In this document: positions 1 through 64,000 of the stretch, one piece after another
How positions within the stretch are numbered: the stretch's first letter is position 1
How the letters are laid out: each line of letters begins with the position of its first letter
Source of the DNA: Candidatus Saccharibacteria bacterium CG_4_10_14_0_2_um_filter_52_9
Lineage (GTDB): Bacteria; Actinomycetota; Acidimicrobiia; Acidimicrobiales; RAAP-2
Reading direction: 5' to 3'
NCBI GenBank assembly: GCA_903970515.1
Contig: CAJCJA010000034.1
Location: 62,001-126,000 of the forward strand
Length of the DNA stretch: 64,000 nt
Made by a program: the position numbers and the translations under genes
Notes under the pieces: model-generated
What the model was told of the DNA's origin: nothing
The model's database searches: none
Seen by the model: the letters and a program-made list of their open reading frames with translations, nothing else

Positions 1-254
1 AGGTGCACGCTCGGCACTCCCTCCCGGGAGCGATGGATCTCGATCGAGTGCCACGGTGTCGCGCCGAGTCCTACGTGCAAGGTCTTGAGTACCGCCTCCT
101 TCGCGGCGAAACGGGCGGCCAATCGCTCGGGTCTCGCCCGGGCGTCGCGCTGTTCTCGTTCGGTGAAGAGGCGCTGGACTAGTCGAGGGTGTCGAGTGAT
201 GGCGGAGGCGAAACGTGGCACGTCCACGACGTCCACCCCCACGCTGCGCGTCAC
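1..254 (-). CDS. acpS: Holo-[acyl-carrier-protein] synthase, 3' end cut by window edge
   Basis: Transfers 4'-phosphopantetheine from CoA to the serine of acyl carrier protein, activating it for fatty acid synthesis. Translating the minus strand from a GTG at 254 gives GVDVVDVPRF near the N-terminus (family Mg-binding Asp) and RFAAKEAVLKTL about 55 residues in (family catalytic Glu in the FxxKE motif), followed by GLGATPWHSIEI. The GTG shares one base with the glmS stop (TAGTG), which supports translational coupling and this start; two further in-frame GTG codons lie a few residues downstream. The rest of the gene lies beyond position 1. The motif match is strong. Confidence 0.9.
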   Translation of the reverse strand, partial: MTRSVGVDVVDVPRFASAITRHPRLVQRLFTEREQRDARARPERLAARFAAKEAVLKTLHVGLGATPWHSIEIHRSREGVPSVH

Positions 255-2095
255 TACTCGACCGTGACCGTCTTGGCGAGGTTGCGGGGACGATCCACGT
301 TGCGATTGAGTCCAATCGCCATGTAGTAGGCGAAGAGTTGAAGAGGCACGACGTCGACCATGGGCGTGAACATCGGTTCGGTGGCGGGGACGCGAAGTAC
401 GAAGTCCGCGACCGCCTCGATCGCCTCGTCGTCATCGGTCGCGACCGCGACGACGCTCGCCCCTCTCGCCTTCACTTCGGCGAGATTGGACAATATCTTC
501 TCGTGCATCGCGGGATCGGTCGCCACCGCGACCACGACGACCCCGGGTTCGATCAAGGCGAGGGGGCCGTGCTTGAGTTCACCCGCCGGATATCCTTCTG
601 CGTGCAGGTACGTCAATTCCTTCAACTTGAGCGCACCCTCCATCGCCGTCGGGTAGCCGACGTGGCGTCCCAGAAAGAAGAAATCGTGACTGCCGAGTAG
701 TTGCTTCGCGACGTCGCGAACGTGCTCGCGACGATCCAGACACGTCGCCACTTGGGAGCTGACGGCGTTGAGTCCAAGGAACAGCGCGTCGATGTCCTCG
801 GGGGGCATCGTGTTGCGCAGTTGCGCGAGGCGAAGCGCGAGCAACTCGAGCGCGGCCACCTGGGCGACGAACGCCTTCGTGGATGCGACCGACACCTCCA
901 AGCCCGCGCGTGTGTAGATGACGGCGTCGGCTTCGCGCGCGAGGGACGAATCGACGATGTTCGACACCGCGACCACCCGTGCGCCTCGACGTTGCGCTTC
1001 GCGCGCCGCTTGAATCGTATCGATCGTCTCGCCGCTCTGGGACACGCCGATCACCAGCGTGCCGATCTCGACGATCGGGTCGCGATAGCGGTACTCACTG
1101 GAGATGTCCACTTCGACGCTCACCCTCGCCCAACGCTCAATGGCGTACTTCGCGACCAGTGCGGCGTGATGCGAAGTGCCCGCGGCGACGAGTACGACGC
1201 GCTTGACGTTGCGCAATTCTTCGTCGCTAACGCGCAACTCGTCAAAGACGATGCTGCCATCACGTCGTCGTCGATCGAGCAGCGTCGCGTGGATCGCCTC
1301 GGGCTGCTCGTTGATCTCCTTAGACATGAAGTCGTCGTTGCCGCCCTTCTCGGCGGTCTCGAGGTCCCAGTCGATCTGGAGTTGACGGAGGCGAACGGGG
1401 GAACCCTCGAGGTCGATCGCGCGAAAGCCTTCCGGGCCCAGACGAACGATCTCGTCGTCATTTACGGCGTAGAAGGCCGTCGCCCGGTCGAGGATCGCGG
1501 GCACGTCACTCGCGAGATACGTCACCCCGGGTGCGGTCCCCACCACGAGGGGTGAGATCCGTCGGGCCGCCACGATCACGTCGGGCTCGGTGCAGTCCAT
1601 CGCTGCGAGCGCGAAGGCGCCGCGCACCGTGTGCAGGCTCTGTCGCACCGCTTCGATGAGTTCGAGACCCTGGGCACGAAATTCCTCGATGAGATGGGCG
1701 AGCACCTCGGAGTCAGTGACCGAGGTGAAGACGTGACCCCGTGATTCGAGCTGTTCTTGGATCTCGCCATGGTTCTCGATGATGCCGTTGTGGATGATCG
1801 CGATGTTGCCCGAACAGTCGAGGTGCGGGTGCGCGTTCATTGCTTCGGGGGCGCCGTGGGTCGCCCAGCGGGTGTGCCCGATGCCCGAGTGAAAGACTCC
1901 CGGGGCGTGCTTGCATTCTTCTCGCAGGGCGGCGACCGATTCGGTGCCGGTCGCGATGCGCGCACGCCAGGTCTCGCCTTGGCGCACCAGGGCGACGCCC
2001 GCCGAGTCGTAACCGCGATACTCGAGTCGCTGCAAACCTTCCAGCAAGGTTTCGAGCGTGTCGGAGGATCCAACGACCCCGATGATGCCGCACAT
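254..2095 (-). CDS. glmS: Glutamine--fructose-6-phosphate aminotransferase (isomerizing)
   Basis: Makes glucosamine-6-phosphate from fructose-6-phosphate and glutamine, the first step toward UDP-GlcNAc for peptidoglycan. The 613-residue length is normal. The chain begins MCGIIGVVG, so Cys2 is the N-terminal glutaminase nucleophile after Met removal. The GATase domain contains HTRWATHG and HNGIIENH, and two SIS isomerase domains follow (SQSGETIDT near residue 350 and TYLHAEGYPAGELKHGP near 490). It ends in the usual LAKTVTVE. It lies downstream of glmM, so two consecutive amino-sugar enzymes are co-transcribed with ribosomal protein genes. I saw no glmS ribozyme in the 47-base gap upstream. 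Confidence 0.98.
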   Translation of the reverse strand: MCGIIGVVGSSDTLETLLEGLQRLEYRGYDSAGVALVRQGETWRARIATGTESVAALREECKHAPGVFHSGIGHTRWATHGAPEAMNAHPHLDCSGNIAIIHNGIIENHGEIQEQLESRGHVFTSVTDSEVLAHLIEEFRAQGLELIEAVRQSLHTVRGAFALAAMDCTEPDVIVAARRISPLVVGTAPGVTYLASDVPAILDRATAFYAVNDDEIVRLGPEGFRAIDLEGSPVRLRQLQIDWDLETAEKGGNDDFMSKEINEQPEAIHATLLDRRRRDGSIVFDELRVSDEELRNVKRVVLVAAGTSHHAALVAKYAIERWARVSVEVDISSEYRYRDPIVEIGTLVIGVSQSGETIDTIQAAREAQRRGARVVAVSNIVDSSLAREADAVIYTRAGLEVSVASTKAFVAQVAALELLALRLAQLRNTMPPEDIDALFLGLNAVSSQVATCLDRREHVRDVAKQLLGSHDFFFLGRHVGYPTAMEGALKLKELTYLHAEGYPAGELKHGPLALIEPGVVVVAVATDPAMHEKILSNLAEVKARGASVVAVATDDDEAIEAVADFVLRVPATEPMFTPMVDVVPLQLFAYYMAIGLNRNVDRPRNLAKTVTVE

Positions 2096-2142
2096 GAGTG
2101 CCAGTCTACTCGCGCCGCAAAATCACTTCTTCGTCGAGTGTT

Positions 2143-3441
2143 TCAGGAAAAAAACGATGTGACTCGCTGGCGAAAATCTTGCACGAAGTCCGCGTCGAGG
2201 GCTTCGATCATGACGCGCACGACCGGTTCGGTACCCGAAGGACGCACCAACAACCGCACGTCGCTTCGATCGATCTCGAAACGTCGTGCGAGCTCGTCAA
2301 AGATCCGATCGACGGGCCCTTCTTCAAAACGTTCTACCGCGATGTTGATGAGTGCCTGTGGCACGCGACGCCACGCGGCGTTCGCGAGCTCACCGAGTGG
2401 CCCGCGACGCACCACGAAATCACTAAGGATCATTCCCGTGAGCAGGCCATCACCGGTCGGGCTTAGATCGCGAAAGATGAGGTGACCCGACTGTTCACCG
2501 CCGAAACTCCAGTCGTGCTCCTCGAGTGCGAGTAGCACGTTGCGGTCACCCACGTCCGTTTCGACGATCGCGACGCCGGTGTCGTGCAACGCGTGATGAA
2601 GCCCGAGGTTGCTCATCGACGTCACGACGAGTCCTCCGTCGGAGACCTCGCGATCGAGTCGATCCAGACTCAGGAGAATCATCAGATCATCGCCGTCGCG
2701 AACCTGTCCGTTCTCGTCGACCGCGATAAGTCGGTCGGCGTCGCCGTCGAAGGCGAGACCGAGGTCGGCACCGATCTCGACCACCTTCGTGACGAGGTCG
2801 GTCACGTCGGTTGAACCGCAGTGGTCATTGATGTTGCGCCCGTTGGGCCGGTCGTGAATCGTTGTGATCTTCGCGCCGGTCCCCTCGAACAACTCATGGG
2901 CGACGTGGCTGGCCGCGCCATTGGCGCAGTCGAGCACGATCGAGAGCGACGAGATGTCCCCGGGCACGAGTTGGCGCAAGTGGCGCGCGTAGTCGTGCTG
3001 CGCGTTCTCGTCGATCGGAAGGTCGGCGAACGTCGCCGAGAGCGGCGAGGGCGCGTCGTTGAGGGCGACGGTCAGCGCCTCTTCGCTCGCGAGGTCGAGC
3101 TTCGAGCCCCCGACGCCCAACACCTTGAGACCATTGTCGTAGTAGGGGTTGTGCGACGCGGACACGACGACGCCGGCCCCACCTCGCTGGCGCGCGATGA
3201 CCGCCACCCCCGGCGTCGTGAAGTCACCGAGATTGTGCGCATCGCCCCCACCGTCCACGAGTCCCGCGAGCACCGCCGCGGCGAGGGCGGGCGAACTCTC
3301 GCGGGTGTCGTAGCCAACGAAGACCGGGACCTCGAAGACCGACGCGACGGCAACGCCGAGCCGGTAGGCCAAGTCGACGGAGATCTCGTCGAACGCTCGT
3401 CCGCGGATGCCGTCCGTGCCAAAGCGCACGGTCACGATCAT
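2143..3441 (-). CDS. glmM: Phosphoglucosamine mutase
   Basis: Interconverts glucosamine-6-phosphate and glucosamine-1-phosphate, the step after GlmS. At 432 residues it is slightly shorter than the common 445. It has FGTDGIRG at the N-terminus, the phosphoserine loop VVVSASHNP with Ser96 as the expected phosphorylated residue, the metal loop DGDADR, and the substrate-binding RPSGTEPVVRVM near the C-terminus. Its ATG overlaps the rpsI stop by one base (TAATG), which argues for coupled translation with S9. Confidence 0.97.
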   Translation of the reverse strand: MIVTVRFGTDGIRGRAFDEISVDLAYRLGVAVASVFEVPVFVGYDTRESSPALAAAVLAGLVDGGGDAHNLGDFTTPGVAVIARQRGGAGVVVSASHNPYYDNGLKVLGVGGSKLDLASEEALTVALNDAPSPLSATFADLPIDENAQHDYARHLRQLVPGDISSLSIVLDCANGAASHVAHELFEGTGAKITTIHDRPNGRNINDHCGSTDVTDLVTKVVEIGADLGLAFDGDADRLIAVDENGQVRDGDDLMILLSLDRLDREVSDGGLVVTSMSNLGLHHALHDTGVAIVETDVGDRNVLLALEEHDWSFGGEQSGHLIFRDLSPTGDGLLTGMILSDFVVRRGPLGELANAAWRRVPQALINIAVERFEEGPVDRIFDELARRFEIDRSDVRLLVRPSGTEPVVRVMIEALDADFVQDFRQRVTSFFS

Positions 3442-3833
3442 TAACGCTTCGAGTACTGAGGAGCCTTACGTGCCTTCTTGAGACCGTACTTCTTGGTCTC
3501 CTTCTTGCGAGAGTCGCGCGTCAACAGTCCCGCCTTCTTGAGCGCGGGACGCACGTTCTCATCGATCTCGAGCAGGGAACGCGAGATCCCGAGTCGCAAC
3601 GCTCCCGCTTGACCCGCCACGCCGCCGCCTTCGATGGTGGCGTCGATGTCGTAGGTCTGCTGGGCGTCGATCAGACGAAGCGGTTCCATCACCATCTGGC
3701 GGTGCGTCGCCGAAGTGAAGTAATTGTCGAACGCACGCGAGTTGATCGTGATGGTGCCCGTACCGGGGCGCAGTCGCACCCGAGCGACGGCTTCTTTGCG
3801 TCGTCCGGTCGTTTGGGTGAGCGGGGTAGTCAC
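3441..3833 (-). CDS. rpsI: 30S ribosomal protein S9
   Basis: Small-subunit protein whose C-terminal tail reaches the P-site tRNA. It is 130 residues, with [13 protein letters not shown] at the start, [17 protein letters not shown] in the middle and the expected basic tail ending KAPQYSKR, which carries the conserved terminal Lys-Arg. It follows rplM by 12 bases, the standard L13-S9 pair. Confidence 0.99.
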
Positions 3834-3845
3834 GAGGTGTTCTCC

Positions 3846-4292
3846 TTAACCGCGACGGATCGCCGAGGTGTCGTACTTGATTGGTTGCTGAGCGGCGTGC
3901 GGGTGCTCGGCGCTCGCGTACACGAAGAGTTTTTCCATCTGCGCTCGACCCAATCGGTTCTTCGGGATCATGCCCTTGACGGCCTCGTAGACGAGCTTCT
4001 CGGGATCGGTGTCGATCAGGCGCTGCCACGAGGTGGAGCGAAGCCCACCGGGGTAGCCCGAGTGGTGGTGGTGGAAGTTCTGGGCCGCCTTGTTCGCGGT
4101 GACGACCACCTTGTCCGCGTTGACGATGATGACGTAGTCACCGGTGTCCACGTGAGGGGCGAAAAAGACGCGGTGCTTGCCACGCAGCAAGGAAGCGGCC
4201 AGCGTCGCGACGCGACCGAGCACGAGACCCTCGGCGTCGAGGACCAGCCAGTCGCGCGTCAGCTCGTTAACCTTCGGTGTGTAGGTGCGCAC
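3846..4292 (-). CDS. rplM: 50S ribosomal protein L13
   Basis: Early-assembling large-subunit protein of 148 residues. It starts from GTG at 4292, preceded on the minus strand by a good AAGGA ribosome site. It contains the conserved VDTGDYVIIVNADKV block, HHHHSGYPGGLRS and AVKGMIPKNRLGR. A small perfect hairpin lies between this start and the truA stop (annotated separately). Confidence 0.99.
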   Translation of the reverse strand: MRTYTPKVNELTRDWLVLDAEGLVLGRVATLAASLLRGKHRVFFAPHVDTGDYVIIVNADKVVVTANKAAQNFHHHHSGYPGGLRSTSWQRLIDTDPEKLVYEAVKGMIPKNRLGRAQMEKLFVYASAEHPHAAQQPIKYDTSAIRRG

Positions 4293-4315
4293 AGAAATTC
4301 CTTCAGCGATTCTTG

Positions 4316-4333
4316 AGGTCCGAGAGCGGACCT
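4316..4333 (-). promoter_or_regulatory. Perfect hairpin in the rplM leader
   Basis: Seven-base-pair perfect stem with a four-base loop, AGGTCCG/CGGACCT, in the 51-base gap between truA and rplM. There is no following T-run, so it is not a typical terminator. Its place just ahead of the L13-S9 pair makes a ribosomal-protein autoregulatory leader plausible, but I cannot assign it to a known leader family by eye. Confidence 0.4.
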
Positions 4334-4343
4334 AAGGGACTCT

Positions 4344-5237
4344 CTACCTTACAAAACTTGAGGGTCCTCCGGCAAATTCGCCGTAACCGACCCCGATGAG
4401 ACTCAGGCCCGCGGCGGGGGCCGGCGGGGGCAAGTGGTCCTTCTTCAGGCTCGAAAGTCGCTCTTTCACGATATTTACGGGTATTTTTCCTTGCCCGACG
4501 CCGACCATGCTCGAGACCAGACAGCGCACCATGTTGTGACAGAACGACTGGGCGCGGATGTCGAGGCGAAGCACTGGATCCCCACCAGGACTGAGGAAAA
4601 ACGGGTCCTCGAGTCGCTCCCAGCGAGCGCTGAGCACCTGGCGGCGCAGCGGTTCACCCGCGGGAGCGTTGGTGGGGCGACGGCAAAACGCACGAAAGTC
4701 GTGGGTCCCGAGCGCTTGCGCGGCGGCGCGGTTCATGGCGTCGACATCGAGTGGCCCCTGCACGGCCCAGCACCACGCGTTGCTCAGCGCCAACGCGGGA
4801 GGAGTCGTCTCGAGTACGAGGTAGCGATACTCGCGCCACGTGGCAGAAAAACGCGCGTGAAAGTCGTCGCCGACCGGCATCGCGCGAAGCACCCTCACCC
4901 GCCCTCGCAACTGCTTGTTGAGCGAACGAGCGAGGCGCTCCGGGTCGGGTCCGCGATTGGCCTTGAACAGCGTGGAGGGAAGGTCCACGTGCAGCACCTG
5001 GGCAAAGGCGTGTACCCCGGCGTCGGTGCGACCGGCCCCCACGAGCACGGGTTCCTCTTTGAGGTGCAGCGTGCTCGCGAGCGTCGTACGCAACACGCCG
5101 ATCACGGTCGTGAATTGAGGTTGGTAGGCGAAACCGCTGAAGGCGGCGCCGTCGTAGGCGATGTCGAGGCGCCAGCGCTGGGTGGCCCCTACGGTTCGAT
5201 CAGACGAACTCAATGCGCGCCATCGGGGCATTGTCAC
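4344..5237 (-). CDS. truA: tRNA pseudouridine(38-40) synthase
   Basis: Converts uridines 38-40 of the tRNA anticodon arm to pseudouridine. It is up to 297 residues. The catalytic aspartate is Asp72 in GAGRTDAGVHAFAQV, with substrate-binding blocks HARFSATWREYRY and AQSFCHNMVRCLVSSMVGVG. The furthest start is a GTG at 5237 and the next an ATG at 5231; both lie inside the 3' end of rplQ (overlap about 35 bases). A TTG at 5213 would shorten it to just before the conserved RWRLDIAYDG core. The start is therefore uncertain; the identity is not. Confidence 0.95.
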   Translation of the reverse strand: MTMPRWRALSSSDRTVGATQRWRLDIAYDGAAFSGFAYQPQFTTVIGVLRTTLASTLHLKEEPVLVGAGRTDAGVHAFAQVLHVDLPSTLFKANRGPDPERLARSLNKQLRGRVRVLRAMPVGDDFHARFSATWREYRYLVLETTPPALALSNAWCWAVQGPLDVDAMNRAAAQALGTHDFRAFCRRPTNAPAGEPLRRQVLSARWERLEDPFFLSPGGDPVLRLDIRAQSFCHNMVRCLVSSMVGVGQGKIPVNIVKERLSSLKKDHLPPPAPAAGLSLIGVGYGEFAGGPSSFVR

Positions 5238-5562
5238 CCTGACGCGGCCCGAGCTTCAAGATGCGCGTGTAGCCACCGGGACGATCACTGTAACGAGGAG
5301 CGATCTCGGTGAAGAGCTTGTGCGTCATGTCCTTGTCGCGGATGAACGCGACGACGCGTCGCTGCGCGTGCACCGAACCCTCCGGGGAGTTCTTCGCCGC
5401 GGTGACGACCTTCTCGACGATTGGTCGAAGGGCCTTCGCCTTGGCTTCGGTCGTGACGATCGACTCGGCCGCGATCATCGACGCGACGAGGTTGCCCATC
5501 ATGGCCTTCTGGTGCGCACTGTCGCCACCGAAACGCTTGCCCTTGGTAGGAGTGCCGCGCAT
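5200..5562 (-). CDS. rplQ: 50S ribosomal protein L17
   Basis: Large-subunit protein near the exit tunnel, 120 residues. The conserved start is MRGTPTKGKRFGGDSAHQKA, followed by ESIVTTEAKAKALRPIVEKVVTAAK and the terminal GPRQGDNAPMARIEFV. It sits two bases downstream of rpoA, the usual end of the alpha operon. Confidence 0.99.
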   Translation of the reverse strand: MRGTPTKGKRFGGDSAHQKAMMGNLVASMIAAESIVTTEAKAKALRPIVEKVVTAAKNSPEGSVHAQRRVVAFIRDKDMTHKLFTEIAPRYSDRPGGYTRILKLGPRQGDNAPMARIEFV

Positions 5563-5564
5563 GA

Positions 5565-6506
5565 TTAGTCCTCGGCTCGAAGCGACAGACCGCGCTCGTC
5601 GAGGCGGTCGGTCACGTCCTTGAGCGACGTCGCACCGAAGTTGGTAATCGAGGTGAGGTCACGCTCGGTGGCGTTGACGAGCTGGGCGATCGTGTTGATG
5701 CCCGCGCGCTTCAAGCAGTTGCGCGAACGCTCGGTGAGACCCAACTCTTCGATGCGGATGTCCAACTCGGACGCGGCCGCTTGCGCGGTGCCCACGTCGC
5801 CGAGTTCGAGCGATGGCGCTTCCTCGTCGAAGCTACCAATCAGTTCGACCAACGATCCGAGCGTCTTACCGGCCGACGCGAGGGCCTCACGAGGGCTGAT
5901 TGAGCCGTCAGTCTCGATGTCGATGACGAGGCGGTCGAAGTCCTTGGACTGCTCGACGCGCACGGGCTCGATCTCGAAGCTCACGCGACGAACGGGCGTG
6001 AAGATGGCGTCCAGGGGAATCACGCCGATGGTGGAGGAACCCTTATTGCCCTCGGCCCCCACGTAGCCCTTGCCGCGCTCGACGGTCAACTCGAAGGTGA
6101 GCGCGCTCTTGGCGTTGGTCAGGTAGGCGAGGTGCAGGTCGGGATTCAAGATTTCGACGTCAGCGGTCTTGGAGAGGTCGGCCGCCGTGACCGGACCCTC
6201 GGAGCGCTTGTCGAGACGAAGCGTGACGGGCTCGTCGGAATGCACGATGAGCAACAGGTCCTTCAGGTTGAGACAGATGTCCTGGACGTCTTCCTTGACT
6301 CCTTCTATGACGCCGAACTCGTGCAGCACGGCGTCGAACTTCACGCGCGTCGCCGCGGCGCCGGGAATCGACGACAACAGGGTGCGACGAAGCGAATTAC
6401 CTAGGGTGTGTCCGAAGCCGGGGTCGAGCGGGCCGACCGCGAATGACTGGCGGTTGTTGAACTCGTCGCCGATGGCTTCGATAGTGGGTCGTTGGATGAT
6501 CAACAT
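5565..6506 (-). CDS. rpoA: DNA-directed RNA polymerase alpha subunit
   Basis: Assembly platform of RNA polymerase, 313 residues. The N-terminal dimerisation domain shows GFGHTLGNSLRRTLLSSIPGAA. The C-terminal domain, from about residue 245, contains IEELGLTERSRNCLKRAGI and DLTSITNFGATSLKDV, the helix-hairpin-helix that contacts UP elements and activators. A strong AAGGAG site precedes the ATG. Confidence 0.99.
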   Translation of the reverse strand: MLIIQRPTIEAIGDEFNNRQSFAVGPLDPGFGHTLGNSLRRTLLSSIPGAAATRVKFDAVLHEFGVIEGVKEDVQDICLNLKDLLLIVHSDEPVTLRLDKRSEGPVTAADLSKTADVEILNPDLHLAYLTNAKSALTFELTVERGKGYVGAEGNKGSSTIGVIPLDAIFTPVRRVSFEIEPVRVEQSKDFDRLVIDIETDGSISPREALASAGKTLGSLVELIGSFDEEAPSLELGDVGTAQAAASELDIRIEELGLTERSRNCLKRAGINTIAQLVNATERDLTSITNFGATSLKDVTDRLDERGLSLRAED

Positions 6507-6537
6507 GGGGACTCCTTACAAACGATGAAAATGCGGA

Positions 6538-7182
6538 TTACTTCGAGTACAACTCGACGATGAGTTGCTCTTGGATCGACTCGTCGATTTGCTCTCGCTG
6601 AGGTACGACGCGCACGGTGACGCTAAAGCCGTTGTCGCCGATTTCGAGCCAACCCGGCACCGTACGGTCCAGGACGTCGAGATTGCGTTTCACGTTGAAG
6701 TTCTCGCGCGTGACGGGTTTGAGCGCCACCACGTCGCCGGGGCGCACGCGGAACGACGGGATCGTGACACGCTTGGCGTTCACGAGCACGTGACCGTGGC
6801 GAACCAATTGGCGAGCCTGGGCGCGGCTCGCACCCCAACCCGCGCGGTACGCGACGTTGTCAAGACGACACTCGAGGAACTGCAGCAGGTTGGTGCCCGT
6901 CATCCCCGGGCGACGACTCGCCTCTTCGTAGAGGTTGCGGAATTGCTTTTCCAAGATGCCATAGATTCGTCGAGCCTTTTGCTTCTCGCGAAGCTGGGTC
7001 AAGTACTCCGAGCCCTGACGCTGACGGTCACGGCCGTGCATGCCGGGAGGAAACGCGCGGGTCTGGCGGTCCGAGTTCTCCGCGACGGGACACTTGAGCG
7101 TGAAACAACGCTCGCCCTTCAAATACAACTTGGTGCGCTCACGGCGACAGAGACGGCAGACGGGGCCGGTGTAACGAGCCAT
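6538..7182 (-). CDS. rpsD: 30S ribosomal protein S4 (zinc-binding form)
   Basis: Primary 16S rRNA-binding protein, 214 residues. The N-terminus keeps four cysteines (Cys9, Cys12, Cys26, Cys31), the zinc-coordinating type. The S4 RNA-binding domain follows, with LECRLDNVAYRAGWGASRAQ and QLVRHGHVLVNAKRV. It is slightly longer than the typical 200-208 residues. Confidence 0.98.
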   Translation of the reverse strand: MARYTGPVCRLCRRERTKLYLKGERCFTLKCPVAENSDRQTRAFPPGMHGRDRQRQGSEYLTQLREKQKARRIYGILEKQFRNLYEEASRRPGMTGTNLLQFLECRLDNVAYRAGWGASRAQARQLVRHGHVLVNAKRVTIPSFRVRPGDVVALKPVTRENFNVKRNLDVLDRTVPGWLEIGDNGFSVTVRVVPQREQIDESIQEQLIVELYSK

Positions 7183-7185
7183 GAC

Positions 7186-7581
7186 CTAACCCCTTCGTCG
7201 CTTCTTGGGTCGACACCCATTGTGCGGCAGCGGCGTGACGTCCTTGATCGCGACGACTTCAATGCCCGCGGCGGCGATGGAGCGGATCGCGGTCTCGCGA
7301 CCCGAGCCGGGCCCGCGCACGAGGACGTCGACCTTCTTCACGCCGTGCTCCATGGCGGCTCGCGCGCACTTCTCCGCGGCGAGTTGGGCCGCGTAGGGCG
7401 TGGACTTGCGCGATCCCTTGAAACCCACTTGACCCGACGACGCCCACGACAAGACGTTGCCTTCGGGGTCGGTGATCGAGACGATCGTGTTGTTGAACGA
7501 ACTCTTGATGTGCGCGACGCCAAAGGCGACGTTCTTTCGTTCCTTGCGACGACCCTTACGGGCCGTGGTGGGCTTCGCCAT
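7186..7581 (-). CDS. rpsK: 30S ribosomal protein S11
   Basis: Platform protein contacting mRNA near the E site, 131 residues. Diagnostic blocks are [52 protein letters not shown] and the basic end [12 protein letters not shown]. Its ATG overlaps the rpsM stop by one base. Confidence 0.99.
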
Positions 7582-7958
7582 TACTTCGTTACCTTCTTCT
7601 TACCGGCGACGGTGCGCTTGGGTCCCTTGCGGGTGCGGGCATTGGTGCGGGTGCGCTGTCCGCGAACGGGCAGACCCTTGCGATGACGAATGCCCTGGAG
7701 GCAGTTGATCTCCATCTTGCGCTTGATGTCTTGGGCCACGTCGCGACGTAGGTCACCTTCGACGTTGACGTTCTGGTCGATGTAGGCGCGAAGCTTGTTG
7801 ACGTCAGCTTCGCTGAGGTCCTTCACGCGCGTGGACTCGTCGATCCCCGTCGCCGCGCAGATCTGCTGGGCGATGGTGGGTCCCACGCCAAAGATGTAGG
7901 TGAGCGAAATCACCGTACGCTTCTCGCGTGGGATGTCGACTCCGGCAATTCGGGCCAT
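7581..7958 (-). CDS. rpsM: 30S ribosomal protein S13
   Basis: Head protein at the subunit interface contacting P-site tRNA, 125 residues. Contains [31 protein letters not shown] and [20 protein letters not shown], with the basic Lys/Arg tail typical of the family. Confidence 0.99.
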
Positions 7959-7970
7959 GTTGTTCCTCTC

Positions 7971-8084
7971 CTAGCCCTGACGCTGCTTGTGACGCGGGTT
8001 CTCACAGATCACGCGGACGTGACCTGCCCTGCGAATGACTTTGCACTTCTCACACATGGGCTTTACGCTGGCGCGAACCTTCAT
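7971..8084 (-). CDS. rpmJ: 50S ribosomal protein L36
   Basis: A 37-residue zinc-ribbon protein, read directly from the minus strand: [14 protein letters not shown] at the start and [11 protein letters not shown] at the end. Zinc ligands Cys11, Cys14, Cys27 and His32 are all present, so this is the zinc-dependent form. It lies between infA and rpsM, the standard place for rpmJ. Confidence 0.97.
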
Positions 8085-8117
8085 GTTGTTTCTTTCTCGA
8101 TCGATGTGGAACGTGAG

Positions 8118-8342
8118 TTACTTGTAGCGATAGGTGATGCGTCCGCGAGTCATGTCGTAGGGCGTAATCTCCACCTGAACCTTGTCGCCGGGAAGGATGC
8201 GGATGCGGTGCATGCGCATTTTTCCCGAACTGTGAGCGAGGACGGTGTAACCGTTCTCTAACTCCACGCGGAACATGGCGTTGGGTAGAGGCTCGACGAC
8301 GGTTCCCTCGACGGTGAACGCGTCTTCCTTTGGCTTACTCAG
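8118..8342 (-). CDS. infA: Translation initiation factor IF-1 with a CTG start codon
   Basis: Small S1/OB-fold factor that occupies the 30S A site during initiation. The 74-residue product reads [19 protein letters not shown] after the initiator, then [20 protein letters not shown], and ends [11 protein letters not shown], all canonical. The codon before Ser2 is CTG. An in-frame TGA lies ten codons further upstream, and no ATG, GTG or TTG occurs between them; the first internal ATG would remove 22 conserved residues. An AAGGAG element lies seven bases before the CTG, which fixes this start. A base error creating CTG cannot be excluded from one sequence. Confidence 0.93.
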
Positions 8343-8427
8343 GTTCCTTCTCCTTGTTCGGGCACTACGACGTCAAGGAGCAAAAACTCCTTCACGATTT
8401 GACCTCTCGGGCTCCCAAGAGGTCGGC
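8343..8427 (-). promoter_or_regulatory. infA leader with alternative Shine-Dalgarno pairings
   Basis: The region between the inferred transcription start and the CTG contains three elements in RNA order. A stem at 8401-8424 pairs GACCTCT with AGAGGTC. Next come AAGGAG (8387-8392) and CTCCTT (8375-8380), which pair as a hairpin. Last is the functional AAGGAG (8350-8355) before infA. The single CTCCTT can pair with either AAGGAG, so two mutually exclusive folds are possible, one exposing and one hiding the infA ribosome site. The pairing is seen in sequence; regulation is inferred. Confidence 0.5.
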
Positions 8428-8432
8428 TGACC

Positions 8433-8462
8433 ATTCTATCGTTCTTTGGCGCATATACACAA
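8433..8462 (-). promoter_or_regulatory. Candidate promoter for the infA-alpha operon
   Basis: Minus-strand TTGTGT (8457-8462) and TAGAAT (8433-8438) separated by 18 bases, in the 241-base gap between map and infA. Transcription would start near 8427, just ahead of the first leader hairpin. The element strengths are moderate. Confidence 0.5.
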
Positions 8463-8583
8463 GCCGGGACCCCTCCGACCCCGCGCCCGACGTCCAAAAT
8501 TCGAAAAATGCTCTCAAATCGACGGCGAAACGTGCCCGCCAACCCATTTTAAGTGGATCCGTGGCGCACCGTTCGCCTGGGCC

Positions 8584-9324
8584 CTAGGCGACGGTGAAGA
8601 CCTCGGGTCCGTTGTCCGTGACGGCGATGGTGTGCTCGAAGTGGGCCGACAGCTTGCCGTCCTGGGTCATGACGCCCCAACCATCGTCGAGTACGTAGGT
8701 GTCATAGGTGCCCACGTTCACCATGGGCTCAATGGCGAAGACCATGCCTTCTTTGAGGGTCGGTCCCGGCGTTCCGGGCCAGTAGTTGGGAACCTGAGGA
8801 CTCTCGTGCATCGCGGTGCCGATCGCGTGACCAACGTACTCGCGCACGACCGAGAATCCCGCGTCCTCGGCGACGTGCTGGACCGCGCGTCCGACCTCGT
8901 GCAAGCGATTACCGATCTTCAGCTGCTCGATGCCCGCCCACATGGAGCGCTCGGTGACCTCGATGAGCTTCTTCGCGAGGTCGCTGATCGCACCGACGCC
9001 CATCGTGTAGGCCGCGTCGCCGTGGTACCCCTCGACGATCGCGCCACAGTCAATCGAAATGATGTCACCTTCGCGCAGCACGTACGAACCCGGGATACCG
9101 TGCACGATCATGTCGTTAGGACTCGTGCAGATCACCGCGGGGAATCCGTGGTGGTTGAGAAAGTTGGACCGCGCGCCGCGCTTGGCAATCACCTCGGCGG
9201 CCACATCATTAAGTTGCATCGTGGTCACGCCCGGTCGAACCGCGTTGCGCGTTGCTTCGTGCATCTCGGCGACGACCTTGCCGGCTTTGCGCATCTTGTT
9301 GAGTTCCTCGGCCGAGCGTCTCAC
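8584..9324 (-). CDS. map: Methionine aminopeptidase, type I
   Basis: Removes initiator methionine from nascent proteins. It is 246 residues. The metal-binding residues of the pita-bread fold are visible: SIDCGAIVEGYHGDAAYT (two Asp), GHAIGTAMHESPQVPNY (His), FAIEPMV (Glu) and EHTIAV (Glu). There is no N-terminal zinc-finger extension. The GTG start overlaps the adk stop (GTGA). Confidence 0.98.
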   Translation of the reverse strand: MRRSAEELNKMRKAGKVVAEMHEATRNAVRPGVTTMQLNDVAAEVIAKRGARSNFLNHHGFPAVICTSPNDMIVHGIPGSYVLREGDIISIDCGAIVEGYHGDAAYTMGVGAISDLAKKLIEVTERSMWAGIEQLKIGNRLHEVGRAVQHVAEDAGFSVVREYVGHAIGTAMHESPQVPNYWPGTPGPTLKEGMVFAIEPMVNVGTYDTYVLDDGWGVMTQDGKLSAHFEHTIAVTDNGPEVFTVA

Positions 9325-9980
9325 GCGAGTCCCTTCTCGTGCACGACACGAGTGATTGCCGCCGTCACGTCATCAGGAGTCTGGTCGCCATTGACTCGCA
9401 CCAAGAGACCACGTTCTTCGTAGAAGGAGAGCAGCGGCGCGGTGTCACGTTCGTAGGCTTCCAGTCTCGCTCGAATCGCCTCGGGCTGGTCGTCGTTTCG
9501 TTGGATCACGTCGCCCCCACAGTTCGAGCACGTCCCCGAGATTGCTTCAATATCGGTGTCCTTATAGATGTTGCCGCACTCTTGGCACACGCGCCGCGAC
9601 GAAAGTCGCTCGGTCACCAGCTCAATGGGCACGTCGAGATTCACGCATAATTTTATCCCGTCAACTCCCAGGAGCGTCTCGAGCGCGTGCGCTTGCGCGA
9701 GGGTTCGAGGAAATCCGTCGAGCAATGCCCCACGTTGGGCGTCGGGTTCCTTAAAGCGCTCGTCGACCAATCGATTGACGAGCTCGTCGGAGACGAGGTC
9801 ACCGGCATCCATGATGGCGGCGACTTCTTTGCCGAGGGGCGTGCCCGCCTTAACGGCGGCGCGCAACATGTCCCCCGTCGAGACGTGGGGTATCGCGTAA
9901 ATCTCGGCGAGACGTTTGCACTGGGTTCCCTTACCCGCACCCTGCTTACCGAGGACGACCAGATTGAGACGCGTCGTCAT
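9321..9980 (-). CDS. adk: Adenylate kinase (zinc-LID type)
   Basis: Catalyses ATP + AMP to 2 ADP. It is 219 residues with the P-loop GKQGAGKGTQ at 11-20, the AMP-binding STGDMLRAAVKAGTPLG and the segment LDGFPRTLAQA. The long LID carries two CxxC pairs (CQEC and CSNC), indicating zinc coordination as in many Gram-positive enzymes. It overlaps map by four bases and follows secY by two. Confidence 0.98.
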   Translation of the reverse strand: MTTRLNLVVLGKQGAGKGTQCKRLAEIYAIPHVSTGDMLRAAVKAGTPLGKEVAAIMDAGDLVSDELVNRLVDERFKEPDAQRGALLDGFPRTLAQAHALETLLGVDGIKLCVNLDVPIELVTERLSSRRVCQECGNIYKDTDIEAISGTCSNCGGDVIQRNDDQPEAIRARLEAYERDTAPLLSFYEERGLLVRVNGDQTPDDVTAAITRVVHEKGLA

Positions 9981-9982
9981 CG

Positions 9983-11272
9983 TTATCGCTTCAGGAATCC
10001 CTCGTAGTTACGCATCATGAGTTGCGAGTCGATTTGGCGCATCGTCTCGAGCGCCACACCCACCGCGATCAGCAGCGTCGTGCCGTAGTAGGGGAAGCGG
10101 TTGATGTTCCACAGGGCCATCAAGATGGCGGGCACCACCGCGACCGACGCGAGGAACGTCGCGCCGACGACCGTGAGGCGGCTCAACATCTTGGCGAAGT
10201 ATTTCTCGGTTGGTAGTCCCGGGCGAATACCCGGCACGAAGCCACCCTGCTGGCGCAACATCTCGGCCTGTTGATGCGGCTCGAAGGCGATGTAGACGTA
10301 GAAGAAGGTGAAGGCGAAGATCAAGATGAAGTCGGCGAAGATGTAGAAAAAGCTCGTCGGGTGAAGTGACGAGTTCACGAAGTTCTGGAAACTCGTCCAC
10401 GGCACGATGTTGGACATCAACACGGGGATGTAGAGCACCGACGACGCGAAGATGATCGGGATAACCCCGGACTGGTTGACCTTGAGGGGAATATACGTCG
10501 AGTTCCCGCCCATCTCCTTTCGACCCACGACGCGTCGCGCGAAGGTCACCGGGATGCGTCGTTGCCCGTTGTCCACGAAGACAATGAGCACGATCAGGGC
10601 GATCGAGACGAGCAAGATGACGAAGAACTTGGTGGGTCCACCCTCACTCCACACCGCACGCCCGCCCGAAGGCATACCAGCGACGACGTTCGCGAAGATC
10701 AACAGACTCATGCCTTGGCCAATACCGCGCTGCGTAATGAGCTCGGCGAGCCACATCACGAACGCGGTGCCCGCGGTCATGATCGCGACCATGAACAAAC
10801 CGAGTCCGAGCGTGAACTTGGGGATCAGGTCGATGTTGAAACCCAACAGGGCCTGGTCGTGGCCGTGGAAGGCGTAGATGAGTCCGGTCGACTGGAGCAG
10901 CGCGAGACCAATGGTCAAGTACCGCGTTGTCTGCGTGATGCGCTTTTGTCCGACGGCTCCCTGGTCACGCCACTCGGCGAGTTTGGGGATAACCGTTGTC
11001 AGCAACTGGATCACGATCGAACTGGTGATGTAGGGCATGACACCGAGACCGAAGACCGCGAGACGCGTCAACGCCCCGCCCGAGAACAGGTTCAAGAAAC
11101 CGAGCACGCCACTCGCGCCGGCCTTGGACTGGAGGAGTTGGACTTGGGACCAACTCACCCCGGGGATCGGGATGTTGGCGCCAGCCTGGTACAGGCAGAT
11201 GATGCCAATCGTGAACAGGACCTTGTTGCGAAGGTCCGGAACCCGAAAGATATTGGAAAGCCTGCGAAACAC
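9983..11272 (-). CDS. secY: Preprotein translocase subunit SecY
   Basis: Channel subunit of the Sec translocon, 429 residues with about ten hydrophobic helices. Conserved features are ANIPIPGVSW near TM1, GVMPYITSSIVIQLL, a cytoplasmic loop around NGQRRIPVTFARRVVGRKEMGG, and PTEKYFAKMLSRLT toward the C-terminus. It sits in its usual place after rplO. Confidence 0.98.
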   Translation of the reverse strand: MFRRLSNIFRVPDLRNKVLFTIGIICLYQAGANIPIPGVSWSQVQLLQSKAGASGVLGFLNLFSGGALTRLAVFGLGVMPYITSSIVIQLLTTVIPKLAEWRDQGAVGQKRITQTTRYLTIGLALLQSTGLIYAFHGHDQALLGFNIDLIPKFTLGLGLFMVAIMTAGTAFVMWLAELITQRGIGQGMSLLIFANVVAGMPSGGRAVWSEGGPTKFFVILLVSIALIVLIVFVDNGQRRIPVTFARRVVGRKEMGGNSTYIPLKVNQSGVIPIIFASSVLYIPVLMSNIVPWTSFQNFVNSSLHPTSFFYIFADFILIFAFTFFYVYIAFEPHQQAEMLRQQGGFVPGIRPGLPTEKYFAKMLSRLTVVGATFLASVAVVPAILMALWNINRFPYYGTTLLIAVGVALETMRQIDSQLMMRNYEGFLKR

Positions 11273-11282
11273 GTCTCAGTCC

Positions 11283-11768
11283 TTAGCGGTTCTGGTGTTG
11301 GTTGCCCGACGCTGGTGGACGCACGGCGAAGGGCTTGTCGAGCACCGTCGTCGTTCCTCCCGCCGCCTCAATCGCGGCCTTCGCCGACGCGGAGAAACCG
11401 TGCGCCGCGACGTTGATCGAGCCCTTCAGTTCCCCGCGCCCGAGGACCTTGATGAGGTCCTTCTTGCGGGCGAGTCCCTTTTGGACGAGCACGTCAGGAT
11501 TGATATCACTGATGCCGAGCATGACGAGCGCGTCGAGGTTGACCGGCGTGTACTCCACTCGAAAGGGATTGGTGAAGCCCTTCAACTTAGGGATGCGCTG
11601 GAGCAGCGGCAACTGGCCACCCTCGAATCCCGCGGGGATCTGACGGCGCGCCTTTTGACCCTTGGTGCCACGACCGGCGGTCTTGCCGCCCTTGCCGCCA
11701 ATACCGCGACCAACGATCTTCTTTCGATGGGTCGAACCTTCGGGAGATTTCAGATCGTGCAACTTCAT
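11283..11768 (-). CDS. rplO: 50S ribosomal protein L15
   Basis: 161 residues, starting MKLHDLKSPEGSTHRKKIVG, followed by the glycine-rich GIGGKGGKTAGRGTKGQKAR arm that threads into 23S rRNA, and the globular domain FEGGQLPLLQRIPKLKGF. It overlaps rpmD by four bases (ATGA). It is a little longer than the usual 145-150 residues, with a Pro/Gln-rich end. Confidence 0.98.
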   Translation of the reverse strand: MKLHDLKSPEGSTHRKKIVGRGIGGKGGKTAGRGTKGQKARRQIPAGFEGGQLPLLQRIPKLKGFTNPFRVEYTPVNLDALVMLGISDINPDVLVQKGLARKKDLIKVLGRGELKGSINVAAHGFSASAKAAIEAAGGTTTVLDKPFAVRPPASGNQHQNR

Positions 11769-11950
11769 GAGTTGACCTCTTCTACTTTGACCAAGTGGGG
11801 AACGCGCGCGATCATCCCGTGAATCTCGGGACGGTCCGGCAACACGTTCGACTGGCCAATGCCACGAAGCCCGAGCGCGCGCAGCGTGCCGCGGTGCTTG
11901 GGCTTGGTCGCAATGGCCGAACGGATCTGGGTGACTTTGAGTTGGGCCAT
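11765..11950 (-). CDS. rpmD: 50S ribosomal protein L30
   Basis: 61 residues: AQLKVTQIRSAIATKPKHRG, then LRALGLRGIGQSNVLPDRPE and the closing RVPHLVKVEEV. This matches the compact bacterial L30 fold. Located between rpsE and rplO as expected. Confidence 0.97.
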   Translation of the reverse strand: MAQLKVTQIRSAIATKPKHRGTLRALGLRGIGQSNVLPDRPEIHGMIARVPHLVKVEEVNS

Positions 11951-11953
11951 GAC

Positions 11954-12505
11954 TTAGACCTCCGTCTTGAACAGGTCGCCCTCGCGCTGGCGCTCGCGAT
12001 ACGCGCGCAACGTGCCTGACGGGATGACGTGATCGGCCGGGTGGTCACGCAAAGCGGCGATGTCCTCGGGACGACGCAACTGCTTGAGACCGTCAATCGT
12101 CGCGTGCGCGACGTTGATGCCGTTCGACGATCCGAGCGACTTGGCGATGATGTCCTTCACGCCCGCCATCTCGAGGATCGCGCGCGCGGCGCCGCCCGCG
12201 ATGACGCCCGTACCGGGCGCCGCAGGCTTCATGAGCACTCGGCCCGCACCGGCGGCGCCGATGACCGGATAGACAATGGTGGTCCCGGCGAGCGGGACGT
12301 CGAAGAGGTTCTTGCGCGCCTCTTCGATGCCCTTTTGCACGGCGAGACCCGCTTCCTTCGCCTTGCCGTATCCGAGACCGACCTTGCCGTTACCGTCACC
12401 GATCACCATCAGAGCGGTGAAGGAGAACCGGCGACCACCCTTGACTACTTTGGAGACGCGATTCACCTTGATGGTGCGCTCTTCGTACTGCTCTACGTCA
12501 CTCAT
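11954..12505 (-). CDS. rpsE: 30S ribosomal protein S5
   Basis: Decoding-fidelity protein, 183 residues. The double-stranded RNA-binding N-terminal domain has [36 protein letters not shown] (23-58), and the C-terminal domain [19 protein letters not shown] and [17 protein letters not shown]. Its ATG overlaps the rplR stop by one base. Confidence 0.99.
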
Positions 12506-12861
12506 TAAAACTCCAGTCCGTCGGCACGGAGTTGATCTGCGAACGCAGCAACTCGACCGTGGTAGTCAAACCCTCCGCGGTCAAAGACCACTTGGGAGAT
12601 GTTGGCGGCCTTGGCCCGTTGGGCGAGCAACGCCGCCACGGCCTTGGCCCCTTCGACGTTGCCGCCAGTCGATGACTTGAGCGTCGCTTCCACCGACGAG
12701 GCGGCACACAGCGTGCGGCCTTGCTCGTCGTCGATGATCTGGGCCGAGATGTGCTTGTTGGTGCGGCTCACGGCGACGCGCGGACGCTGTGCCGTGCCTG
12801 CGATGTTCTTGCGGATTCGCGCGTGACGGCGCTCACGCAGTTCACGGGTGGTACGTGCCAT
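12505..12861 (-). CDS. rplR: 50S ribosomal protein L18
   Basis: 5S rRNA-binding protein, 118 residues. Contains [41 protein letters not shown] and the end [19 protein letters not shown]. Overlaps its upstream neighbour rplF by one base. Confidence 0.99.
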
Positions 12862-13400
12862 TATTTCGCCGCCTTTCCAGCCTTGCGCAACACTCGCTCA
12901 CCGAGGTAGCGCACGCCCTTGCCCTTATAGGGCTCGGGTTTGCGTATCTTTCGAATGGTCGCCGCCACTTGACCCACGACCTCTTTATCGGCACCCTTGA
13001 TGATCACGCGCGTGGGCGCAGGTACCTCGAAGGTGACACCCTCGGGCGCCGTGAACTTGACCGGGTGCGAGAAGCCGAGTGCGAGATCGAGCACGCCCGG
13101 CGCGCCGGCGGCGGCTCGGTAGCCCACGCCAATGATCTCGAGTTCCTTGGTCCAGCCGTCGGTGACGCCCACGACCATGTTCGACACGAGGGTGCGCGTC
13201 AAGCCGTGCAGCGAGCGGTACATCGTCTCGTCATTGACGCGATCGACCACGAGCTGGTCGCCTTCTTGGGAGATGGTGATGCCGTCGGGGATGACCCGCT
13301 CCATGGTCCCGTTGGGACCCTTCACGTGCACGACGCCATTGGCGACGGTGACGCTCACTGATGAGGGCACCGTGATGGGGTTACGACCAATACGCGACAT
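12861..13400 (-). CDS. rplF: 50S ribosomal protein L6
   Basis: 179 residues: [19 protein letters not shown] start, [20 protein letters not shown], the duplicated L6 fold and the closing [20 protein letters not shown]. It lies near the factor-binding site of the large subunit. Follows rpsH by 30 bases. Confidence 0.99.
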
Positions 13401-13430
13401 CAGCGGACCTCCTTCATGTTCGTAGGTTGC

Positions 13431-13835
13431 TTACCAGACATAACAGAGCACCTCGCCGCCCAATTTGGCCTTGCGTGCTTCGCGGTCGGTCATGAGGCCG
13501 TGACTCGTCGAGACGACCGCCACGCCCACGCCACCGAGGACCTTGGGCATCTGGTCGGACTTCTTGTAAATACGAAGACCGGGCTTGGAGACGCGCTTGA
13601 TGCCGACGATGGTCTTGCGACGGTCCTCTGAGTACTTGAGCGAGATCTCGAGGGTCGAGCCAGGCTTGCCCTCTTCCTTGGTCACCGTGAAGCCCGAGAT
13701 GAATCCTTCCTTTTGAAGGACCTTCGCGAGGTTCTCCTTCAACTTCGAGTTGGGCATCTTGACGCTGTCGAACATGGCAGCGTTGGCGTTACGAATACGG
13801 GTCAGCATGTCGGCGATGGGGTCAGTCATTGTCAT
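13431..13835 (-). CDS. rpsH: 30S ribosomal protein S8
   Basis: 134 residues with [19 protein letters not shown] at the start, [20 protein letters not shown] in the middle and the hallmark [20 protein letters not shown] near the C-terminus. In other bacteria S8 is the spc-operon repressor; I could not identify its target here. Confidence 0.99.
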
Positions 13836-13845
13836 AGCTGTCCTC

Positions 13846-14031
13846 CTACCAACTTGCCTTCGTCACGCCGGGTACTTCACCGGCGTGCACCATCACACGC
13901 AGACAGATGCGGCAGAGACCGAACTTGCGATACACCGAACGAGGACGACCGCATCGCTCGCAACGCGTGTAGGCGCGGGTCGAGAACTTCGGCGTCTGTT
14001 GCTGCTTGATTCGAAGGGCTTTCTTAGCCAT
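13846..14031 (-). CDS. rpsN: 30S ribosomal protein S14, zinc type
   Basis: Short (61-residue) S14 with four zinc ligands Cys24, Cys27, Cys40 and Cys43 in [20 protein letters not shown]. This is the C+ form, not the longer zinc-free paralogue. It lies between rplE and rpsH. Confidence 0.99.
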
Positions 14032-14033
14032 GT

Positions 14034-14597
14034 CTATCGATTCTCCTGCTTGAAGGGGAAGCCGTACGCGCGAAGGAACGCGCGTCCCTGCTCATCGTTC
14101 TGCGCCGTCGTGACGATGGTGATGTCAAAACCACGCGGCGCGTCGATCTTGTCGTAGTCGACCTCGGGAAAGATCAATTGGTCATTGACCCCGAAGGTGT
14201 AGTTGCCGTGACCGTCGAAGGACTTGGGCGAAAGTCCTCGGAAGTCGCGAATGCGCGGGATCGCGAGGCTGAGTAGTCGGTCGAAGAACTCCCAGGCGCG
14301 GTCACCGCGAAGGGTCACCTTGGTGCCTATGGGCTGCTCTTCGCGAAGCTTGAAACTCGCGATCGATTTCTTCGCGCGCGTGACGATCGGCTTTTGACCA
14401 GTGATCAGTTCCAGGTCACGCTGGGCGCCCTCGAGGAGCGACGCCTGTTGGGTCGCGCGACCAACGCCCGAGTTCAGCACGATCTTGGTGAGACGCGGTA
14501 CCTGCATGATGTTGTCGAGCCCGAGCTCCTCTTTGAGGGCTTGGCGGATCTCCTGGTCGTAGCGGACCTTAAGACGGGGTCGGGTCGTCGTACTCAT
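14034..14597 (-). CDS. rplE: 50S ribosomal protein L5
   Basis: 5S rRNA-binding protein of 187 residues. Contains [40 protein letters not shown], the P-site loop region [20 protein letters not shown] and [20 protein letters not shown]. Overlaps rplX by four bases. Confidence 0.99.
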
Positions 14598-14899
14598 AGT
14601 GCCTCACCGCATTTGTGGCAGACGCGAACCTTGGTGCCGTCGACGTCCTTGAAGCCAACCTTCGCCGGACCCTTGTGACCCGAGCACCACAGGGCCACGT
14701 TGGACGCATCGAGGGGCAGCAACTTGTCGATGATGCCTGCCTGCATGGTGGCGCCCGCCTGCTTGGTGTGGCGCTTGGCGATGTTGAGACCATCGAGGAT
14801 GACCTTGTTACGTGAGGGAATCGCCTCTTCGACCTTCGCTCGCTCGCCACGGAACTTACCGGACAACACGAGCACGTCGTCACCTTTACGGATCTTCAT
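14594..14899 (-). CDS. rplX: 50S ribosomal protein L24
   Basis: 101 residues: [17 protein letters not shown] is the KOW motif, followed by [20 protein letters not shown] and a C-terminal CxxC-like end [11 protein letters not shown]. Assembly initiator near the exit tunnel. Overlaps rplN by one base and rplE by four. Confidence 0.98.
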
Positions 14900-15267
14900 T
14901 ACAGCACCTCCGGCGCCAGGGAAATAATGCGCATGAACTTCTTGTCGCGCAGCTCACGTCCGACGGGACCGAAGATGCGCGTCCCGCGCGGTTGGAGCTG
15001 GTCGTTGATCAACACGGCCGCGTTCTCATCGAACTTGATGTACGAGCCGTCGGGACGGCGACGTTCCTTGGACGTGCGAACGACGACGCAACGAACGACG
15101 TCGCCCTTCTTCACCGCGGCGCCCGGAATGGCGTCCTTGACGGTGGCGATGAAGACATCACCAATGGACGCGTAGCGACGCCGCGAACCGCCCAGCACAC
15201 GGATGCAGAGCACTTCTTTCGCGCCACTGTTGTCGGCGACCTTGAGTCGGGATTCTTGTTGAATCAT
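14899..15267 (-). CDS. rplN: 50S ribosomal protein L14
   Basis: 122 residues from the ATG at 15267, giving the canonical start [20 protein letters not shown]. This start overlaps the rpsQ stop as ATGA; an alternative upstream in-frame start would add 11 non-conserved residues inside rpsQ, so I reject it. The end [19 protein letters not shown] is typical. Confidence 0.98.
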
Positions 15268-15542
15268 CGTGCACGCTCCACTATCTCGGTCAGGCGCCAA
15301 CGCTTGAGCTTGGACAGGGGACGCGTCTCTTGGACGCGCACGCGGTCACCGATCTTGGCCTCGTTCTTCTCGTCGTGCACGTAGAGCTTCTTGGTGCGCT
15401 GCACGGTCTTGCCGTAGCGGGGGTGACTCACGCGCTCGTTCACGGCGACGACGAGGGTCGAAGCCATCTTGTCCGAGATCACGATGCCTTCACGGACCTT
15501 GCGTGGATTCTCACGACTGGTGTCGTTCGTGGTGTCACTCAT
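15264..15542 (-). CDS. rpsQ: 30S ribosomal protein S17
   Basis: 92 residues with a short polar N-terminal extension before [20 protein letters not shown], then [17 protein letters not shown] and [22 protein letters not shown]-fold protein binding 16S helix 11. Overlaps rpmC by four bases. Confidence 0.98.
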
Positions 15543-15778
15543 GACTCTTCACCTTCCATGGCGGCTTCCGCTGCCGCGATCTCGCGTTCGCGCACGAACG
15601 TCGACAGACGCGCAATGTCCCTTCGGACCTCGTGCAATCGTGCGGAGTTGTCGAGTTGGCCGGTCGCCAATTGAAATCGCATGTTGAACAATTCGCGACG
15701 TGACTCGCTCAAGCGTTCGAGCAACTCCTTGTCGCCCAGTAAACGCATCTCGGCGATTCGTTCTGCGGTCTTGGCCAT
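15539..15778 (-). CDS. rpmC: 50S ribosomal protein L29
   Basis: 79 residues; the helical core [20 protein letters not shown] and [20 protein letters not shown] is canonical, followed by an Ala/Glu-rich tail. It sits by the tunnel exit, where trigger factor and SRP dock. Start overlaps the rplP stop. Confidence 0.97.
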
Positions 15779-16215
15779 TAGATCGTCACCTCCGGTGTGC
15801 CGTGGGTCCCAGGTCGGATCACGAACTTCGCCTTAATCGGCAGTTTCTGAATCGCTCGTTCCATGGCGGCGCGAGCGAGTGTCTCGTCAACACCACCGAG
15901 CTCGAACATGATGCGTCCGGGCTTCACGACGGCAACCCAGAACTCGGGATTGCCCTTGCCCGAACCCATTCGCGTCTCGGCGGGCTTCTGGGTGACGGGC
16001 TTGTCGGGGAAGATTCGAATCCAAACCTTGCCGCCACGCTTCACGTGACGAGTCATCGCGATACGGGCCGCCTCGATTTGGCGCGCGCTGATCCAGCCTG
16101 CTTCTTGGGCTTGGATCCCGAAGTCACCAAAGGCGAGCTCCACGCCACCCTTAGCCATGCCGGTCATGCGACCACGCTGTTGCTTGCGGTGTTTAACCTT
16201 GCGGGGCATCAACAT
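15778..16215 (-). CDS. rplP: 50S ribosomal protein L16
   Basis: 145 residues with the canonical [19 protein letters not shown] start, [20 protein letters not shown], and [20 protein letters not shown], the loop contacting A-site tRNA. Placed between rpsC and rpmC as usual. Confidence 0.99.
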
Positions 16216-16217
16216 GG

Positions 16218-17138
16218 CTACTCCGCGTCCTTTCGAAAGTGTGGCGTGTCGGTGTGATCTTGCGCCGTGCGACGCTCGATCTCCTCTTCGACGCTCAATT
16301 GACGCTCGACTTCGTCGTTCGCCGCGATCAAGTCCGCGGGATTCACGTCAAGGACGATCTCTTCGCTCGCGTCGGGCTCGACGCGACGGCGTCCACCACC
16401 GGCACGCACGACGCCCTTGGGCACCGATGGTGTCGCACCGACCGGCACCGCGTCACCGGCGGCCATCGCGGCTTCGCGCACGATCTTCTCGTCGTTAGTC
16501 AACTGGTAGGGCAGAATGTCGCCCTTGTAGATCCAGACCTTGACACCGATGCGTCCGGTGTTCGTACGGGCCTCGCGAAAGCCGTAGTCAATGTCGGCGC
16601 GCAGCGTGTGCAGCGGCACGCGACCCTCACGGTAGGACTCGCGACGCGACATTTCTGCCCCACCGAGACGCCCCGACGCTTGGATGCGCACGCCCAGGGC
16701 GCCTGCCTTCTGCACGGTTTGGATCCCGCGCTTCATCGCACGACGAAAGGCCACGCGTCGCAGCAACTGGTCACAGATCCCTTGGGCGATGAGCGCGGCG
16801 TCGAGCTCTGGCTGCTTGATCTCTTGGATGTTCAACGAGATCTTGTTCTTCTGACCCGTGATCTTTTCCAGGTCCTTCTTCAAGCGTTCCGCTTCGGCCC
16901 CACGACGTCCAATGACGATGCCCGGACGCGCCGTGTGGATGTCCACGCGAATGCGGTCCGAGTTGCGCTCAATCTCGATTCGACTCACCGCGGCGCTCTC
17001 GAGCTGCTTGGTGAGATAGTCACGAATCTTCCAGTCCTCGATGACGAGGTCCTTGTAGCCGCGCTCCTTGAACCAGCGCGACTTCCAGTCCGTCGTGATA
17101 CCGAGACGGAAACCGTAGGGGTTTACCTTCTGACCCAT
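16218..17138 (-). CDS. rpsC: 30S ribosomal protein S3 with extended C-terminus
   Basis: mRNA-entry protein with [20 protein letters not shown] at the start, a KH domain containing [20 protein letters not shown], and the C-terminal core [19 protein letters not shown] and [19 protein letters not shown]. At 306 residues it is much longer than the E. coli form (233). The extra ~60 residues after about 245 begin basic (GGGRRRVEP) and become Glu/Asp-rich. The core is certain; the tail has no assignable function. Overlaps rplV by one base. Confidence 0.98.
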
Positions 17139-17857
17139 TAGTTCGTCTCCTCCGTGGTGTCCTCGGACACCGTGTCGTCCTTCGCGTCCTCGGCGAGTTC
17201 TTCTTGCGGGGCGTCGTGCTCTACGTGCGCCTCGTGGACTTCGGTCTCCTCGACCGCGAGGTCCTCGCTCGCGCCAATGGCGCCCGACTCGTTATCGAAG
17301 GCCTCGATCTCTAACTCTTCGTCGAGCTGATCGTCCGCCTCGCGTGCTTCGTTCTCAGCGGCTTCGGCGGCCGCGGTCTCTCGCTTGTTCAAACTTGCGG
17401 TCTGGTCAGCGCGGCGTCGCGACGTCGCGACACGTCGCGAGCGTGAGGCGGTGGCTTGCGCGGAGCGCTGCGAGCGCAAGACCTCGAGGCGATCCTCGTC
17501 GAGGCGCGAAACGATCACCGTGATGTGACAGGCGCGCTTGCGGATCTTGCCGGCCCGTCCGCGGGCACGCGGCGTGAAGCGCTTCATGGTGATGCCCTCG
17601 TCGGCGTACGCCGCGGAGACGAAGAGTTCCTCGGCGTTAAGGCCATCGTTGTTGACGGCGTTGGCGACCGCGGAAGCGAGTACCTTGCCCACGACGTCGG
17701 CGGCTTCGCGCGTCGTTCCCGCCAAGATCTCGCGAGCGGTGTTGACGTCTTCGTTGCGAATGAGATTGAGTACGACACGGGCCTTGCTCGCCGACATGTG
17801 ATAACCACGCAGCGTGGCTCGCGTCCCGGGACGCTCGTTGGTCTTAGGGCCGGTCAT
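17138..17857 (-). CDS. rplV: 50S ribosomal protein L22 with long acidic C-terminal tail
   Basis: The first ~125 residues are a normal L22: [40 protein letters not shown] and [20 protein letters not shown] (the hairpin lining the nascent-chain tunnel). About 110 residues follow: a basic Arg/Ser/Ala segment (roughly 130-168), then a strongly acidic Glu/Asp/Ala segment to residue 239. Ordinary L22 is 110-130 residues. Some actinobacteria have L22 extensions, but this one ends highly acidic. Base composition does not obviously change, and the rpsC start overlaps its stop, so the tail is part of the gene. Confidence 0.97.
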
Positions 17858-18135
17858 CAGCGTCGTCCCGTCTTTTCCTGGCCGGCGTGGAACTTGAAGG
17901 TCCGCGTCGGAGCGAACTCGCCCAACTTGTGCCCCACCATCGACTCGTTGCAGAACACGGGCACGTGACGACGTCCGTCGTGCACCGCAAAGGTGTGACC
18001 GACCATGTCGGGGATGACCGTCGAACGACGGCTCCAGGTCTTGATGACCTTCTTCTCGTTGGCCGCGTTCATCGCGTCGACCTTCTTCAAAAGGTGCGAG
18101 TCGATGAAGGGACCCTTCTTCAAGCTACGTGACAT
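17857..18135 (-). CDS. rpsS: 30S ribosomal protein S19
   Basis: 92 residues: [40 protein letters not shown] and the end [20 protein letters not shown]. Head protein forming a complex with S13. Overlaps rplV by one base and follows rplB by seven. Confidence 0.99.
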
Positions 18136-18142
18136 TATCTAC

Positions 18143-18976
18143 CTACCTCCGCGAGCCGCGTCCACGGCGACGACGAATAATGAGCGCGTCTGACGGCTTT
18201 GGCAAACGCGTACGACCCTCGGGCTGACCCCACGGTGAGACGGGGTGACGTCCACCGGACGTCTTTCCTTCACCACCGCCGAGAGGGTGGTCGACCGGGT
18301 TCATGGCGACACCGCGCGTCTGAGGGCGAACGCCCTGCCAACGGCTGCGTCCGGCCTTACCGACCTTGATGAGTTCGTGTTCCGAGTTGCCCACGACGCC
18401 CAACGTCGCGCGACAGTCGATCTGCACTCGGCGCATCTCGGTCGAGGGGAGTCGCAACGTGGCGTAACCGCCGTCCTTCGCGACCAGTTGCACGCTCATA
18501 CCGGCGCTGCGCGCCATCTTGCCGCCACCGCCGGGTCGCAGTTCGACGTTGTGCACGGTCGCACCCGTCGGGATAAAGCGCATGGGCAGGGCGTTGCCGG
18601 TGCGAATGTCGGCCTTCGGTCCCGATTCGACGTAGTCGCCGACCTTGAGACCGTTCGGGGCGAGGATGTAACGCTTTTCACCGTCGGCGTAGTGCAACAA
18701 AGCAATGCGGCACGTTCGGTTCGGGTCGTATTCGATTGTGGCGACCTTCGCGGGAATCGCGTCCTTGTTGCGCTTGAAGTCAATGATGCGGTACTGCTGC
18801 TTGTGGCCACCACCGCGGTGTCGCGAGGTCTTTCGCCCGTAGTTGTTGCGACCACCAGTCTTGGGCTTGGGGTCGAGCAGCGACTTCTCCGGCGTCGACG
18901 TGGTGATGTCGGCGAAGTCCGAGACCGTCTGGAACCGGCGACCGGGGCTCGTTGGTTTGCGATGACGAAGTGCCAT
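18143..18976 (-). CDS. rplB: 50S ribosomal protein L2
   Basis: 277 residues. Shows [29 protein letters not shown]-type block ([17 protein letters not shown]), and the C-terminal [17 protein letters not shown], which contains the histidine implicated in peptidyl-transferase organisation. Ends in the basic [12 protein letters not shown]. Confidence 0.99.
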
Positions 18977-18985
18977 GACAGTCCT

Positions 18986-19276
18986 TTAATTCTCGAAGAG
19001 GTTGATCGAGTCGCCCTGCTTGAGGGTGACGATGGCCCGCTTCGTATTCGAGCGAGCGCCGACGACGCCGGTGCGACGATTGCGCGTCGACTTGCCCTTG
19101 CGGTTGAGAGTGTTCACGTTGACGACCTTCACGTTGAAGGCCTGTTCGACGGCGTTACGCACGTCGATCTTGGTCGCGCGAGGATCGACCACGAACACGT
19201 AGGTGTGGTTCTCCATCAGTCCGTAGGTCTTTTCCGACACGACCGGGCGAATCAGGATGCTCATGGCGTCACGCAT
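18986..19276 (-). CDS. rplW: 50S ribosomal protein L23
   Basis: 96 residues: ILIRPVVSEKTYGLMENHTY, FVVDPRATKIDVRNAVEQAF and NRRTGVVGARSNTKRAIVTL. Docking site for trigger factor and SRP at the tunnel exit. Start overlaps the rplD stop by one base; MSILIRPV four residues in is an alternative start. Confidence 0.98.
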   Translation of the reverse strand: MRDAMSILIRPVVSEKTYGLMENHTYVFVVDPRATKIDVRNAVEQAFNVKVVNVNTLNRKGKSTRNRRTGVVGARSNTKRAIVTLKQGDSINLFEN

Positions 19277-19956
19277 TAGATGGTCTCCTTCGCGACTGGC
19301 AACGTGGCGTCGGTGAAGAGGACCCAGTCACAGTCCAACACGTCATAGGCGTTGAGTTCGCCAGCGTCGATCGTTTTCACGTTGACGAGGTTTCGAAACG
19401 ACTGCAACGCGGAGGTGTCGTCGCGGTGCAGGACCACGAGGATCTTGCCCTCGAGCCCGAGCGCCTGGAGCGCACCGACGGCTTCTTTGGTCTTCGGTGT
19501 CGTCCAGGCACTGAAGTCGTCAATCAACGCCACTCGCTCGAGGGACGCACGGTCCGACAGGGCCGAGTGCAGCGCGAGACGGATCATCTTCTTGGGCGTT
19601 TTTTGGTCGTACTTGCGCGGCTTGGGCCCGAGCGCGATGCCACCGCCGGGGTAGTGCGGCGCGCGGATGGTGCCCTGACGAGCGCCGCCGGTTCCTTTTT
19701 GACCAAAGGGCTTCTTGCCACCACCACGGACTTCCTTGCGGGTCTTGGTCGACTGGGTGCCGGCGCGCTTCGCCGCGAGTTGAGCCTTAATGACTTGGTG
19801 CAGCACGGCCATGTTGGGCTCGATGCCAAAGATCGTCGGCTCGAGCGCGACCGTACCGAGCTCGACACCGGCGAGGCTCTTGCGAGCAATCGAGCGCGCA
19901 ACGGGTGCGGGCCGGTCCTTCTTCACGGCGCCGCGCAGCGTAGTGACGTCACTCAT
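19276..19956 (-). CDS. rplD: 50S ribosomal protein L4
   Basis: 226 residues from ATG 19956, which overlaps the rplC stop as ATGA. A longer in-frame opening upstream lies within rplC and is not conserved. Family blocks: ALEPTIFGIEPNMAVLHQVI, the tunnel loop KTRKEVRGGGKKPFGQKGTG with ARQGTIRAPHYPGGGIALGP, and the C-terminal NAYDVLDCDWVLFTDATL. L4 autoregulates S10 operons in some bacteria, which is relevant to the leader upstream of rplC. Confidence 0.98.
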   Translation of the reverse strand: MSDVTTLRGAVKKDRPAPVARSIARKSLAGVELGTVALEPTIFGIEPNMAVLHQVIKAQLAAKRAGTQSTKTRKEVRGGGKKPFGQKGTGGARQGTIRAPHYPGGGIALGPKPRKYDQKTPKKMIRLALHSALSDRASLERVALIDDFSAWTTPKTKEAVGALQALGLEGKILVVLHRDDTSALQSFRNLVNVKTIDAGELNAYDVLDCDWVLFTDATLPVAKETI

Positions 19957-20612
19957 CGCGTACCTCCCGCTTTCATTGGGTTCTTCACCGACGTGCGCAG
20001 GACAACAACGCCGCCGCGAGGGCCGGGAACGGCACCCTTCACGAGGACGAGATTGCGCTCGACGTCCACGCCAATCACTTCGAGATTGGTGGTGGTCACT
20101 TGACCGCCACCATAACGACCGGCCATCTTCGTACCCTTGAAGACTCGGCCCGGCGTCGCACACGCGCCAATCGAACCGGGTGCGCGGTGGTGCTTGTGGT
20201 TACCGTGGGCGGCGCCTTGACCGGAGAAGTTGTGACGCTTCATGCCACCGGCGAAACCCTTACCCTTCGACACCGCGGTCGCGTCGATCATCTCGCCTTT
20301 TTCGAGGACGTCGGCGAGGATCTCCTGGCCGACTTCGTAACCCGAGACGTCATCGATACGCAACTCGACCAATTTCTTGCCTGGCGTCACGCCCGCCTTT
20401 TCGAAGTGACCGATCTCGGGCTTGGAGAGCGTGGAGGCGCGACGAGTTCCCCAGGTGACTTGCACCGCGGAGTACCCCTCTTTTTCTGGCGTCTTCACCT
20501 GGACGACACGAGCTGGACTGACCTTGACGACCGTCACCGGGATCGCCCGGTTCTGGTCATCCCAGACTTGGGTCATGCCCACCTTCTCGCCGACGATCGC
20601 TTTGGTCGCCAC
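19953..20612 (-). CDS. rplC: 50S ribosomal protein L3
   Basis: 219 residues starting at GTG 20612 (VATKAIVGEKVGMTQVW), chosen because an AGAGAGG site precedes it and the longer in-frame opening adds an unconserved 15 residues. Contains KGKGFAGGMKRHNFSGQGAA, which reaches the peptidyl-transferase centre, and GRVFKGTKMAGRYGGGQVTT. It begins the S10-type gene run after the structured 218-base gap. Confidence 0.97.
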   Translation of the reverse strand: MATKAIVGEKVGMTQVWDDQNRAIPVTVVKVSPARVVQVKTPEKEGYSAVQVTWGTRRASTLSKPEIGHFEKAGVTPGKKLVELRIDDVSGYEVGQEILADVLEKGEMIDATAVSKGKGFAGGMKRHNFSGQGAAHGNHKHHRAPGSIGACATPGRVFKGTKMAGRYGGGQVTTTNLEVIGVDVERNLVLVKGAVPGPRGGVVVLRTSVKNPMKAGGTR

Positions 20613-20830
20613 GTCTGCCTCTCTTCTAAACACTGCGTATCGGTGCATCCGACACACAGACGCTCCGCCGGGCCATAAAACCCGAACGGAGCGCTCGACT
20701 GGTTTGGTTCAGCGTTCCCGTAGGCAACTGAACACATCTTTTTTGTGTCCCCACCTGAAAAGGAGGGGCTTTTAACACTACATCACGGGGTTGCGCTCAC
20801 GCAAAGTCAGCGCCGCCCCGTGAAAAACCT
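20613..20830 (-). promoter_or_regulatory. Structured leader between rpsJ and rplC (four hairpins)
   Basis: In RNA order: stem 20783-20823 (TCACGGGG/CCCCGTGA, with inner GCGCT/AGCGC); stem 20749-20767 (CCCCTCCT/AGGTGGGG with one mismatch, carrying a CCTCCT resembling the 16S anti-Shine-Dalgarno); stem 20707-20733 (GTTCAG/CTGAAC); stem 20661-20693 (CGCTCCG/CGGAGCG plus CGGG/CCCG). The rplC ribosome site follows. None has a strong U-run. Every other spacer in this part of the operon is under 40 bases, so the gap stands out. A ribosomal-protein autoregulatory leader is the likeliest explanation, but it is inference. Confidence 0.5.
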
Positions 20831-21154
20831 CTAGTTCTGGCGAATCTTGATCTCGATGTCCACACCCGCGGGCAGGTCGAGGCGCTGGAGCGAATCGACG
20901 GTCTTCGCGGAGTGGTCCACGATGTCCAACAGCCGCTTGTGTACGCGCATCTCGAAGTGTTCGCGGCTGTCCTTGTGCTTGTGGGGTCCACGAACGACCG
21001 TGTAACGATGCTTCTCCGTGGGCAGTGGCACGGGGCCCTGCACGCGCGCGTTCGTGCGCTCGACCGTCTGGACGATCTTCGCGGTGGACTGGTCAAGGAC
21101 GTTGTGGTCGAAGGCCTTCAGCCGGATTCGAATCATTTGTCGGTTGTCGGCCAT
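20831..21154 (-). CDS. rpsJ: 30S ribosomal protein S10 (NusE)
   Basis: 107 residues: [40 protein letters not shown] and [20 protein letters not shown]. Ribosomal head protein and NusB partner in antitermination. It follows tuf by seven bases and so travels with the str genes; a large structured gap separates it from the rest of the S10 run. Confidence 0.99.
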
Positions 21155-21161
21155 GAGCTAT

Positions 21162-22349
<1,188 letters not shown>

Positions 22350-22458
22350 TGTCGGGGACTAACTTTCTCTTAGTGACGGAACCTTTGGGGTTTCGTCGGG
22401 TTTGTTTCGGCCCTCCCCGACGACGGTTTGGACCTTGTTTCGCTGGTTGCCCAACTCC

Positions 22459-24546
22459 TTACGCGCCGGTCGCCTTCGCCACGATTTCCTTGGAAATCGC
22501 CTCCGGAACCTCTGCGTACGAATGGAACTGCATGGTGTACGTCGCGCGCCCTTGGGTGCGAGAACGCAGGTCAGTAGCGTAGCCGAACATGTCAGCCAGT
22601 GGCACAAGTGCCTTAATTGCTTGACTATTGCCCTTCTGCTCCATGCCCTCCACGCGTCCTCGACGCGAGGACAAGTCACCAATGACGTCGCCCATGTAGT
22701 CCTCGGGCGTGACGACCTCGACGGACATCACGGGCTCGAGGAGCACGGGGCTCGCCAGACGAGCGGCCTTCTTCACGGCGATCGAACCCGCGATTTTGAA
22801 CGCCATTTCCGACGAGTCGACGTCGTGGTAGCTACCAAAGGTGAGTCGCACGCGAACGTCGACGACCGGGTAACCAGCGAGCACGCCCGAGGTGAGTGCT
22901 TCGGTGATGCCCTGGTTCACCGGACCGATGTACTCCTTGGGAATGACACCGCCGCTGATCTCGTCGACGAACTCATAACCACCACCGGGACCCGTGGGCT
23001 CCAACGTGATGACGACGTGACCGTACTGACCCTTACCACCGGTCTGACGCACGTACTTCTCTTCGACCTTTTCGACCTTCTTGCGAATGGTCTCGCGGTA
23101 CGCAACTTGGGGCTTGCCGACGTTCGCGTCGACGCTGAACTCGCGCAACATTCGATCAACCAACACCTCGAGGTGCAACTCGCCCATTCCCGAGATGACC
23201 GTTTGACCGGTCTCCTCGTCGGTGCGCACTCGAAACGTCGGGTCCTCTTCGGAGAGTGCGTAGAGGGCCTTGGACAACTTCTCCTGGTCGGCCTTCGTCT
23301 TTGGTTCGACCGCGACGTGGATGACCGGCTCAGGGAACGTGAGGGTCTCGAGCTGGATCGGCTGGTCGACCGCACTCAGCGTGTCGCCGGTCGTGACCTG
23401 CTTCAAACCGACGGCGGCGACGATGTCACCGGTGCGGATGGTGTCGAGGTCTTCACGGTTGTTCGCGTGCATCAAGAGCAGGCGTCCGAGACGCTCCTTC
23501 TTCATGCCCTTGGTGGTGTTCACGACGGTGTCGCCCTTTTCGAGAGTGCCCGAATAGACGCGCAAGTACGTGAGCTTTCCGACGTAGGGGTCGGTCATGA
23601 TCTTGAACGCGAGCGCGGAGAACGGCTCGTCGTCGGAGGGCTTTCGCTCGATGACGTCTTCCTTGCCGGGCTTGGTGCCTTGCGTGGGGGGAAGGTCGAC
23701 GGGCGAAGGAAGATAGTCGACCACGGCGTCGAGCATGGGCTGGACACCCTTGTTCTTGAAGGCCGATCCGTTCAGGATGGGCACGCAGTGGTTCTCGAGC
23801 GTGCCACGACGCAGCGCCGAGTGCAGGTCCTCCACACTCGGGGTCTCGTCGTTGAGCACCTTTTCCATGAGATCGTCGTCAAAGGTCGTGAGTACGTCGA
23901 GCAACTTGGCGTGGTACTCCTCAGCCTGCGCTTGAAATTCCGCGGGGATCGGGATGACCTCGAGTTGCTCGCCCTTGTCGTCGTGATAAATCGTCGCGTT
24001 CATCGCGCAGAGGTCGATGATGCCCTTGTAGTCACCCTCAGCCCCGATGGGCAATTGGATGACGGCGGCGACGCAGTCGAGACGGTCCTCGATCATGTCG
24101 ACGCAGCGAAAGAAATCAGCCCCGATGCGGTCCATCTTGTTCACGAAGCAGATGCGCGGCACGTGGTACTTGTTCGCTTGACGCCACACCGTCTCGGTCT
24201 GGGGCTCGACGCCCGCGACCGCATCAAAGACCGCGACGGCGCCGTCGAGGACTCGAAGCGATCGCTCGACCTCGACCGTGAAGTCGACGTGTCCCGGGGT
24301 GTCGATGATGTTGATGCGACTGCCCTTCCAATAACACGTGGTCGCGGCGGAGGTAATGGTGATACCACGCTCTTGTTCTTGGACCATCCAGTCCATGGTG
24401 GCGGCACCTTCGTGCACTTCACCAATCTTGTAGTTCTTTCCCGTGTAGAACAGGATTCGCTCGGTGGTGGTGGTTTTTCCGGCGTCGATGTGCGCCATGA
24501 TGCCGATGTTGCGAACTTTATCGAGGGGGTATTCGCGTGCAGTCAT
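22459..24546 (-). CDS. fusA: Elongation factor G
   Basis: Translocation GTPase of 695 residues. G1 is [15 protein letters not shown] near residue 18, switch [22 protein letters not shown], then [10 protein letters not shown]. Domain IV has [14 protein letters not shown] and domain V ends in [18 protein letters not shown]. Follows rpsG by 18 bases. Only one EF-G gene is present in the window. Confidence 0.99.
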
Positions 24547-24564
24547 TTCAGTAGCTCTCTTCGA

Positions 24565-25035
24565 TTACCAGCGATAATGCGCGAACGCTTTATTGGACTC
24601 GGCCATCTTGGCCATGTCCTCGCGACGCTTCACCGCAGCCCCGACGCCATTGCTCGCGTCGATGATCTCATTCGCGAGTCGCTCAGCCATGGTCTTCTCC
24701 CGGCGCTTCTTCGCGAAGTCCGTGAGCCAACGGATGGCCAGTGTGGTCGCGCGACGAGGTCGGACCTCCATTGGGACCTGGTACGTGGTACCACCGACAC
24801 GACGGCTCTTCACTTCGAGCTCGGGGCGAACGTTTTCGAGGGCGCGCTTCAAGGTCGCGACCGGGTCCGAACTCGTCTTTTGCTCGACGAGCTCGAGGGC
24901 GGTGTAGACAATGCGCTCGGCAATCGTGCGCTTGCCACGCTCAAGAATCTTGTTCGTCAATTGCGTGACGAGTACCGACTTATAAATAGGGTCGGTCGGG
25001 ACCTCACGGCGGACGGCGGGACCTTTACGCGGCAT
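24565..25035 (-). CDS. rpsG: 30S ribosomal protein S7
   Basis: 156 residues: [40 protein letters not shown] and [20 protein letters not shown] with the terminal FAHYRW. Primary binder of the 16S 3' domain. Its ATG overlaps the rpsL stop by one base. Confidence 0.99.
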
Positions 25036-25406
25036 TAGCTCTCCCTCTTGGCGCCGTAGCGACTACGGGCCTGCTTGCGGTCGCGCACACCGGAGGTGTC
25101 GAGCGCGCCACGAATGATCTTGTAACGAACGCCGGGCAAGTCCTTCACACGTCCGCCACGGACGAGAACGATGGAGTGCTCTTGGAGGTTGTGGCCAACG
25201 CCCGGGATGTAGGCCGTGATCTCGACGCCCGACGTGAGACGAACGCGCGCCACCTTTCGAAGGGCGGAGTTCGGCTTCTTCGGGGTGACCGTGTGGACAC
25301 GGGTGCACACACCACGACGCTGCGGGGCCCCCTTCAGGGCCGGCGTCTTGGTCTTGGAAACTTTGTCCTGTCGGCCCTTTCGGACCAACTGTGCGATTGT
25401 GGGCAC
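25035..25406 (-). CDS. rpsL: 30S ribosomal protein S12
   Basis: 123 residues from GTG 25406 ([13 protein letters not shown]), preceded by an AGAGG site; the longer in-frame opening covers the promoter and is rejected. The streptomycin-determining [11 protein letters not shown] is the sensitive wild-type form, and the VKDLPGVRY aspartate that RimO modifies is present. First gene of the long superoperon. Confidence 0.98.
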
Positions 25407-25470
25407 GCGGAACCTCTTCTGTTTGTACTGCGAACTGGGGACGCGGCAATGATGCGCACGCGGACTTTCT

Positions 25471-25500
25471 ATCTTACGGCAAAATGGGCCACTTGGGCAA
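25471..25500 (-). promoter_or_regulatory. Candidate promoter of the rpsL (str) operon
   Basis: Minus-strand TTGCCC (25495-25500) and TAAGAT (25471-25476) with an 18-base spacer. Initiation near 25465 would give a leader of about 60 bases before the rpsL GTG. Confidence 0.55.
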
Positions 25501-25501
25501 G

Positions 25502-25519
25502 CCGGTGCGAGCGCACCGG
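25502..25519. promoter_or_regulatory. Perfect 18-base palindrome abutting the str promoter
   Basis: CCGGTGCG-AG-CGCACCGG lies one base upstream of the -35 hexamer. Its position suggests an operator or activator site, or a chance structure in GC-rich DNA. No matching second copy was noticed elsewhere in the window. Confidence 0.4.
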
Positions 25520-25660
25520 GGCTCGGGGAACCCTTCGGCGCCCCGCGCCACGCCATGGTGCTCACGTCGAGCCTTGAGGAAGCGAGCAAACCCTTCACGC
25601 GGGGAGAAATCGAGCTCTCGAGGGGTCCGAAAGGCTGCCTTTGGGGCGGCGCTGCGCCGG

Positions 25661-25710
25661 AAAAACGACAAAGGCGGCCGACCGCGCAACTTCGCGCAGT
25701 CGACCGCCTT
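25661..25710 (-). terminator. Terminator of the OmpA-like gene
   Basis: Stem 25671-25710 pairs AAGGCGG, CGAC and GCGC with GCGC, GTCG and CCGCCTT, with two single C-A mismatches. On the minus strand it is followed by TTTGTCGTTTTT. It begins 13 bases after the stop codon at 25723. Confidence 0.8.
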
Positions 25711-25722
25711 CGCGTGAAGGGG

Positions 25723-28161
25723 TTAACTCACCGAGATGGTGACTCGACGGTCCTTCGCCCTCGCCGAGTTGGACAAGCCCACGACGACGTAGTTCGTAGC
25801 GCCACCCGAGGTGGTCGCGGTACTGACGTCGTTATCGCCCATGGCGACAAGGTCCTTCTCCAACTGCGTGGCAACGGCGTTCGCCCTACGCTCACCAAGG
25901 GCCAAGTTGTAGCTCTTCGTGTTCAAGGGGTCGGTGTAGCCAATAAGAGCGTCGCTGGTGTCCGCGTGGGTCTTGATGAACACCGCAAGGGCGTGGATCG
26001 TGACTTTGTCGGATGCCGTCAACGAGTACAGGTTCTCACCGAAGTGCGTGATGAAACGTAACCCTCCGGGCAAGATCACGGCGGGCGTCACCGTAGCTGC
26101 GGTGGCGCTGGCACTCGTGCTGAAGCACACGGGTGTGCTGTAGTACGTGCCGTAACCGTTCGTCGCCTCGAGCTGGTAGCAGTACGGGCTGTTCGCGTAG
26201 AGCGTGGCGGCCGTAGCAGCCAGACTCGTGACGGACGTGCTCGCTGGCAGCGTCGCGGGGACAATCGCAACCGTCGTGGCACCGGCGCAATCAGTCAGGG
26301 TGGATCCTTCGATGTAGCAGAAGTCCTCTGACGAAATCGCTGTACCGTTCGGGTTCACCGTTCCGTTCAAGGTCGCGCTCGTGGTGGTAACACCACTCGC
26401 CGGGCCGACCGTCAGCGTGGGTGGCACAACCACCGCAGGCGTAGCGGGCGGAGGCGTGGGCGTCACCACAACAGCGGCGTCAACCGTGATGGGAATGATG
26501 CTCGACGACGTACGACCATTGGTATCGGTGACCGTGCAGTTGACTGCATTGGAGTCGGTACCAGTCGTCGTAGGCGTGCCAGAAATCAGCACACCATTGT
26601 CGCTCGGCGGAATTGTCGCTGGGCTACTAGGTGTCACGCTGACCGTAAGGCCCGCCGGAGGCGTGCTCAAGGCACACGTGATCACGTAGGGAGCAGTGCC
26701 GCCTGTGACGGTCAACGTCTGGCTGTACGCGGAGCCAACGGTGCCGTCAGGCAACGAGGTGGGCGTGAGCGCAGGCGTCGTCGGCACAACCACGGCCGCA
26801 TCGATCGTGATGGGAATCACGCTCGTGGACGTGGCGGTGTTCGCGTCAGTCACTGTGCAGTTGACCGCGTTCGCATCGGGACCCGCGGTGGTGGGCGTGC
26901 CCGTAATCAGAACGCCCGTACCGCTCGGCGTGACCGTAAGGCCGGCCGGAGGTGTGCCATTGCACGTCACCGTGTAGGGAGCAGTACCACCACTTATCGT
27001 GAGGGCCTGGCTGTAGGGCACACCCACGGTGCCGTCAGGCAACGTGGAAGGTGTCAGGTGCGGCGTGTCGGCAATTTCGGCGACGTTGTTGTTGCCAGAA
27101 GCGGCAACCCATACGTGCGCACCATCGCTCACAATTCCCCAGGGGTTAGAAGCCGCCGCGAGAGGAACCGTGTGGACAATCGTGTCGGTACTGATCTGGA
27201 TTTCCTGGACCTGATTGAGTCCGCTTTCGCTGACCCACACGTCGGTACCGTCAGAGACGACACCTTCAGGAAGTGATCCGGCCGGCAGGTTCACGAGACC
27301 AACGGTGTTCGTGACATCGTTGATGTACGCAACGGCACTTTGACACTTGAGGGTCACCCAGGTGTTCGTACCGTCGGCGGAGACATCCCAAGGCTGTGAG
27401 CCCGAAGTGGTTCCCGCAACGTACGCGTTACCGACCGCGACACTGGTAGCGATACCCGTGACGATGTTGATCTTGCTCACGGTGTTGTTCCACTGCGTGG
27501 TGCCGGTCGTCGCACAGCTGGTGTTGTTACCACCAAAGGTGTAACCCGGATCCGCGACCCACACGTTCGTGGCATCGGCGGAGACTCCGCGTGGGTAGTT
27601 GAGGTCGCCCGTGCTCGTGGTGTAGGTCTTGATGACCGTGCCAAGTGCGGGGTCAATCTGCAACAAGGTTTGACCGCTCTGCGTGGTGACCCAGAAGTAA
27701 CCGCCCGAGAAGGAGATGTCACTTGGTTCGCTCGCGGTGGTCAAATGGTTTACGATCACGCTGGCCGATGGCACGCTCACCGAAGGGTACGCGGTGATCA
27801 AGGCCATGCTCATCTCGTTGATGACGTTGCCCTGAAAGTTGGTCACCCAAATGTCAGTACCGTTCGAGGCGATGCCCGAGGTGGAGATGCCGGGGAACAA
27901 AATGGTGTGCACCACTGCGCCCGTCAACTCGTTGATCTCGGTGACGTTGCCCGAACCATTACTGGTGGCCCACACGTAGGTGCCGTCAGACCACAAGGTC
28001 TCTGGCTGGTTCCCCGTGGGTACCGTGCGCACAACGCTCGGATTCGAAATGGCCGCCGAAGCGGTCACCGCGAATGATCCGGCAAGTAGTCCCGTGGCTA
28101 TGGCCAACGCACTGAAGATTCTCAGTGACGCCTTACGGCCTAAATGATATGGAGTTTTCAT
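25723..28161 (-). CDS. Exported beta-propeller / Ig-like / OmpA-domain protein
   Basis: 812 residues from the ATG at 28161, which has a GAAGGA ribosome site; an earlier in-frame start would add 12 residues ahead of the signal. Residues ~1-36 form a Sec signal peptide (basic start, hydrophobic core, cleavage near VTASA). Residues ~40-370 contain six or seven blades with recurring SDGTxVWV..N.V.EI, resembling virginiamycin-B-lyase/YncE propellers. Two He_PIG-like Ig repeats (LPDGTVG.PYSQ.LT..GGTAPY) follow, then a fibronectin-like segment with NGTVNPNGT, then an OmpA-like C-terminal domain from ~695 with the peptidoglycan-binding signature [12 protein letters not shown]. Probably wall-associated; substrate unknown. 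Its position inside a ribosomal cluster is unusual. Confidence 0.85.
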
Positions 28162-28238
28162 GAGATATTCGTCCTTCTTGCTTTGCTCAAAATCCATGCG
28201 CCACGCTTTATGGCGATGGTCTCGAAGATTTAGAGCGA

Positions 28239-28248
28239 AGTCCGGACT
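28239..28248. promoter_or_regulatory. Perfect palindrome upstream of the OmpA-like gene
   Basis: AGTCCGGACT lies 78 bases before the start codon at 28161, next to a T-rich run on the minus strand. Its GGACT half-site resembles the GGACT/AGTCC halves of DevR/DosR boxes, and a DevR-like gene is adjacent. That regulatory link is speculative. Confidence 0.3.
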
Positions 28249-28307
28249 AAAAAATTCTCGTGATAGGGGAACCCTAAGAAGGCCGTACGGCCCTAGTCAC
28301 GAATTGG

Positions 28308-28331
28308 AAAAAAGAAAGGCCCTTCGGCCCT
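28308..28331 (-). terminator. Intrinsic terminator, probably for rpoBC
   Basis: Minus-strand stem AGGGCC-GAAG-GGCCTT followed by TCTTTTTT. It lies about 1 kb beyond the rpoC stop, on the far side of the opposing response regulator gene. No other minus-strand gene lies between, so rpoBC read-through is its natural client. Confidence 0.6.
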
Positions 28332-28682
28332 AGTGCCCATCGCGAGCAACGACGACGCACGTTGTCATCCAATCGTCACCTGGCACGCGACACTCTCGAG
28401 CACCGTTTCGCGCGTCATCGAGCACAGCGCGGTCATTCACTCACATTTGTCACTGAAGTAATCAAAAGATGTACGTTGGCGGCGAAGCACACTCTTAGGT
28501 GTTTTGAGTCGCATATCGTGAGCGCACCCATACGATGAAGGAGAGCAGAGCAGAACCCCTCTCTTCCACTCGAGTCCACGGTGCGAACCACTTCCCCGCA
28601 CCATTGTTGAGAATTCGAGACGCGCGATTCTCGCGGTGGCGCCACGATTCAAACGAATCGGCGGGCCACACGAAAGAACTCC

Positions 28683-29360
28683 ATGATCCGCCTCTTGTTG
28701 GTCGATGACCAGGAACTCGTTCGTCGCGAGATCCGAGACAAGCTTGAAGAGACCCGGCGCGCGTGGGTCGTGGGCGAAACGGCCTCGGTGAGTACGACCC
28801 TCAACCATCCGGCTCTGGGTGACGTCGACGTGGCCTTACTCGACGTCGCATTGCCCGATGGCAACGGGGTCTATCTGTGTCGAGAGTTGCGTTCGAGGCG
28901 CCCTGACCTCGCGTGCTTGTTGTTGACCTCCTACGCCGACGACGAGGCACTCGACGCGGCGGTGCTCGCGGGAGCCCAAGGGTTCGTCATGAAGGACATG
29001 AGCGGCAACGATTTCATCGAAGCGCTCCATCGAGTCGCGAACGGCGAGACGCTACTTAACGAGGACATGATCAAGCGTTCGCGTGAACGTCTCGCGTTAC
29101 GAGCGGAGGAAGACACGCGCCTCGCGACCCTGAGTCCCCAAGAACGACGGATTCTCGCCCTGCTCAGTGACGGCTTGACCAATCGCGAGATCGCCGAGTC
29201 ACTGCATCTGGCAGAAAAGACCGTCAAGAACTACCTGGCCAACCTGCTCGTGAAGCTCGGTTTTCACCGACGCACCGAAGCAGCGCTGTTCGCCCAACGC
29301 CACGCGGTACCCGGTTTGACGTCAGGCACCGGCCCGACGGCCGGTGACCCAACGCCTTAG
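28683..29360 (+). CDS. DevR/NarL-type response regulator
   Basis: 225 residues. Receiver domain with acidic pocket Asp8/Asp9, phospho-acceptor Asp54 in [14 protein letters not shown], Thr82 and Lys104. LuxR-type helix-turn-helix at about 149-205 ([20 protein letters not shown], then [17 protein letters not shown]). The wording [20 protein letters not shown] and AEKTVKNYL closely resembles mycobacterial DevR/DosR, a redox/hypoxia regulator, but the real stimulus is unknown. No histidine kinase lies nearby, so it is an orphan here. Convergent with rpoC: stop codons share four bases. The start has no strong ribosome site. Confidence 0.9.
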
Positions 29361-32300
29361 ATTGCCTGGTTACCGAGTTCGTCCTCGGGTCGTACGTCGT
29401 CGTTCTCGGGCAGCGCCGACTCGTCGTAGTTGGCCCCGATGTTTTGGAACGCCGTCAGGTCCGCACTGAAGGAATCGTCACCGGAGATCTCACCCAACAA
29501 ACTGGCGAGGTCGAGGTCGTCATCCGAGACCTGCGCCCACGCGGGCAGCAGTTCCGCGTCGGGCATGTCGAGTCGCAGTTCTCTCTGGTTGTAGTACTCG
29601 AGACCGGAACCGGCCGGGATCAACTTACCGATGATGATGTTTTCCTTCAAGCCCACGAGGTGGTCGCGCTTTCCTTCGATGGCGGCTTCGGTGAGCACGC
29701 GCGTCGTTTCTTGGAACGACGCGGCGGACAACCACGAGTCGGTCGCCAACGAGGCCTTGGTGATTCCCATCAACTGGGCGCGTCCATCGGCGGCTTCCTT
29801 ACCGAGGGCTTCGATCTGATCGTTGGTGTCGTTGAACAACTTCACGTCCACCATCGCCCCGGGTAGCCACGGCGACTCACCGGCGTCGACGATCTGCACG
29901 CGACGCGTCATCTGGCGAACAATCAACTCAATGTGCTTGTCGTGGATCGACACGCCTTGGTCGCGATAGACGTTCTGTACCTCTTCGACGAGGTACTGCT
30001 GGGTCTCGCGCGTGCCACGGAACTTCATCATCAACTTGGGATCAAGTGGACCGTCGTGCAACGGCATACCGACTTCGACCTCTTGGCCGTCCTCGACGAG
30101 CAAGTGTCGAGCGATCGAGATCGACTCTTCTTGCACTTCGCCGTCATTGCCCACCAGCGTGATCTTTCGTTCACGTCCGATGAGTTCGACGCGCACCACG
30201 CCCGAGAATTCGGCGACCTTGGCGGCACCCTTGGGGGTGCGAGCTTCGAAGAGCTCCACCACGCGCGGAAGACCGTGGGTGATGTCGCTCTCGGTCACAC
30301 CACCGGAGTGGAACGTACGCATGGTGAGCTGGGTTCCCGGCTCACCGATCGACTGGGCCGCAATGACCCCGACCGCCTCACCGAGCTCGACGAGTTGGTG
30401 CGTGGCGAGCGAGAGCCCGTAACACGCGGCGCACACGCCTTGGACGGCGTCACAGGTCAGCGTGGTGCGCACGCGCACCCGCGAAACCGCCGCGTCATCG
30501 CGCAGTCGATCAACGTCGTCTTGCATCAACATCGTGCCCGCAGGAATGCTCGATCCGTCCGACAGAGTCACGTCTTCGCTGACGACTCGTCCCCAGAGTT
30601 TGGTCTCGAGGTGCGCGCGTTGGCCCCGCGTGTCGGGCGCCACGTGCTCGATCCACATGCCTCGGCTCGTGCCACAATCGAATTCCTTGACGATGAGCTC
30701 CTGGGCCACGTCGACGAGTCGACGGGTCAGGTACCCCGAGTCAGCCGTTCGAAGCGCCGTGTCACCGAGACCCTTTCGGGTGCCGTGGGTCGAGATGAAG
30801 TACTCGAGCACTGACAGACCCTCGCGGAACGACGACTTGATCGGTCGCGGGATCATCTCGCCGCGCGGGTTGGACACGAGGCCCTTCATCGCGGCGATCT
30901 GACGGATCTGCTGAGAGTTACCTCGAGCACCCGAATCGACCATCATGCGAATTGGATTGTTCGCAATCGCGTTCATGGCCCGGTCGGTCGCGTCACCGAC
31001 TTCCTTGTTCGCGTTCGTCCAGATCTCGATCTCCTGTTGACGACGCTCGTCGTCAACGATCACGCCGCGACGGTAATTCGTCTCAACCTTGGCGGCTTGC
31101 TCCTCGTACTTGTTGAGGATTTCGGCCTTCTCCGGGGTCGTGACGACGTCGTCGATCGAGATGGTGAGTCCCGAACGGGTGGCGTACTTGAACCCCAGTG
31201 ACTTGATCGCGTCGAGCGACTCCGCGACCTCCTGGCGGCTGAAGCCACCCGAGATCTCTTCGACGATGACACCGATGGGCAGCGCGTTCTTGCCAATGAG
31301 TTCGTTCACGTAACGGAACCCGAAGGGCAGCGCCTCGTTGAAGAACACCCGACCAGGCGTCGTCACCAGTGAGCGGCTGGCGCCCTTTACTTCAATGCCC
31401 GCGGCGTCGAGTCGCGTGTCGAGCGAGGAACCGTCGAGTGGACGGATCTGGATCGGCGTGCGAAGGCCAATGGTCTCGTCGTTGAGTGCGTTCTCGATCT
31501 CGTAGACGTGTCGGAACACGCGCGGGTTCTCCACCTGCTCCTCGGCCGGCAAGGTCAAGTAGTACGCGCCAAAGACCATGTCCTGGGCGGGCTCGGTAAT
31601 GGGACGTCCCGTAGCCGGCGTGAAGATGTTGTTCGTCGAGAGCATCAAGATACGAGCTTCGGCCTGCGCCTCGGCGGACAACGGCACGTGCACGGCCATC
31701 TGGTCACCGTCGAAGTCGGCGTTGAACGCCTTACACACGAGCGGGTGAATCTGGATGGCCTTGCCGTCGACGAGCACTGGTTCGAAGGCCTGGATGCCGA
31801 GACGGTGCAACGTCGGGGCGCGGTTGAGCAGCACCGGGTGTTCGCGAATGACCTCTTCGAGCACGTCCCAGACAATTGCCTTGCGACGTTCCACCATGCG
31901 CTTGGCGCTCTTGATGTTCTGGGCCATTTGGGTCTCGATCAAGCGCTTCATCACGAAGGGCTTGAAGAGCTCGAGTGCCATCATCTTGGGTAGTCCGCAC
32001 TGGTGCAACTTCAACTGCGGTCCCACGACGATGACCGAACGACCCGAGTAGTCGACGCGCTTACCGAGCAAGTTCTGACGGAATCGTCCCTGCTTGCCCT
32101 TCAACATGTCCGACAAACTCTTCAGTGGTCGACCGCTCTGTCCAGCGACCGGACGTCCGCGACGGCCGTTGTCGAACAGCGCGTCCACCGCTTCTTGGAG
32201 CATGCGCTTTTCGTTGTTGACGATGATGTCCGGTGCCCCGAGGTCGAGGAGGCGCTTCAGTCGGTTGTTGCGGTTAATGACGCGTCGGTAGAGGTCGTTG

Positions 32301-33382
32301 AGGTCACTCGTGGCGAAACGTCCACCGTCGAGCTGGACCATCGGTCGAAGGTCGGGAGGAATGACCGGCACCGCTTCAAGGATCATGGCGCGAGGGTCAT
32401 TCAACCGCCGTCCTTGATCGTCGCGACGGTTGAAGGACTGCACGATGGCGAGTCGCTTTAGGAACTTGGCGTGTCGTTGCGCGCTGAGCGGCTTGCGACC
32501 GTCCTTCGCGTCGATCATCTCGCGCATCATGCGCTCTTCTTCGTCCAGGTCCATACGGTCGATCAACTGCAGGATCGCGTCGGCGCCCATGCCGCCCTCG
32601 AAGTACTCGCCGAAACGGAACTCCATCTCGCGATAGAGCACTTCGTCTTCAATGATCTGGCGAGAGTGAAGACCTTCGAACGTGTCAAAGGCCTGCTTCG
32701 CGAGTTCGCGTTCCTCGGCGAAACGCGAACGCACCCCGTCGAGTTCCTTCTCGGTGCCGCGCTGGAGCGCGCGAAGTTCGGATTCCTTCGCGCCGTCGGC
32801 CTCGAGCTTGATCGCGCGAGCTTCGATTTCCTTGAGTTTGTTGTCGAGCGCCTTCACCTCACGCTCGGCGATCTCCACCTGCTCCTCGGCGAGTGCCTGG
32901 CGAAGGTCGCTCAGTTCCGCGTGACGCTTGTCGACGTCGACGAAGGTGACCATGTGTGCGGCGAAGTAGATGACCTTTTCTAACTGCTTGGCCTTCAATT
33001 CTTCCTTGGGGGCGGTGCCCATCAACAAATAGGCGAGCCACGACCGTGTCCCGCGCAGATACCAGATGTGCACGACCGGAGCGGACAGGGCGATGTGGCC
33101 CATGCGGTCGCGACGGACCTTGTCACTCGTGACTTCGACGCCACATCGCTCACAGACAATGCCCTTGAACCTGACGCGCTTGTACTTACCGCACGCGCAC
33201 TCCCAGGCCTTCTGTGGTCCGAAGATCTTCTCGCAGAAGAGTCCGTCCTTCTCAGGGCGAAGCGTGCGGTAGTTGATGGTCTCTGGCTTCTTCACTTCTC
33301 CTGAGGACCAACTACGGATGTTCTGAGCGGTGGCGAGGCCAATGCTGAGTTCATCGAACTGGTTTACGTCGAGCGGACTCAT
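29357..33382 (-). CDS. rpoC: DNA-directed RNA polymerase beta' subunit
   Basis: 1341 residues. Zinc ribbon [20 protein letters not shown] near the N-terminus, catalytic [12 protein letters not shown] around residue 550, second zinc site [14 protein letters not shown], and the trigger-loop region [16 protein letters not shown]. Ends in an acidic tail. Overlaps rpoB by four bases (ATGA) and shares four bases with the opposing response regulator. Confidence 0.99.
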
Positions 33383-36300
33383 GACAACTTCCTTTCGGCG
33401 GCACGTCGAGCGTCCTCTTCGTCGCTACCGCGCTCGGGTCGACTGATGTCGATGCCAAGTTCACGGGTCACGGAGAAGAAGTCCTCTTCGGTGTCGGCCA
33501 GATCCACGTGGGCGCCAACTTTGTCGCGCACTTCCACGTTCAAACAGAGTGATTGCATTTCCTTGATGAGTACCTTGAACGACTCGGGGATCCCCGGTTC
33601 AGGGAGGTTTTGGCCCTTGACGATTGCTTCGTAGGCACGTTCACGGCCCTTCATGTCGTCGGACTTGACGGTCAACAATTCCTGGAGCGCGTAGGCGGCG
33701 CCGTAGGCCTCGAGGGCCCAGACCTCCATCTCGCCAAATCGCTGTCCACCGAACTGCGCCTTACCACCGAGTGGCTGGGCGGTGATCATCGAGTACGGGC
33801 CAGTCGAACGGGCGTGGATCTTGTCGTCGACCATGTGGGCGAGCTTCAAGATGTAGGCGAAACCAACCGAGATGGGGTTGTCGTACGCCTCACCGGTGCG
33901 ACCGTTGTACAACGTGACCTTCCCGTCGTTATCACCCGCGAGCAAACGCTTGCCGTTTGCGCCGTCGACGTTGAGCGTGGCGAAGGTGTGCTGGATCGTG
34001 GGCTTGTCCTTCGCGCGTTCGGTCTCGTCCCAGTGAGCGCCGTCGAAGGACGGCGTCGCGACGTAGACCGCGGGCTCCGTGCGAGGGCGCGTCTTGCGGT
34101 AGGGACGATTATTCGGATCGTGTTGGTCGGCGTGACCCGAGGTACCCACCGACGGGTTGACGTCAACGCCCTTCCATCCGTAGCGAGCGGCGTAACCGAG
34201 GTGACTCTCGAGGACCTGTCCGACGTTCATTCGACTGGGCACGCCGAGCGGGCTCAAGATGATGTCGACGGGCGTGCCGTCGGCCATGAAGGGCATGTCC
34301 TCTTCGGGCAGGATCTTGGAGATGACACCCTTGTTGCCGTGACGCCCCGCGAGCTTGTCGCCCTCGGAGATCTTTCGCTTTTGGGCGACGTAGACCTTGA
34401 CCAACTGGTTGACCCCGGGCTGCATCTCGTGGTCCTCGTCGCGGCTGTAGACCTTGACGTCAATGACCTTGCCCGACTCACCGTGGGGCACCTTCAAGGA
34501 GGTGTCGCGAACTTCGCGAGCCTTTTCACCGAAGATCGCACGAAGCAGGCGCTCCTCGGGTGATTGCTCGGTCTCACCCTTCGGGGTGACCTTTCCCACC
34601 AGGATGTCACCGGGCTCGACTTCGGCACCAATGCGTACGATGCCGCGGTCGTCGAGGTCCGCCAGAATGTCGTCGGGCAGGTTCGGGATGTCGCGCGTGA
34701 TTTCCTCGGCACCAAGTTTGGTGTCGCGTGCGTCGATCTCGTACTCCTTGACGTGGATCGACGTGAGGACGTCGTCACGAACGAGTCGCTCGTTCAAGAT
34801 GATCGCGTCTTCGTAGTTGAACCCTTCCCACGGCATGTACGCGACGAGCAAGTTCTTGCCGAGCGCGAGTTCGCCATTGGAGGTACTGGTACCGTCGGCG
34901 AGAAGGTCGCCCAACTTCACCGTCTCGCCACCGAACACCAGTGGCTTCTGGTTGATGGACGTGTCTTGGTTGGAACGGCGGAACTTGTTCAAGTTGTACT
35001 GCTTCTTGCCCAGAGTCTTGCCGTAGCGGTCCGTCACGTCCTTTTCGTATTCGACGACGATGCGATCGCCCGACACCGAACGCACCACACCGTCACCCTC
35101 GGCGATCAACACGTCGCCCGAGTCGAGCGCGGCGCGCGCTTCCATCCCGGTACCCACGAACGGAGCCTCAGGCATGATGAGCGGTACGGCTTGCTTTTGC
35201 ATGTTCGCACCCATCAAGGCGCGCTGGGCGTCGTCGTGTTCGACGAAAGGAATGAGTGAGGTTGCGACCGAGATGACCTGCTTGGTCGACACGTCCATCA
35301 GCTCGACCTCGTCGGGCTTGACGAAGTCGATCTCCGACGTCGTTGACGACGACTTGTTAGAAGCGCCGACGCGTAGTCCCGTCCCAATGGGTCCACGTCG
35401 AACGAGCACTCGGTCCGCCTTAATGGCACCGTGTTCGTCGAGCTCCGTGTTTGCTTGGGCGATGACGAAACGCTCTTCTTCGTCGGCGGTGAAGTATCGA
35501 ACTTCACCAGTGACCTTGCCGCTCGTGACGATGCGATAGGGCGTCTCGATGAAGCCGTATTCGTTGATGCGTGCGTAATTCGCGAGGTACCCAATGAGAC
35601 CCACGTTCGGGCCTTCGGGCGTCTCAATCGGACACATGCGTCCGTAGTGCGAGGAGTGCACGTCACGGACCTCGAGGCCCGCGCGCTCGCGTGAAAGACC
35701 ACCGGGTCCCAGGGCGGAGAGTCGACGCTTGTGCGTCAATCCCGACAAGGGGTTGTTCTGGTCCATGAACTGGCTCAACTGCGACGTGGCGAAGAATTCC
35801 TTGATCGCGGACATCACCGGTCGAATATTGATGAGCGTCTGGGGTGCGATCGCCTCGACGTCTTGAGTGTTCATGCGTTCGCGCACGACGCGCTCCATGC
35901 GCGACAGACCAGTGCGCAACGCGTTTTGGATGAGCTCGCCCACGCTGCGAATACGGCGGTTGGCGAAGTGGTCCTGGTCGTCGATGTGGTACGTCGTCTC
36001 CTTCGCGGTGCGGTCACGCGCGAGGTTGAGTAAGTACGTCGCGGTCGCGAGTACCTCGGCCTTGGACAGGACGTGCAGATCCGGGTTCGGACGCTCGAGG
36101 AGGTCACCGAAGAGCTCAAGGTTCTTCGCCACCTCACTGCCGAGTTTGCGGTCGAGTTTGTAGCGACCGACGCGACTGAGGTCGTAGCGCTTCTCGGAGA
36201 AGAACGCACCTTCGAAGTATTGTCGTGCCGCCTCGACGGTCTGGACTTCGCCCGGACGCGCGCGACGGTAGATCTCGAGCCACGCGGTCTCTTGACTCGC

Positions 36301-37062
36301 GCGCACATAGTTCTCGGGCGAGTCCTCGAAGTTGTACTTGTCCATGTGCTTCGTGATCTCGAGGTGCGCCTTCTTCCAGTCCGCGTGGAATTGGTCCTCG
36401 AGGAAATCGAAGTGGGCGACGAAACGCTGGAAGAACGCTTCGTCCATTGAGGTGTCGAGTGCTCGCAACAACGTGAAGATCGAGATGCGTCGCTTGCGCG
36501 CAATACGTGCGCCGGCGTTCGCCGCTTTGTTCTTCTTTTCTTCCAGGTCGACTTGCAACCATTCGCCACGACTCGGGTGGATGGTCCCTTCGAAGGCGAC
36601 CTTCTCGTCCTTTCCGGGTTGGAACAAGACACCAGGTGAGCGAACGAGCTGGGACACGACGACACGTTCGGTGCCGTTGATGATGAACGTTCCCTGCTCG
36701 GTCATGATCGGGAAGTCACCCATGAAGACCGTCTGCTCTTTGATCTCGCCGGTCTCTGAGTTCAAGAAGCGAGCGCGAACGAAGATGGGTTGTGAGTATG
36801 TGGTCGCGCGTTGACGACATTCTTCGACCGTGAATTTCGGCGGACTCTTCAGGTCCGCGTCATCGGGGTCGAACTCAAGTTCCAGCGACAAGCGACCAGT
36901 GAAGTCCGAAATCGGCGACAAGGCTTCGAACGCCTCACGCAAACCTTGCTTCATGAAAAGGTCGAAACTGTCTCGCTGGATTTCGAGGAGGTTAGGCAGG
37001 GGGTAAGCCTCACCCAGTGCTGAGAAGTTAAAGCGCTCCGGGCTAGTGGACCGAGACGTCAA
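33379..37062 (-). CDS. rpoB: DNA-directed RNA polymerase beta subunit
   Basis: 1227 residues, slightly long for an actinobacterium. The rifampicin region has [20 protein letters not shown] followed by [10 protein letters not shown], with Asp, His and Ser at the classic resistance positions, so it looks rifampicin-sensitive. Also seen: [45 protein letters not shown] and [20 protein letters not shown]. An apparent promoter lies about 180 bases upstream. Confidence 0.99.
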
Positions 37063-37245
37063 CGGACTATCCTCCGTGTAAGTGGGTGGGTGCTACAGGT
37101 CTTGCCCATGGCCACGAGCGCAACGACGTCAGGGGATGACAAAGTGGAGCGCACGGACACGGTCTTTCGATGCTAGTGGCTCCAACGGGCGATGCGCAAG
37201 TAGCGCTCCCAATCGAGGGGCGCAGCCGCTACAGCGGTTGGAGTC

Positions 37246-37274
37246 ACCCTAGGCAGTTTACGTGCCCAGGTCAA
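37246..37274 (-). promoter_or_regulatory. rpoB-rpoC promoter
   Basis: TTGACC (37269-37274) and TAGGGT (37246-37251) on the minus strand with an ideal 17-base spacer. The expected start near 37240 gives an untranslated leader of about 180 bases. Confidence 0.65.
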
Positions 37275-37570
37275 GTCTTTGACCGTGGCCCCGAAAACTC
37301 CTGACCAAGCGGCTCGAAAGTGGACACATTCCCAAGTGCGGGTCCCACCGCGGGAGCATTGAATGTCACCGCGGCCGATTTTCGAGACTTCGAAGGGTGT
37401 CGCGCCAGGTGGACGGCAACGCTCGGACAACCGGTGCCGGCCACCGACGCAGGCACCACGCAATCGTGGCGCCCGGGTTCAGCACGCGTCATTCGCCCGT
37501 TTGCGTCTTTAGAAATTTCTTAATTTTTTCTTATCCTTCTTTTCTCGTCACTCAATACCATCATCGCGAT

Positions 37571-37590
37571 GGCGTCACAAGGCGTCACCA
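37571..37590 (+). repeat. Two tandem ten-base repeats before hsp20
   Basis: GGCGTCACAA followed directly by GGCGTCACCA, ending just before the hsp20 ribosome site. One helical turn spacing suits a repressor site on one DNA face, or the copies could be chance. No CIRCE or HAIR consensus was seen. Confidence 0.45.
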
Positions 37591-37605
37591 ATGAAAGGAG
37601 ACAAA

Positions 37606-38025
37606 GTGTTATTGCGTAGTTATTCCTTGCGTGAGCCCGGGTTCTCCTCGACGTTGTCGAGTAACTTCGCTCGCCAGATACAGATCCCGATCGACGTGTA
37701 TCGCACGGACGACGCGTACCTCATCCAATTCGACCTACCCGGTGTGCACCCCGAGTCCATCGACGTCACCGTCAAGCGCAACGTCTTGAGCGTCAGTGCG
37801 CAACTCACCCGACCCGACCAGGGTGCAGCGGAGCTGCTCTTCTCGGAGCGACCAAAGGGGACGGTCACCCGACAGATCTCACTCGGCGAGGAGCTCGACG
37901 CGGACAACATCCAAGCCGACTACCTCGACGGCGTGTTGATCCTGCGACTCCCCGTCGCAGAAGCGGCCAAGCCGCAGAAGATCCGCATCAATGCACACGG
38001 CGTGAGCGAGTCACTCAACGCCTAG
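37606..38025 (+). CDS. Hsp20 / alpha-crystallin small heat-shock protein
   Basis: ATP-independent holdase. 139 residues from the GTG at 37606, preferred because AAAGGAG lies five bases ahead of it; an ATG at 37591 would place the Shine-Dalgarno inside the gene. The alpha-crystallin domain begins around IPIDVYRTDDAYLIQFDLPG, continues through VTVKRNVLSVSAQL and FSERPKGTVTRQISL, and ends ADYLDGVLILRLPVAE, including the family's GVLxLxLP signature. It is inserted in the opposite orientation between rplL and rpoB, which normally adjoin. Confidence 0.93.
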   Translation: MLLRSYSLREPGFSSTLSSNFARQIQIPIDVYRTDDAYLIQFDLPGVHPESIDVTVKRNVLSVSAQLTRPDQGAAELLFSERPKGTVTRQISLGEELDADNIQADYLDGVLILRLPVAEAAKPQKIRINAHGVSESLNA

Positions 38026-38040
38026 CAACAGCGCACCCAC

Positions 38041-38076
38041 GACGAAGGCCCGCCGACGTGTCGGCGGGCCTTCGTC
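38041..38076. terminator. Bidirectional terminator between hsp20 and rplL
   Basis: Perfect 16-base-pair inverted repeat, GACGAAGGCCCGCCGA and its complement around a CGTG loop. It lies 15 bases after hsp20 and 10 after the rplL stop on the other strand, so it can serve both converging transcripts. No long T-run on either side. Confidence 0.8.
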
Positions 38077-38086
38077 GTAGTAGGAA

Positions 38087-38482
38087 CTACTTGACTTCGA
38101 CCGTCGCGCCGGCGGCCTCGAGGGCCGCCTTGGCCTTGTCGGCGTCCGCCTTGGACACCTTCTCCAAGACCGGCTTTGGTGCGCCGTCGACGAGGTCCTT
38201 GGCTTCCTTCAAACCCAGGTTGGTCAGTGAACGAACTTCCTTGATCACCTGGATCTTCTTCTCGCCACCGCTCGTCAATATGACGTCAAAGTCGCTCTTC
38301 TCTTCCTCGCCAGCACCAGCGTCCGCGCCGCCGCCCGCCGCAGCGGGAGCCGCGACAGCCACGGGGGCCGCCGCAGTGACGCCGAACTTCTCTTCGAACT
38401 CCTTGAGCAGTTGGCTCAATTCGATCACGGAGAGTTCAGCAATGCCGTCGAGAATCTGTTCCTTGGTCAGGGTTGCAGCCAT
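38087..38482 (-). CDS. rplL: 50S ribosomal protein L7/L12
   Basis: 131 residues from ATG 38482 ([19 protein letters not shown]). N-terminal dimerisation helices, Ala/Gly-rich hinge about 36-62, and the C-terminal factor-binding domain with [20 protein letters not shown] and LVDGAPKPV. The longer upstream open frame is not conserved. Follows rplJ by 40 bases. Confidence 0.98.
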
Positions 38483-38522
38483 GGTGATTCCTTTCTTTTT
38501 CTTTTCGATACTTCGTTGGTGG

Positions 38523-39245
38523 TTATTCGGCCGGTTCGCTCGAAGCGTCGTCGCTCGACACCTCGGTGGTTTCGGTTGCGACGTCGGCCGCGGGGGCCTC
38601 CTCCTCAACCGCGACTTCCGCGACGGGTGCCGCGGCGTCGTCGCTCACTGCGGGTGCAGCGTCCTCGACCCCGGCCGGAGTCTCGGCGGCTTCTTCGACC
38701 TTCTCGTCAACGAGGGGGCTCGCGCCGCCCTTGGAGTCGAGAAGGGCCGAAAGGCCGTAGGCGAAGTTTTGAGGTACGGCCTTCAAGAGGCCCGCCATGG
38801 TGCGAAGCGGCGAAGCGAGAAGTCCCGCGAATTGCGCTAGCAAGACGTCGCGACTCGGCAGATCGGCGAGAGCGGTGAGTTCCTTGAACGTGAGGGGCTT
38901 GCCGTCGACGACGCCGCCCTTGACGACGAGCTCGGGCGATTCCTTCGCGAAGTCACGAAGAGCCTTCGCGACCGCCGAGACGTCACCGTCCACGAAGGCA
39001 ATCGCGGTCGGACCCTGCAAGAACTCGGCGATCGGTTCAACAGCGGTTCCCGCAATCGCGCGTAACACCAGCGTGTTCTTGAAGACCTTGTAATCGGCGC
39101 CCAGCGTTCGTAGTTGCTTTCGCAAGCTCGAGATCTCAGCCACCGTCAACCCGCGATATTCGGTGACGACGGCGGTCGACGTGCCGTCAACCTTCGACTT
39201 GACCTCAGCGACGGTCGCGACCTTGTCGGGGCGAATCTTGCTCAT
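38523..39245 (-). CDS. rplJ: 50S ribosomal protein L10 with acidic C-terminal extension
   Basis: Stalk base anchoring L7/L12 dimers. Core: [59 protein letters not shown] and a C-terminal L12-binding helix ending near residue 180. Total length is 240, while the family is usually 165-180; the last ~60 residues are Ala/Glu/Val/Asp-rich and repetitive. Good AAGGAG ribosome site. Extra L12-binding helix is unlikely because the tail is not amphipathic by eye. Confidence 0.97.
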
Positions 39246-39457
39246 GCTGCTCCTTCACCGGATGCCGCCCGGTACGGGCCTTGACATCCAGACGAACGAG
39301 CGCCGACGGCGAACTCGAAATCCTCGTCAGGCTGACTCACGTCACTTAAGTGGTTTCCCACACCGGATGTCTTCGGCTTTCTTCTACAACTGTGGCACCA
39401 ACGTCGTGCGAAACATCAATCCTACTGAGCGTTTCACGTCCGCGTCAAAAGGGTTGA
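39246..39457 (-). promoter_or_regulatory. L10-type ribosomal leader ahead of rplJ
   Basis: The 212-base gap between rplA and rplJ includes minus-strand GCCGAAGACATCCGGTGTGG and a GTGG-GAAA-CCAC tetraloop hairpin (about 39350-39380), the kind of core seen in L10 leaders bound by the L10-L12 complex. Closer to the gene, 39260-39289 forms a nested hairpin GGATG/CATCC with inner GCCCG/CGGGC just before the ribosome site. Confidence 0.6.
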
Positions 39458-40174
39458 TCAGGCGTTGGCGAGTACTTCTTCGTGTCGGGTGCGCGTCGGG
39501 TCGATCTTGACGCCCGGTCCCATCGTGGACGACACCGTGATGCTCAACATGTAGCGACCCTTCGCACTCGAGGGCTTGACACGCTGTATCTCTTCGACGA
39601 CCGCTTCGACGTTCTTCACGAGGTCGTCCTGGCTGAAGCTGACCTTGCCGACGCGCAACTGCACGTTGCCAATCTTGTCGGTGCGATACTCCACCCGTCC
39701 GCCCTTGAACTCGGTGACCGCTTTGGCGACGTCCATCGTGACGGTGCCGGTCTTGGGGTTGGGCATCAAACCGCGCGGCCCAAGGACTCGTCCGAGTCCA
39801 CCGACCTGGCCCATGAGGTCAGGGGTCGCAATTGCCACGTCGAAGTCGAGGAATCCACCGGCAACCTTGGCGACGAGGTCTTCGGCGCCGACGACGTCCG
39901 CGCCCGCGTCACGCGCGGCTTGCGCCGCCTCGCCCGCCGCGAAGACGGCCACTCGATTGGTCTTTCCCGTGCCTGAGGGCAACGAGATCGTGCCGCGCAC
40001 GATCTGCTCGGCCTTACGCGGGTCGACCCCGAGACGGATCGCGAGTTCGACGGTCTCGTCAAACTTGGCGGTCGCAAGCTTCTTCACCTTCTCGATGGCC
40101 TCGGGCACCGTGAGGAGTTCCTCGCGGTCGACCTGGGCCAGGGCGTTCTTGTAGTTCTTTCCGTGCTTCATCAT
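39458..40174 (-). CDS. rplA: 50S ribosomal protein L1
   Basis: 238 residues: [40 protein letters not shown] and [21 protein letters not shown]1-stalk protein that moves deacylated tRNA; in many bacteria also the repressor of rplK-rplA. Follows rplK by six bases. Confidence 0.99.
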
Positions 40175-40180
40175 TCTCTC

Positions 40181-40606
40181 CTAGTGCGCGACCGAGATGC
40201 CCATCGAGCGGGCGGTCCCGGCGACTTGCAGTTTGGCCATCTCGAGGTCATCGGTGTTGAGGTCCTTGAGCTTGGTCTTGGCAATCTCTTCGATCTGGTC
40301 CATCGTCACCGACGCCACGGTCTCTCGCCCCGCGAGTTTCGCGCCCTTGGCGACACCCGCCGCCTGTCGCAACAACACCGGGGTCGGAGGGGTCTTGAGG
40401 ACGAAGGTGAAGGAGCGGTCCTCGTAGATCGAGATGTCGACGGGGATGACCGTGCCCTTCATGGACTCGGTCGCCGCGTTGTACTGCTTGCAAAACTCCA
40501 TGGTCTGGATTCCGTGTGGCCCTAGGGCCGTACCCACCGGCGGCGCAGGGGTCGCCCCGCCCGCTTCGAGTTGAATCTTCACGACTGCGACAATCTTCTT
40601 AGCCAT
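40181..40606 (-). CDS. rplK: 50S ribosomal protein L11
   Basis: 141 residues with the proline-containing start [24 protein letters not shown] region, [20 protein letters not shown] and the rRNA-binding C-terminal domain [20 protein letters not shown]. Forms the GTPase centre and mediates stringent response sensing by RelA. Confidence 0.98.
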
Positions 40607-40627
40607 AGCTCTCTCCTAACGCGTTCT

Positions 40628-41293
40628 TTACAGCTTCGTGACCTGGGTGAAGTCCAGCTCGACGGGTGTTTCACGACCAAAGATGTCCACGAGCACCTTG
40701 ACCTTCAACTGGTCCTCGTTGATCTCGGCGACGTGTCCCGAGAAGGTCGCGAAGGGACCGGTCTTGATCTGCACGGTGTCGTTCACTTCGAACTCGTGGG
40801 TCGGCATGCGACGCTTGGTCGTCGGGACCTCGACGCCTTCGACGTGGGGACGAATAATGTTGTCGACTTCGCGACGCGTGAGCGCGGTCGGACGCGTCTT
40901 TTCGGCACCGACGAAGCCGGTAACCCCCGGCGTCGATCCAATGACGTAGAAGATCTCCGGATCCGGTTCGCAACGGATCAAGAGGTAACTCGGGAACATT
41001 CGCTTCGATACGGTCACCTTTTTGCCCGACTTGAACTCGGTGACGTCCTCTTCGGGCAGGTAGATCTCATAAATACTGTCGGTGAGTTCACGACTCTTGA
41101 TGATGTTATTGAGTGCGCCAATCACCTTTTGCTCGTGACCAGCGAAGGTGTGCACGATGTACCAGCGACCGGGACGGTCATACGCGCTCTCGACGAGCGG
41201 CTCTTCTTCGAGGCCGTCCTCGAGGATCGTCACGTCGAGAATCTCGTCGTCACCGATTTCGTGCTCGTGGTTAGTGGTGTCGATATCGCTCAT
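40628..41293 (-). CDS. nusG: Transcription termination/antitermination factor NusG
   Basis: 221 residues. An acidic ~45-residue N-terminal extension, common in actinobacteria, precedes the NGN domain GRWYIVHTFAGHEQKVIGAL with FPSYLLIRCEP. The C-terminal KOW domain is EVNDTVQIKTGPFATFSGHV. Couples RNA polymerase to Rho or S10. Follows secE by ten bases. Confidence 0.98.
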   Translation of the reverse strand: MSDIDTTNHEHEIGDDEILDVTILEDGLEEEPLVESAYDRPGRWYIVHTFAGHEQKVIGALNNIIKSRELTDSIYEIYLPEEDVTEFKSGKKVTVSKRMFPSYLLIRCEPDPEIFYVIGSTPGVTGFVGAEKTRPTALTRREVDNIIRPHVEGVEVPTTKRRMPTHEFEVNDTVQIKTGPFATFSGHVAEINEDQLKVKVLVDIFGRETPVELDFTQVTKL

Positions 41294-41303
41294 GGTGCTC
41301 TGC

Positions 41304-41600
41304 TTATTTCTGGAAGAGGAACGTGACGAATTTGGAGAATCCGTAACCGAGGCCGAAGATCAGTGAGGTCATGAAGATGAGCACGAACAACACGATCGTG
41401 GTGTAGTTGATCACTTCGGGGCGCGTGGGCCAGGAAACCTGACGCATTTCCTCTCGGATCTCGCGAACGAACTGCGCGGGGCTGGTGCGCTTGCCGCGGC
41501 GACGTTGGACGTCCTGCACCGACGTACGACGAGAACCGGCGGTGCCGTCGGCACCTACCTGACCCTGTCGCTGCATCATGCGCTTTTGTTCGCGATTCAC
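41304..41600 (-). CDS. secE: Preprotein translocase subunit SecE
   Basis: 98 residues: polar N-terminus, then the amphipathic segment FVREIREEMRQVSWPTRPEV, which is the SecE signature, and one transmembrane helix at about 67-92. Between nusG and tRNA-Trp, its usual location. Confidence 0.96.
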   Translation of the reverse strand: MNREQKRMMQRQGQVGADGTAGSRRTSVQDVQRRRGKRTSPAQFVREIREEMRQVSWPTRPEVINYTTIVLFVLIFMTSLIFGLGYGFSKFVTFLFQK

Positions 41601-41651
41601 GTCACTTCTCTCGTACTTCGTCCATTACTTCGTGTGTCAGTCTCCGTCGAG

Positions 41652-41724
41652 CAGGGCAGGAGGGACTCGAACCCCCAACCCCCGGTTTTGGAGACCGGTG
41701 CTCTACCAATTGAGCCACTGCCCT
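41652..41724 (-). tRNA. tRNA-Trp (CCA anticodon)
   Basis: 73-base cloverleaf. Acceptor AGGGCAG pairs with CTGCCCT and the discriminator is G. Anticodon loop TCTCCAAA carries CCA. T-loop TTCGAGT is intact. The 3' CCA is not encoded. Confidence 0.97.
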
Positions 41725-41797
41725 TTGAACAACCCGGCTCTTTCGAGCGAGCGGCCGTAGGGAAGGTCAATCTTACCACCCACCAAGGGCGAGTCCC

Positions 41798-41962
41798 CTA
41801 GCGGGTCTCCTTGTGCAGGGTGTGCTTGCGCTCCCACTGGCAGTACTTGGACATTTCAATGCGCTCGCGCTGGTTGACCTTATTCTTCATGGTGATGTAG
41901 TTGCGCCGCTTGCAGTCCTCACAGGCGAGGATCACCTGCACGCGCTTTTCATTCTTTGCCAT
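41798..41962 (-). CDS. rpmG: 50S ribosomal protein L33, one zinc ligand lost
   Basis: 54 residues read from the minus strand: [20 protein letters not shown], then [20 protein letters not shown] and [14 protein letters not shown]. The first metal pair, Cys14/Cys17, is intact. The second pair, normally CxxC, is Cys41/Glu44, so full four-cysteine zinc binding looks lost. Placed between tRNA-Met and tRNA-Trp as in other actinobacteria. Confidence 0.95.
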
Positions 41963-42011
41963 CGTTCTCCTTCTCGATACGTCATGTACTTCGTGGGCCC
42001 AAGGCCCTGCC

Positions 42012-42088
42012 TGGTAGCGGCGGCGGGACTCGAACCCGCGACAACACGATTATGAGCCGTGTGCTCTAACCACCTGAGCTACGCCGCC
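42012..42088 (-). tRNA. tRNA-Met, elongator (CAT anticodon)
   Basis: 77 bases including an encoded CCA. Acceptor GGCGGCG/CGCCGCT closes with a G-T pair at position 1-72. Anticodon stem CACGG/TCGTG around CTCATAA. It lacks the three consecutive G-C pairs of initiator tRNA, so it is the elongator. A lysidine-modified Ile tRNA shares this anticodon but is less likely given the match to typical actinobacterial elongator Met. Confidence 0.93.
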
Positions 42089-42093
42089 TGGCG

Positions 42094-42166
<73 letters not shown>

Positions 42167-42192
42167 GTCGTGTCAAAGCGACACGAAGGCGA

Positions 42193-42223
42193 ATTCTACT
42201 CGGCGAAACGGGCTGTTTTCCAA
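42193..42223 (-). promoter_or_regulatory. Promoter of the tRNA-Thr operon
   Basis: TTGGAA (42218-42223) and TAGAAT (42193-42198) on the minus strand separated by 19 bases. Transcription would start about 20 bases ahead of tRNA-Thr. The tRNA-Tyr promoter has the same -35 hexamer and spacing. Confidence 0.5.
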
Positions 42224-42248
42224 CTGGGCAGGACTACCCTTGACACTC

Positions 42249-42776
42249 ATGAGGACGCGCCTGGTCGAAGTTGGCGACGCGCTCGCACTCATGAACATCT
42301 ATAACCCCGAAGTCGTTGAAACGACCGTCACTTTCGACCTGGTTCCGCGCTCACTCGAGGAACAAGAGGACTGGATCTTGGCCCACGTGGTGACCCATCC
42401 GTGCATTGTCGCGATCAACGACGACGACCAGTTGGGTGAACTGGGGGCCCGCGGGGAGCGGATCCTCGGCTTCGCCCTAGTATCGCCATTCCGCGACCGT
42501 CCCGCCTACGCGACGACCGTCGAGAACTCGGTCTACGTGCACCGCGAGGCGCGCGGGCGGGGAGTGGGCGAGTACCTGTTGCGCGATCTCATGAAGACGG
42601 CGGGCGAGTCCGGTTTTCATTCCATGATCGCAAGGATCGTGGGCGAGAACGACGGATCGATCCGTCTGCACGAAAAGTGCGGCTTCACGCTCGTGGGCAC
42701 CGAACTCGAGGTCGGGCGCAAACACGGCCACTGGCTCGACGTCGTGGAGTATCAATACGTGTTGCGCGGGTCCTAG
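42249..42776 (+). CDS. GNAT N-acetyltransferase, phosphinothricin-acetyltransferase-like
   Basis: 175 residues from ATG 42249 (a TTG at 42240 is possible). Fold markers are MNIYNPEVVETTVTFDLVPR near the N-terminus, the acetyl-CoA loop VHREARGRGVGEYLLRDLM, and SMIARIVGENDGSIRLHEKCGF, a string typical of the Pat/YncA amino-acid-sulfoximine acetyltransferase subgroup. The substrate is unproven. TACCCT ends eight bases before the ATG, suggesting a leaderless mRNA. Stop shares four bases with the opposing mannosyltransferase gene. Confidence 0.85.
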   Translation: MRTRLVEVGDALALMNIYNPEVVETTVTFDLVPRSLEEQEDWILAHVVTHPCIVAINDDDQLGELGARGERILGFALVSPFRDRPAYATTVENSVYVHREARGRGVGEYLLRDLMKTAGESGFHSMIARIVGENDGSIRLHEKCGFTLVGTELEVGRKHGHWLDVVEYQYVLRGS

Positions 42777-44389
42777 GTCGTCGAGACTTCGAGTTGGCGC
42801 TCGGGCCAGGACCATTGGGTCCAACGACCCATGGGCACGACGAGTGCCCCGCCGACGATGAGTAGCGCGACGGCGATGAGCAGCGGATTGGAGTGCACGA
42901 GTCCCGCGAGGAGTTGACGTCCGCCCGGTAGTCCAATAAAGGGCCCGGTGATCGACAGCGCGAGTAACCAGAAGTGTTCGCGTCCCTCATACGACGCCGC
43001 CAACAAGACGAGTCCCCACGCCAGGTACCACGGCTGCACGACGGGACCGAGTTCGACGAAGAGCAGGAGCGCCACCGCGAGTGAGCGAACCCAACCACGA
43101 CGTTCGGCGTTGAGTAACAGCCAGACCGCAAAGACGGCGGCGAGCAGGAATCCGAAGAACCTTGTCACCGAGAGCACGCTCGAGAGTGCGACCGAGTGAA
43201 GTCCAATGGCGTGCGAAACATTGGTGATCGCCATACCGACGCCGGTCGCGGGCGCGGCCCAGGAGCGCACCGTGCCGTTAGTGAGCAAATTCTTCACCCA
43301 CCCGAAACCGAATCCCGCGAGCCACGTCCAAAAGCCCAGCGTGATCGCCGTGACCACGACCGCAATGCCAACGGGTTTCATGCGTTCTCGCACGCTCGCT
43401 CGAGGTCCGAGCCACGTCCAGGCGACGAAGGCGAGACCGAGTGCCGCGGGTGCCTTGATGGCGCTCGCGCACGCACAGAAGAACAGCGCCCACACCGGAT
43501 GTCGTTTGACGGCGAGTGCAATGCCCACGACCAAGAAGCCAGTCATGATCGCGTCGTTGTGGGCGCCACCGATGAGCGTGAGCAACACGAGTGGATTCAT
43601 CGCGCTCAGCACGAACGCCTCGCCGGGGTCACGATTGATGCCGCGCGTGAGGATCACGACGCCGTAGCCAATCATCGCGACGGCCGCGACCTCGAGGATT
43701 CGAAGTCCGACGACGGTCGCGAGTTGGTGATGTCGCGTGATCTTGTCAATCGTGCCGTCAAGGAAGAGAAAGAACGGACCATACGGAGCGGGCGCGTTAC
43801 CCCAGAGCGGATCAACCGGATTGACGTAGGGACTCGATCCGAGCGAGAACGGGCCCAGCACGTAGGGATTCAGGTGGTAGCTCGTCATCTCACCTTGGGC
43901 CGCGTAACTGAAGACGTCGCGCGAGAACATGGGCGGCGCGATGATCATGGGCGTCGCCCAGAGGACCAACATCCACCACAGTGACTTGATCGTGGCGCCG
44001 GGATGCAACTTCATCACCTCGGCGAGTCGCAACCACACGCGCATCAACAACAAGAGACCGGCGTAGACGAGCACGATCGACAACAAGAACTTGGTCTCAC
44101 TGGTCACCCCGACCGGACTCGACGACGGCTCGCCGAAGAACCACGTCGCGGGATAGTTGTATTTGAAGGGCGAATTCGTGAACGAACCACCGGCCAGGAT
44201 CATCACCATGGCGACGAAACCGAGGAGTGCGGGTTGCCACAGGAAGGACCAGCCCTCGAAGGGTCCAGGGCTGAAACGCCCGAGCGGGGTGTAGCGGCGC
44301 TCGAGGATCTGGACGCCGGTTTCGAAACGCTCGGCGAGCCGCTCGTAGACGCGACGAATAGCGCTTCCCCACGAGATCACTCGACCCAC
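42773..44389 (-). CDS. MptB-like polyprenol-phosphomannose mannosyltransferase
   Basis: 538 residues with about a dozen hydrophobic helices. The loop PPMFSRDVFSYAAQGEM carries the acidic residue expected of GT-C enzymes, followed by NPYVLGPFSLG and PAPYGPFFLF, and then MNPLVLLTLIGGAHNDAIM. This combination resembles mycobacterial MptB, which adds alpha-1,6-mannose from polyprenyl-phosphate-mannose to lipoglycan cores outside the membrane. Starts at GTG 44389 behind GGAGAGGAG. Acceptor and linkage are inference. No other glycan gene is adjacent. Confidence 0.8.
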   Translation of the reverse strand: MGRVISWGSAIRRVYERLAERFETGVQILERRYTPLGRFSPGPFEGWSFLWQPALLGFVAMVMILAGGSFTNSPFKYNYPATWFFGEPSSSPVGVTSETKFLLSIVLVYAGLLLLMRVWLRLAEVMKLHPGATIKSLWWMLVLWATPMIIAPPMFSRDVFSYAAQGEMTSYHLNPYVLGPFSLGSSPYVNPVDPLWGNAPAPYGPFFLFLDGTIDKITRHHQLATVVGLRILEVAAVAMIGYGVVILTRGINRDPGEAFVLSAMNPLVLLTLIGGAHNDAIMTGFLVVGIALAVKRHPVWALFFCACASAIKAPAALGLAFVAWTWLGPRASVRERMKPVGIAVVVTAITLGFWTWLAGFGFGWVKNLLTNGTVRSWAAPATGVGMAITNVSHAIGLHSVALSSVLSVTRFFGFLLAAVFAVWLLLNAERRGWVRSLAVALLLFVELGPVVQPWYLAWGLVLLAASYEGREHFWLLALSITGPFIGLPGGRQLLAGLVHSNPLLIAVALLIVGGALVVPMGRWTQWSWPERQLEVSTT

Positions 44390-44471
44390 GCCACTCCTCT
44401 CCTACGAGTGCCACCGTACTCCGCACGTCCAAATTGAGACGTGGCCAATCCAGCACGCGCTGAATTGACCA

Positions 44472-44556
44472 TGGTGGGCCGGGAGGGATTTGAACCCCCG
44501 TAGGCAAAGCCGTCTGGTTTACAGCCAGATCCCATTGGCCGCTCGGGCACCGACCC
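44472..44556 (-). tRNA. tRNA-Tyr (GTA anticodon)
   Basis: 85 bases including encoded CCA; a class II tRNA with long variable arm. Acceptor GGGTCGG/CCGGCCC, anticodon stem-loop CTGGCTGTAAACCAG with GTA, T-loop TTCAAAT. Confidence 0.97.
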
Positions 44557-44563
44557 GTGCAGA

Positions 44564-44594
44564 ATCCTACTTCGCTGTTCGCACCCACTTCCAA
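44564..44594 (-). promoter_or_regulatory. Promoter of tRNA-Tyr
   Basis: TTGGAA (44589-44594), 19-base spacer, TAGGAT (44564-44569) on the minus strand. Start would fall almost exactly at the tRNA 5' end. It mirrors the tRNA-Thr promoter. Confidence 0.5.
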
Positions 44595-44618
44595 TGGTCG
44601 AACATCTACGATGCGACC

Positions 44619-45107
44619 ATGCCAAGTTTTGACGTCGTCTCCGAACTCGACCAACAAGAGGTCCGCAATGCCGTCGATCAAGCGAATCGCGAAGCGTCGA
44701 CGCGCTTTGACTTCAAGAACACCAACGCGACCATCGAACTGAAGGAAAAGGAGTTGACGCTCTCCGCGTCTACCGAGGACCGACTTCGAGCGCTCTACCA
44801 ATTGCTCGAGGAGAAACTTGTCAAGCGCTCCGTGTCACTCAAGTCACTCGAGCCCGGAAAGCTGGAAGAGGCGAGCCACGGTGCCGCGCGTCAGAAGGTG
44901 TCGCTGAAGGCGGGCATCTCCCAGGACGTCGGCAAACAGATCAACAAGCTCGTCAAGGAGATGGGCATCAAGAATCTCAGTTCCTCGATCCAGGGCGACC
45001 AGGTTCGTGTCACCGGTAAACAACGCGACGACCTCCAACAAGCAATCGCGTCGCTCAAGCAGGCCGATCTCTCGGTCCCGCTGCAGTTCACGAATTTTCG
45101 CGACTAA
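44619..45107 (+). CDS. yajQ: YajQ-family nucleotide-binding protein
   Basis: 162 residues from the ATG at 44619 (MPSFDVVSELDQQEVRNAVD). Family blocks: REASTRFDFKNTNATIELKE, LKAGISQDVGKQINKLVKEM and VRVTGKQRDDLQQAIASLKQ. YajQ proteins have two ferredoxin-like halves, and some bind cyclic di-GMP; the ligand here is unknown. TACGAT ends six bases before the ATG, so it is probably leaderless. A longer upstream in-frame opening runs through tRNA-Tyr and is rejected. Confidence 0.95.
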   Translation: MPSFDVVSELDQQEVRNAVDQANREASTRFDFKNTNATIELKEKELTLSASTEDRLRALYQLLEEKLVKRSVSLKSLEPGKLEEASHGAARQKVSLKAGISQDVGKQINKLVKEMGIKNLSSSIQGDQVRVTGKQRDDLQQAIASLKQADLSVPLQFTNFRD

Positions 45108-45610
45108 CTGGCGCGACGCTCCTCGGATTCGAGATGCACGTCAATGTCGTGCAACTTGTCGGTGTGGAAGATCTTGTTGAAGACCAACATCTTCAGCACC
45201 CAGAAGATCGCGAAACTCAACACGTTGAACCCGCCGACCAGGATCGTGTTGTAAATATGGTGCCAGTGATGAGTGTGCACGAGATGCTTCGCCCAGGTGG
45301 CGCCGAGCAACGAAAAGGCGATACCGAGGAACGCCATGCCCCAATAGGGCACGACTTCGTTACGGAAGTGGCTCTTGCCGCGCTTGCCCCACGCCCACGC
45401 CCGATTCAAGTAGTACGAAGGAATGATGGCGATGACGTTGCCGAACAACGTCGCTTCGATGATCCCCGGAATGATCTTGAAGCCGTAAGTGATGAGAATC
45501 GCCGCCAACGAGACGCCCGTCGTGATGACCGAACTGAGCGTGTAGCGAATGAGTTTCTTTCCCTCGTGTGACTTTGACCACGCGATGAGCTCACTCATTG
45601 TTTTTGGCAC
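45104..45610 (-). CDS. GtrA-family membrane protein
   Basis: 168 residues from GTG 45610; ATG 45598 is four codons later. TAGGGT ends seven bases before the GTG and neither start has a ribosome site, which favours a leaderless GTG start. Four hydrophobic helices, with KLIRYTLSSVITTGVSLAAI and IIPSYYLNRAWAWGKRGKSH, the latter a GtrA hallmark. GtrA proteins are thought to flip or handle polyprenyl-linked sugars in wall and O-antigen glycosylation. Stop shares four bases with yajQ. Confidence 0.85.
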   Translation of the reverse strand: MPKTMSELIAWSKSHEGKKLIRYTLSSVITTGVSLAAILITYGFKIIPGIIEATLFGNVIAIIPSYYLNRAWAWGKRGKSHFRNEVVPYWGMAFLGIAFSLLGATWAKHLVHTHHWHHIYNTILVGGFNVLSFAIFWVLKMLVFNKIFHTDKLHDIDVHLESEERRAS

Positions 45611-45666
45611 GCCCTGAACCCTACTTCGCACCTCGAGAGCCTCTCGAGGGATGACACAATGTAGGG

Positions 45667-46530
45667 ATGTCCGAATCTCTAGATTTCCTTGTAACTCTTC
45701 TCGACCTCGAGGCAATCGAGATCAACACCTTTCGAGGTAAGCACCCCAAGGAAGAACGCCAACGGACCTTCGGTGGTCAGGTCGCGGCCCAAGCGCTGAT
45801 GGCGGCGGGGCGCACCGTGCAAACGGGCAGGGTCCACTCCCTGCATTCGTATTTCCTTCGCCCCGGCGACACCAAGTTCCCGATCCTCTACGAGGTTGAC
45901 CGCATCCGCGACGGGAAGAGCTTCACGACGCGTCGCGTCGTCGCGATCCAGCACGGACGCGCCATCTACAACTTGCAAGCGAGCTTTCACACCGACGAGG
46001 TGAGCTTCGAGCACCAGATCGAGATGCCGATCGTCCCGGGGCCAGAAACGCTTCAACCTCTCTACGAGCGTGTGCAGAGCGAGTTTGGAGAAGTGGATGA
46101 CTGGTTCAAGCGTCCGCACCCGATTGATCAGCGTTTCGTTGGAGAACTGCCCTGGAGTCCGACGCGACGCCAAGAAGAACACCACCGAATTTGGATCAAG
46201 GCTGACGGGACGTTGCCTGACGATCCTCTCCTGCACGCGTGCGTCGTCACGTACGCGAGCGACATGAGTCTCTTTGACGCAATCCTCGCACCTCATTCCG
46301 TCAAGTGGGACGACGGAACCTTCATGGGCGCGAGCCTCGACCACTGCATGTGGTTCCACCGAGATTTACGCGCTGACGAGTGGATGCTCTACGACACCGA
46401 CTCACCCATCGCGCACGGCGGTAGAGGACTCGCACGAGGATTCCTCTTCGGCCAAGATGGTCTCCTCAAGGTCTCGATGGTCCAAGAAGGTCTCACTCGC
46501 GTCACGCGTCCCGCCCACGCGAGTACGTGA
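45667..46530 (+). CDS. tesB: Acyl-CoA thioesterase II
   Basis: 287 residues of double hot-dog fold. The N-terminal half has ERQRTFGGQVAAQALMAAGR and SLHSYFLRPGD; the C-terminal half has YASDMSLFDAIL, containing the catalytic aspartate, and ASLDHCMWFHRDLRADEWML. Hydrolyses a broad range of acyl-CoAs. The start lies next to TAGGG without a clear ribosome site. Confidence 0.96.
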   Translation: MSESLDFLVTLLDLEAIEINTFRGKHPKEERQRTFGGQVAAQALMAAGRTVQTGRVHSLHSYFLRPGDTKFPILYEVDRIRDGKSFTTRRVVAIQHGRAIYNLQASFHTDEVSFEHQIEMPIVPGPETLQPLYERVQSEFGEVDDWFKRPHPIDQRFVGELPWSPTRRQEEHHRIWIKADGTLPDDPLLHACVVTYASDMSLFDAILAPHSVKWDDGTFMGASLDHCMWFHRDLRADEWMLYDTDSPIAHGGRGLARGFLFGQDGLLKVSMVQEGLTRVTRPAHAST

Positions 46531-46540
46531 AAGGAGAGAC

Positions 46541-47005
46541 ATGAGCATTGACGATCTCGCTTCGGCCTACGAAGCATCCACCAATGACTTCCTCGCCGCC
46601 GTCGCGAGCATCAGCGACGAGCAGCTTGACCGGCACGCGCCCGAAGGTTGGAGTCCTCGCCAAGTGGTACATCACATGGCGGACTCCGAAGCACAGTCCT
46701 ACGCTCGCCTACGACGACTGGTCGCCGAAGCGCCAGACACCCTCATCCAGGGTTACGACGAAGCGCTCTGGGCGGACAACGACACGCTCGGCTATCGCGA
46801 ACTCCCGATCCAACACTCCCTCGCCGTGGTCGTCGCGGTGCGCACCGCGTCGCTCGACATCCTTCGCCGATTGCAACCCGAGGACCTTGCGCGCACGGGC
46901 ACGCACAGTGAGTCGGGACCGTATTCAATTCAGTCGTGGGTCGACATCTACACCGCGCACGCGCGTGACCACGCGACCCAATTGCTCGAAGCGGCGGCGA
47001 GTTAA
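46541..47005 (+). CDS. DinB-family protein (putative metal-dependent transferase)
   Basis: 154 residues from ATG 46541 behind AAAGGAG. Four-helix DinB-like fold with VVHHMADSE near residue 45 and YTAHARDHATQLLE at the C-terminus, giving the three histidines typical of the metal site. Some relatives use mycothiol or bacillithiol, others have unknown roles. It follows tesB by ten bases and is probably co-transcribed. Stop shares four bases with gltA. Confidence 0.85.
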   Translation: MSIDDLASAYEASTNDFLAAVASISDEQLDRHAPEGWSPRQVVHHMADSEAQSYARLRRLVAEAPDTLIQGYDEALWADNDTLGYRELPIQHSLAVVVAVRTASLDILRRLQPEDLARTGTHSESGPYSIQSWVDIYTAHARDHATQLLEAAAS

Positions 47006-48273
47006 CTGCGCTGCGCCATGGGCACGTAGTCGCGCACCTCGGGACCGATGTAGAGCTGACGCGGTCGAGCGATTTTCATGTCCTGGGCGAGGAGTTCTTG
47101 GAAGTGCGCGAGCCAGCCGGGCGTACGTCCAATCGCGAAGAGCACCGTGAACATCTCGAGGGGAAAGCCCATTGCTTGGTAGATCAATCCCGAATAGAAG
47201 TCAACGTTCGGGTAGAGCTTTCGTGAGATGAAGTAGTCATCCTTCAAGGCAATCTCTTCGAGCTTGAGGGCAATGTCCAGGAGCGGGTTCTTACCCGTCA
47301 CCTTGAAGACGTCGTCGGCGATCCTCTTGATGATCGTCGCTCTCGGGTCGAAGTTCTTGTAGACGCGGTGACCGAATCCCTCGAGCATGACCTTGCCGGC
47401 CTTGACGGTCTCGATGAACGCGGGGATGTTCTCGATGCTGCCGATCTTGCCGAGCTGCTTGAGGACCGCTTCGTTCGCCCCGCCGTGTCGCGGACCATAC
47501 AGCGCGGCGGTCGCGGCCGCGGTCGCGACGTAGGGGTCGCCGTGCGACGAACCCACGACGCGCATCGCCGTGGTGCCACAGTTCTGCTCGTGGTCGGCGT
47601 GCAGAATGAACAGCACGTCGAGGGCTCGAGCCAAGATCGGGTCGGGCTCGTAGCGAGGTTCGGCGACCTTCCACATCATCGAGAGGAAGTTCTGCGTGTA
47701 GCCCAAGGAATTGTCAGGGTAGACGAAGGGCATGCCCACCGAGAATCGGTGCGCCGCGGCGGCGAGCGTCGGCATCTTCGCAATGAGGCGCACGACCTGC
47801 TTGTGCAAAATCTCGGGGTCGTCGAGGATCTTGGCATCCTTGTAATACGTCGACAGCGCCGCGATCGCCGAGACCAGCATGCCCATAGGGTGCGCGTCGT
47901 AGTTAAAACCCTCGAGGAATCGTTTGCGAACGTTCTCGTGAATATACGTGTGGTACGTAATCTCGCGTTCCCATTCGGCGGCCTGAGCCGCATTGGGCAA
48001 TTGGCCGTGATTGAGCAAGTACGCGACCTCAATGAAGGTCGACTTCTCCGCCAACTGTTCAATGGGATAGCCGCCGTAGCGCAGGATCCCGGCGTCACCA
48101 TCGAGATAGGTGATCGCCGACTCACACGCCGCCGTCGCCATAAACCCCGGGTCGTAGAACCAGATGCCCGGCACGACTTGGGAGAACTCCTTCGCGGCGA
48201 TACCACCGTTTTTGATCGGAATTTCTCGAGTTTCACCTGTGCGGTTGTCGGTCACGGTAATGGACTCGGTCAC
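47002..48273 (-). CDS. gltA: Citrate synthase
   Basis: Condenses acetyl-CoA and oxaloacetate. 423 residues from GTG 48273, chosen for its GAGGAA ribosome site; an ATG at 48306 would add 11 residues. Active-site elements: HADHEQNCGTTAMR, GPRHGGANEAV, LEGFGHRVYKNFDPRA and NVDFYSGLIYQAMG. It is the type II, hexamer-like bacterial form with an N-terminal beta domain. Confidence 0.98.
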   Translation of the reverse strand: MTESITVTDNRTGETREIPIKNGGIAAKEFSQVVPGIWFYDPGFMATAACESAITYLDGDAGILRYGGYPIEQLAEKSTFIEVAYLLNHGQLPNAAQAAEWEREITYHTYIHENVRKRFLEGFNYDAHPMGMLVSAIAALSTYYKDAKILDDPEILHKQVVRLIAKMPTLAAAAHRFSVGMPFVYPDNSLGYTQNFLSMMWKVAEPRYEPDPILARALDVLFILHADHEQNCGTTAMRVVGSSHGDPYVATAAATAALYGPRHGGANEAVLKQLGKIGSIENIPAFIETVKAGKVMLEGFGHRVYKNFDPRATIIKRIADDVFKVTGKNPLLDIALKLEEIALKDDYFISRKLYPNVDFYSGLIYQAMGFPLEMFTVLFAIGRTPGWLAHFQELLAQDMKIARPRQLYIGPEVRDYVPMAQRS

Positions 48274-48336
48274 TGTTCCTCGATTCTTTTTTGGGGGCGA
48301 GCCCATCGTAGGCGAACTGCCCGGTAAGCCTGCAAA

Positions 48337-49344
48337 CTAGGAGTTCCCGGAGGGCGACACGATGACCAGATAGTGACGAGCGATCGACAGGCTCGCGTCG
48401 TTGGGAGTTCCCGTCACGCGGATATCCAAGGTCGCGCGTTCACCCGCCGTAGTGACCAAAAGTTTTGGCACGAAGGCGTACGAACCGAGTGGGCGAAGCG
48501 TCGCGACCATTGTTTGGGTCTGGACCGCCCGGGCACCGTTGGTTTGTCGGAACGAGTAGGTCATCGTGATCGGTTGGAGGACGTAATCCAAATTGGTCAC
48601 GGTCACCCCCAATCGGATCTCTCTCGCCGGGGGAAAGAGCAACTCGCCCGTCGGCGCCGGTAGCGAGGCCGGACTCACCAAGACTGCCGAGATGCTGATC
48701 GATCTCGTGATCGCCAAGGTGCTCGAGTGTTCGAGGGCGTCAAGGACACTTCCCAAGTCGAGTACGCCTACGACATCACTGGTCGCGGGCAGCGTCACGC
48801 GACCCGGCTCTTTGACGAGCGACCATCGCGCGACGTTCCACGTCGTATTCGTCGACACCAACGACGCTTGGGCATCCGTGGTGGACAGGCCCACCTCAAG
48901 TGGCGTCGACGCCGTCCAAGGCAGCGCCAAGGCGATCGCGACGTGCGTCAACAGCGTCTGAAAATCATCAACTCGCTGCGTGGTAATTGTCGCGAGGGTG
49001 ACGTTCACGTGGTGGGCGAGTACGGGTGACGACAAGTCGTGGGCTTGATCAAGCCACCCGAGAAGTTCTCCGTCGAACTGCGTGAGTCGAGCACCAAAAT
49101 CAACCCGTGACAGACCCGTGCCGTTCGTCAAGAGATAGTTCAAGCGCTCGTCGAATTGGTTCTCTTGAGTGATGAGGACCTTCGCCAAGGCGGCGAAGCT
49201 CTTGTTCTCGCTGCGGCGCGGACTACTCGATTGGTGAGCGGAGCGATTGATGTCGCGAGCGAACACTACGGCAAGGAGCACGACGATCACGATGATGCTC
49301 ACCAGCACGCTGCGGCGACGGCGTTGTGCGCGAGTGGTGGCCAC
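48337..49344 (-). CDS. Unknown protein with an N-terminal membrane anchor
   Basis: 335 residues, family not recognised. Starts with an Arg-rich stretch (TTRAQRRRRS) followed by one hydrophobic helix at about 13-29, so it is a type II membrane or exported protein. The rest is soluble: a helical part to ~150, then a beta-rich part containing ITMTYSFRQTNGARAVQTQT and PLGSYAFVPKLLVTTAGERA, suggestive of an Ig-like domain. It lies between gltA and rmuC in the same direction. Codon use resembles its neighbours. Confidence 0.7.
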   Translation of the reverse strand: MATTRAQRRRRSVLVSIIVIVVLLAVVFARDINRSAHQSSSPRRSENKSFAALAKVLITQENQFDERLNYLLTNGTGLSRVDFGARLTQFDGELLGWLDQAHDLSSPVLAHHVNVTLATITTQRVDDFQTLLTHVAIALALPWTASTPLEVGLSTTDAQASLVSTNTTWNVARWSLVKEPGRVTLPATSDVVGVLDLGSVLDALEHSSTLAITRSISISAVLVSPASLPAPTGELLFPPAREIRLGVTVTNLDYVLQPITMTYSFRQTNGARAVQTQTMVATLRPLGSYAFVPKLLVTTAGERATLDIRVTGTPNDASLSIARHYLVIVSPSGNS

Positions 49345-49392
49345 GAGGTAAGAACTTACTCAAGGGGTCCGCGACGCGACGTCGACGTCGTC

Positions 49393-50709
49393 TCAGTCCT
49401 CGTCGTCAAACTCCTCGAGATCGATGATGTCCGACGCACCCTCGAGCACAAAGCTCTGCGAATCGAGTCCCCACTTCGCTTCGTTGAGCGCGACGGGTGC
49501 GTCACTTTCCACGTCGAGCTCGGGGAGGGCCTTCACACGTTGTGCCCCACCCAGTCGTCGGATAGCGCGCGCGGACACGACGAGTCGTGATTCCACCGAC
49601 TTGACCATTTGGTTGTAGTTGTCGACGGTCGAGTTGAGCGATTTTCCCATCCTCGCGATGGGTTCGGCGACCAACCTGATCTGATTGGCGATCTTCTCGG
49701 CGACGTCCAAGATTTCCTTGGCGTTAAGTTGCGCTTCGTGCTGGCGAAGCACCATCGCGACCGACCACAGTAATGACAGAAGGTTCGTGGGGCCCACCAC
49801 CAACACTCGCTGCTTCATCGCGTATTCGTGCAACGTCGGATCGGCGTCAAACGCAATGGTGATCGCCGCGTCGCTCGGCACGAAGCACACCGTGAATTCC
49901 GGGGTCTGATCCATCAATTCCCAGTACGACTTGTCCTTGAGGACCTTCACGTGGCCTCGAAGTTTCTTTGAGAACTCTTCGTAGTGCGACTTTCGCTCCT
50001 CATCGTTCTCGGCGGCGAGACCCTTTTCGAAGTCGTCGAAGGGGAACTTCGCGTCGATCGCCACGCGGGCCCCGTTGGGCATTCGAACCACGCAGTCGGG
50101 TCGTTGCAGGGACCCACCTTCGTTCACCCCCGACACTTGAAGTTCGTAGTCGATGTCGCGGCGAAGACCCGATGCCTCCATCACATTGGTCAGTTGAATC
50201 TCACCCCATCGTCCGCGCTGGTCGCCGCGACCCAATATCTGATTGAGCTTCCTCGTCTCTTCGTGGGACCTCTGTTGGGCTTCGAGCAATTGATTCGCCT
50301 GATGCTTGACGTCTGACAACGCGCCCACGTGATCCTTGTTGAATTCCGCCAGGTTGCGCTTGTACTCGTCGAGCAAGTCCTCGAGTGGCTTGAGCGTGTG
50401 GGACAACTTGGAGTCTCTCTCCTTGGTGACCTGCTCCTGGGAATCGCTGAACTCCTGCATCGTCTGGACGAGGACCCGGTGCGAGAGGTTCTCGAACATC
50501 TCGCTCATGTGCTCACCGTTGACCCGATGCTCCTCACGTTCTCGCTCCAGCAACTCAGACGTGCTCGCGAGCTGCGCGTCACGAACCGCGAGGTCCTGGA
50601 GAGCCTTCGCGCGAGCGTCGCGCAGATTCTGGGCGCGCTTCGCGCCCAATGCCCACGCGAGAACCAGACCGAGCACCACACCCGCTACACCACCGAGAAT
50701 GCCGACCAT
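49393..50709 (-). CDS. rmuC: DNA recombination protein RmuC
   Basis: 438 residues from ATG 50709. Transmembrane helix at about 2-22, a long coiled coil to ~150, then the RmuC nuclease-like domain with RGRWGEIQLTNVMEASGL, RPDCVVRMPNGARVAIDAKF and VGPTNLLSLLWSVAMVLRQH. RmuC limits rearrangements at inverted repeats in E. coli. A longer in-frame opening upstream overlaps the divergent PhoU gene and is rejected. Confidence 0.93.
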   Translation of the reverse strand: MVGILGGVAGVVLGLVLAWALGAKRAQNLRDARAKALQDLAVRDAQLASTSELLEREREEHRVNGEHMSEMFENLSHRVLVQTMQEFSDSQEQVTKERDSKLSHTLKPLEDLLDEYKRNLAEFNKDHVGALSDVKHQANQLLEAQQRSHEETRKLNQILGRGDQRGRWGEIQLTNVMEASGLRRDIDYELQVSGVNEGGSLQRPDCVVRMPNGARVAIDAKFPFDDFEKGLAAENDEERKSHYEEFSKKLRGHVKVLKDKSYWELMDQTPEFTVCFVPSDAAITIAFDADPTLHEYAMKQRVLVVGPTNLLSLLWSVAMVLRQHEAQLNAKEILDVAEKIANQIRLVAEPIARMGKSLNSTVDNYNQMVKSVESRLVVSARAIRRLGGAQRVKALPELDVESDAPVALNEAKWGLDSQSFVLEGASDIIDLEEFDDED

Positions 50710-50778
50710 CGAGGGACCCCCTTTCGTCCTGTGCCAACACCCTAGAGAAGGGCTGTCACCCGCCGGTAGCCTTGGCGC

Positions 50779-52478
<1,700 letters not shown>

Positions 52479-52484
52479 CTAGGA

Positions 52485-53702
52485 CTAGGAGGCGTCGAGC
52501 CCAAAAGCGGTGTGCAGGTAACGCACCGCGTCGCCGACCTTCTCGGCTCGTAAGACACACGAGATGCGAATCGAACTGGTCGAGATCATCTCGATATTGA
52601 TGCCGTGCTCCGACAACGTCTCGAACATGAGCGCGGTGACACCGGGATTCGACTTCATGCCGGCGCCGACTATTGACACGCGACCAATGTTGTCGTCGGT
52701 CGTCACGCTCGCGGCCCCAATCTCGGATTTCACGTGATTGCAGCACTCGCCCGCCGCCTCGAGGTCCGTCTTTGCCACCGTGAAGGAGATGTCCGTCAGA
52801 CCGTTGGCGCCCGTGTTCTGCACGATCATGTCGACGTTGATGCCCCGATTCGCGAGTTCGCGGAAAAGCTTGGCGGCGATGCCGGGCTTATCGGGAACGC
52901 CACCGACGGTGACCTTCGCTTCGGATTTGTCGTCAGTCACGGCCGATACGACGGCTTCTTCCATAGTGGGATCCTCCTCCACAATCCAGGTACCTGGTTC
53001 CCAGGTGAAACTTGAGCGCACGTGCAGTGGTACGCCGTGTCGCCGAGCGAACTCGACGGAGCGAAGCATGAGGACACGTCCTCCGGTGGCCGCCATCTCC
53101 ATCATCTCGTCGAAGGAGACCTTCGCGAGACGTCTGGCCTTGGCGACGACGCGCGGGTCCGCCGAAAACACGCCGGTCACGTCGGTGTAGATCTCACAGA
53201 CGTCGGCCTTGAGTGCTGCCGCGAGTGCCACGGCGGTGACGTCAGAACCACCGCGACCCAGGGTCGTGATGTCCTTTTCCGTGGACACCCCTTGGAAGCC
53301 CGCCACCACGGGCACCAGACCCGAATCCAGTGCTTCGCGAATTCGATCGGGTCGCATCTCAAGAATCTTCGCGCGAGTGTGATCGGTGTCGGTGATGATG
53401 CCTGCTTGGGAACCGGTGAACGAAGCGGACTCGACACCACGTGCACCGAGCGCCATGCTCACGAGCGCCATCGAGATTCTCTCGCCCGCCGTCAGCAACA
53501 TGTCGAGTTCACGCGGCGGGCGATTGGGTGACACATCGTCAGCGAGGTGAATGAGGTCGTCGGTGAACTTTCCCATCGCGGACACGACGACTACGACATC
53601 ATTACCTGCTTCGCGCGTGCGTGCGACGTGATCAGCGACGGCACGAATTCGTTCAGCGTCGCCCACTGACGTTCCACCGTACTTTTGCACTATGAGTGCC
53701 AT
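52485..53702 (-). CDS. lysC: Aspartokinase
   Basis: 405 residues from ATG 53702 (MALIVQKYGGTSVGD). Kinase domain with KYGGTSV, TTLGRGGSDVTAVALAAALK and CEIYTDVTGVFSADPR, then two C-terminal ACT domains (about 265-405) that bind feedback inhibitors. In-frame internal initiation can give a separate regulatory subunit in some actinobacteria; I cannot tell here. TAATCT ends eight bases before the ATG, so the mRNA may be leaderless. Confidence 0.97.
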   Translation of the reverse strand: MALIVQKYGGTSVGDAERIRAVADHVARTREAGNDVVVVVSAMGKFTDDLIHLADDVSPNRPPRELDMLLTAGERISMALVSMALGARGVESASFTGSQAGIITDTDHTRAKILEMRPDRIREALDSGLVPVVAGFQGVSTEKDITTLGRGGSDVTAVALAAALKADVCEIYTDVTGVFSADPRVVAKARRLAKVSFDEMMEMAATGGRVLMLRSVEFARRHGVPLHVRSSFTWEPGTWIVEEDPTMEEAVVSAVTDDKSEAKVTVGGVPDKPGIAAKLFRELANRGINVDMIVQNTGANGLTDISFTVAKTDLEAAGECCNHVKSEIGAASVTTDDNIGRVSIVGAGMKSNPGVTALMFETLSEHGINIEMISTSSIRISCVLRAEKVGDAVRYLHTAFGLDAS

Positions 53703-53762
53703 GGTTCTCAAGATTAGTTGAGCCACACGTCGCTCTATCCGAGGCCTACTAAAGTCGCACCC

Positions 53763-54467
53763 ATGAGTACAACGAAACGACAACGCCAAAAAGCCGCTCG
53801 CCGCGCCAAAATGGAGGAGCTAGAGCGCTCGAGAAAGCGTCGCAAGAACCTGCGGCGCGGAGCGATTGTCGCCGTCGTCGCGATTGTCGTCATCGTCACT
53901 GGCGCACTTCTCTTCTCGGGCAAATCAACGACGACCACAACAACGACGACTACGGCTGCGGCAGCAGCCACGACGACCACCCTCGCAACGACCACCACGA
54001 GCGCCGCGGGCACCACGACGACGGTCGCCGCGACGAGCACGGCCTCACCGGTCGCGGGATTCGCGGCGATACCTGACCCGTCACCTTCTGGAAAGTTTGG
54101 CGTCGCTCCCACCGTCGTCGTACCCACGACCACGCCGCCCGTCGCGCTCGAGGCGGCTGACCTCATCAAAGGAACAGGGGCGTCGGCCGTCAATGGTGAA
54201 ACGCTCAAGGTCCAGTACGTGCTCGCGACCTACTCGACGCACAAGGTCGTGCAATCTTCCTGGACGAGTACGCCGTTCAGCTTCGAACTCGGCGCGAACA
54301 CCGTAATCCAGGGCTGGGAGAAGGGCATGGTTGGTATGCGCGTGGGTGGACGACGAGAACTCATCATCCCGCCCTCGCTCGGGTACGGTGACCAGTCGCC
54401 CGGTTCGGGCATCGCGAAGAACGACACGCTCGTCTTCGTCGTTGACCTCTTGAGCATCAGCAAATAA
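53763..54467 (+). CDS. Membrane-anchored FKBP-type peptidyl-prolyl isomerase
   Basis: 234 residues from ATG 53763. A highly basic N-terminus (about 1-33) is followed by one transmembrane helix (GAIVAVVAIVVIVTGALLF), then a low-complexity Thr/Ala linker to about 100, and an FKBP domain at ~125-234 with VIQGWEKGMVGMRVGGRREL, IIPPSLGYG and NDTLVFVVDLLSI. It would act outside the membrane on exported proteins. TACTAA lies ten bases before the ATG. Confidence 0.92.
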   Translation: MSTTKRQRQKAARRAKMEELERSRKRRKNLRRGAIVAVVAIVVIVTGALLFSGKSTTTTTTTTTAAAAATTTTLATTTTSAAGTTTTVAATSTASPVAGFAAIPDPSPSGKFGVAPTVVVPTTTPPVALEAADLIKGTGASAVNGETLKVQYVLATYSTHKVVQSSWTSTPFSFELGANTVIQGWEKGMVGMRVGGRRELIIPPSLGYGDQSPGSGIAKNDTLVFVVDLLSISK

Positions 54468-54526
54468 TTCCCACGCGCTTGCACGTGGCGACTTAACCCA
54501 TCTAGGACGAATGAAACGAGAGTGAC

Positions 54527-55078
54527 ATGAGCACTGAACTACCCAATCCCGACGGCACCAGCGAGAAGCGACAGAAGTTCGACGCGCCGCCGCCAATGAT
54601 CATCGATCCCTCCAAGACCTACGCCGCGACGATGGTGACGTCGCACGGCACCCTCGAGATCATCCTTGACGCACTTGGTGCACCCAAGACCGTGAACAGT
54701 TTCGTGTATCTCGCTCGATGGCACTACTACGACGGCGTGATCTTTCATCGTGTCATTCCCGGATTCGTGCTGCAAGGTGGCGACCCCACGGGCACCGGTA
54801 CTGGCGGCCCGGGCTATAAGTTCGAGGACGAGCTACCCAAGCCTGGTCGTTACGAACTCGGGAGTCTCGCGATGGCGAACGCCGGACCAAACACCAATGG
54901 TTCGCAATTCTTCGTGATCTCTGGGCCCGACGGCGTTCGCTTGCCTCCCTTGTACTCGCACTTCGGCAAGGTCGTCAAGGGTCTCGACGTGGTCGCCGCG
55001 ATCAACGACCTTGGTTCGCCGTCGGGCAAGCCGAAAGAGCGAGTCGTGATCGAATCGGTCACGATCAACGAGTCCTAG
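54527..55078 (+). CDS. Cyclophilin-type peptidyl-prolyl isomerase
   Basis: 183 residues. Contains VNSFVYLARWHYYDGVIFHR, FVLQGGDPTGTGTGGPGYKF and MANAGPNTNGSQFFV, including the catalytic Arg in FHRV and the Gln/Phe pocket. No signal peptide, so cytosolic, unlike the FKBP gene 59 bases upstream. Stop shares four bases with the S51-like gene. Confidence 0.96.
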   Translation: MSTELPNPDGTSEKRQKFDAPPPMIIDPSKTYAATMVTSHGTLEIILDALGAPKTVNSFVYLARWHYYDGVIFHRVIPGFVLQGGDPTGTGTGGPGYKFEDELPKPGRYELGSLAMANAGPNTNGSQFFVISGPDGVRLPPLYSHFGKVVKGLDVVAAINDLGSPSGKPKERVVIESVTINES

Positions 55079-55701
55079 AGACTGGTCAACTCCGTTCCCC
55101 GACTCACGACGACGTCATCGGTGTGTACTAAGCGCCACTGATGGTGTTCGTAGCACAGCACCCCTCTGGGTCCGAGTACGACGAGGGCGGTCTCTTCATC
55201 GAGCAGCGTGCGCGTACGCGCTAATTGATCCTCACTTGACGGCGCACAGAAGGCGACGCCAGCACACAGCCCGAGCCCCGTCGTCGGGGCTCCCCCACGA
55301 GGATCGATCATCACCTCGCCAAGGACTGAACTCACCGCGCCAATCGCGACGATCAGCTTCGCCGAATCGAGCGCCTCGCCGACGAGTGAATCGCGCCAGG
55401 CGGTCCTTGCGTGGAGGGGCGAACCGTCGCAGAGAATCACGAGTTGCGCTTCACTAATACGGTTCGCGAAGTGTTGTTCGTTGGCTGACGGTCGGTCGCT
55501 CACCATCAATGCCTCGATCGAGAAGTCGCGACCCTGACACGCGGTCACGACCCCCATCGCCGCCTCGGGTGCTCCCGTGAAGACAGCGGCGGTGGGCAGG
55601 ACGACGACATCGGTTGCGGCTTTCAATGACGAAAGTGGCGTGTCCATCAATAATCCACCCAAGGCGTCAAGTGATCCGACGGCGAAGATGGGGCTTGGCA
55701 C
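55075..55701 (-). CDS. Peptidase S51 / cyanophycinase-like protein lacking the usual nucleophile
   Basis: 208 residues from GTG 55701. The Rossmann-like layout matches S51 proteins: VVVLPTAAVF at 32-41, VILCDGSPLHARTAWRDSLV at ~88-107, then IGAVSSVLGEVMIDPRGGAP at ~120-139, and GLGLCAG. S51 enzymes carry G-S-S-A-G at the nucleophile elbow; here the equivalent stretch reads GAVSSVLG, so the serine is displaced or lost. Probably a pseudoenzyme or a diverged hydrolase. Confidence 0.65.
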   Translation of the reverse strand: MPSPIFAVGSLDALGGLLMDTPLSSLKAATDVVVLPTAAVFTGAPEAAMGVVTACQGRDFSIEALMVSDRPSANEQHFANRISEAQLVILCDGSPLHARTAWRDSLVGEALDSAKLIVAIGAVSSVLGEVMIDPRGGAPTTGLGLCAGVAFCAPSSEDQLARTRTLLDEETALVVLGPRGVLCYEHHQWRLVHTDDVVVSRGTELTSL

Positions 55702-55754
55702 CCATTGAGTCTCCCACTTCGCTGTGTTGCCTACCGGAAAGTAATGTTCGCAGC

Positions 55755-56609
55755 ATGACCTTTAAAACAGTTGGCATACTCGGCTCGGGCATCATGGGAA
55801 GCGGCATCACCGAGGTTGCCGCCGCCGCGGGCGCCAACGTGATCGTACGCACTCGCTCGCAAGCGACCGCCGACGCGTTACTCGCTGGACTCGAGAAATC
55901 GCTCGCGAAGCAGGTGGAGAAGGAAAAACGTACCAGGGAGGACGCGGACGCACTGCGTGCGCGCGTCTCGGTCACGACGTCCATTGGCGACCTCCACGAC
56001 TGTGACCTCGTCATTGAGTCGGTGGTCGAGGACATTTCGGTCAAACGAGCCCTGTTCAACGAACTCGATCGTTCAGTTCGACACGACGCGGTGTTGGCGA
56101 CGAATACGTCCACCTTGTCCGTGATCGAACTCGCCATGGAGACCTCGCGTCCCGAACTCGTGTGTGGCGTGCACTTCTTCAATCCAGCGCCCGCGATGTC
56201 GGTCGTCGAGATCGTGCGACCCCTGTGCGCGAGTAACGAGACAATCCAGTCCGTCATCGAGTTCGCACAAGAGTGCGGCAAGCAACCAGTCGAGGTGAAG
56301 GATCAAGCCGGCTTCGTCGTCAACGCATTGCTCTTCCCCTACCTCAACAACGCCATCCGACTACTCGAGCAAGGCGTCGCGAGTAAGGACGGCATCGACG
56401 TCGCGATGAAGGGTGGCTGTGGTTTCCCCATGGGTCCCTTCGCGCTACTTGACCTCGTAGGGCTCGACACGTCGCTCGCCATCCTCGACGCGCTCTACGC
56501 CGAGTTCGCCGACCCCAATTTCGCACCGGTTCCCTTGCTGCGACGTATGGTGAGCGCGGGACAACTCGGAAGAAAATCAGGGCTTGGGTTCTACGATTAC
56601 CGTAAGTAA
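55755..56609 (+). CDS. 3-hydroxyacyl-CoA (3-hydroxybutyryl-CoA) dehydrogenase
   Basis: 284 residues from ATG 55755 (MTFKTVGILGSGIMGSGITE). NAD-binding GxGxxG at the start, NTSTLSVIELA, catalytic His in CGVHFFNPAPAM, and VKDQAGFVVNALLFPYLNNA, with the closing GRKSGLGFYDYRK. Interconverts acetoacetyl-CoA and (S)-3-hydroxybutyryl-CoA. TAATGT ends seven bases before the ATG. Located beside the mutase, it probably supplies the crotonyl-CoA branch. Confidence 0.93.
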   Translation: MTFKTVGILGSGIMGSGITEVAAAAGANVIVRTRSQATADALLAGLEKSLAKQVEKEKRTREDADALRARVSVTTSIGDLHDCDLVIESVVEDISVKRALFNELDRSVRHDAVLATNTSTLSVIELAMETSRPELVCGVHFFNPAPAMSVVEIVRPLCASNETIQSVIEFAQECGKQPVEVKDQAGFVVNALLFPYLNNAIRLLEQGVASKDGIDVAMKGGCGFPMGPFALLDLVGLDTSLAILDALYAEFADPNFAPVPLLRRMVSAGQLGRKSGLGFYDYRK

Positions 56610-56631
56610 TAGGGCCAGAAAGTAGGCAGCG

Positions 56632-58593
56632 ATGGCAGAGCACTCGAAGCCTTGGGTCATGCGGACCTACTCGGGTCACTCGACGGCCATCAAGTCCAAC
56701 GAGCTCTATCGCAGCAACATCGCGAAAGGACAGACGGGCCTCTCGATCGCCTTTGATCTGCCCACCCAGACGGGTTATGACCCCGACTCACCCGACGCGC
56801 AGGGTGAGGTCGGAAAAGTTGGTGTGCCCATTGCGCACCTCGGTCACATGCGCGAGTTGCTCAACGGCATCGACCTGAGCGACATGAACACCTCGATGAC
56901 GATCAACGCGACCGCCGCGTGGTTGTGGGGTCTCTATCTCGCTCTCGCCGATGAGCGCGGTGTGCCTTTGGGAGAGCTCCAAGGTACGACACAAAATGAC
57001 ATCGTCAAGGAGTACCTCAGCCGTGGCACGTACATCTACGCGCCCGAGCCGTCCAAGCGACTCATCGTGGACATGATCGCCTACGGCATCAACCACGTGC
57101 CGAAGTGGAATCCCATCAACGTATGCAGCTACCACTTACAAGAAGCTGGTGCGACACCCGTCCAAGAGATCGCCTACGCGCTCGCGACCGCCATCGACGT
57201 GCTCGACGCGGTGCGCGATTCAGGCAAGGTCGAGAAGTCCCAGATGCCCCACGTGGTCGGGCGAATCTCGTTCTTCGTAAACGGGGGCGTGCGATTCATC
57301 GAGGAGATCGCCAAGATGCGAACCTTCACCGCGATGTGGGACGAGATATGTCGCACGCGCTACGACGTGCAAGATCCGTCGCTGCGCCGCTTTCGATACG
57401 GCGTCCAGGTCAACTCGTTAGGGCTCACCGAGCAGCAGCCGGAGAACAACGTGCAACGAATCGTCCTCGAGATGCTGGGCTTGACGCTGTCCGCCGACGC
57501 TCGTGCGCGCGCCATCCAGCTTCCCGCGTGGAACGAGGCGCTTGGACTGCCACGTCCCTGGGATCAGCAATGGAGCCTTCGGATGCAGCAGGTGCTCGCC
57601 TTCGAAAGTGACCTCCTCGAATACCCCGACATCTTCGCGGGGTCCCAAGTGATGGACGCGAAGGTCCACGAGCTCACGCTCGCTGCCCAGAGCGAACTCG
57701 ACGAGGTGCTCGCACTTGGCGGCGCCTTTGACGCCATCGAAGAACTGAAGAGCCGCCTGGTCGCAAGTCAAGCCCAGCGAGTTGCGCGCATCGAGTCCGG
57801 CGAGCAGGTCGTCGTGGGCGTCAACAAGTTCACCGAGACCGCCGAATCCCCTCTCACGAGCGGCCCATCACTGGAAGCAATCATGACCGTCGATCCCGAG
57901 GTCGAGCGCGAACTCATCGACGACGTGGCGAAATGGCGAGCGAATCGCGACGGCGCCGCTGTCGCGCGCGCGCTCGAAGAACTTCACCGAGTCGCTCGCA
58001 GCGACGCGAAGGACGACAACATCATGGTGCCCACGATCGCCCTCGCCAAGGCGGGCGGCACCACGGGCGAATGGGCCTCCGCACTGCGCGACGTCTTTGG
58101 CGAGTATCGAGCACCCACTGGCGTGCGTAGTGGCGTCAGTAATCGCGGCGAACTCTTCGCCCCACTGGTTGAGCGATCACGAGTGATTCGCGAACGTCGT
58201 GGTGCACCGCCTCGATTGCTGGTCGCGAAACCCGGGCTCGACGGTCACTCCAATGGCGCCGAGCAGATCGCGGTCGCCGCACGTGACGCCGGTTTCGAAG
58301 TCATCTACCAAGGGATCCGGCTCTCACCCGAGGACATCGTCGCCGCCGCGCGCGACGAGGACGTCGACATCGTAGGAATCTCGATTCTCTCGGGTTCGCA
58401 CCTCGCGCTCGTTCCCCGCGTCCTCGAGGGGCTGCGCACCGCGGGAGTGGACGCCAAGGTGGTCGTGGGTGGCATCGTGCCCGACGAGGACGCGACGCGA
58501 CTTCGCGCACTCGGCGTCACCGCGATCTACACGCCGAAAGATTTTTCGATGCGTGCCATCATGAGCGACCTGCTCGACATCGTCGAAAATTAA
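56632..58593 (+). CDS. Ethylmalonyl-CoA mutase-type (MeaA-like) B12-dependent mutase
   Basis: 653 residues in one polypeptide. Substrate TIM barrel has WVMRTYSGHSTAIKSNELYR, KGQTGLSIAFDLPTQTGYDP, NTSMTINATAAWLWGLYLAL and CSYHLQEAGATPVQEIAYAL. C-terminal cobalamin domain has LDGHSNGAEQIA (DxHxxG ligand) and SILSGSHLALVPRVLEGLRT. The opening matches MeaA/Ecm better than classic MutA/MutB, and ccr is nearby, so ethylmalonyl-CoA to methylsuccinyl-CoA is the preferred assignment; methylmalonyl-CoA mutase cannot be excluded without alignment. Follows the dehydrogenase by 22 bases. Confidence 0.85.
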   Translation: MAEHSKPWVMRTYSGHSTAIKSNELYRSNIAKGQTGLSIAFDLPTQTGYDPDSPDAQGEVGKVGVPIAHLGHMRELLNGIDLSDMNTSMTINATAAWLWGLYLALADERGVPLGELQGTTQNDIVKEYLSRGTYIYAPEPSKRLIVDMIAYGINHVPKWNPINVCSYHLQEAGATPVQEIAYALATAIDVLDAVRDSGKVEKSQMPHVVGRISFFVNGGVRFIEEIAKMRTFTAMWDEICRTRYDVQDPSLRRFRYGVQVNSLGLTEQQPENNVQRIVLEMLGLTLSADARARAIQLPAWNEALGLPRPWDQQWSLRMQQVLAFESDLLEYPDIFAGSQVMDAKVHELTLAAQSELDEVLALGGAFDAIEELKSRLVASQAQRVARIESGEQVVVGVNKFTETAESPLTSGPSLEAIMTVDPEVERELIDDVAKWRANRDGAAVARALEELHRVARSDAKDDNIMVPTIALAKAGGTTGEWASALRDVFGEYRAPTGVRSGVSNRGELFAPLVERSRVIRERRGAPPRLLVAKPGLDGHSNGAEQIAVAARDAGFEVIYQGIRLSPEDIVAAARDEDVDIVGISILSGSHLALVPRVLEGLRTAGVDAKVVVGGIVPDEDATRLRALGVTAIYTPKDFSMRAIMSDLLDIVEN

Positions 58594-58775
58594 ACCCGAT
58601 ACGGCCGACGCAACGCGTAGGGCCCCGCGTTGAACCATCGCCCGGAGAAACGCCAACTCGACAGGGGCTCCGAGACAATGACCGGTTGCGACTTGAGGAC
58701 TTCTTGTGCCGCGACGACGAGGGCCGCCATCTCATCGGGCGAGAGTTGCGGTCGAGGAGGCAGGCCGTAGTTCAC
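58590..58775 (-). CDS. Acyl-CoA carboxylase epsilon-like small protein
   Basis: 61 residues. Proline-rich start, then LSPDEMAALVVAAQEVLKSQ, then an Arg/Trp-rich end with SWRFSGRWF. Its start overlaps the carboxyltransferase gene stop (58772-58775), the usual place for the actinobacterial epsilon subunit that stabilises the alpha-beta complex. Sequence similarity is weak; context carries the call. Confidence 0.7.
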   Translation of the reverse strand: MNYGLPPRPQLSPDEMAALVVAAQEVLKSQPVIVSEPLSSWRFSGRWFNAGPYALRRPYRV

Positions 58776-60328
58776 AGCGGCACGTTGCCGTGCTTGCGCT
58801 TGGGCAACTCCTCGCGCTTTCCGCGAAGGACGTCGAGCGACTTGGCGATGATGCGACGCGTCTCTGCGGGGTCGATGACGTCGTCGATGAATCCGCGCTC
58901 CGCCGCGATATAAGGATTGGCGTAGCGCTCTTCGTATTCCTCGACGAGCTGCTTGCGCAACGTGTCGGGGTCGTCGGAGTTCGCGAGGTCGCGACGATGA
59001 ACGATCTCCACCGCTCCCGACGCACCCATGACGGCGAGTTCAGCGGTGGGCCACGCGAAGGCGAGGTCAGCGCCAATCGACTTGGAATTCATGACGACGT
59101 ACGCGCCGCCGTAAGCCTTGCGCGTGATCACGCAAATCCTCGGTACGGTCGCCTCACAGAACGCGTAGAGCAACTTGGCCCCGTGACGAATGATGCCGCC
59201 GTATTCTTGATCGACACCGGGCATGAAGCCCGGCACGTCGACGAACGTGACGATCGGCACGTTGAATGCGTCACAGGTCCTTACGAAGCGAGCAGCCTTC
59301 TCACTCGATTGGATGTCGAGCACGCCGGCGAGAATCTGAGGCTGATTGGCGACGATGCCAATGGTGTGACCGTCGATTCGCGCGAAACCGCAGGTGACCT
59401 GCTGGGCGTAGGTCGCGTGCACTTCCATGTAGTCACCCCCATCGACGACCGACGCGATGACCTTCTTCATGTCGTAGGGCTGATTGGGTGACGTCGGCAG
59501 GATGTCACGAAGATCCTCACAAAGACGCGTCGCGTCGTCGCCGGTCAAGATTCGTGGCGGCTCTTCCATGTTGTTCGACGGCAGGAACGACAACAGATAG
59601 CGAACTTCGTCCAACACGCTCTTCTCGTCGGGCATCACGAAATTGGCGACGCCCGACTTCGTCGCGTGCGTGAGTGCGCCGCCGAGTTCTTCGAGCGTGA
59701 CGTCTTCACCCGTGACGGTCTTGACGACGTCGGGACCCGTGATGAACATGTGACTCGTGTCCTTGACCATGAAGATGAAGTCGGTGAGCGCCGGTGAGTA
59801 CACTGCCCCACCCGCGCACGGTCCAAGGATCACCGAGATCTGAGGCACGACACCCGACGCGCGGGCGTTGCGATGAAAGATTCCCCCGTAGGCGTTGAGA
59901 CCCGCCACGCCTTCTTGGATTCGAGCGCCGGCGCCGTCGTTGAGTCCGATAATTGGAAGACCCATCGTCGTCGCGAGGTCCATGATCTTGTGAATCTTCT
60001 CGCCGTGCGTCTCGCCGAGCGCCCCACCGAAGACGGTGAAGTCTTGTGAGTACACCGAGACCTTGCGACCATCGATCTTGCCGAATCCCGTGATGACGCC
60101 ATCGGTATACGGACGATGGTCCTCGAGGCCCATGCCCGAGGCGTAGTGACGATTCAACATATCGAGCTCTTGGAACGAGTCCTCATCAAGCAAATACTCG
60201 ATTCGCTCGCGCGCGGTCATTCGACCGTTCTCGCGCTGACGCGCAATCGCCCTTTCGCCACCCACCACCCGGGCTTGTTCCTTGCGAGCTTCGAGCTCGG
60301 CCAACCGATCCGCCATTGTGTGCTCCAT
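58772..60328 (-). CDS. pccB: Acyl-CoA (propionyl-CoA) carboxylase beta subunit
   Basis: Carboxyltransferase of 518 residues from ATG 60328 (ATG 60316 and TTG 60337 are alternatives; TAGCCT ends eight bases before 60328). Shows GGALGETHGEKIHKIMDLAT, GAGARIQEGV, GPCAGGAVYSPALTDF and the C-terminal FVDVPGFMPGVDQEYGGIIR and ITRKAYGGAYVVMNSKSIGA. The residue after YGGAY region and length favour propionyl/acetyl-CoA type. No biotin-carrying alpha subunit is in the window. Confidence 0.95.
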   Translation of the reverse strand: MEHTMADRLAELEARKEQARVVGGERAIARQRENGRMTARERIEYLLDEDSFQELDMLNRHYASGMGLEDHRPYTDGVITGFGKIDGRKVSVYSQDFTVFGGALGETHGEKIHKIMDLATTMGLPIIGLNDGAGARIQEGVAGLNAYGGIFHRNARASGVVPQISVILGPCAGGAVYSPALTDFIFMVKDTSHMFITGPDVVKTVTGEDVTLEELGGALTHATKSGVANFVMPDEKSVLDEVRYLLSFLPSNNMEEPPRILTGDDATRLCEDLRDILPTSPNQPYDMKKVIASVVDGGDYMEVHATYAQQVTCGFARIDGHTIGIVANQPQILAGVLDIQSSEKAARFVRTCDAFNVPIVTFVDVPGFMPGVDQEYGGIIRHGAKLLYAFCEATVPRICVITRKAYGGAYVVMNSKSIGADLAFAWPTAELAVMGASGAVEIVHRRDLANSDDPDTLRKQLVEEYEERYANPYIAAERGFIDDVIDPAETRRIIAKSLDVLRGKREELPKRKHGNVPL

Positions 60329-60419
60329 ACCGCCCAAGGCTACCCATCGACGTTCTGGTGCGCGAAAGAGAAATGTGTCGTGCGTGCGAACCTTTTGAGA
60401 AACTGGCGTAGTTCGTTGG

Positions 60420-60471
60420 CGTTACCGCGAAGTAGGAATTTTGTGGCGCGTCGAGTTACTTCGGCGTAACG
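60420..60471. repeat. Large inverted repeat between the epimerase and pccB genes
   Basis: CGTTACCGCGAAGTA (60420-60434) pairs with TACTTCGGCGTAACG (60457-60471): 13 matched pairs with a two-by-two internal mismatch, 22-base loop. It begins seven bases past the epimerase stop. No U-run follows on the minus strand, so either a regulator site or a weak terminator/processing structure. Confidence 0.55.
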
Positions 60472-60477
60472 ATGCCC

Positions 60478-60891
60478 CTAACTCGGATCCTCGACCAGTT
60501 CGATCAGTGTGCCAAAGGAGGTCTTGGGATGGATAAAGGCGACCAAGGTCCCTCGAGAACCGGGACGCGGCGCTTCATCGATGACCTTTCCACCCGACGC
60601 CTTCACCGACTCGAGCGCCGCCGCGCAATCGTCAACGCGATAGCCCACGTGATGAAGCCCTTCACCTTTTTTCTCGAGGTACCTGCCCACCGGCGAGTCC
60701 GGACGCGTCGGTGTGAGCAGTTGAATGTAGGAGTCGGCGACTTTGATCAGCGCCTCAGACACCCCGTCAGATTCGACCACCTCACGATGCACGACCTGCG
60801 CACCGAAGACCTCTTCGTACCACGCAATGGCGGCGTCGAGGTCATTGACGGCGATTGCCACGTGGTCAACTTCGGTCAAGAACGACGTCAT
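60478..60891 (-). CDS. mce: Methylmalonyl/ethylmalonyl-CoA epimerase
   Basis: 137 residues of glyoxalase-fold protein: VDHVAIAVNDLDAAIAWYEE, IQLLTPTRPDSPVGRYLEKK, GEGLHHVGYRVDDCAAAL and GTLIELVEDPS. Metal-binding His, Gln, His and Glu are present. Such epimerases act on both methylmalonyl- and ethylmalonyl-CoA. Its ATG overlaps the ccr stop (ATGA), tying it to the ethylmalonyl route. Confidence 0.95.
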   Translation of the reverse strand: MTSFLTEVDHVAIAVNDLDAAIAWYEEVFGAQVVHREVVESDGVSEALIKVADSYIQLLTPTRPDSPVGRYLEKKGEGLHHVGYRVDDCAAALESVKASGGKVIDEAPRPGSRGTLVAFIHPKTSFGTLIELVEDPS

Positions 60892-62237
60892 GAGAACTCC
60901 TTGTCGTGTCGACGAAAGATGGTCAATCGCTTCGCTCCCACTTTGGCACGTAGTTCGGGGTTGGTGACACCGAGACCTTCTTGTTCGGCGACGCAGAGGA
61001 CACCAATTTTCCCCTCGTGTCGATTGAGGTGCACCTCGTAAGTTGCTTCACCGACCTGCTCGAGGGGGAACACCGCGGAGAGGGGGGGCACGACCTTGCC
61101 GTCAATGATCGTCTGGTTTGCCGCCCAGGCTTCTCGATAGTTCGAGAAGTGTGAGCCCTTGATGGTCTTGAGTTTCATCCACAGATGCCGGTTGTCGTAT
61201 TCGATCATGTATCCGCTGGTCGCCGCACAGGTCACGATTGTGCCACCGCGCTTGGCGACGAACACGCTCGCACCCATGGTCGAGCGGCCAGGGTGTTCGA
61301 AGACGATGTCGGGGTCCTCTCCCACCAGGGCGCGAACGTCCTTTCCGAAACGTCGCCACTCGGTCTCGTCTTGGGTGTGGGCGTCCTTCCAGAAGTTGTA
61401 CTGCTTCTCTTCGCGATTGATCACAAACTCGCATCCCAATTCGTGCAGGGTCTGCGCCTTCGCGGCGCTCGAGACGACTCCAATGGGCGTCGCGCCAGAA
61501 TTGAGCACGTGCTGGACGGCGAAGGATCCAATACCCCCCGATGCCCCCCAGATCAGGACCTTGTCACCTTGCGTAACGGGCGCGCCATTGCGTGACACGA
61601 GCATGCGATACGACGTCGAATTACACAACGCGTTGACGGCCGCCTCCTCCCAGGAGAGATGGGTGGGCTTGGGCATCAGTTGATTCGCCTTGACGACGCA
61701 GATATCAGCGAGACCGCCGAAATTGGTCTCGAAACCCCAGATCTTTTGATTACTTGACAGCATCGAGTCGTCGTGACTCGACGGGTCTTGATCGTCGACG
61801 TAATTGCAGTGCACCGTGACCTCGTCGCCAACCTTCCAGTTGCGAACGGCCGAGCCGGTTCGCAGCACGACGCCCGAAGCGTCAGAACCCACCACGTGAT
61901 ACTCAAGTGCGTGACGTCGACCCCAGTACGACTCCTTCGCTAATCGGTCGAGAAACCCAAAGGTCGACAGCGGTTCGAAGATGCTGGTCCAGACGGTGTT
62001 GAAATTGATCGACGACGCCATCACCGCGAGATAGACCTCATCGGGGGCAAGTTCGGGTATCGCCACCTCGGCCACGTGCAGGCTCTTACGAGGATCCTTG
62101 TCTCGACTGGGCATCCCTTCAAACATGTGCTGCTCGTCGCGCAAAACGAACGCGGCTCTGGTCGTCGATGGCATCGCGATCTCGGCGAGGACCTCACCTG
62201 AGGCACCATCTCGCACTGCGTCAAGAATTTCACTCAT
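60888..62237 (-). CDS. ccr: Crotonyl-CoA carboxylase/reductase
   Basis: Reductively carboxylates crotonyl-CoA to ethylmalonyl-CoA with NADPH and CO2. 449 residues from ATG 62237 (MSEILDAVRDG). Medium-chain dehydrogenase fold with SINFNTVWTSIFEPLSTFGF, YHVVGSDASGVVLRTG, WGFETNFGGLADI (Phe-Glu pair expected at the CO2 pocket), the NADPH loop IWGASGGIGSFAVQHVLNSG, and NRHLWMKLKTIKGSHFSNYR. TACTAA at 62250-62255 with TTCTTT 17 bases upstream is a likely promoter. This is the key enzyme of the cluster. Confidence 0.96.
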   Translation of the reverse strand: MSEILDAVRDGASGEVLAEIAMPSTTRAAFVLRDEQHMFEGMPSRDKDPRKSLHVAEVAIPELAPDEVYLAVMASSINFNTVWTSIFEPLSTFGFLDRLAKESYWGRRHALEYHVVGSDASGVVLRTGSAVRNWKVGDEVTVHCNYVDDQDPSSHDDSMLSSNQKIWGFETNFGGLADICVVKANQLMPKPTHLSWEEAAVNALCNSTSYRMLVSRNGAPVTQGDKVLIWGASGGIGSFAVQHVLNSGATPIGVVSSAAKAQTLHELGCEFVINREEKQYNFWKDAHTQDETEWRRFGKDVRALVGEDPDIVFEHPGRSTMGASVFVAKRGGTIVTCAATSGYMIEYDNRHLWMKLKTIKGSHFSNYREAWAANQTIIDGKVVPPLSAVFPLEQVGEATYEVHLNRHEGKIGVLCVAEQEGLGVTNPELRAKVGAKRLTIFRRHDKEFS

Positions 62238-62396
62238 CTCGCCGAGGTTAGTAGGGGAACGTGGACGCAGAAAGAACACCGCCGCCCTGATCAATCCGAA
62301 CATGGCGCGCCAACATCGTCGATGCGTCACGAACCACAAGGTCGGCGCGTCTGAGATCGCGGCGACGAAGTCCTGCAGCGCGGGAGCCTAAGTTCG

Positions 62397-62419
62397 TCTA
62401 ACGTTTCGACGGGTTAGAT
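62397..62419 (+). promoter_or_regulatory. Candidate promoter/operator of the thiolase gene
   Basis: Inverted repeat TCTAAC-N10-GTTAGA (62397-62402 and 62413-62418) overlaps a TTAGAT -10 (62414-62419). An AAAGGAG ribosome site then precedes the ATG at 62438. A repressor could plausibly bind there. Confidence 0.4.
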
Positions 62420-62437
62420 TCTCGTCAAAGGAGCATC

Positions 62438-63616
62438 ATGTCGCGCAGTGTCATCGTCGGGGGAAAGCGAACTGCTATCGGAAAACTCTCGGGTGCGTTC
62501 GCGTCCTTGAGCGCTCAGGACCTCGGGGGCGCCGCGATCGCGAGCGTCCTCGCCGAGTCGGGCGTCGATCCATCGCTCGTCGACGCCGTCCTCATGGGCC
62601 AAGTACTTCAAGCTGGGCAGGGTCAGATCACGGCTCGACAAGCTGCAGTCAAGGGTGGCATCCCCATGAGCGTGCACGCCACCACCATTAACAAGGTTTG
62701 TCTTTCGGGCCTACAGACCATTTACCTCGCCGACTTGATGATCCGTGCGGGCGAAGCGGACATCATCATCGCCGGTGGCATGGAGTCGATGACGAACGCG
62801 CCCTACCTCTTGCCGGGCGCTCGAGCTGGCTACCGAATTGGGGATCAGAAGGTCGTCGACGCAATGATGTTCGACGGCCTCACCTGCGCCTTCGACCACT
62901 GTGCGATGGGACTCTCGACGGAGCAGTACAACAAGGGTCGCATCTCACGAGCTCGCCAGGATGAGTTCTCCGCGCGAAGCCACCAACTCGCCGCTGCCGC
63001 CATCAAGTCGGGGAAGTTCGCCGAGGAGATCGTTGGTGTCGCCGTGCCCCAACGCAAGGGCGATCCGTTGATCGTCGACACCGATGAGGGTGTGCGTGGC
63101 GACACCACCGTTGAATCTCTCAGCCAACTTCGCGCGGCCTTCGAGAAGGACGGCACGATCACCGCGGGCAACGCGTCACAGATCTCTGACGGCGCGGCGG
63201 CTGTACTCGTGATGTCCGAGGAGCGAGCGAAGTCCCTCGGTCTCACGCCGATCGGCGAACTCGTCGCCTACGGCCAAGTCGCGGGACCGGACACGTCACT
63301 GCTCAACCAGCCATCGCACGCGATTCAAAAGGCGGTGAAAAAGGCGGGGCTCGACGTCAAGGATCTCGACCTCATCGAGATCAATGAGGCCTTCGCGGCG
63401 GTTGGTCTCTCCTCCGCTGACGAACTAGGCATCGACGAGGCGAAGATCAACGTCAACGGCGGCGCCATCGCACTCGGGCACCCCATCGGGATGTCGGGCA
63501 CGCGCATCGCACTGACCGCGCTACTGGAACTCAAACGACGCGGTGGCGGCACGGCAGCGGTAGCACTGTGCGGCGGTGGCGGACAAGGCGACGCCGCGAT
63601 TCTGCGGTCCCTCTAA
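62438..63616 (+). CDS. Acetyl-CoA acetyltransferase (acetoacetyl-CoA thiolase)
   Basis: 392 residues. Nucleophile Cys88 in INKVCLSGLQTIY, NEAFAAVG, GHPIGMSGTR and the second Cys in ALCGGGGQGDAA. Met residue pattern and length match biosynthetic thiolases that condense two acetyl-CoA. Divergent from ccr across 200 bases, giving a compact two-way control region. Stop shares four bases with the sixA-like gene. Confidence 0.96.
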   Translation: MSRSVIVGGKRTAIGKLSGAFASLSAQDLGGAAIASVLAESGVDPSLVDAVLMGQVLQAGQGQITARQAAVKGGIPMSVHATTINKVCLSGLQTIYLADLMIRAGEADIIIAGGMESMTNAPYLLPGARAGYRIGDQKVVDAMMFDGLTCAFDHCAMGLSTEQYNKGRISRARQDEFSARSHQLAAAAIKSGKFAEEIVGVAVPQRKGDPLIVDTDEGVRGDTTVESLSQLRAAFEKDGTITAGNASQISDGAAAVLVMSEERAKSLGLTPIGELVAYGQVAGPDTSLLNQPSHAIQKAVKKAGLDVKDLDLIEINEAFAAVGLSSADELGIDEAKINVNGGAIALGHPIGMSGTRIALTALLELKRRGGGTAAVALCGGGGQGDAAILRSL

Positions 63617-64000
63617 TTGGGTACGAAGTTCGCCACCAGTTCGTATTTCTTTAGCCCCACTTGTTCGTTGTCGCCGAGACCGAGCACGAACGCACCGCCG
63701 AGCGGGTAACCATCGCGGAGCACCGACTTCGGTGGCGACGCAGCGAGGCTCAACAACAACTCGTACACCGAAGGATTGTGCGCCACCACGAGCAGCGAAC
63801 GTGTGACCGGATCGATCGCGGCCAAGTCGATCAAGATCTCCTCGGCGCCGACGTGGTGCGCTCCGTTATAGATCAAGTCGCTGTAGTGATGCTCGGCGAC
63901 GAACGGCGTGCCCGCGAAGGAGCGCTCGAACGTCTCTCTCGTACGCGCGGCACTGCTCACGAGTGCCGTCGTCGGTCCGTAGGACCCGAGTCCATCTGGA
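63613..64000 (-). CDS. SixA-type phosphohistidine phosphatase, 5' end cut by window edge
   Basis: The minus-strand frame entering at 64000 reads PDGLGSYGPTTALVSSAART and continues RETFERSFAG, VVAHNPSVYELLLSLA and GGAFVLGLGDNE. This is the latter part of a histidine phosphatase: SSAARTRET supplies the phosphate-binding arginine, AHNP the second catalytic histidine. The RHG motif would lie beyond the window. Confidence 0.85.
   Translation of the reverse strand, partial: PDGLGSYGPTTALVSSAARTRETFERSFAGTPFVAEHHYSDLIYNGAHHVGAEEILIDLAAIDPVTRSLLVVAHNPSVYELLLSLAASPPKSVLRDGYPLGGAFVLGLGDNEQVGLKKYELVANFVPN

Follow-up and report, generated by a model that had tools for sequence, protein, structure and literature searches.

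The infA locus and its leader

The window, by which we mean the whole 64-kb stretch of DNA that was analysed, contains the genes map, infA, rpmJ, rpsM, rpsK, rpsD, rpoA, rplQ and truA in this order, as read from the table of open reading frames (ORFs) and their translations. The source genome has a single infA, which encodes translation initiation factor IF1. Its reading frame opens after a TGA at 8375–8373 and runs without any ATG, GTG or TTG to a CTG, and an ORF finder restricted to those three triplets recovered only a 52-aa fragment of infA from position 8276. A preliminary description of this DNA had named a hairpin, two AAGGAG copies and one CTCCTT ahead of the CTG, and the coordinates of all these elements were confirmed on the minus strand. 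The features of the leader and the gene are as follows.

8433–8462, minus strand: putative promoter with a −35-like TTGTGT (8462–8457), an 18-nt spacer and a −10 TAGAAT (8438–8433), from sequence and conservation in the genus
8401–8424, minus strand: stem-loop 1, 10 bp, at the likely 5' end of the RNA, from folding and covariation in the genus
8371–8396, minus strand: stem-loop 2, CGUGAAGGAGU-UUUU-GCUCCUUGACG, containing an AAGGAG copy and CTCCTT, from covariation in the genus
8392–8387, minus strand: AAGGAG copy in stem-loop 2, from sequence
8380–8375, minus strand: CTCCTT in stem-loop 2, from sequence
8350–8355, minus strand: true Shine-Dalgarno site AAGGAG, from invariant columns in the genus alignment and spacing to the CTG
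8340–8342, minus strand: CTG start codon of infA, from sequence and relatives
8118–8342, minus strand: infA, translation initiation factor IF1, 74 codons and a stop, from the ORF table and translation

Stem-loop 1, which reads GACCTCTTGG-GAGC-CCGAGAGGTC from 8424 to 8401, is the strong hairpin that had been placed at the predicted 5' end of the transcript. The hairpin is real, and the −10-like TAGAAT at 8438–8433 puts it at the likely start of the RNA, although a consensus scanner reported no sigma-70 match above threshold at the infA leader. The motif (G)(G/A)TAGAAT is retained at the −10 region in most leaders of the genus.

An Rfam search returned no family over the infA leader. The alpha operon ribosome binding site (RF00140), through which S4 controls translation in the same operon, is a pseudoknot located before rpsM, not infA. 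Its only match here was sub-threshold (17.2 bits, E 0.18) and lay around the rpsM start (7926–7980, minus strand); it could be a degenerate S4 site or a chance match.

CTG as the start codon of infA across Acidimicrobiales

We read the region upstream of infA in the genus of the source genome, in 19 other genera of its family, in more than 50 families of the order, in other orders of the class and in other classes of the phylum; most of the genomes compared are metagenome assemblies. CTG occupied codon 1 at all 62 distinct loci of the genus, at all 42 from other genera of the family and at 66 of 74 from other families of the order, giving 170 of 178 distinct loci, and GGAG lay 5–8 nt upstream of the CTG at 167 of the 178. 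Two of the eight exceptions in the order (L101 and L184) had a CTG a few codons upstream. The replacement codons were mostly ATA, ATC or GTA, not ATG; the TTG or GTG found in a few divergent members of the order indicates that the trait can be lost. When the 30 nt upstream were surveyed at 78 loci of the order, 60 held CTG only and nine held CTG together with a distant canonical triplet, mostly without a Shine-Dalgarno site, while six held TTG or GTG only and three held neither (GTA, ATA and ATC). The internal leucine codons of infA are mixed (CTC, CTG, CTT, TTG, CTA and TTA), so the invariant CTG at the start does not reflect codon bias.

In sister families of the class, CTG, GTA, ATC or GTC was found in some and ATG, GTG or TTG in others, evidence that is weaker because the Shine-Dalgarno sites are poorer there. 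Among 33 loci sampled from other classes of the phylum, 26 had canonical starts only in this region and none had CTG alone. Judged from the sequences compared, a non-canonical infA start is a trait of the order Acidimicrobiales and of parts of its class.

It is extremely unlikely that infA uses another start codon or that the sequence is wrong: a canonical triplet does also lie within 30 nt upstream at 12 of 71 genus loci, but most of these triplets have no Shine-Dalgarno site, an in-frame stop lies at most 12 nt upstream of the CTG at many loci, and the occurrence of CTG in genomes from more than 50 families excludes assembly error. CTG is the only plausible infA start in the window. The start codon given in the preliminary description is thus real, and it is conserved in relatives.

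The CTG overlaps a TGA in another frame (cTGA, 8339–8342) in nearly all members of the genus. We considered an upstream small ORF ending at this cTGA and rejected it; that frame lacks a start in 39 of 66 distinct leaders, which means that such coupling is not conserved. In one Acidimicrobiaceae genome the infA match spans 282 nt instead of the usual 222 (L215:1001–1282), which suggests a 20-codon insertion. Two genomes (G138 and G197) carry two infA copies each.

The downstream genes start differently. At 136 distinct loci with a non-canonical infA, rpmJ (136 loci) and rpsM (134 read) all start at ATG, GTG or TTG, and the non-canonical start is therefore a habit specific to infA. General use of CTG starts was rejected as an explanation, as neighbouring genes do not use CTG. 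A scan of the window for CTG spaced behind AGGAG found 7 occurrences vs. 5.1 expected.

Non-canonical starts of infC, the IF3 gene, are already known, a property that infA seems to have gained as well. In the source genome, infC (L282; G000 C51) reads AAGGAG-TGAGTT-ATC, with ATC 6 nt after AAGGAG, and its sequence indicates that it most likely starts at this ATC; a finder limited to canonical triplets would take a GTG three codons later. In 29 further genomes of the order, nearly all readable infC genes had ATA or ATC behind a Shine-Dalgarno-like site, a few starts being left unread owing to differences in N-terminal length.

Two conserved stem-loops upstream of the ribosome site

Genomes of the same genus (Acidimicrobiales) yielded 66 distinct leaders, 43 of which were left at <88% identity. 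Two stems could be parsed in 41 of the 43, the divergent L045 and L049 being left out. The stems were chosen as the best local hairpin of each sequence, a procedure biased toward finding stems; the unbiased evidence comes from folding z-scores and column counts. The source leader folded better than its shuffles (z −2.42, and z −5.0 for the part upstream of the Shine-Dalgarno site), and the 43 genus leaders had a mean z of −2.67, with 29 below −2.

In a 38-row alignment, 13 of 18 pairs changed on both sides, which 0 of 500 shuffles matched. Compared with the shuffles, more cells paired (87.5% vs. 78.2%), more cells changed on both sides (67 vs. 26.8) and the covariation score was higher (0.345 vs. 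0.200); none of the 500 shuffles reached the observed value for pairing, both-side changes or covariation. Sliding the partner by 1–3 columns lowered pairing to 40–57%. For stem-loop 1, three of seven scored pairs had changes on both sides and 85.9% of cells paired; for stem-loop 2, the values were 10 of 11 and 88.5%. Stem-loop 2 is kept with quite different letters, such as GCGACGAG-CCG-CUCGUCGC or UCGACGG-UUCG-CCGUCGA, and is retained with unrelated letters in leaders such as L005, L051, L054 and L065. RNAalifold, applied to a sequence-only alignment, recovered stem-loop 2 only, because stem-loop 1 varies in length. These results demonstrate that both stem-loops are real RNA structure under selection in the genus and that stem-loop 2 is a fixed stem.

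A covariance model of the leader matched same-genus leaders only, among sources in which other genera were sampled. The same model found one strong leader copy in the source genome and no second. This single copy, the strong covariation of both stem-loops and their location at the start of a ribosomal-protein operon would suit an operator through which a product of the operon (e.g., S4, S13 or IF1 itself) exerts genus-specific autogenous control. We regard such an operator as improbable. Invariant sequence is scarce beyond the first bases of stem-loop 1 and loop lengths differ among the 41 leaders, an uncommon pattern for a protein-binding site; the leader matches no Rfam family; and the structure is absent from the other genera sampled, in which the CTG start is still present. 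Most likely, the stem-loops are simply a structure of the RNA 5' end, with a putative function there.

The preliminary description had combined these pieces into a bistable Shine-Dalgarno switch, in which CTCCTT pairs with either AAGGAG copy and thereby exposes or masks the ribosome site. Either pairing can be formed on paper in the source leader, where the forced alternative lies just 2.7 kcal/mol above the minimum (about 1.6% occupancy), and the 3' arm binds the true site somewhat better than shuffled arms do (−5.4 vs. −3.9 kcal/mol). Five of the 41 leaders place a predicted probability above 0.2 on pairing between the Shine-Dalgarno core and the 3' arm. Against this, the probability is 0.016 in the source leader and its median is 0.000, so that for most genomes almost no alternative helix is predicted, and the local stem is the first to form during transcription.

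The proposed layout of two site copies around one complement is rare in relatives. AAGGAG occurs in the 5' arm of stem-loop 2 in 7 of 41 leaders (GGAG in 24 of 41) and CUCCUU in the 3' arm in 4 of 41. Covariation analysis of homologous leaders, which the preliminary description had put forward as the check, supported the local stem through compensatory changes but supported neither the AAGGAG/CTCCTT letters nor pairing with the true site. Since the stem is kept by compensatory changes to different letters, these letters are not what is conserved. Between CTCCTT (columns 57–62) and the true site (columns 87–92), the 38-row alignment contained no pair with changes on both sides. The 72% of cells that do pair in this helix are explained by the invariance of the site and the many 3' arms that carry CUCC or CUC; two columns pair in less than half of the rows. 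RNA thermometers and translational riboswitches that hide a Shine-Dalgarno site also have stems adjoining the ribosome site, whereas the conserved stem here excludes the true site and the hiding pairing is not conserved. Thus, the pieces named at the outset are real, and the stem-loops and the CTG matter, but the two-way switch is not the conserved function of the leader. We consider the switch very improbable; one peculiar to a few species is possible.

Proposed start-codon autocontrol of infA

Start-codon autocontrol is a textbook case for IF3. We propose, by analogy, that infA carries autocontrol of this infC type, a reading whose chances of being right or wrong we take to be evenly balanced. 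The gene has the features of such control: it encodes an initiation factor with a part in start-codon discrimination, its non-canonical start is conserved, its Shine-Dalgarno site is strong and well spaced, and the arrangement is gene-specific. AUG, GUG and UUG are the only start triplets against which IF3 does not discriminate, and both IF3 and IF1 counteract locking when the ligands are non-canonical (PMC4611024). CUG complexes are unstable, and CUG accounts for 0.024% of bacterial starts (PMC11497404). With its AUU start, infC is regulated at the translational level (PMC1780047).

In the proposed mechanism, infA heads the infA-rpmJ-rpsM-rpsK-rpsD-rpoA-rplQ operon and would have its own promoter. 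The RNA in the genus would begin with two fixed stem-loops that probably protect the message and keep the ribosome site clear, with no switch involved. The regulatory element would be the start codon itself, IF1 being translated from a CUG behind a strong, well-placed Shine-Dalgarno site. This CUG would form an unstable initiation complex against which IF3 discriminates with the support of IF1. With initiation factors in ample supply compared with 30S subunits, initiation at CUG would be rejected and IF1 synthesis would drop; with the factors in short supply, IF1 synthesis would rise. The same logic has been demonstrated for E. coli infC with its AUU start. IF1, however, only assists IF3 in codon discrimination, so the loop may respond to IF3 more strongly than to IF1.

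Reduced output with no feedback is another possible effect of a poor start codon. The main rival to feedback is accordingly static tuning, in which CUG would do no more than hold IF1 output constantly low compared with that of the ribosomal proteins encoded in the operon. infA does share one operon with stoichiometric ribosomal proteins, the output from CUG in E. coli is 0.86% of that from AUG (PMC11497404), and a poor start codon is known to limit pcnB (PMC1780047). However, the Shine-Dalgarno site of infA is strong and well spaced everywhere, though output could most simply be cut by weakening it, and the replacement codons ATA, ATC and GTA are all non-canonical triplets. Given this evidence, we judge static tuning unlikely, if far from negligible.

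Autocontrol of infA would resemble that of E. coli infC with its AUU start in that an initiation-factor gene has a start codon against which the factors discriminate, placed behind a good Shine-Dalgarno site. It differs in concerning infA (IF1) and CUG and in extending through the order Acidimicrobiales and into parts of its class. The sequences show the anatomy, its conservation, its gene specificity and the non-canonical infC starts of the same order, whereas we infer the feedback and the role of the stem-loops. Chloroplast infA offers another parallel: it has a functional UUG start, a non-AUG start that strongly limits output (Hirose et al. 1999, cited in PMC9845219). UUG is, however, a canonical bacterial triplet that IF3 does not discriminate against, whereas CUG is not canonical. 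Our search of the open-access literature found no paper on a CUG start in bacterial infA, a result that does not prove absence. Genes that prefer non-AUG starts were reportedly the subject of a study by Gvozdjak and Samanta (arXiv, 2020).

In Acidimicrobiales, the genes for IF3 (ATA or ATC) and IF1 (CTG) appear both to start at codons that the factors reject. Tentatively, and with rather more doubt than confidence, we suggest that infA has joined the long-known infC loop, so that a single homeostatic circuit, reading how stringently starts are selected, would couple the levels of the two factors. In practice, gene finders that accept only ATG, GTG and TTG truncate or miss the essential infA gene across the order. 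If autocontrol of infA is true, an IF1 gene with the same signature, independent of its neighbours, would bring a second factor under the principle, and it would become testable whether start-codon stringency in cells is tuned by the level of IF1 alone.
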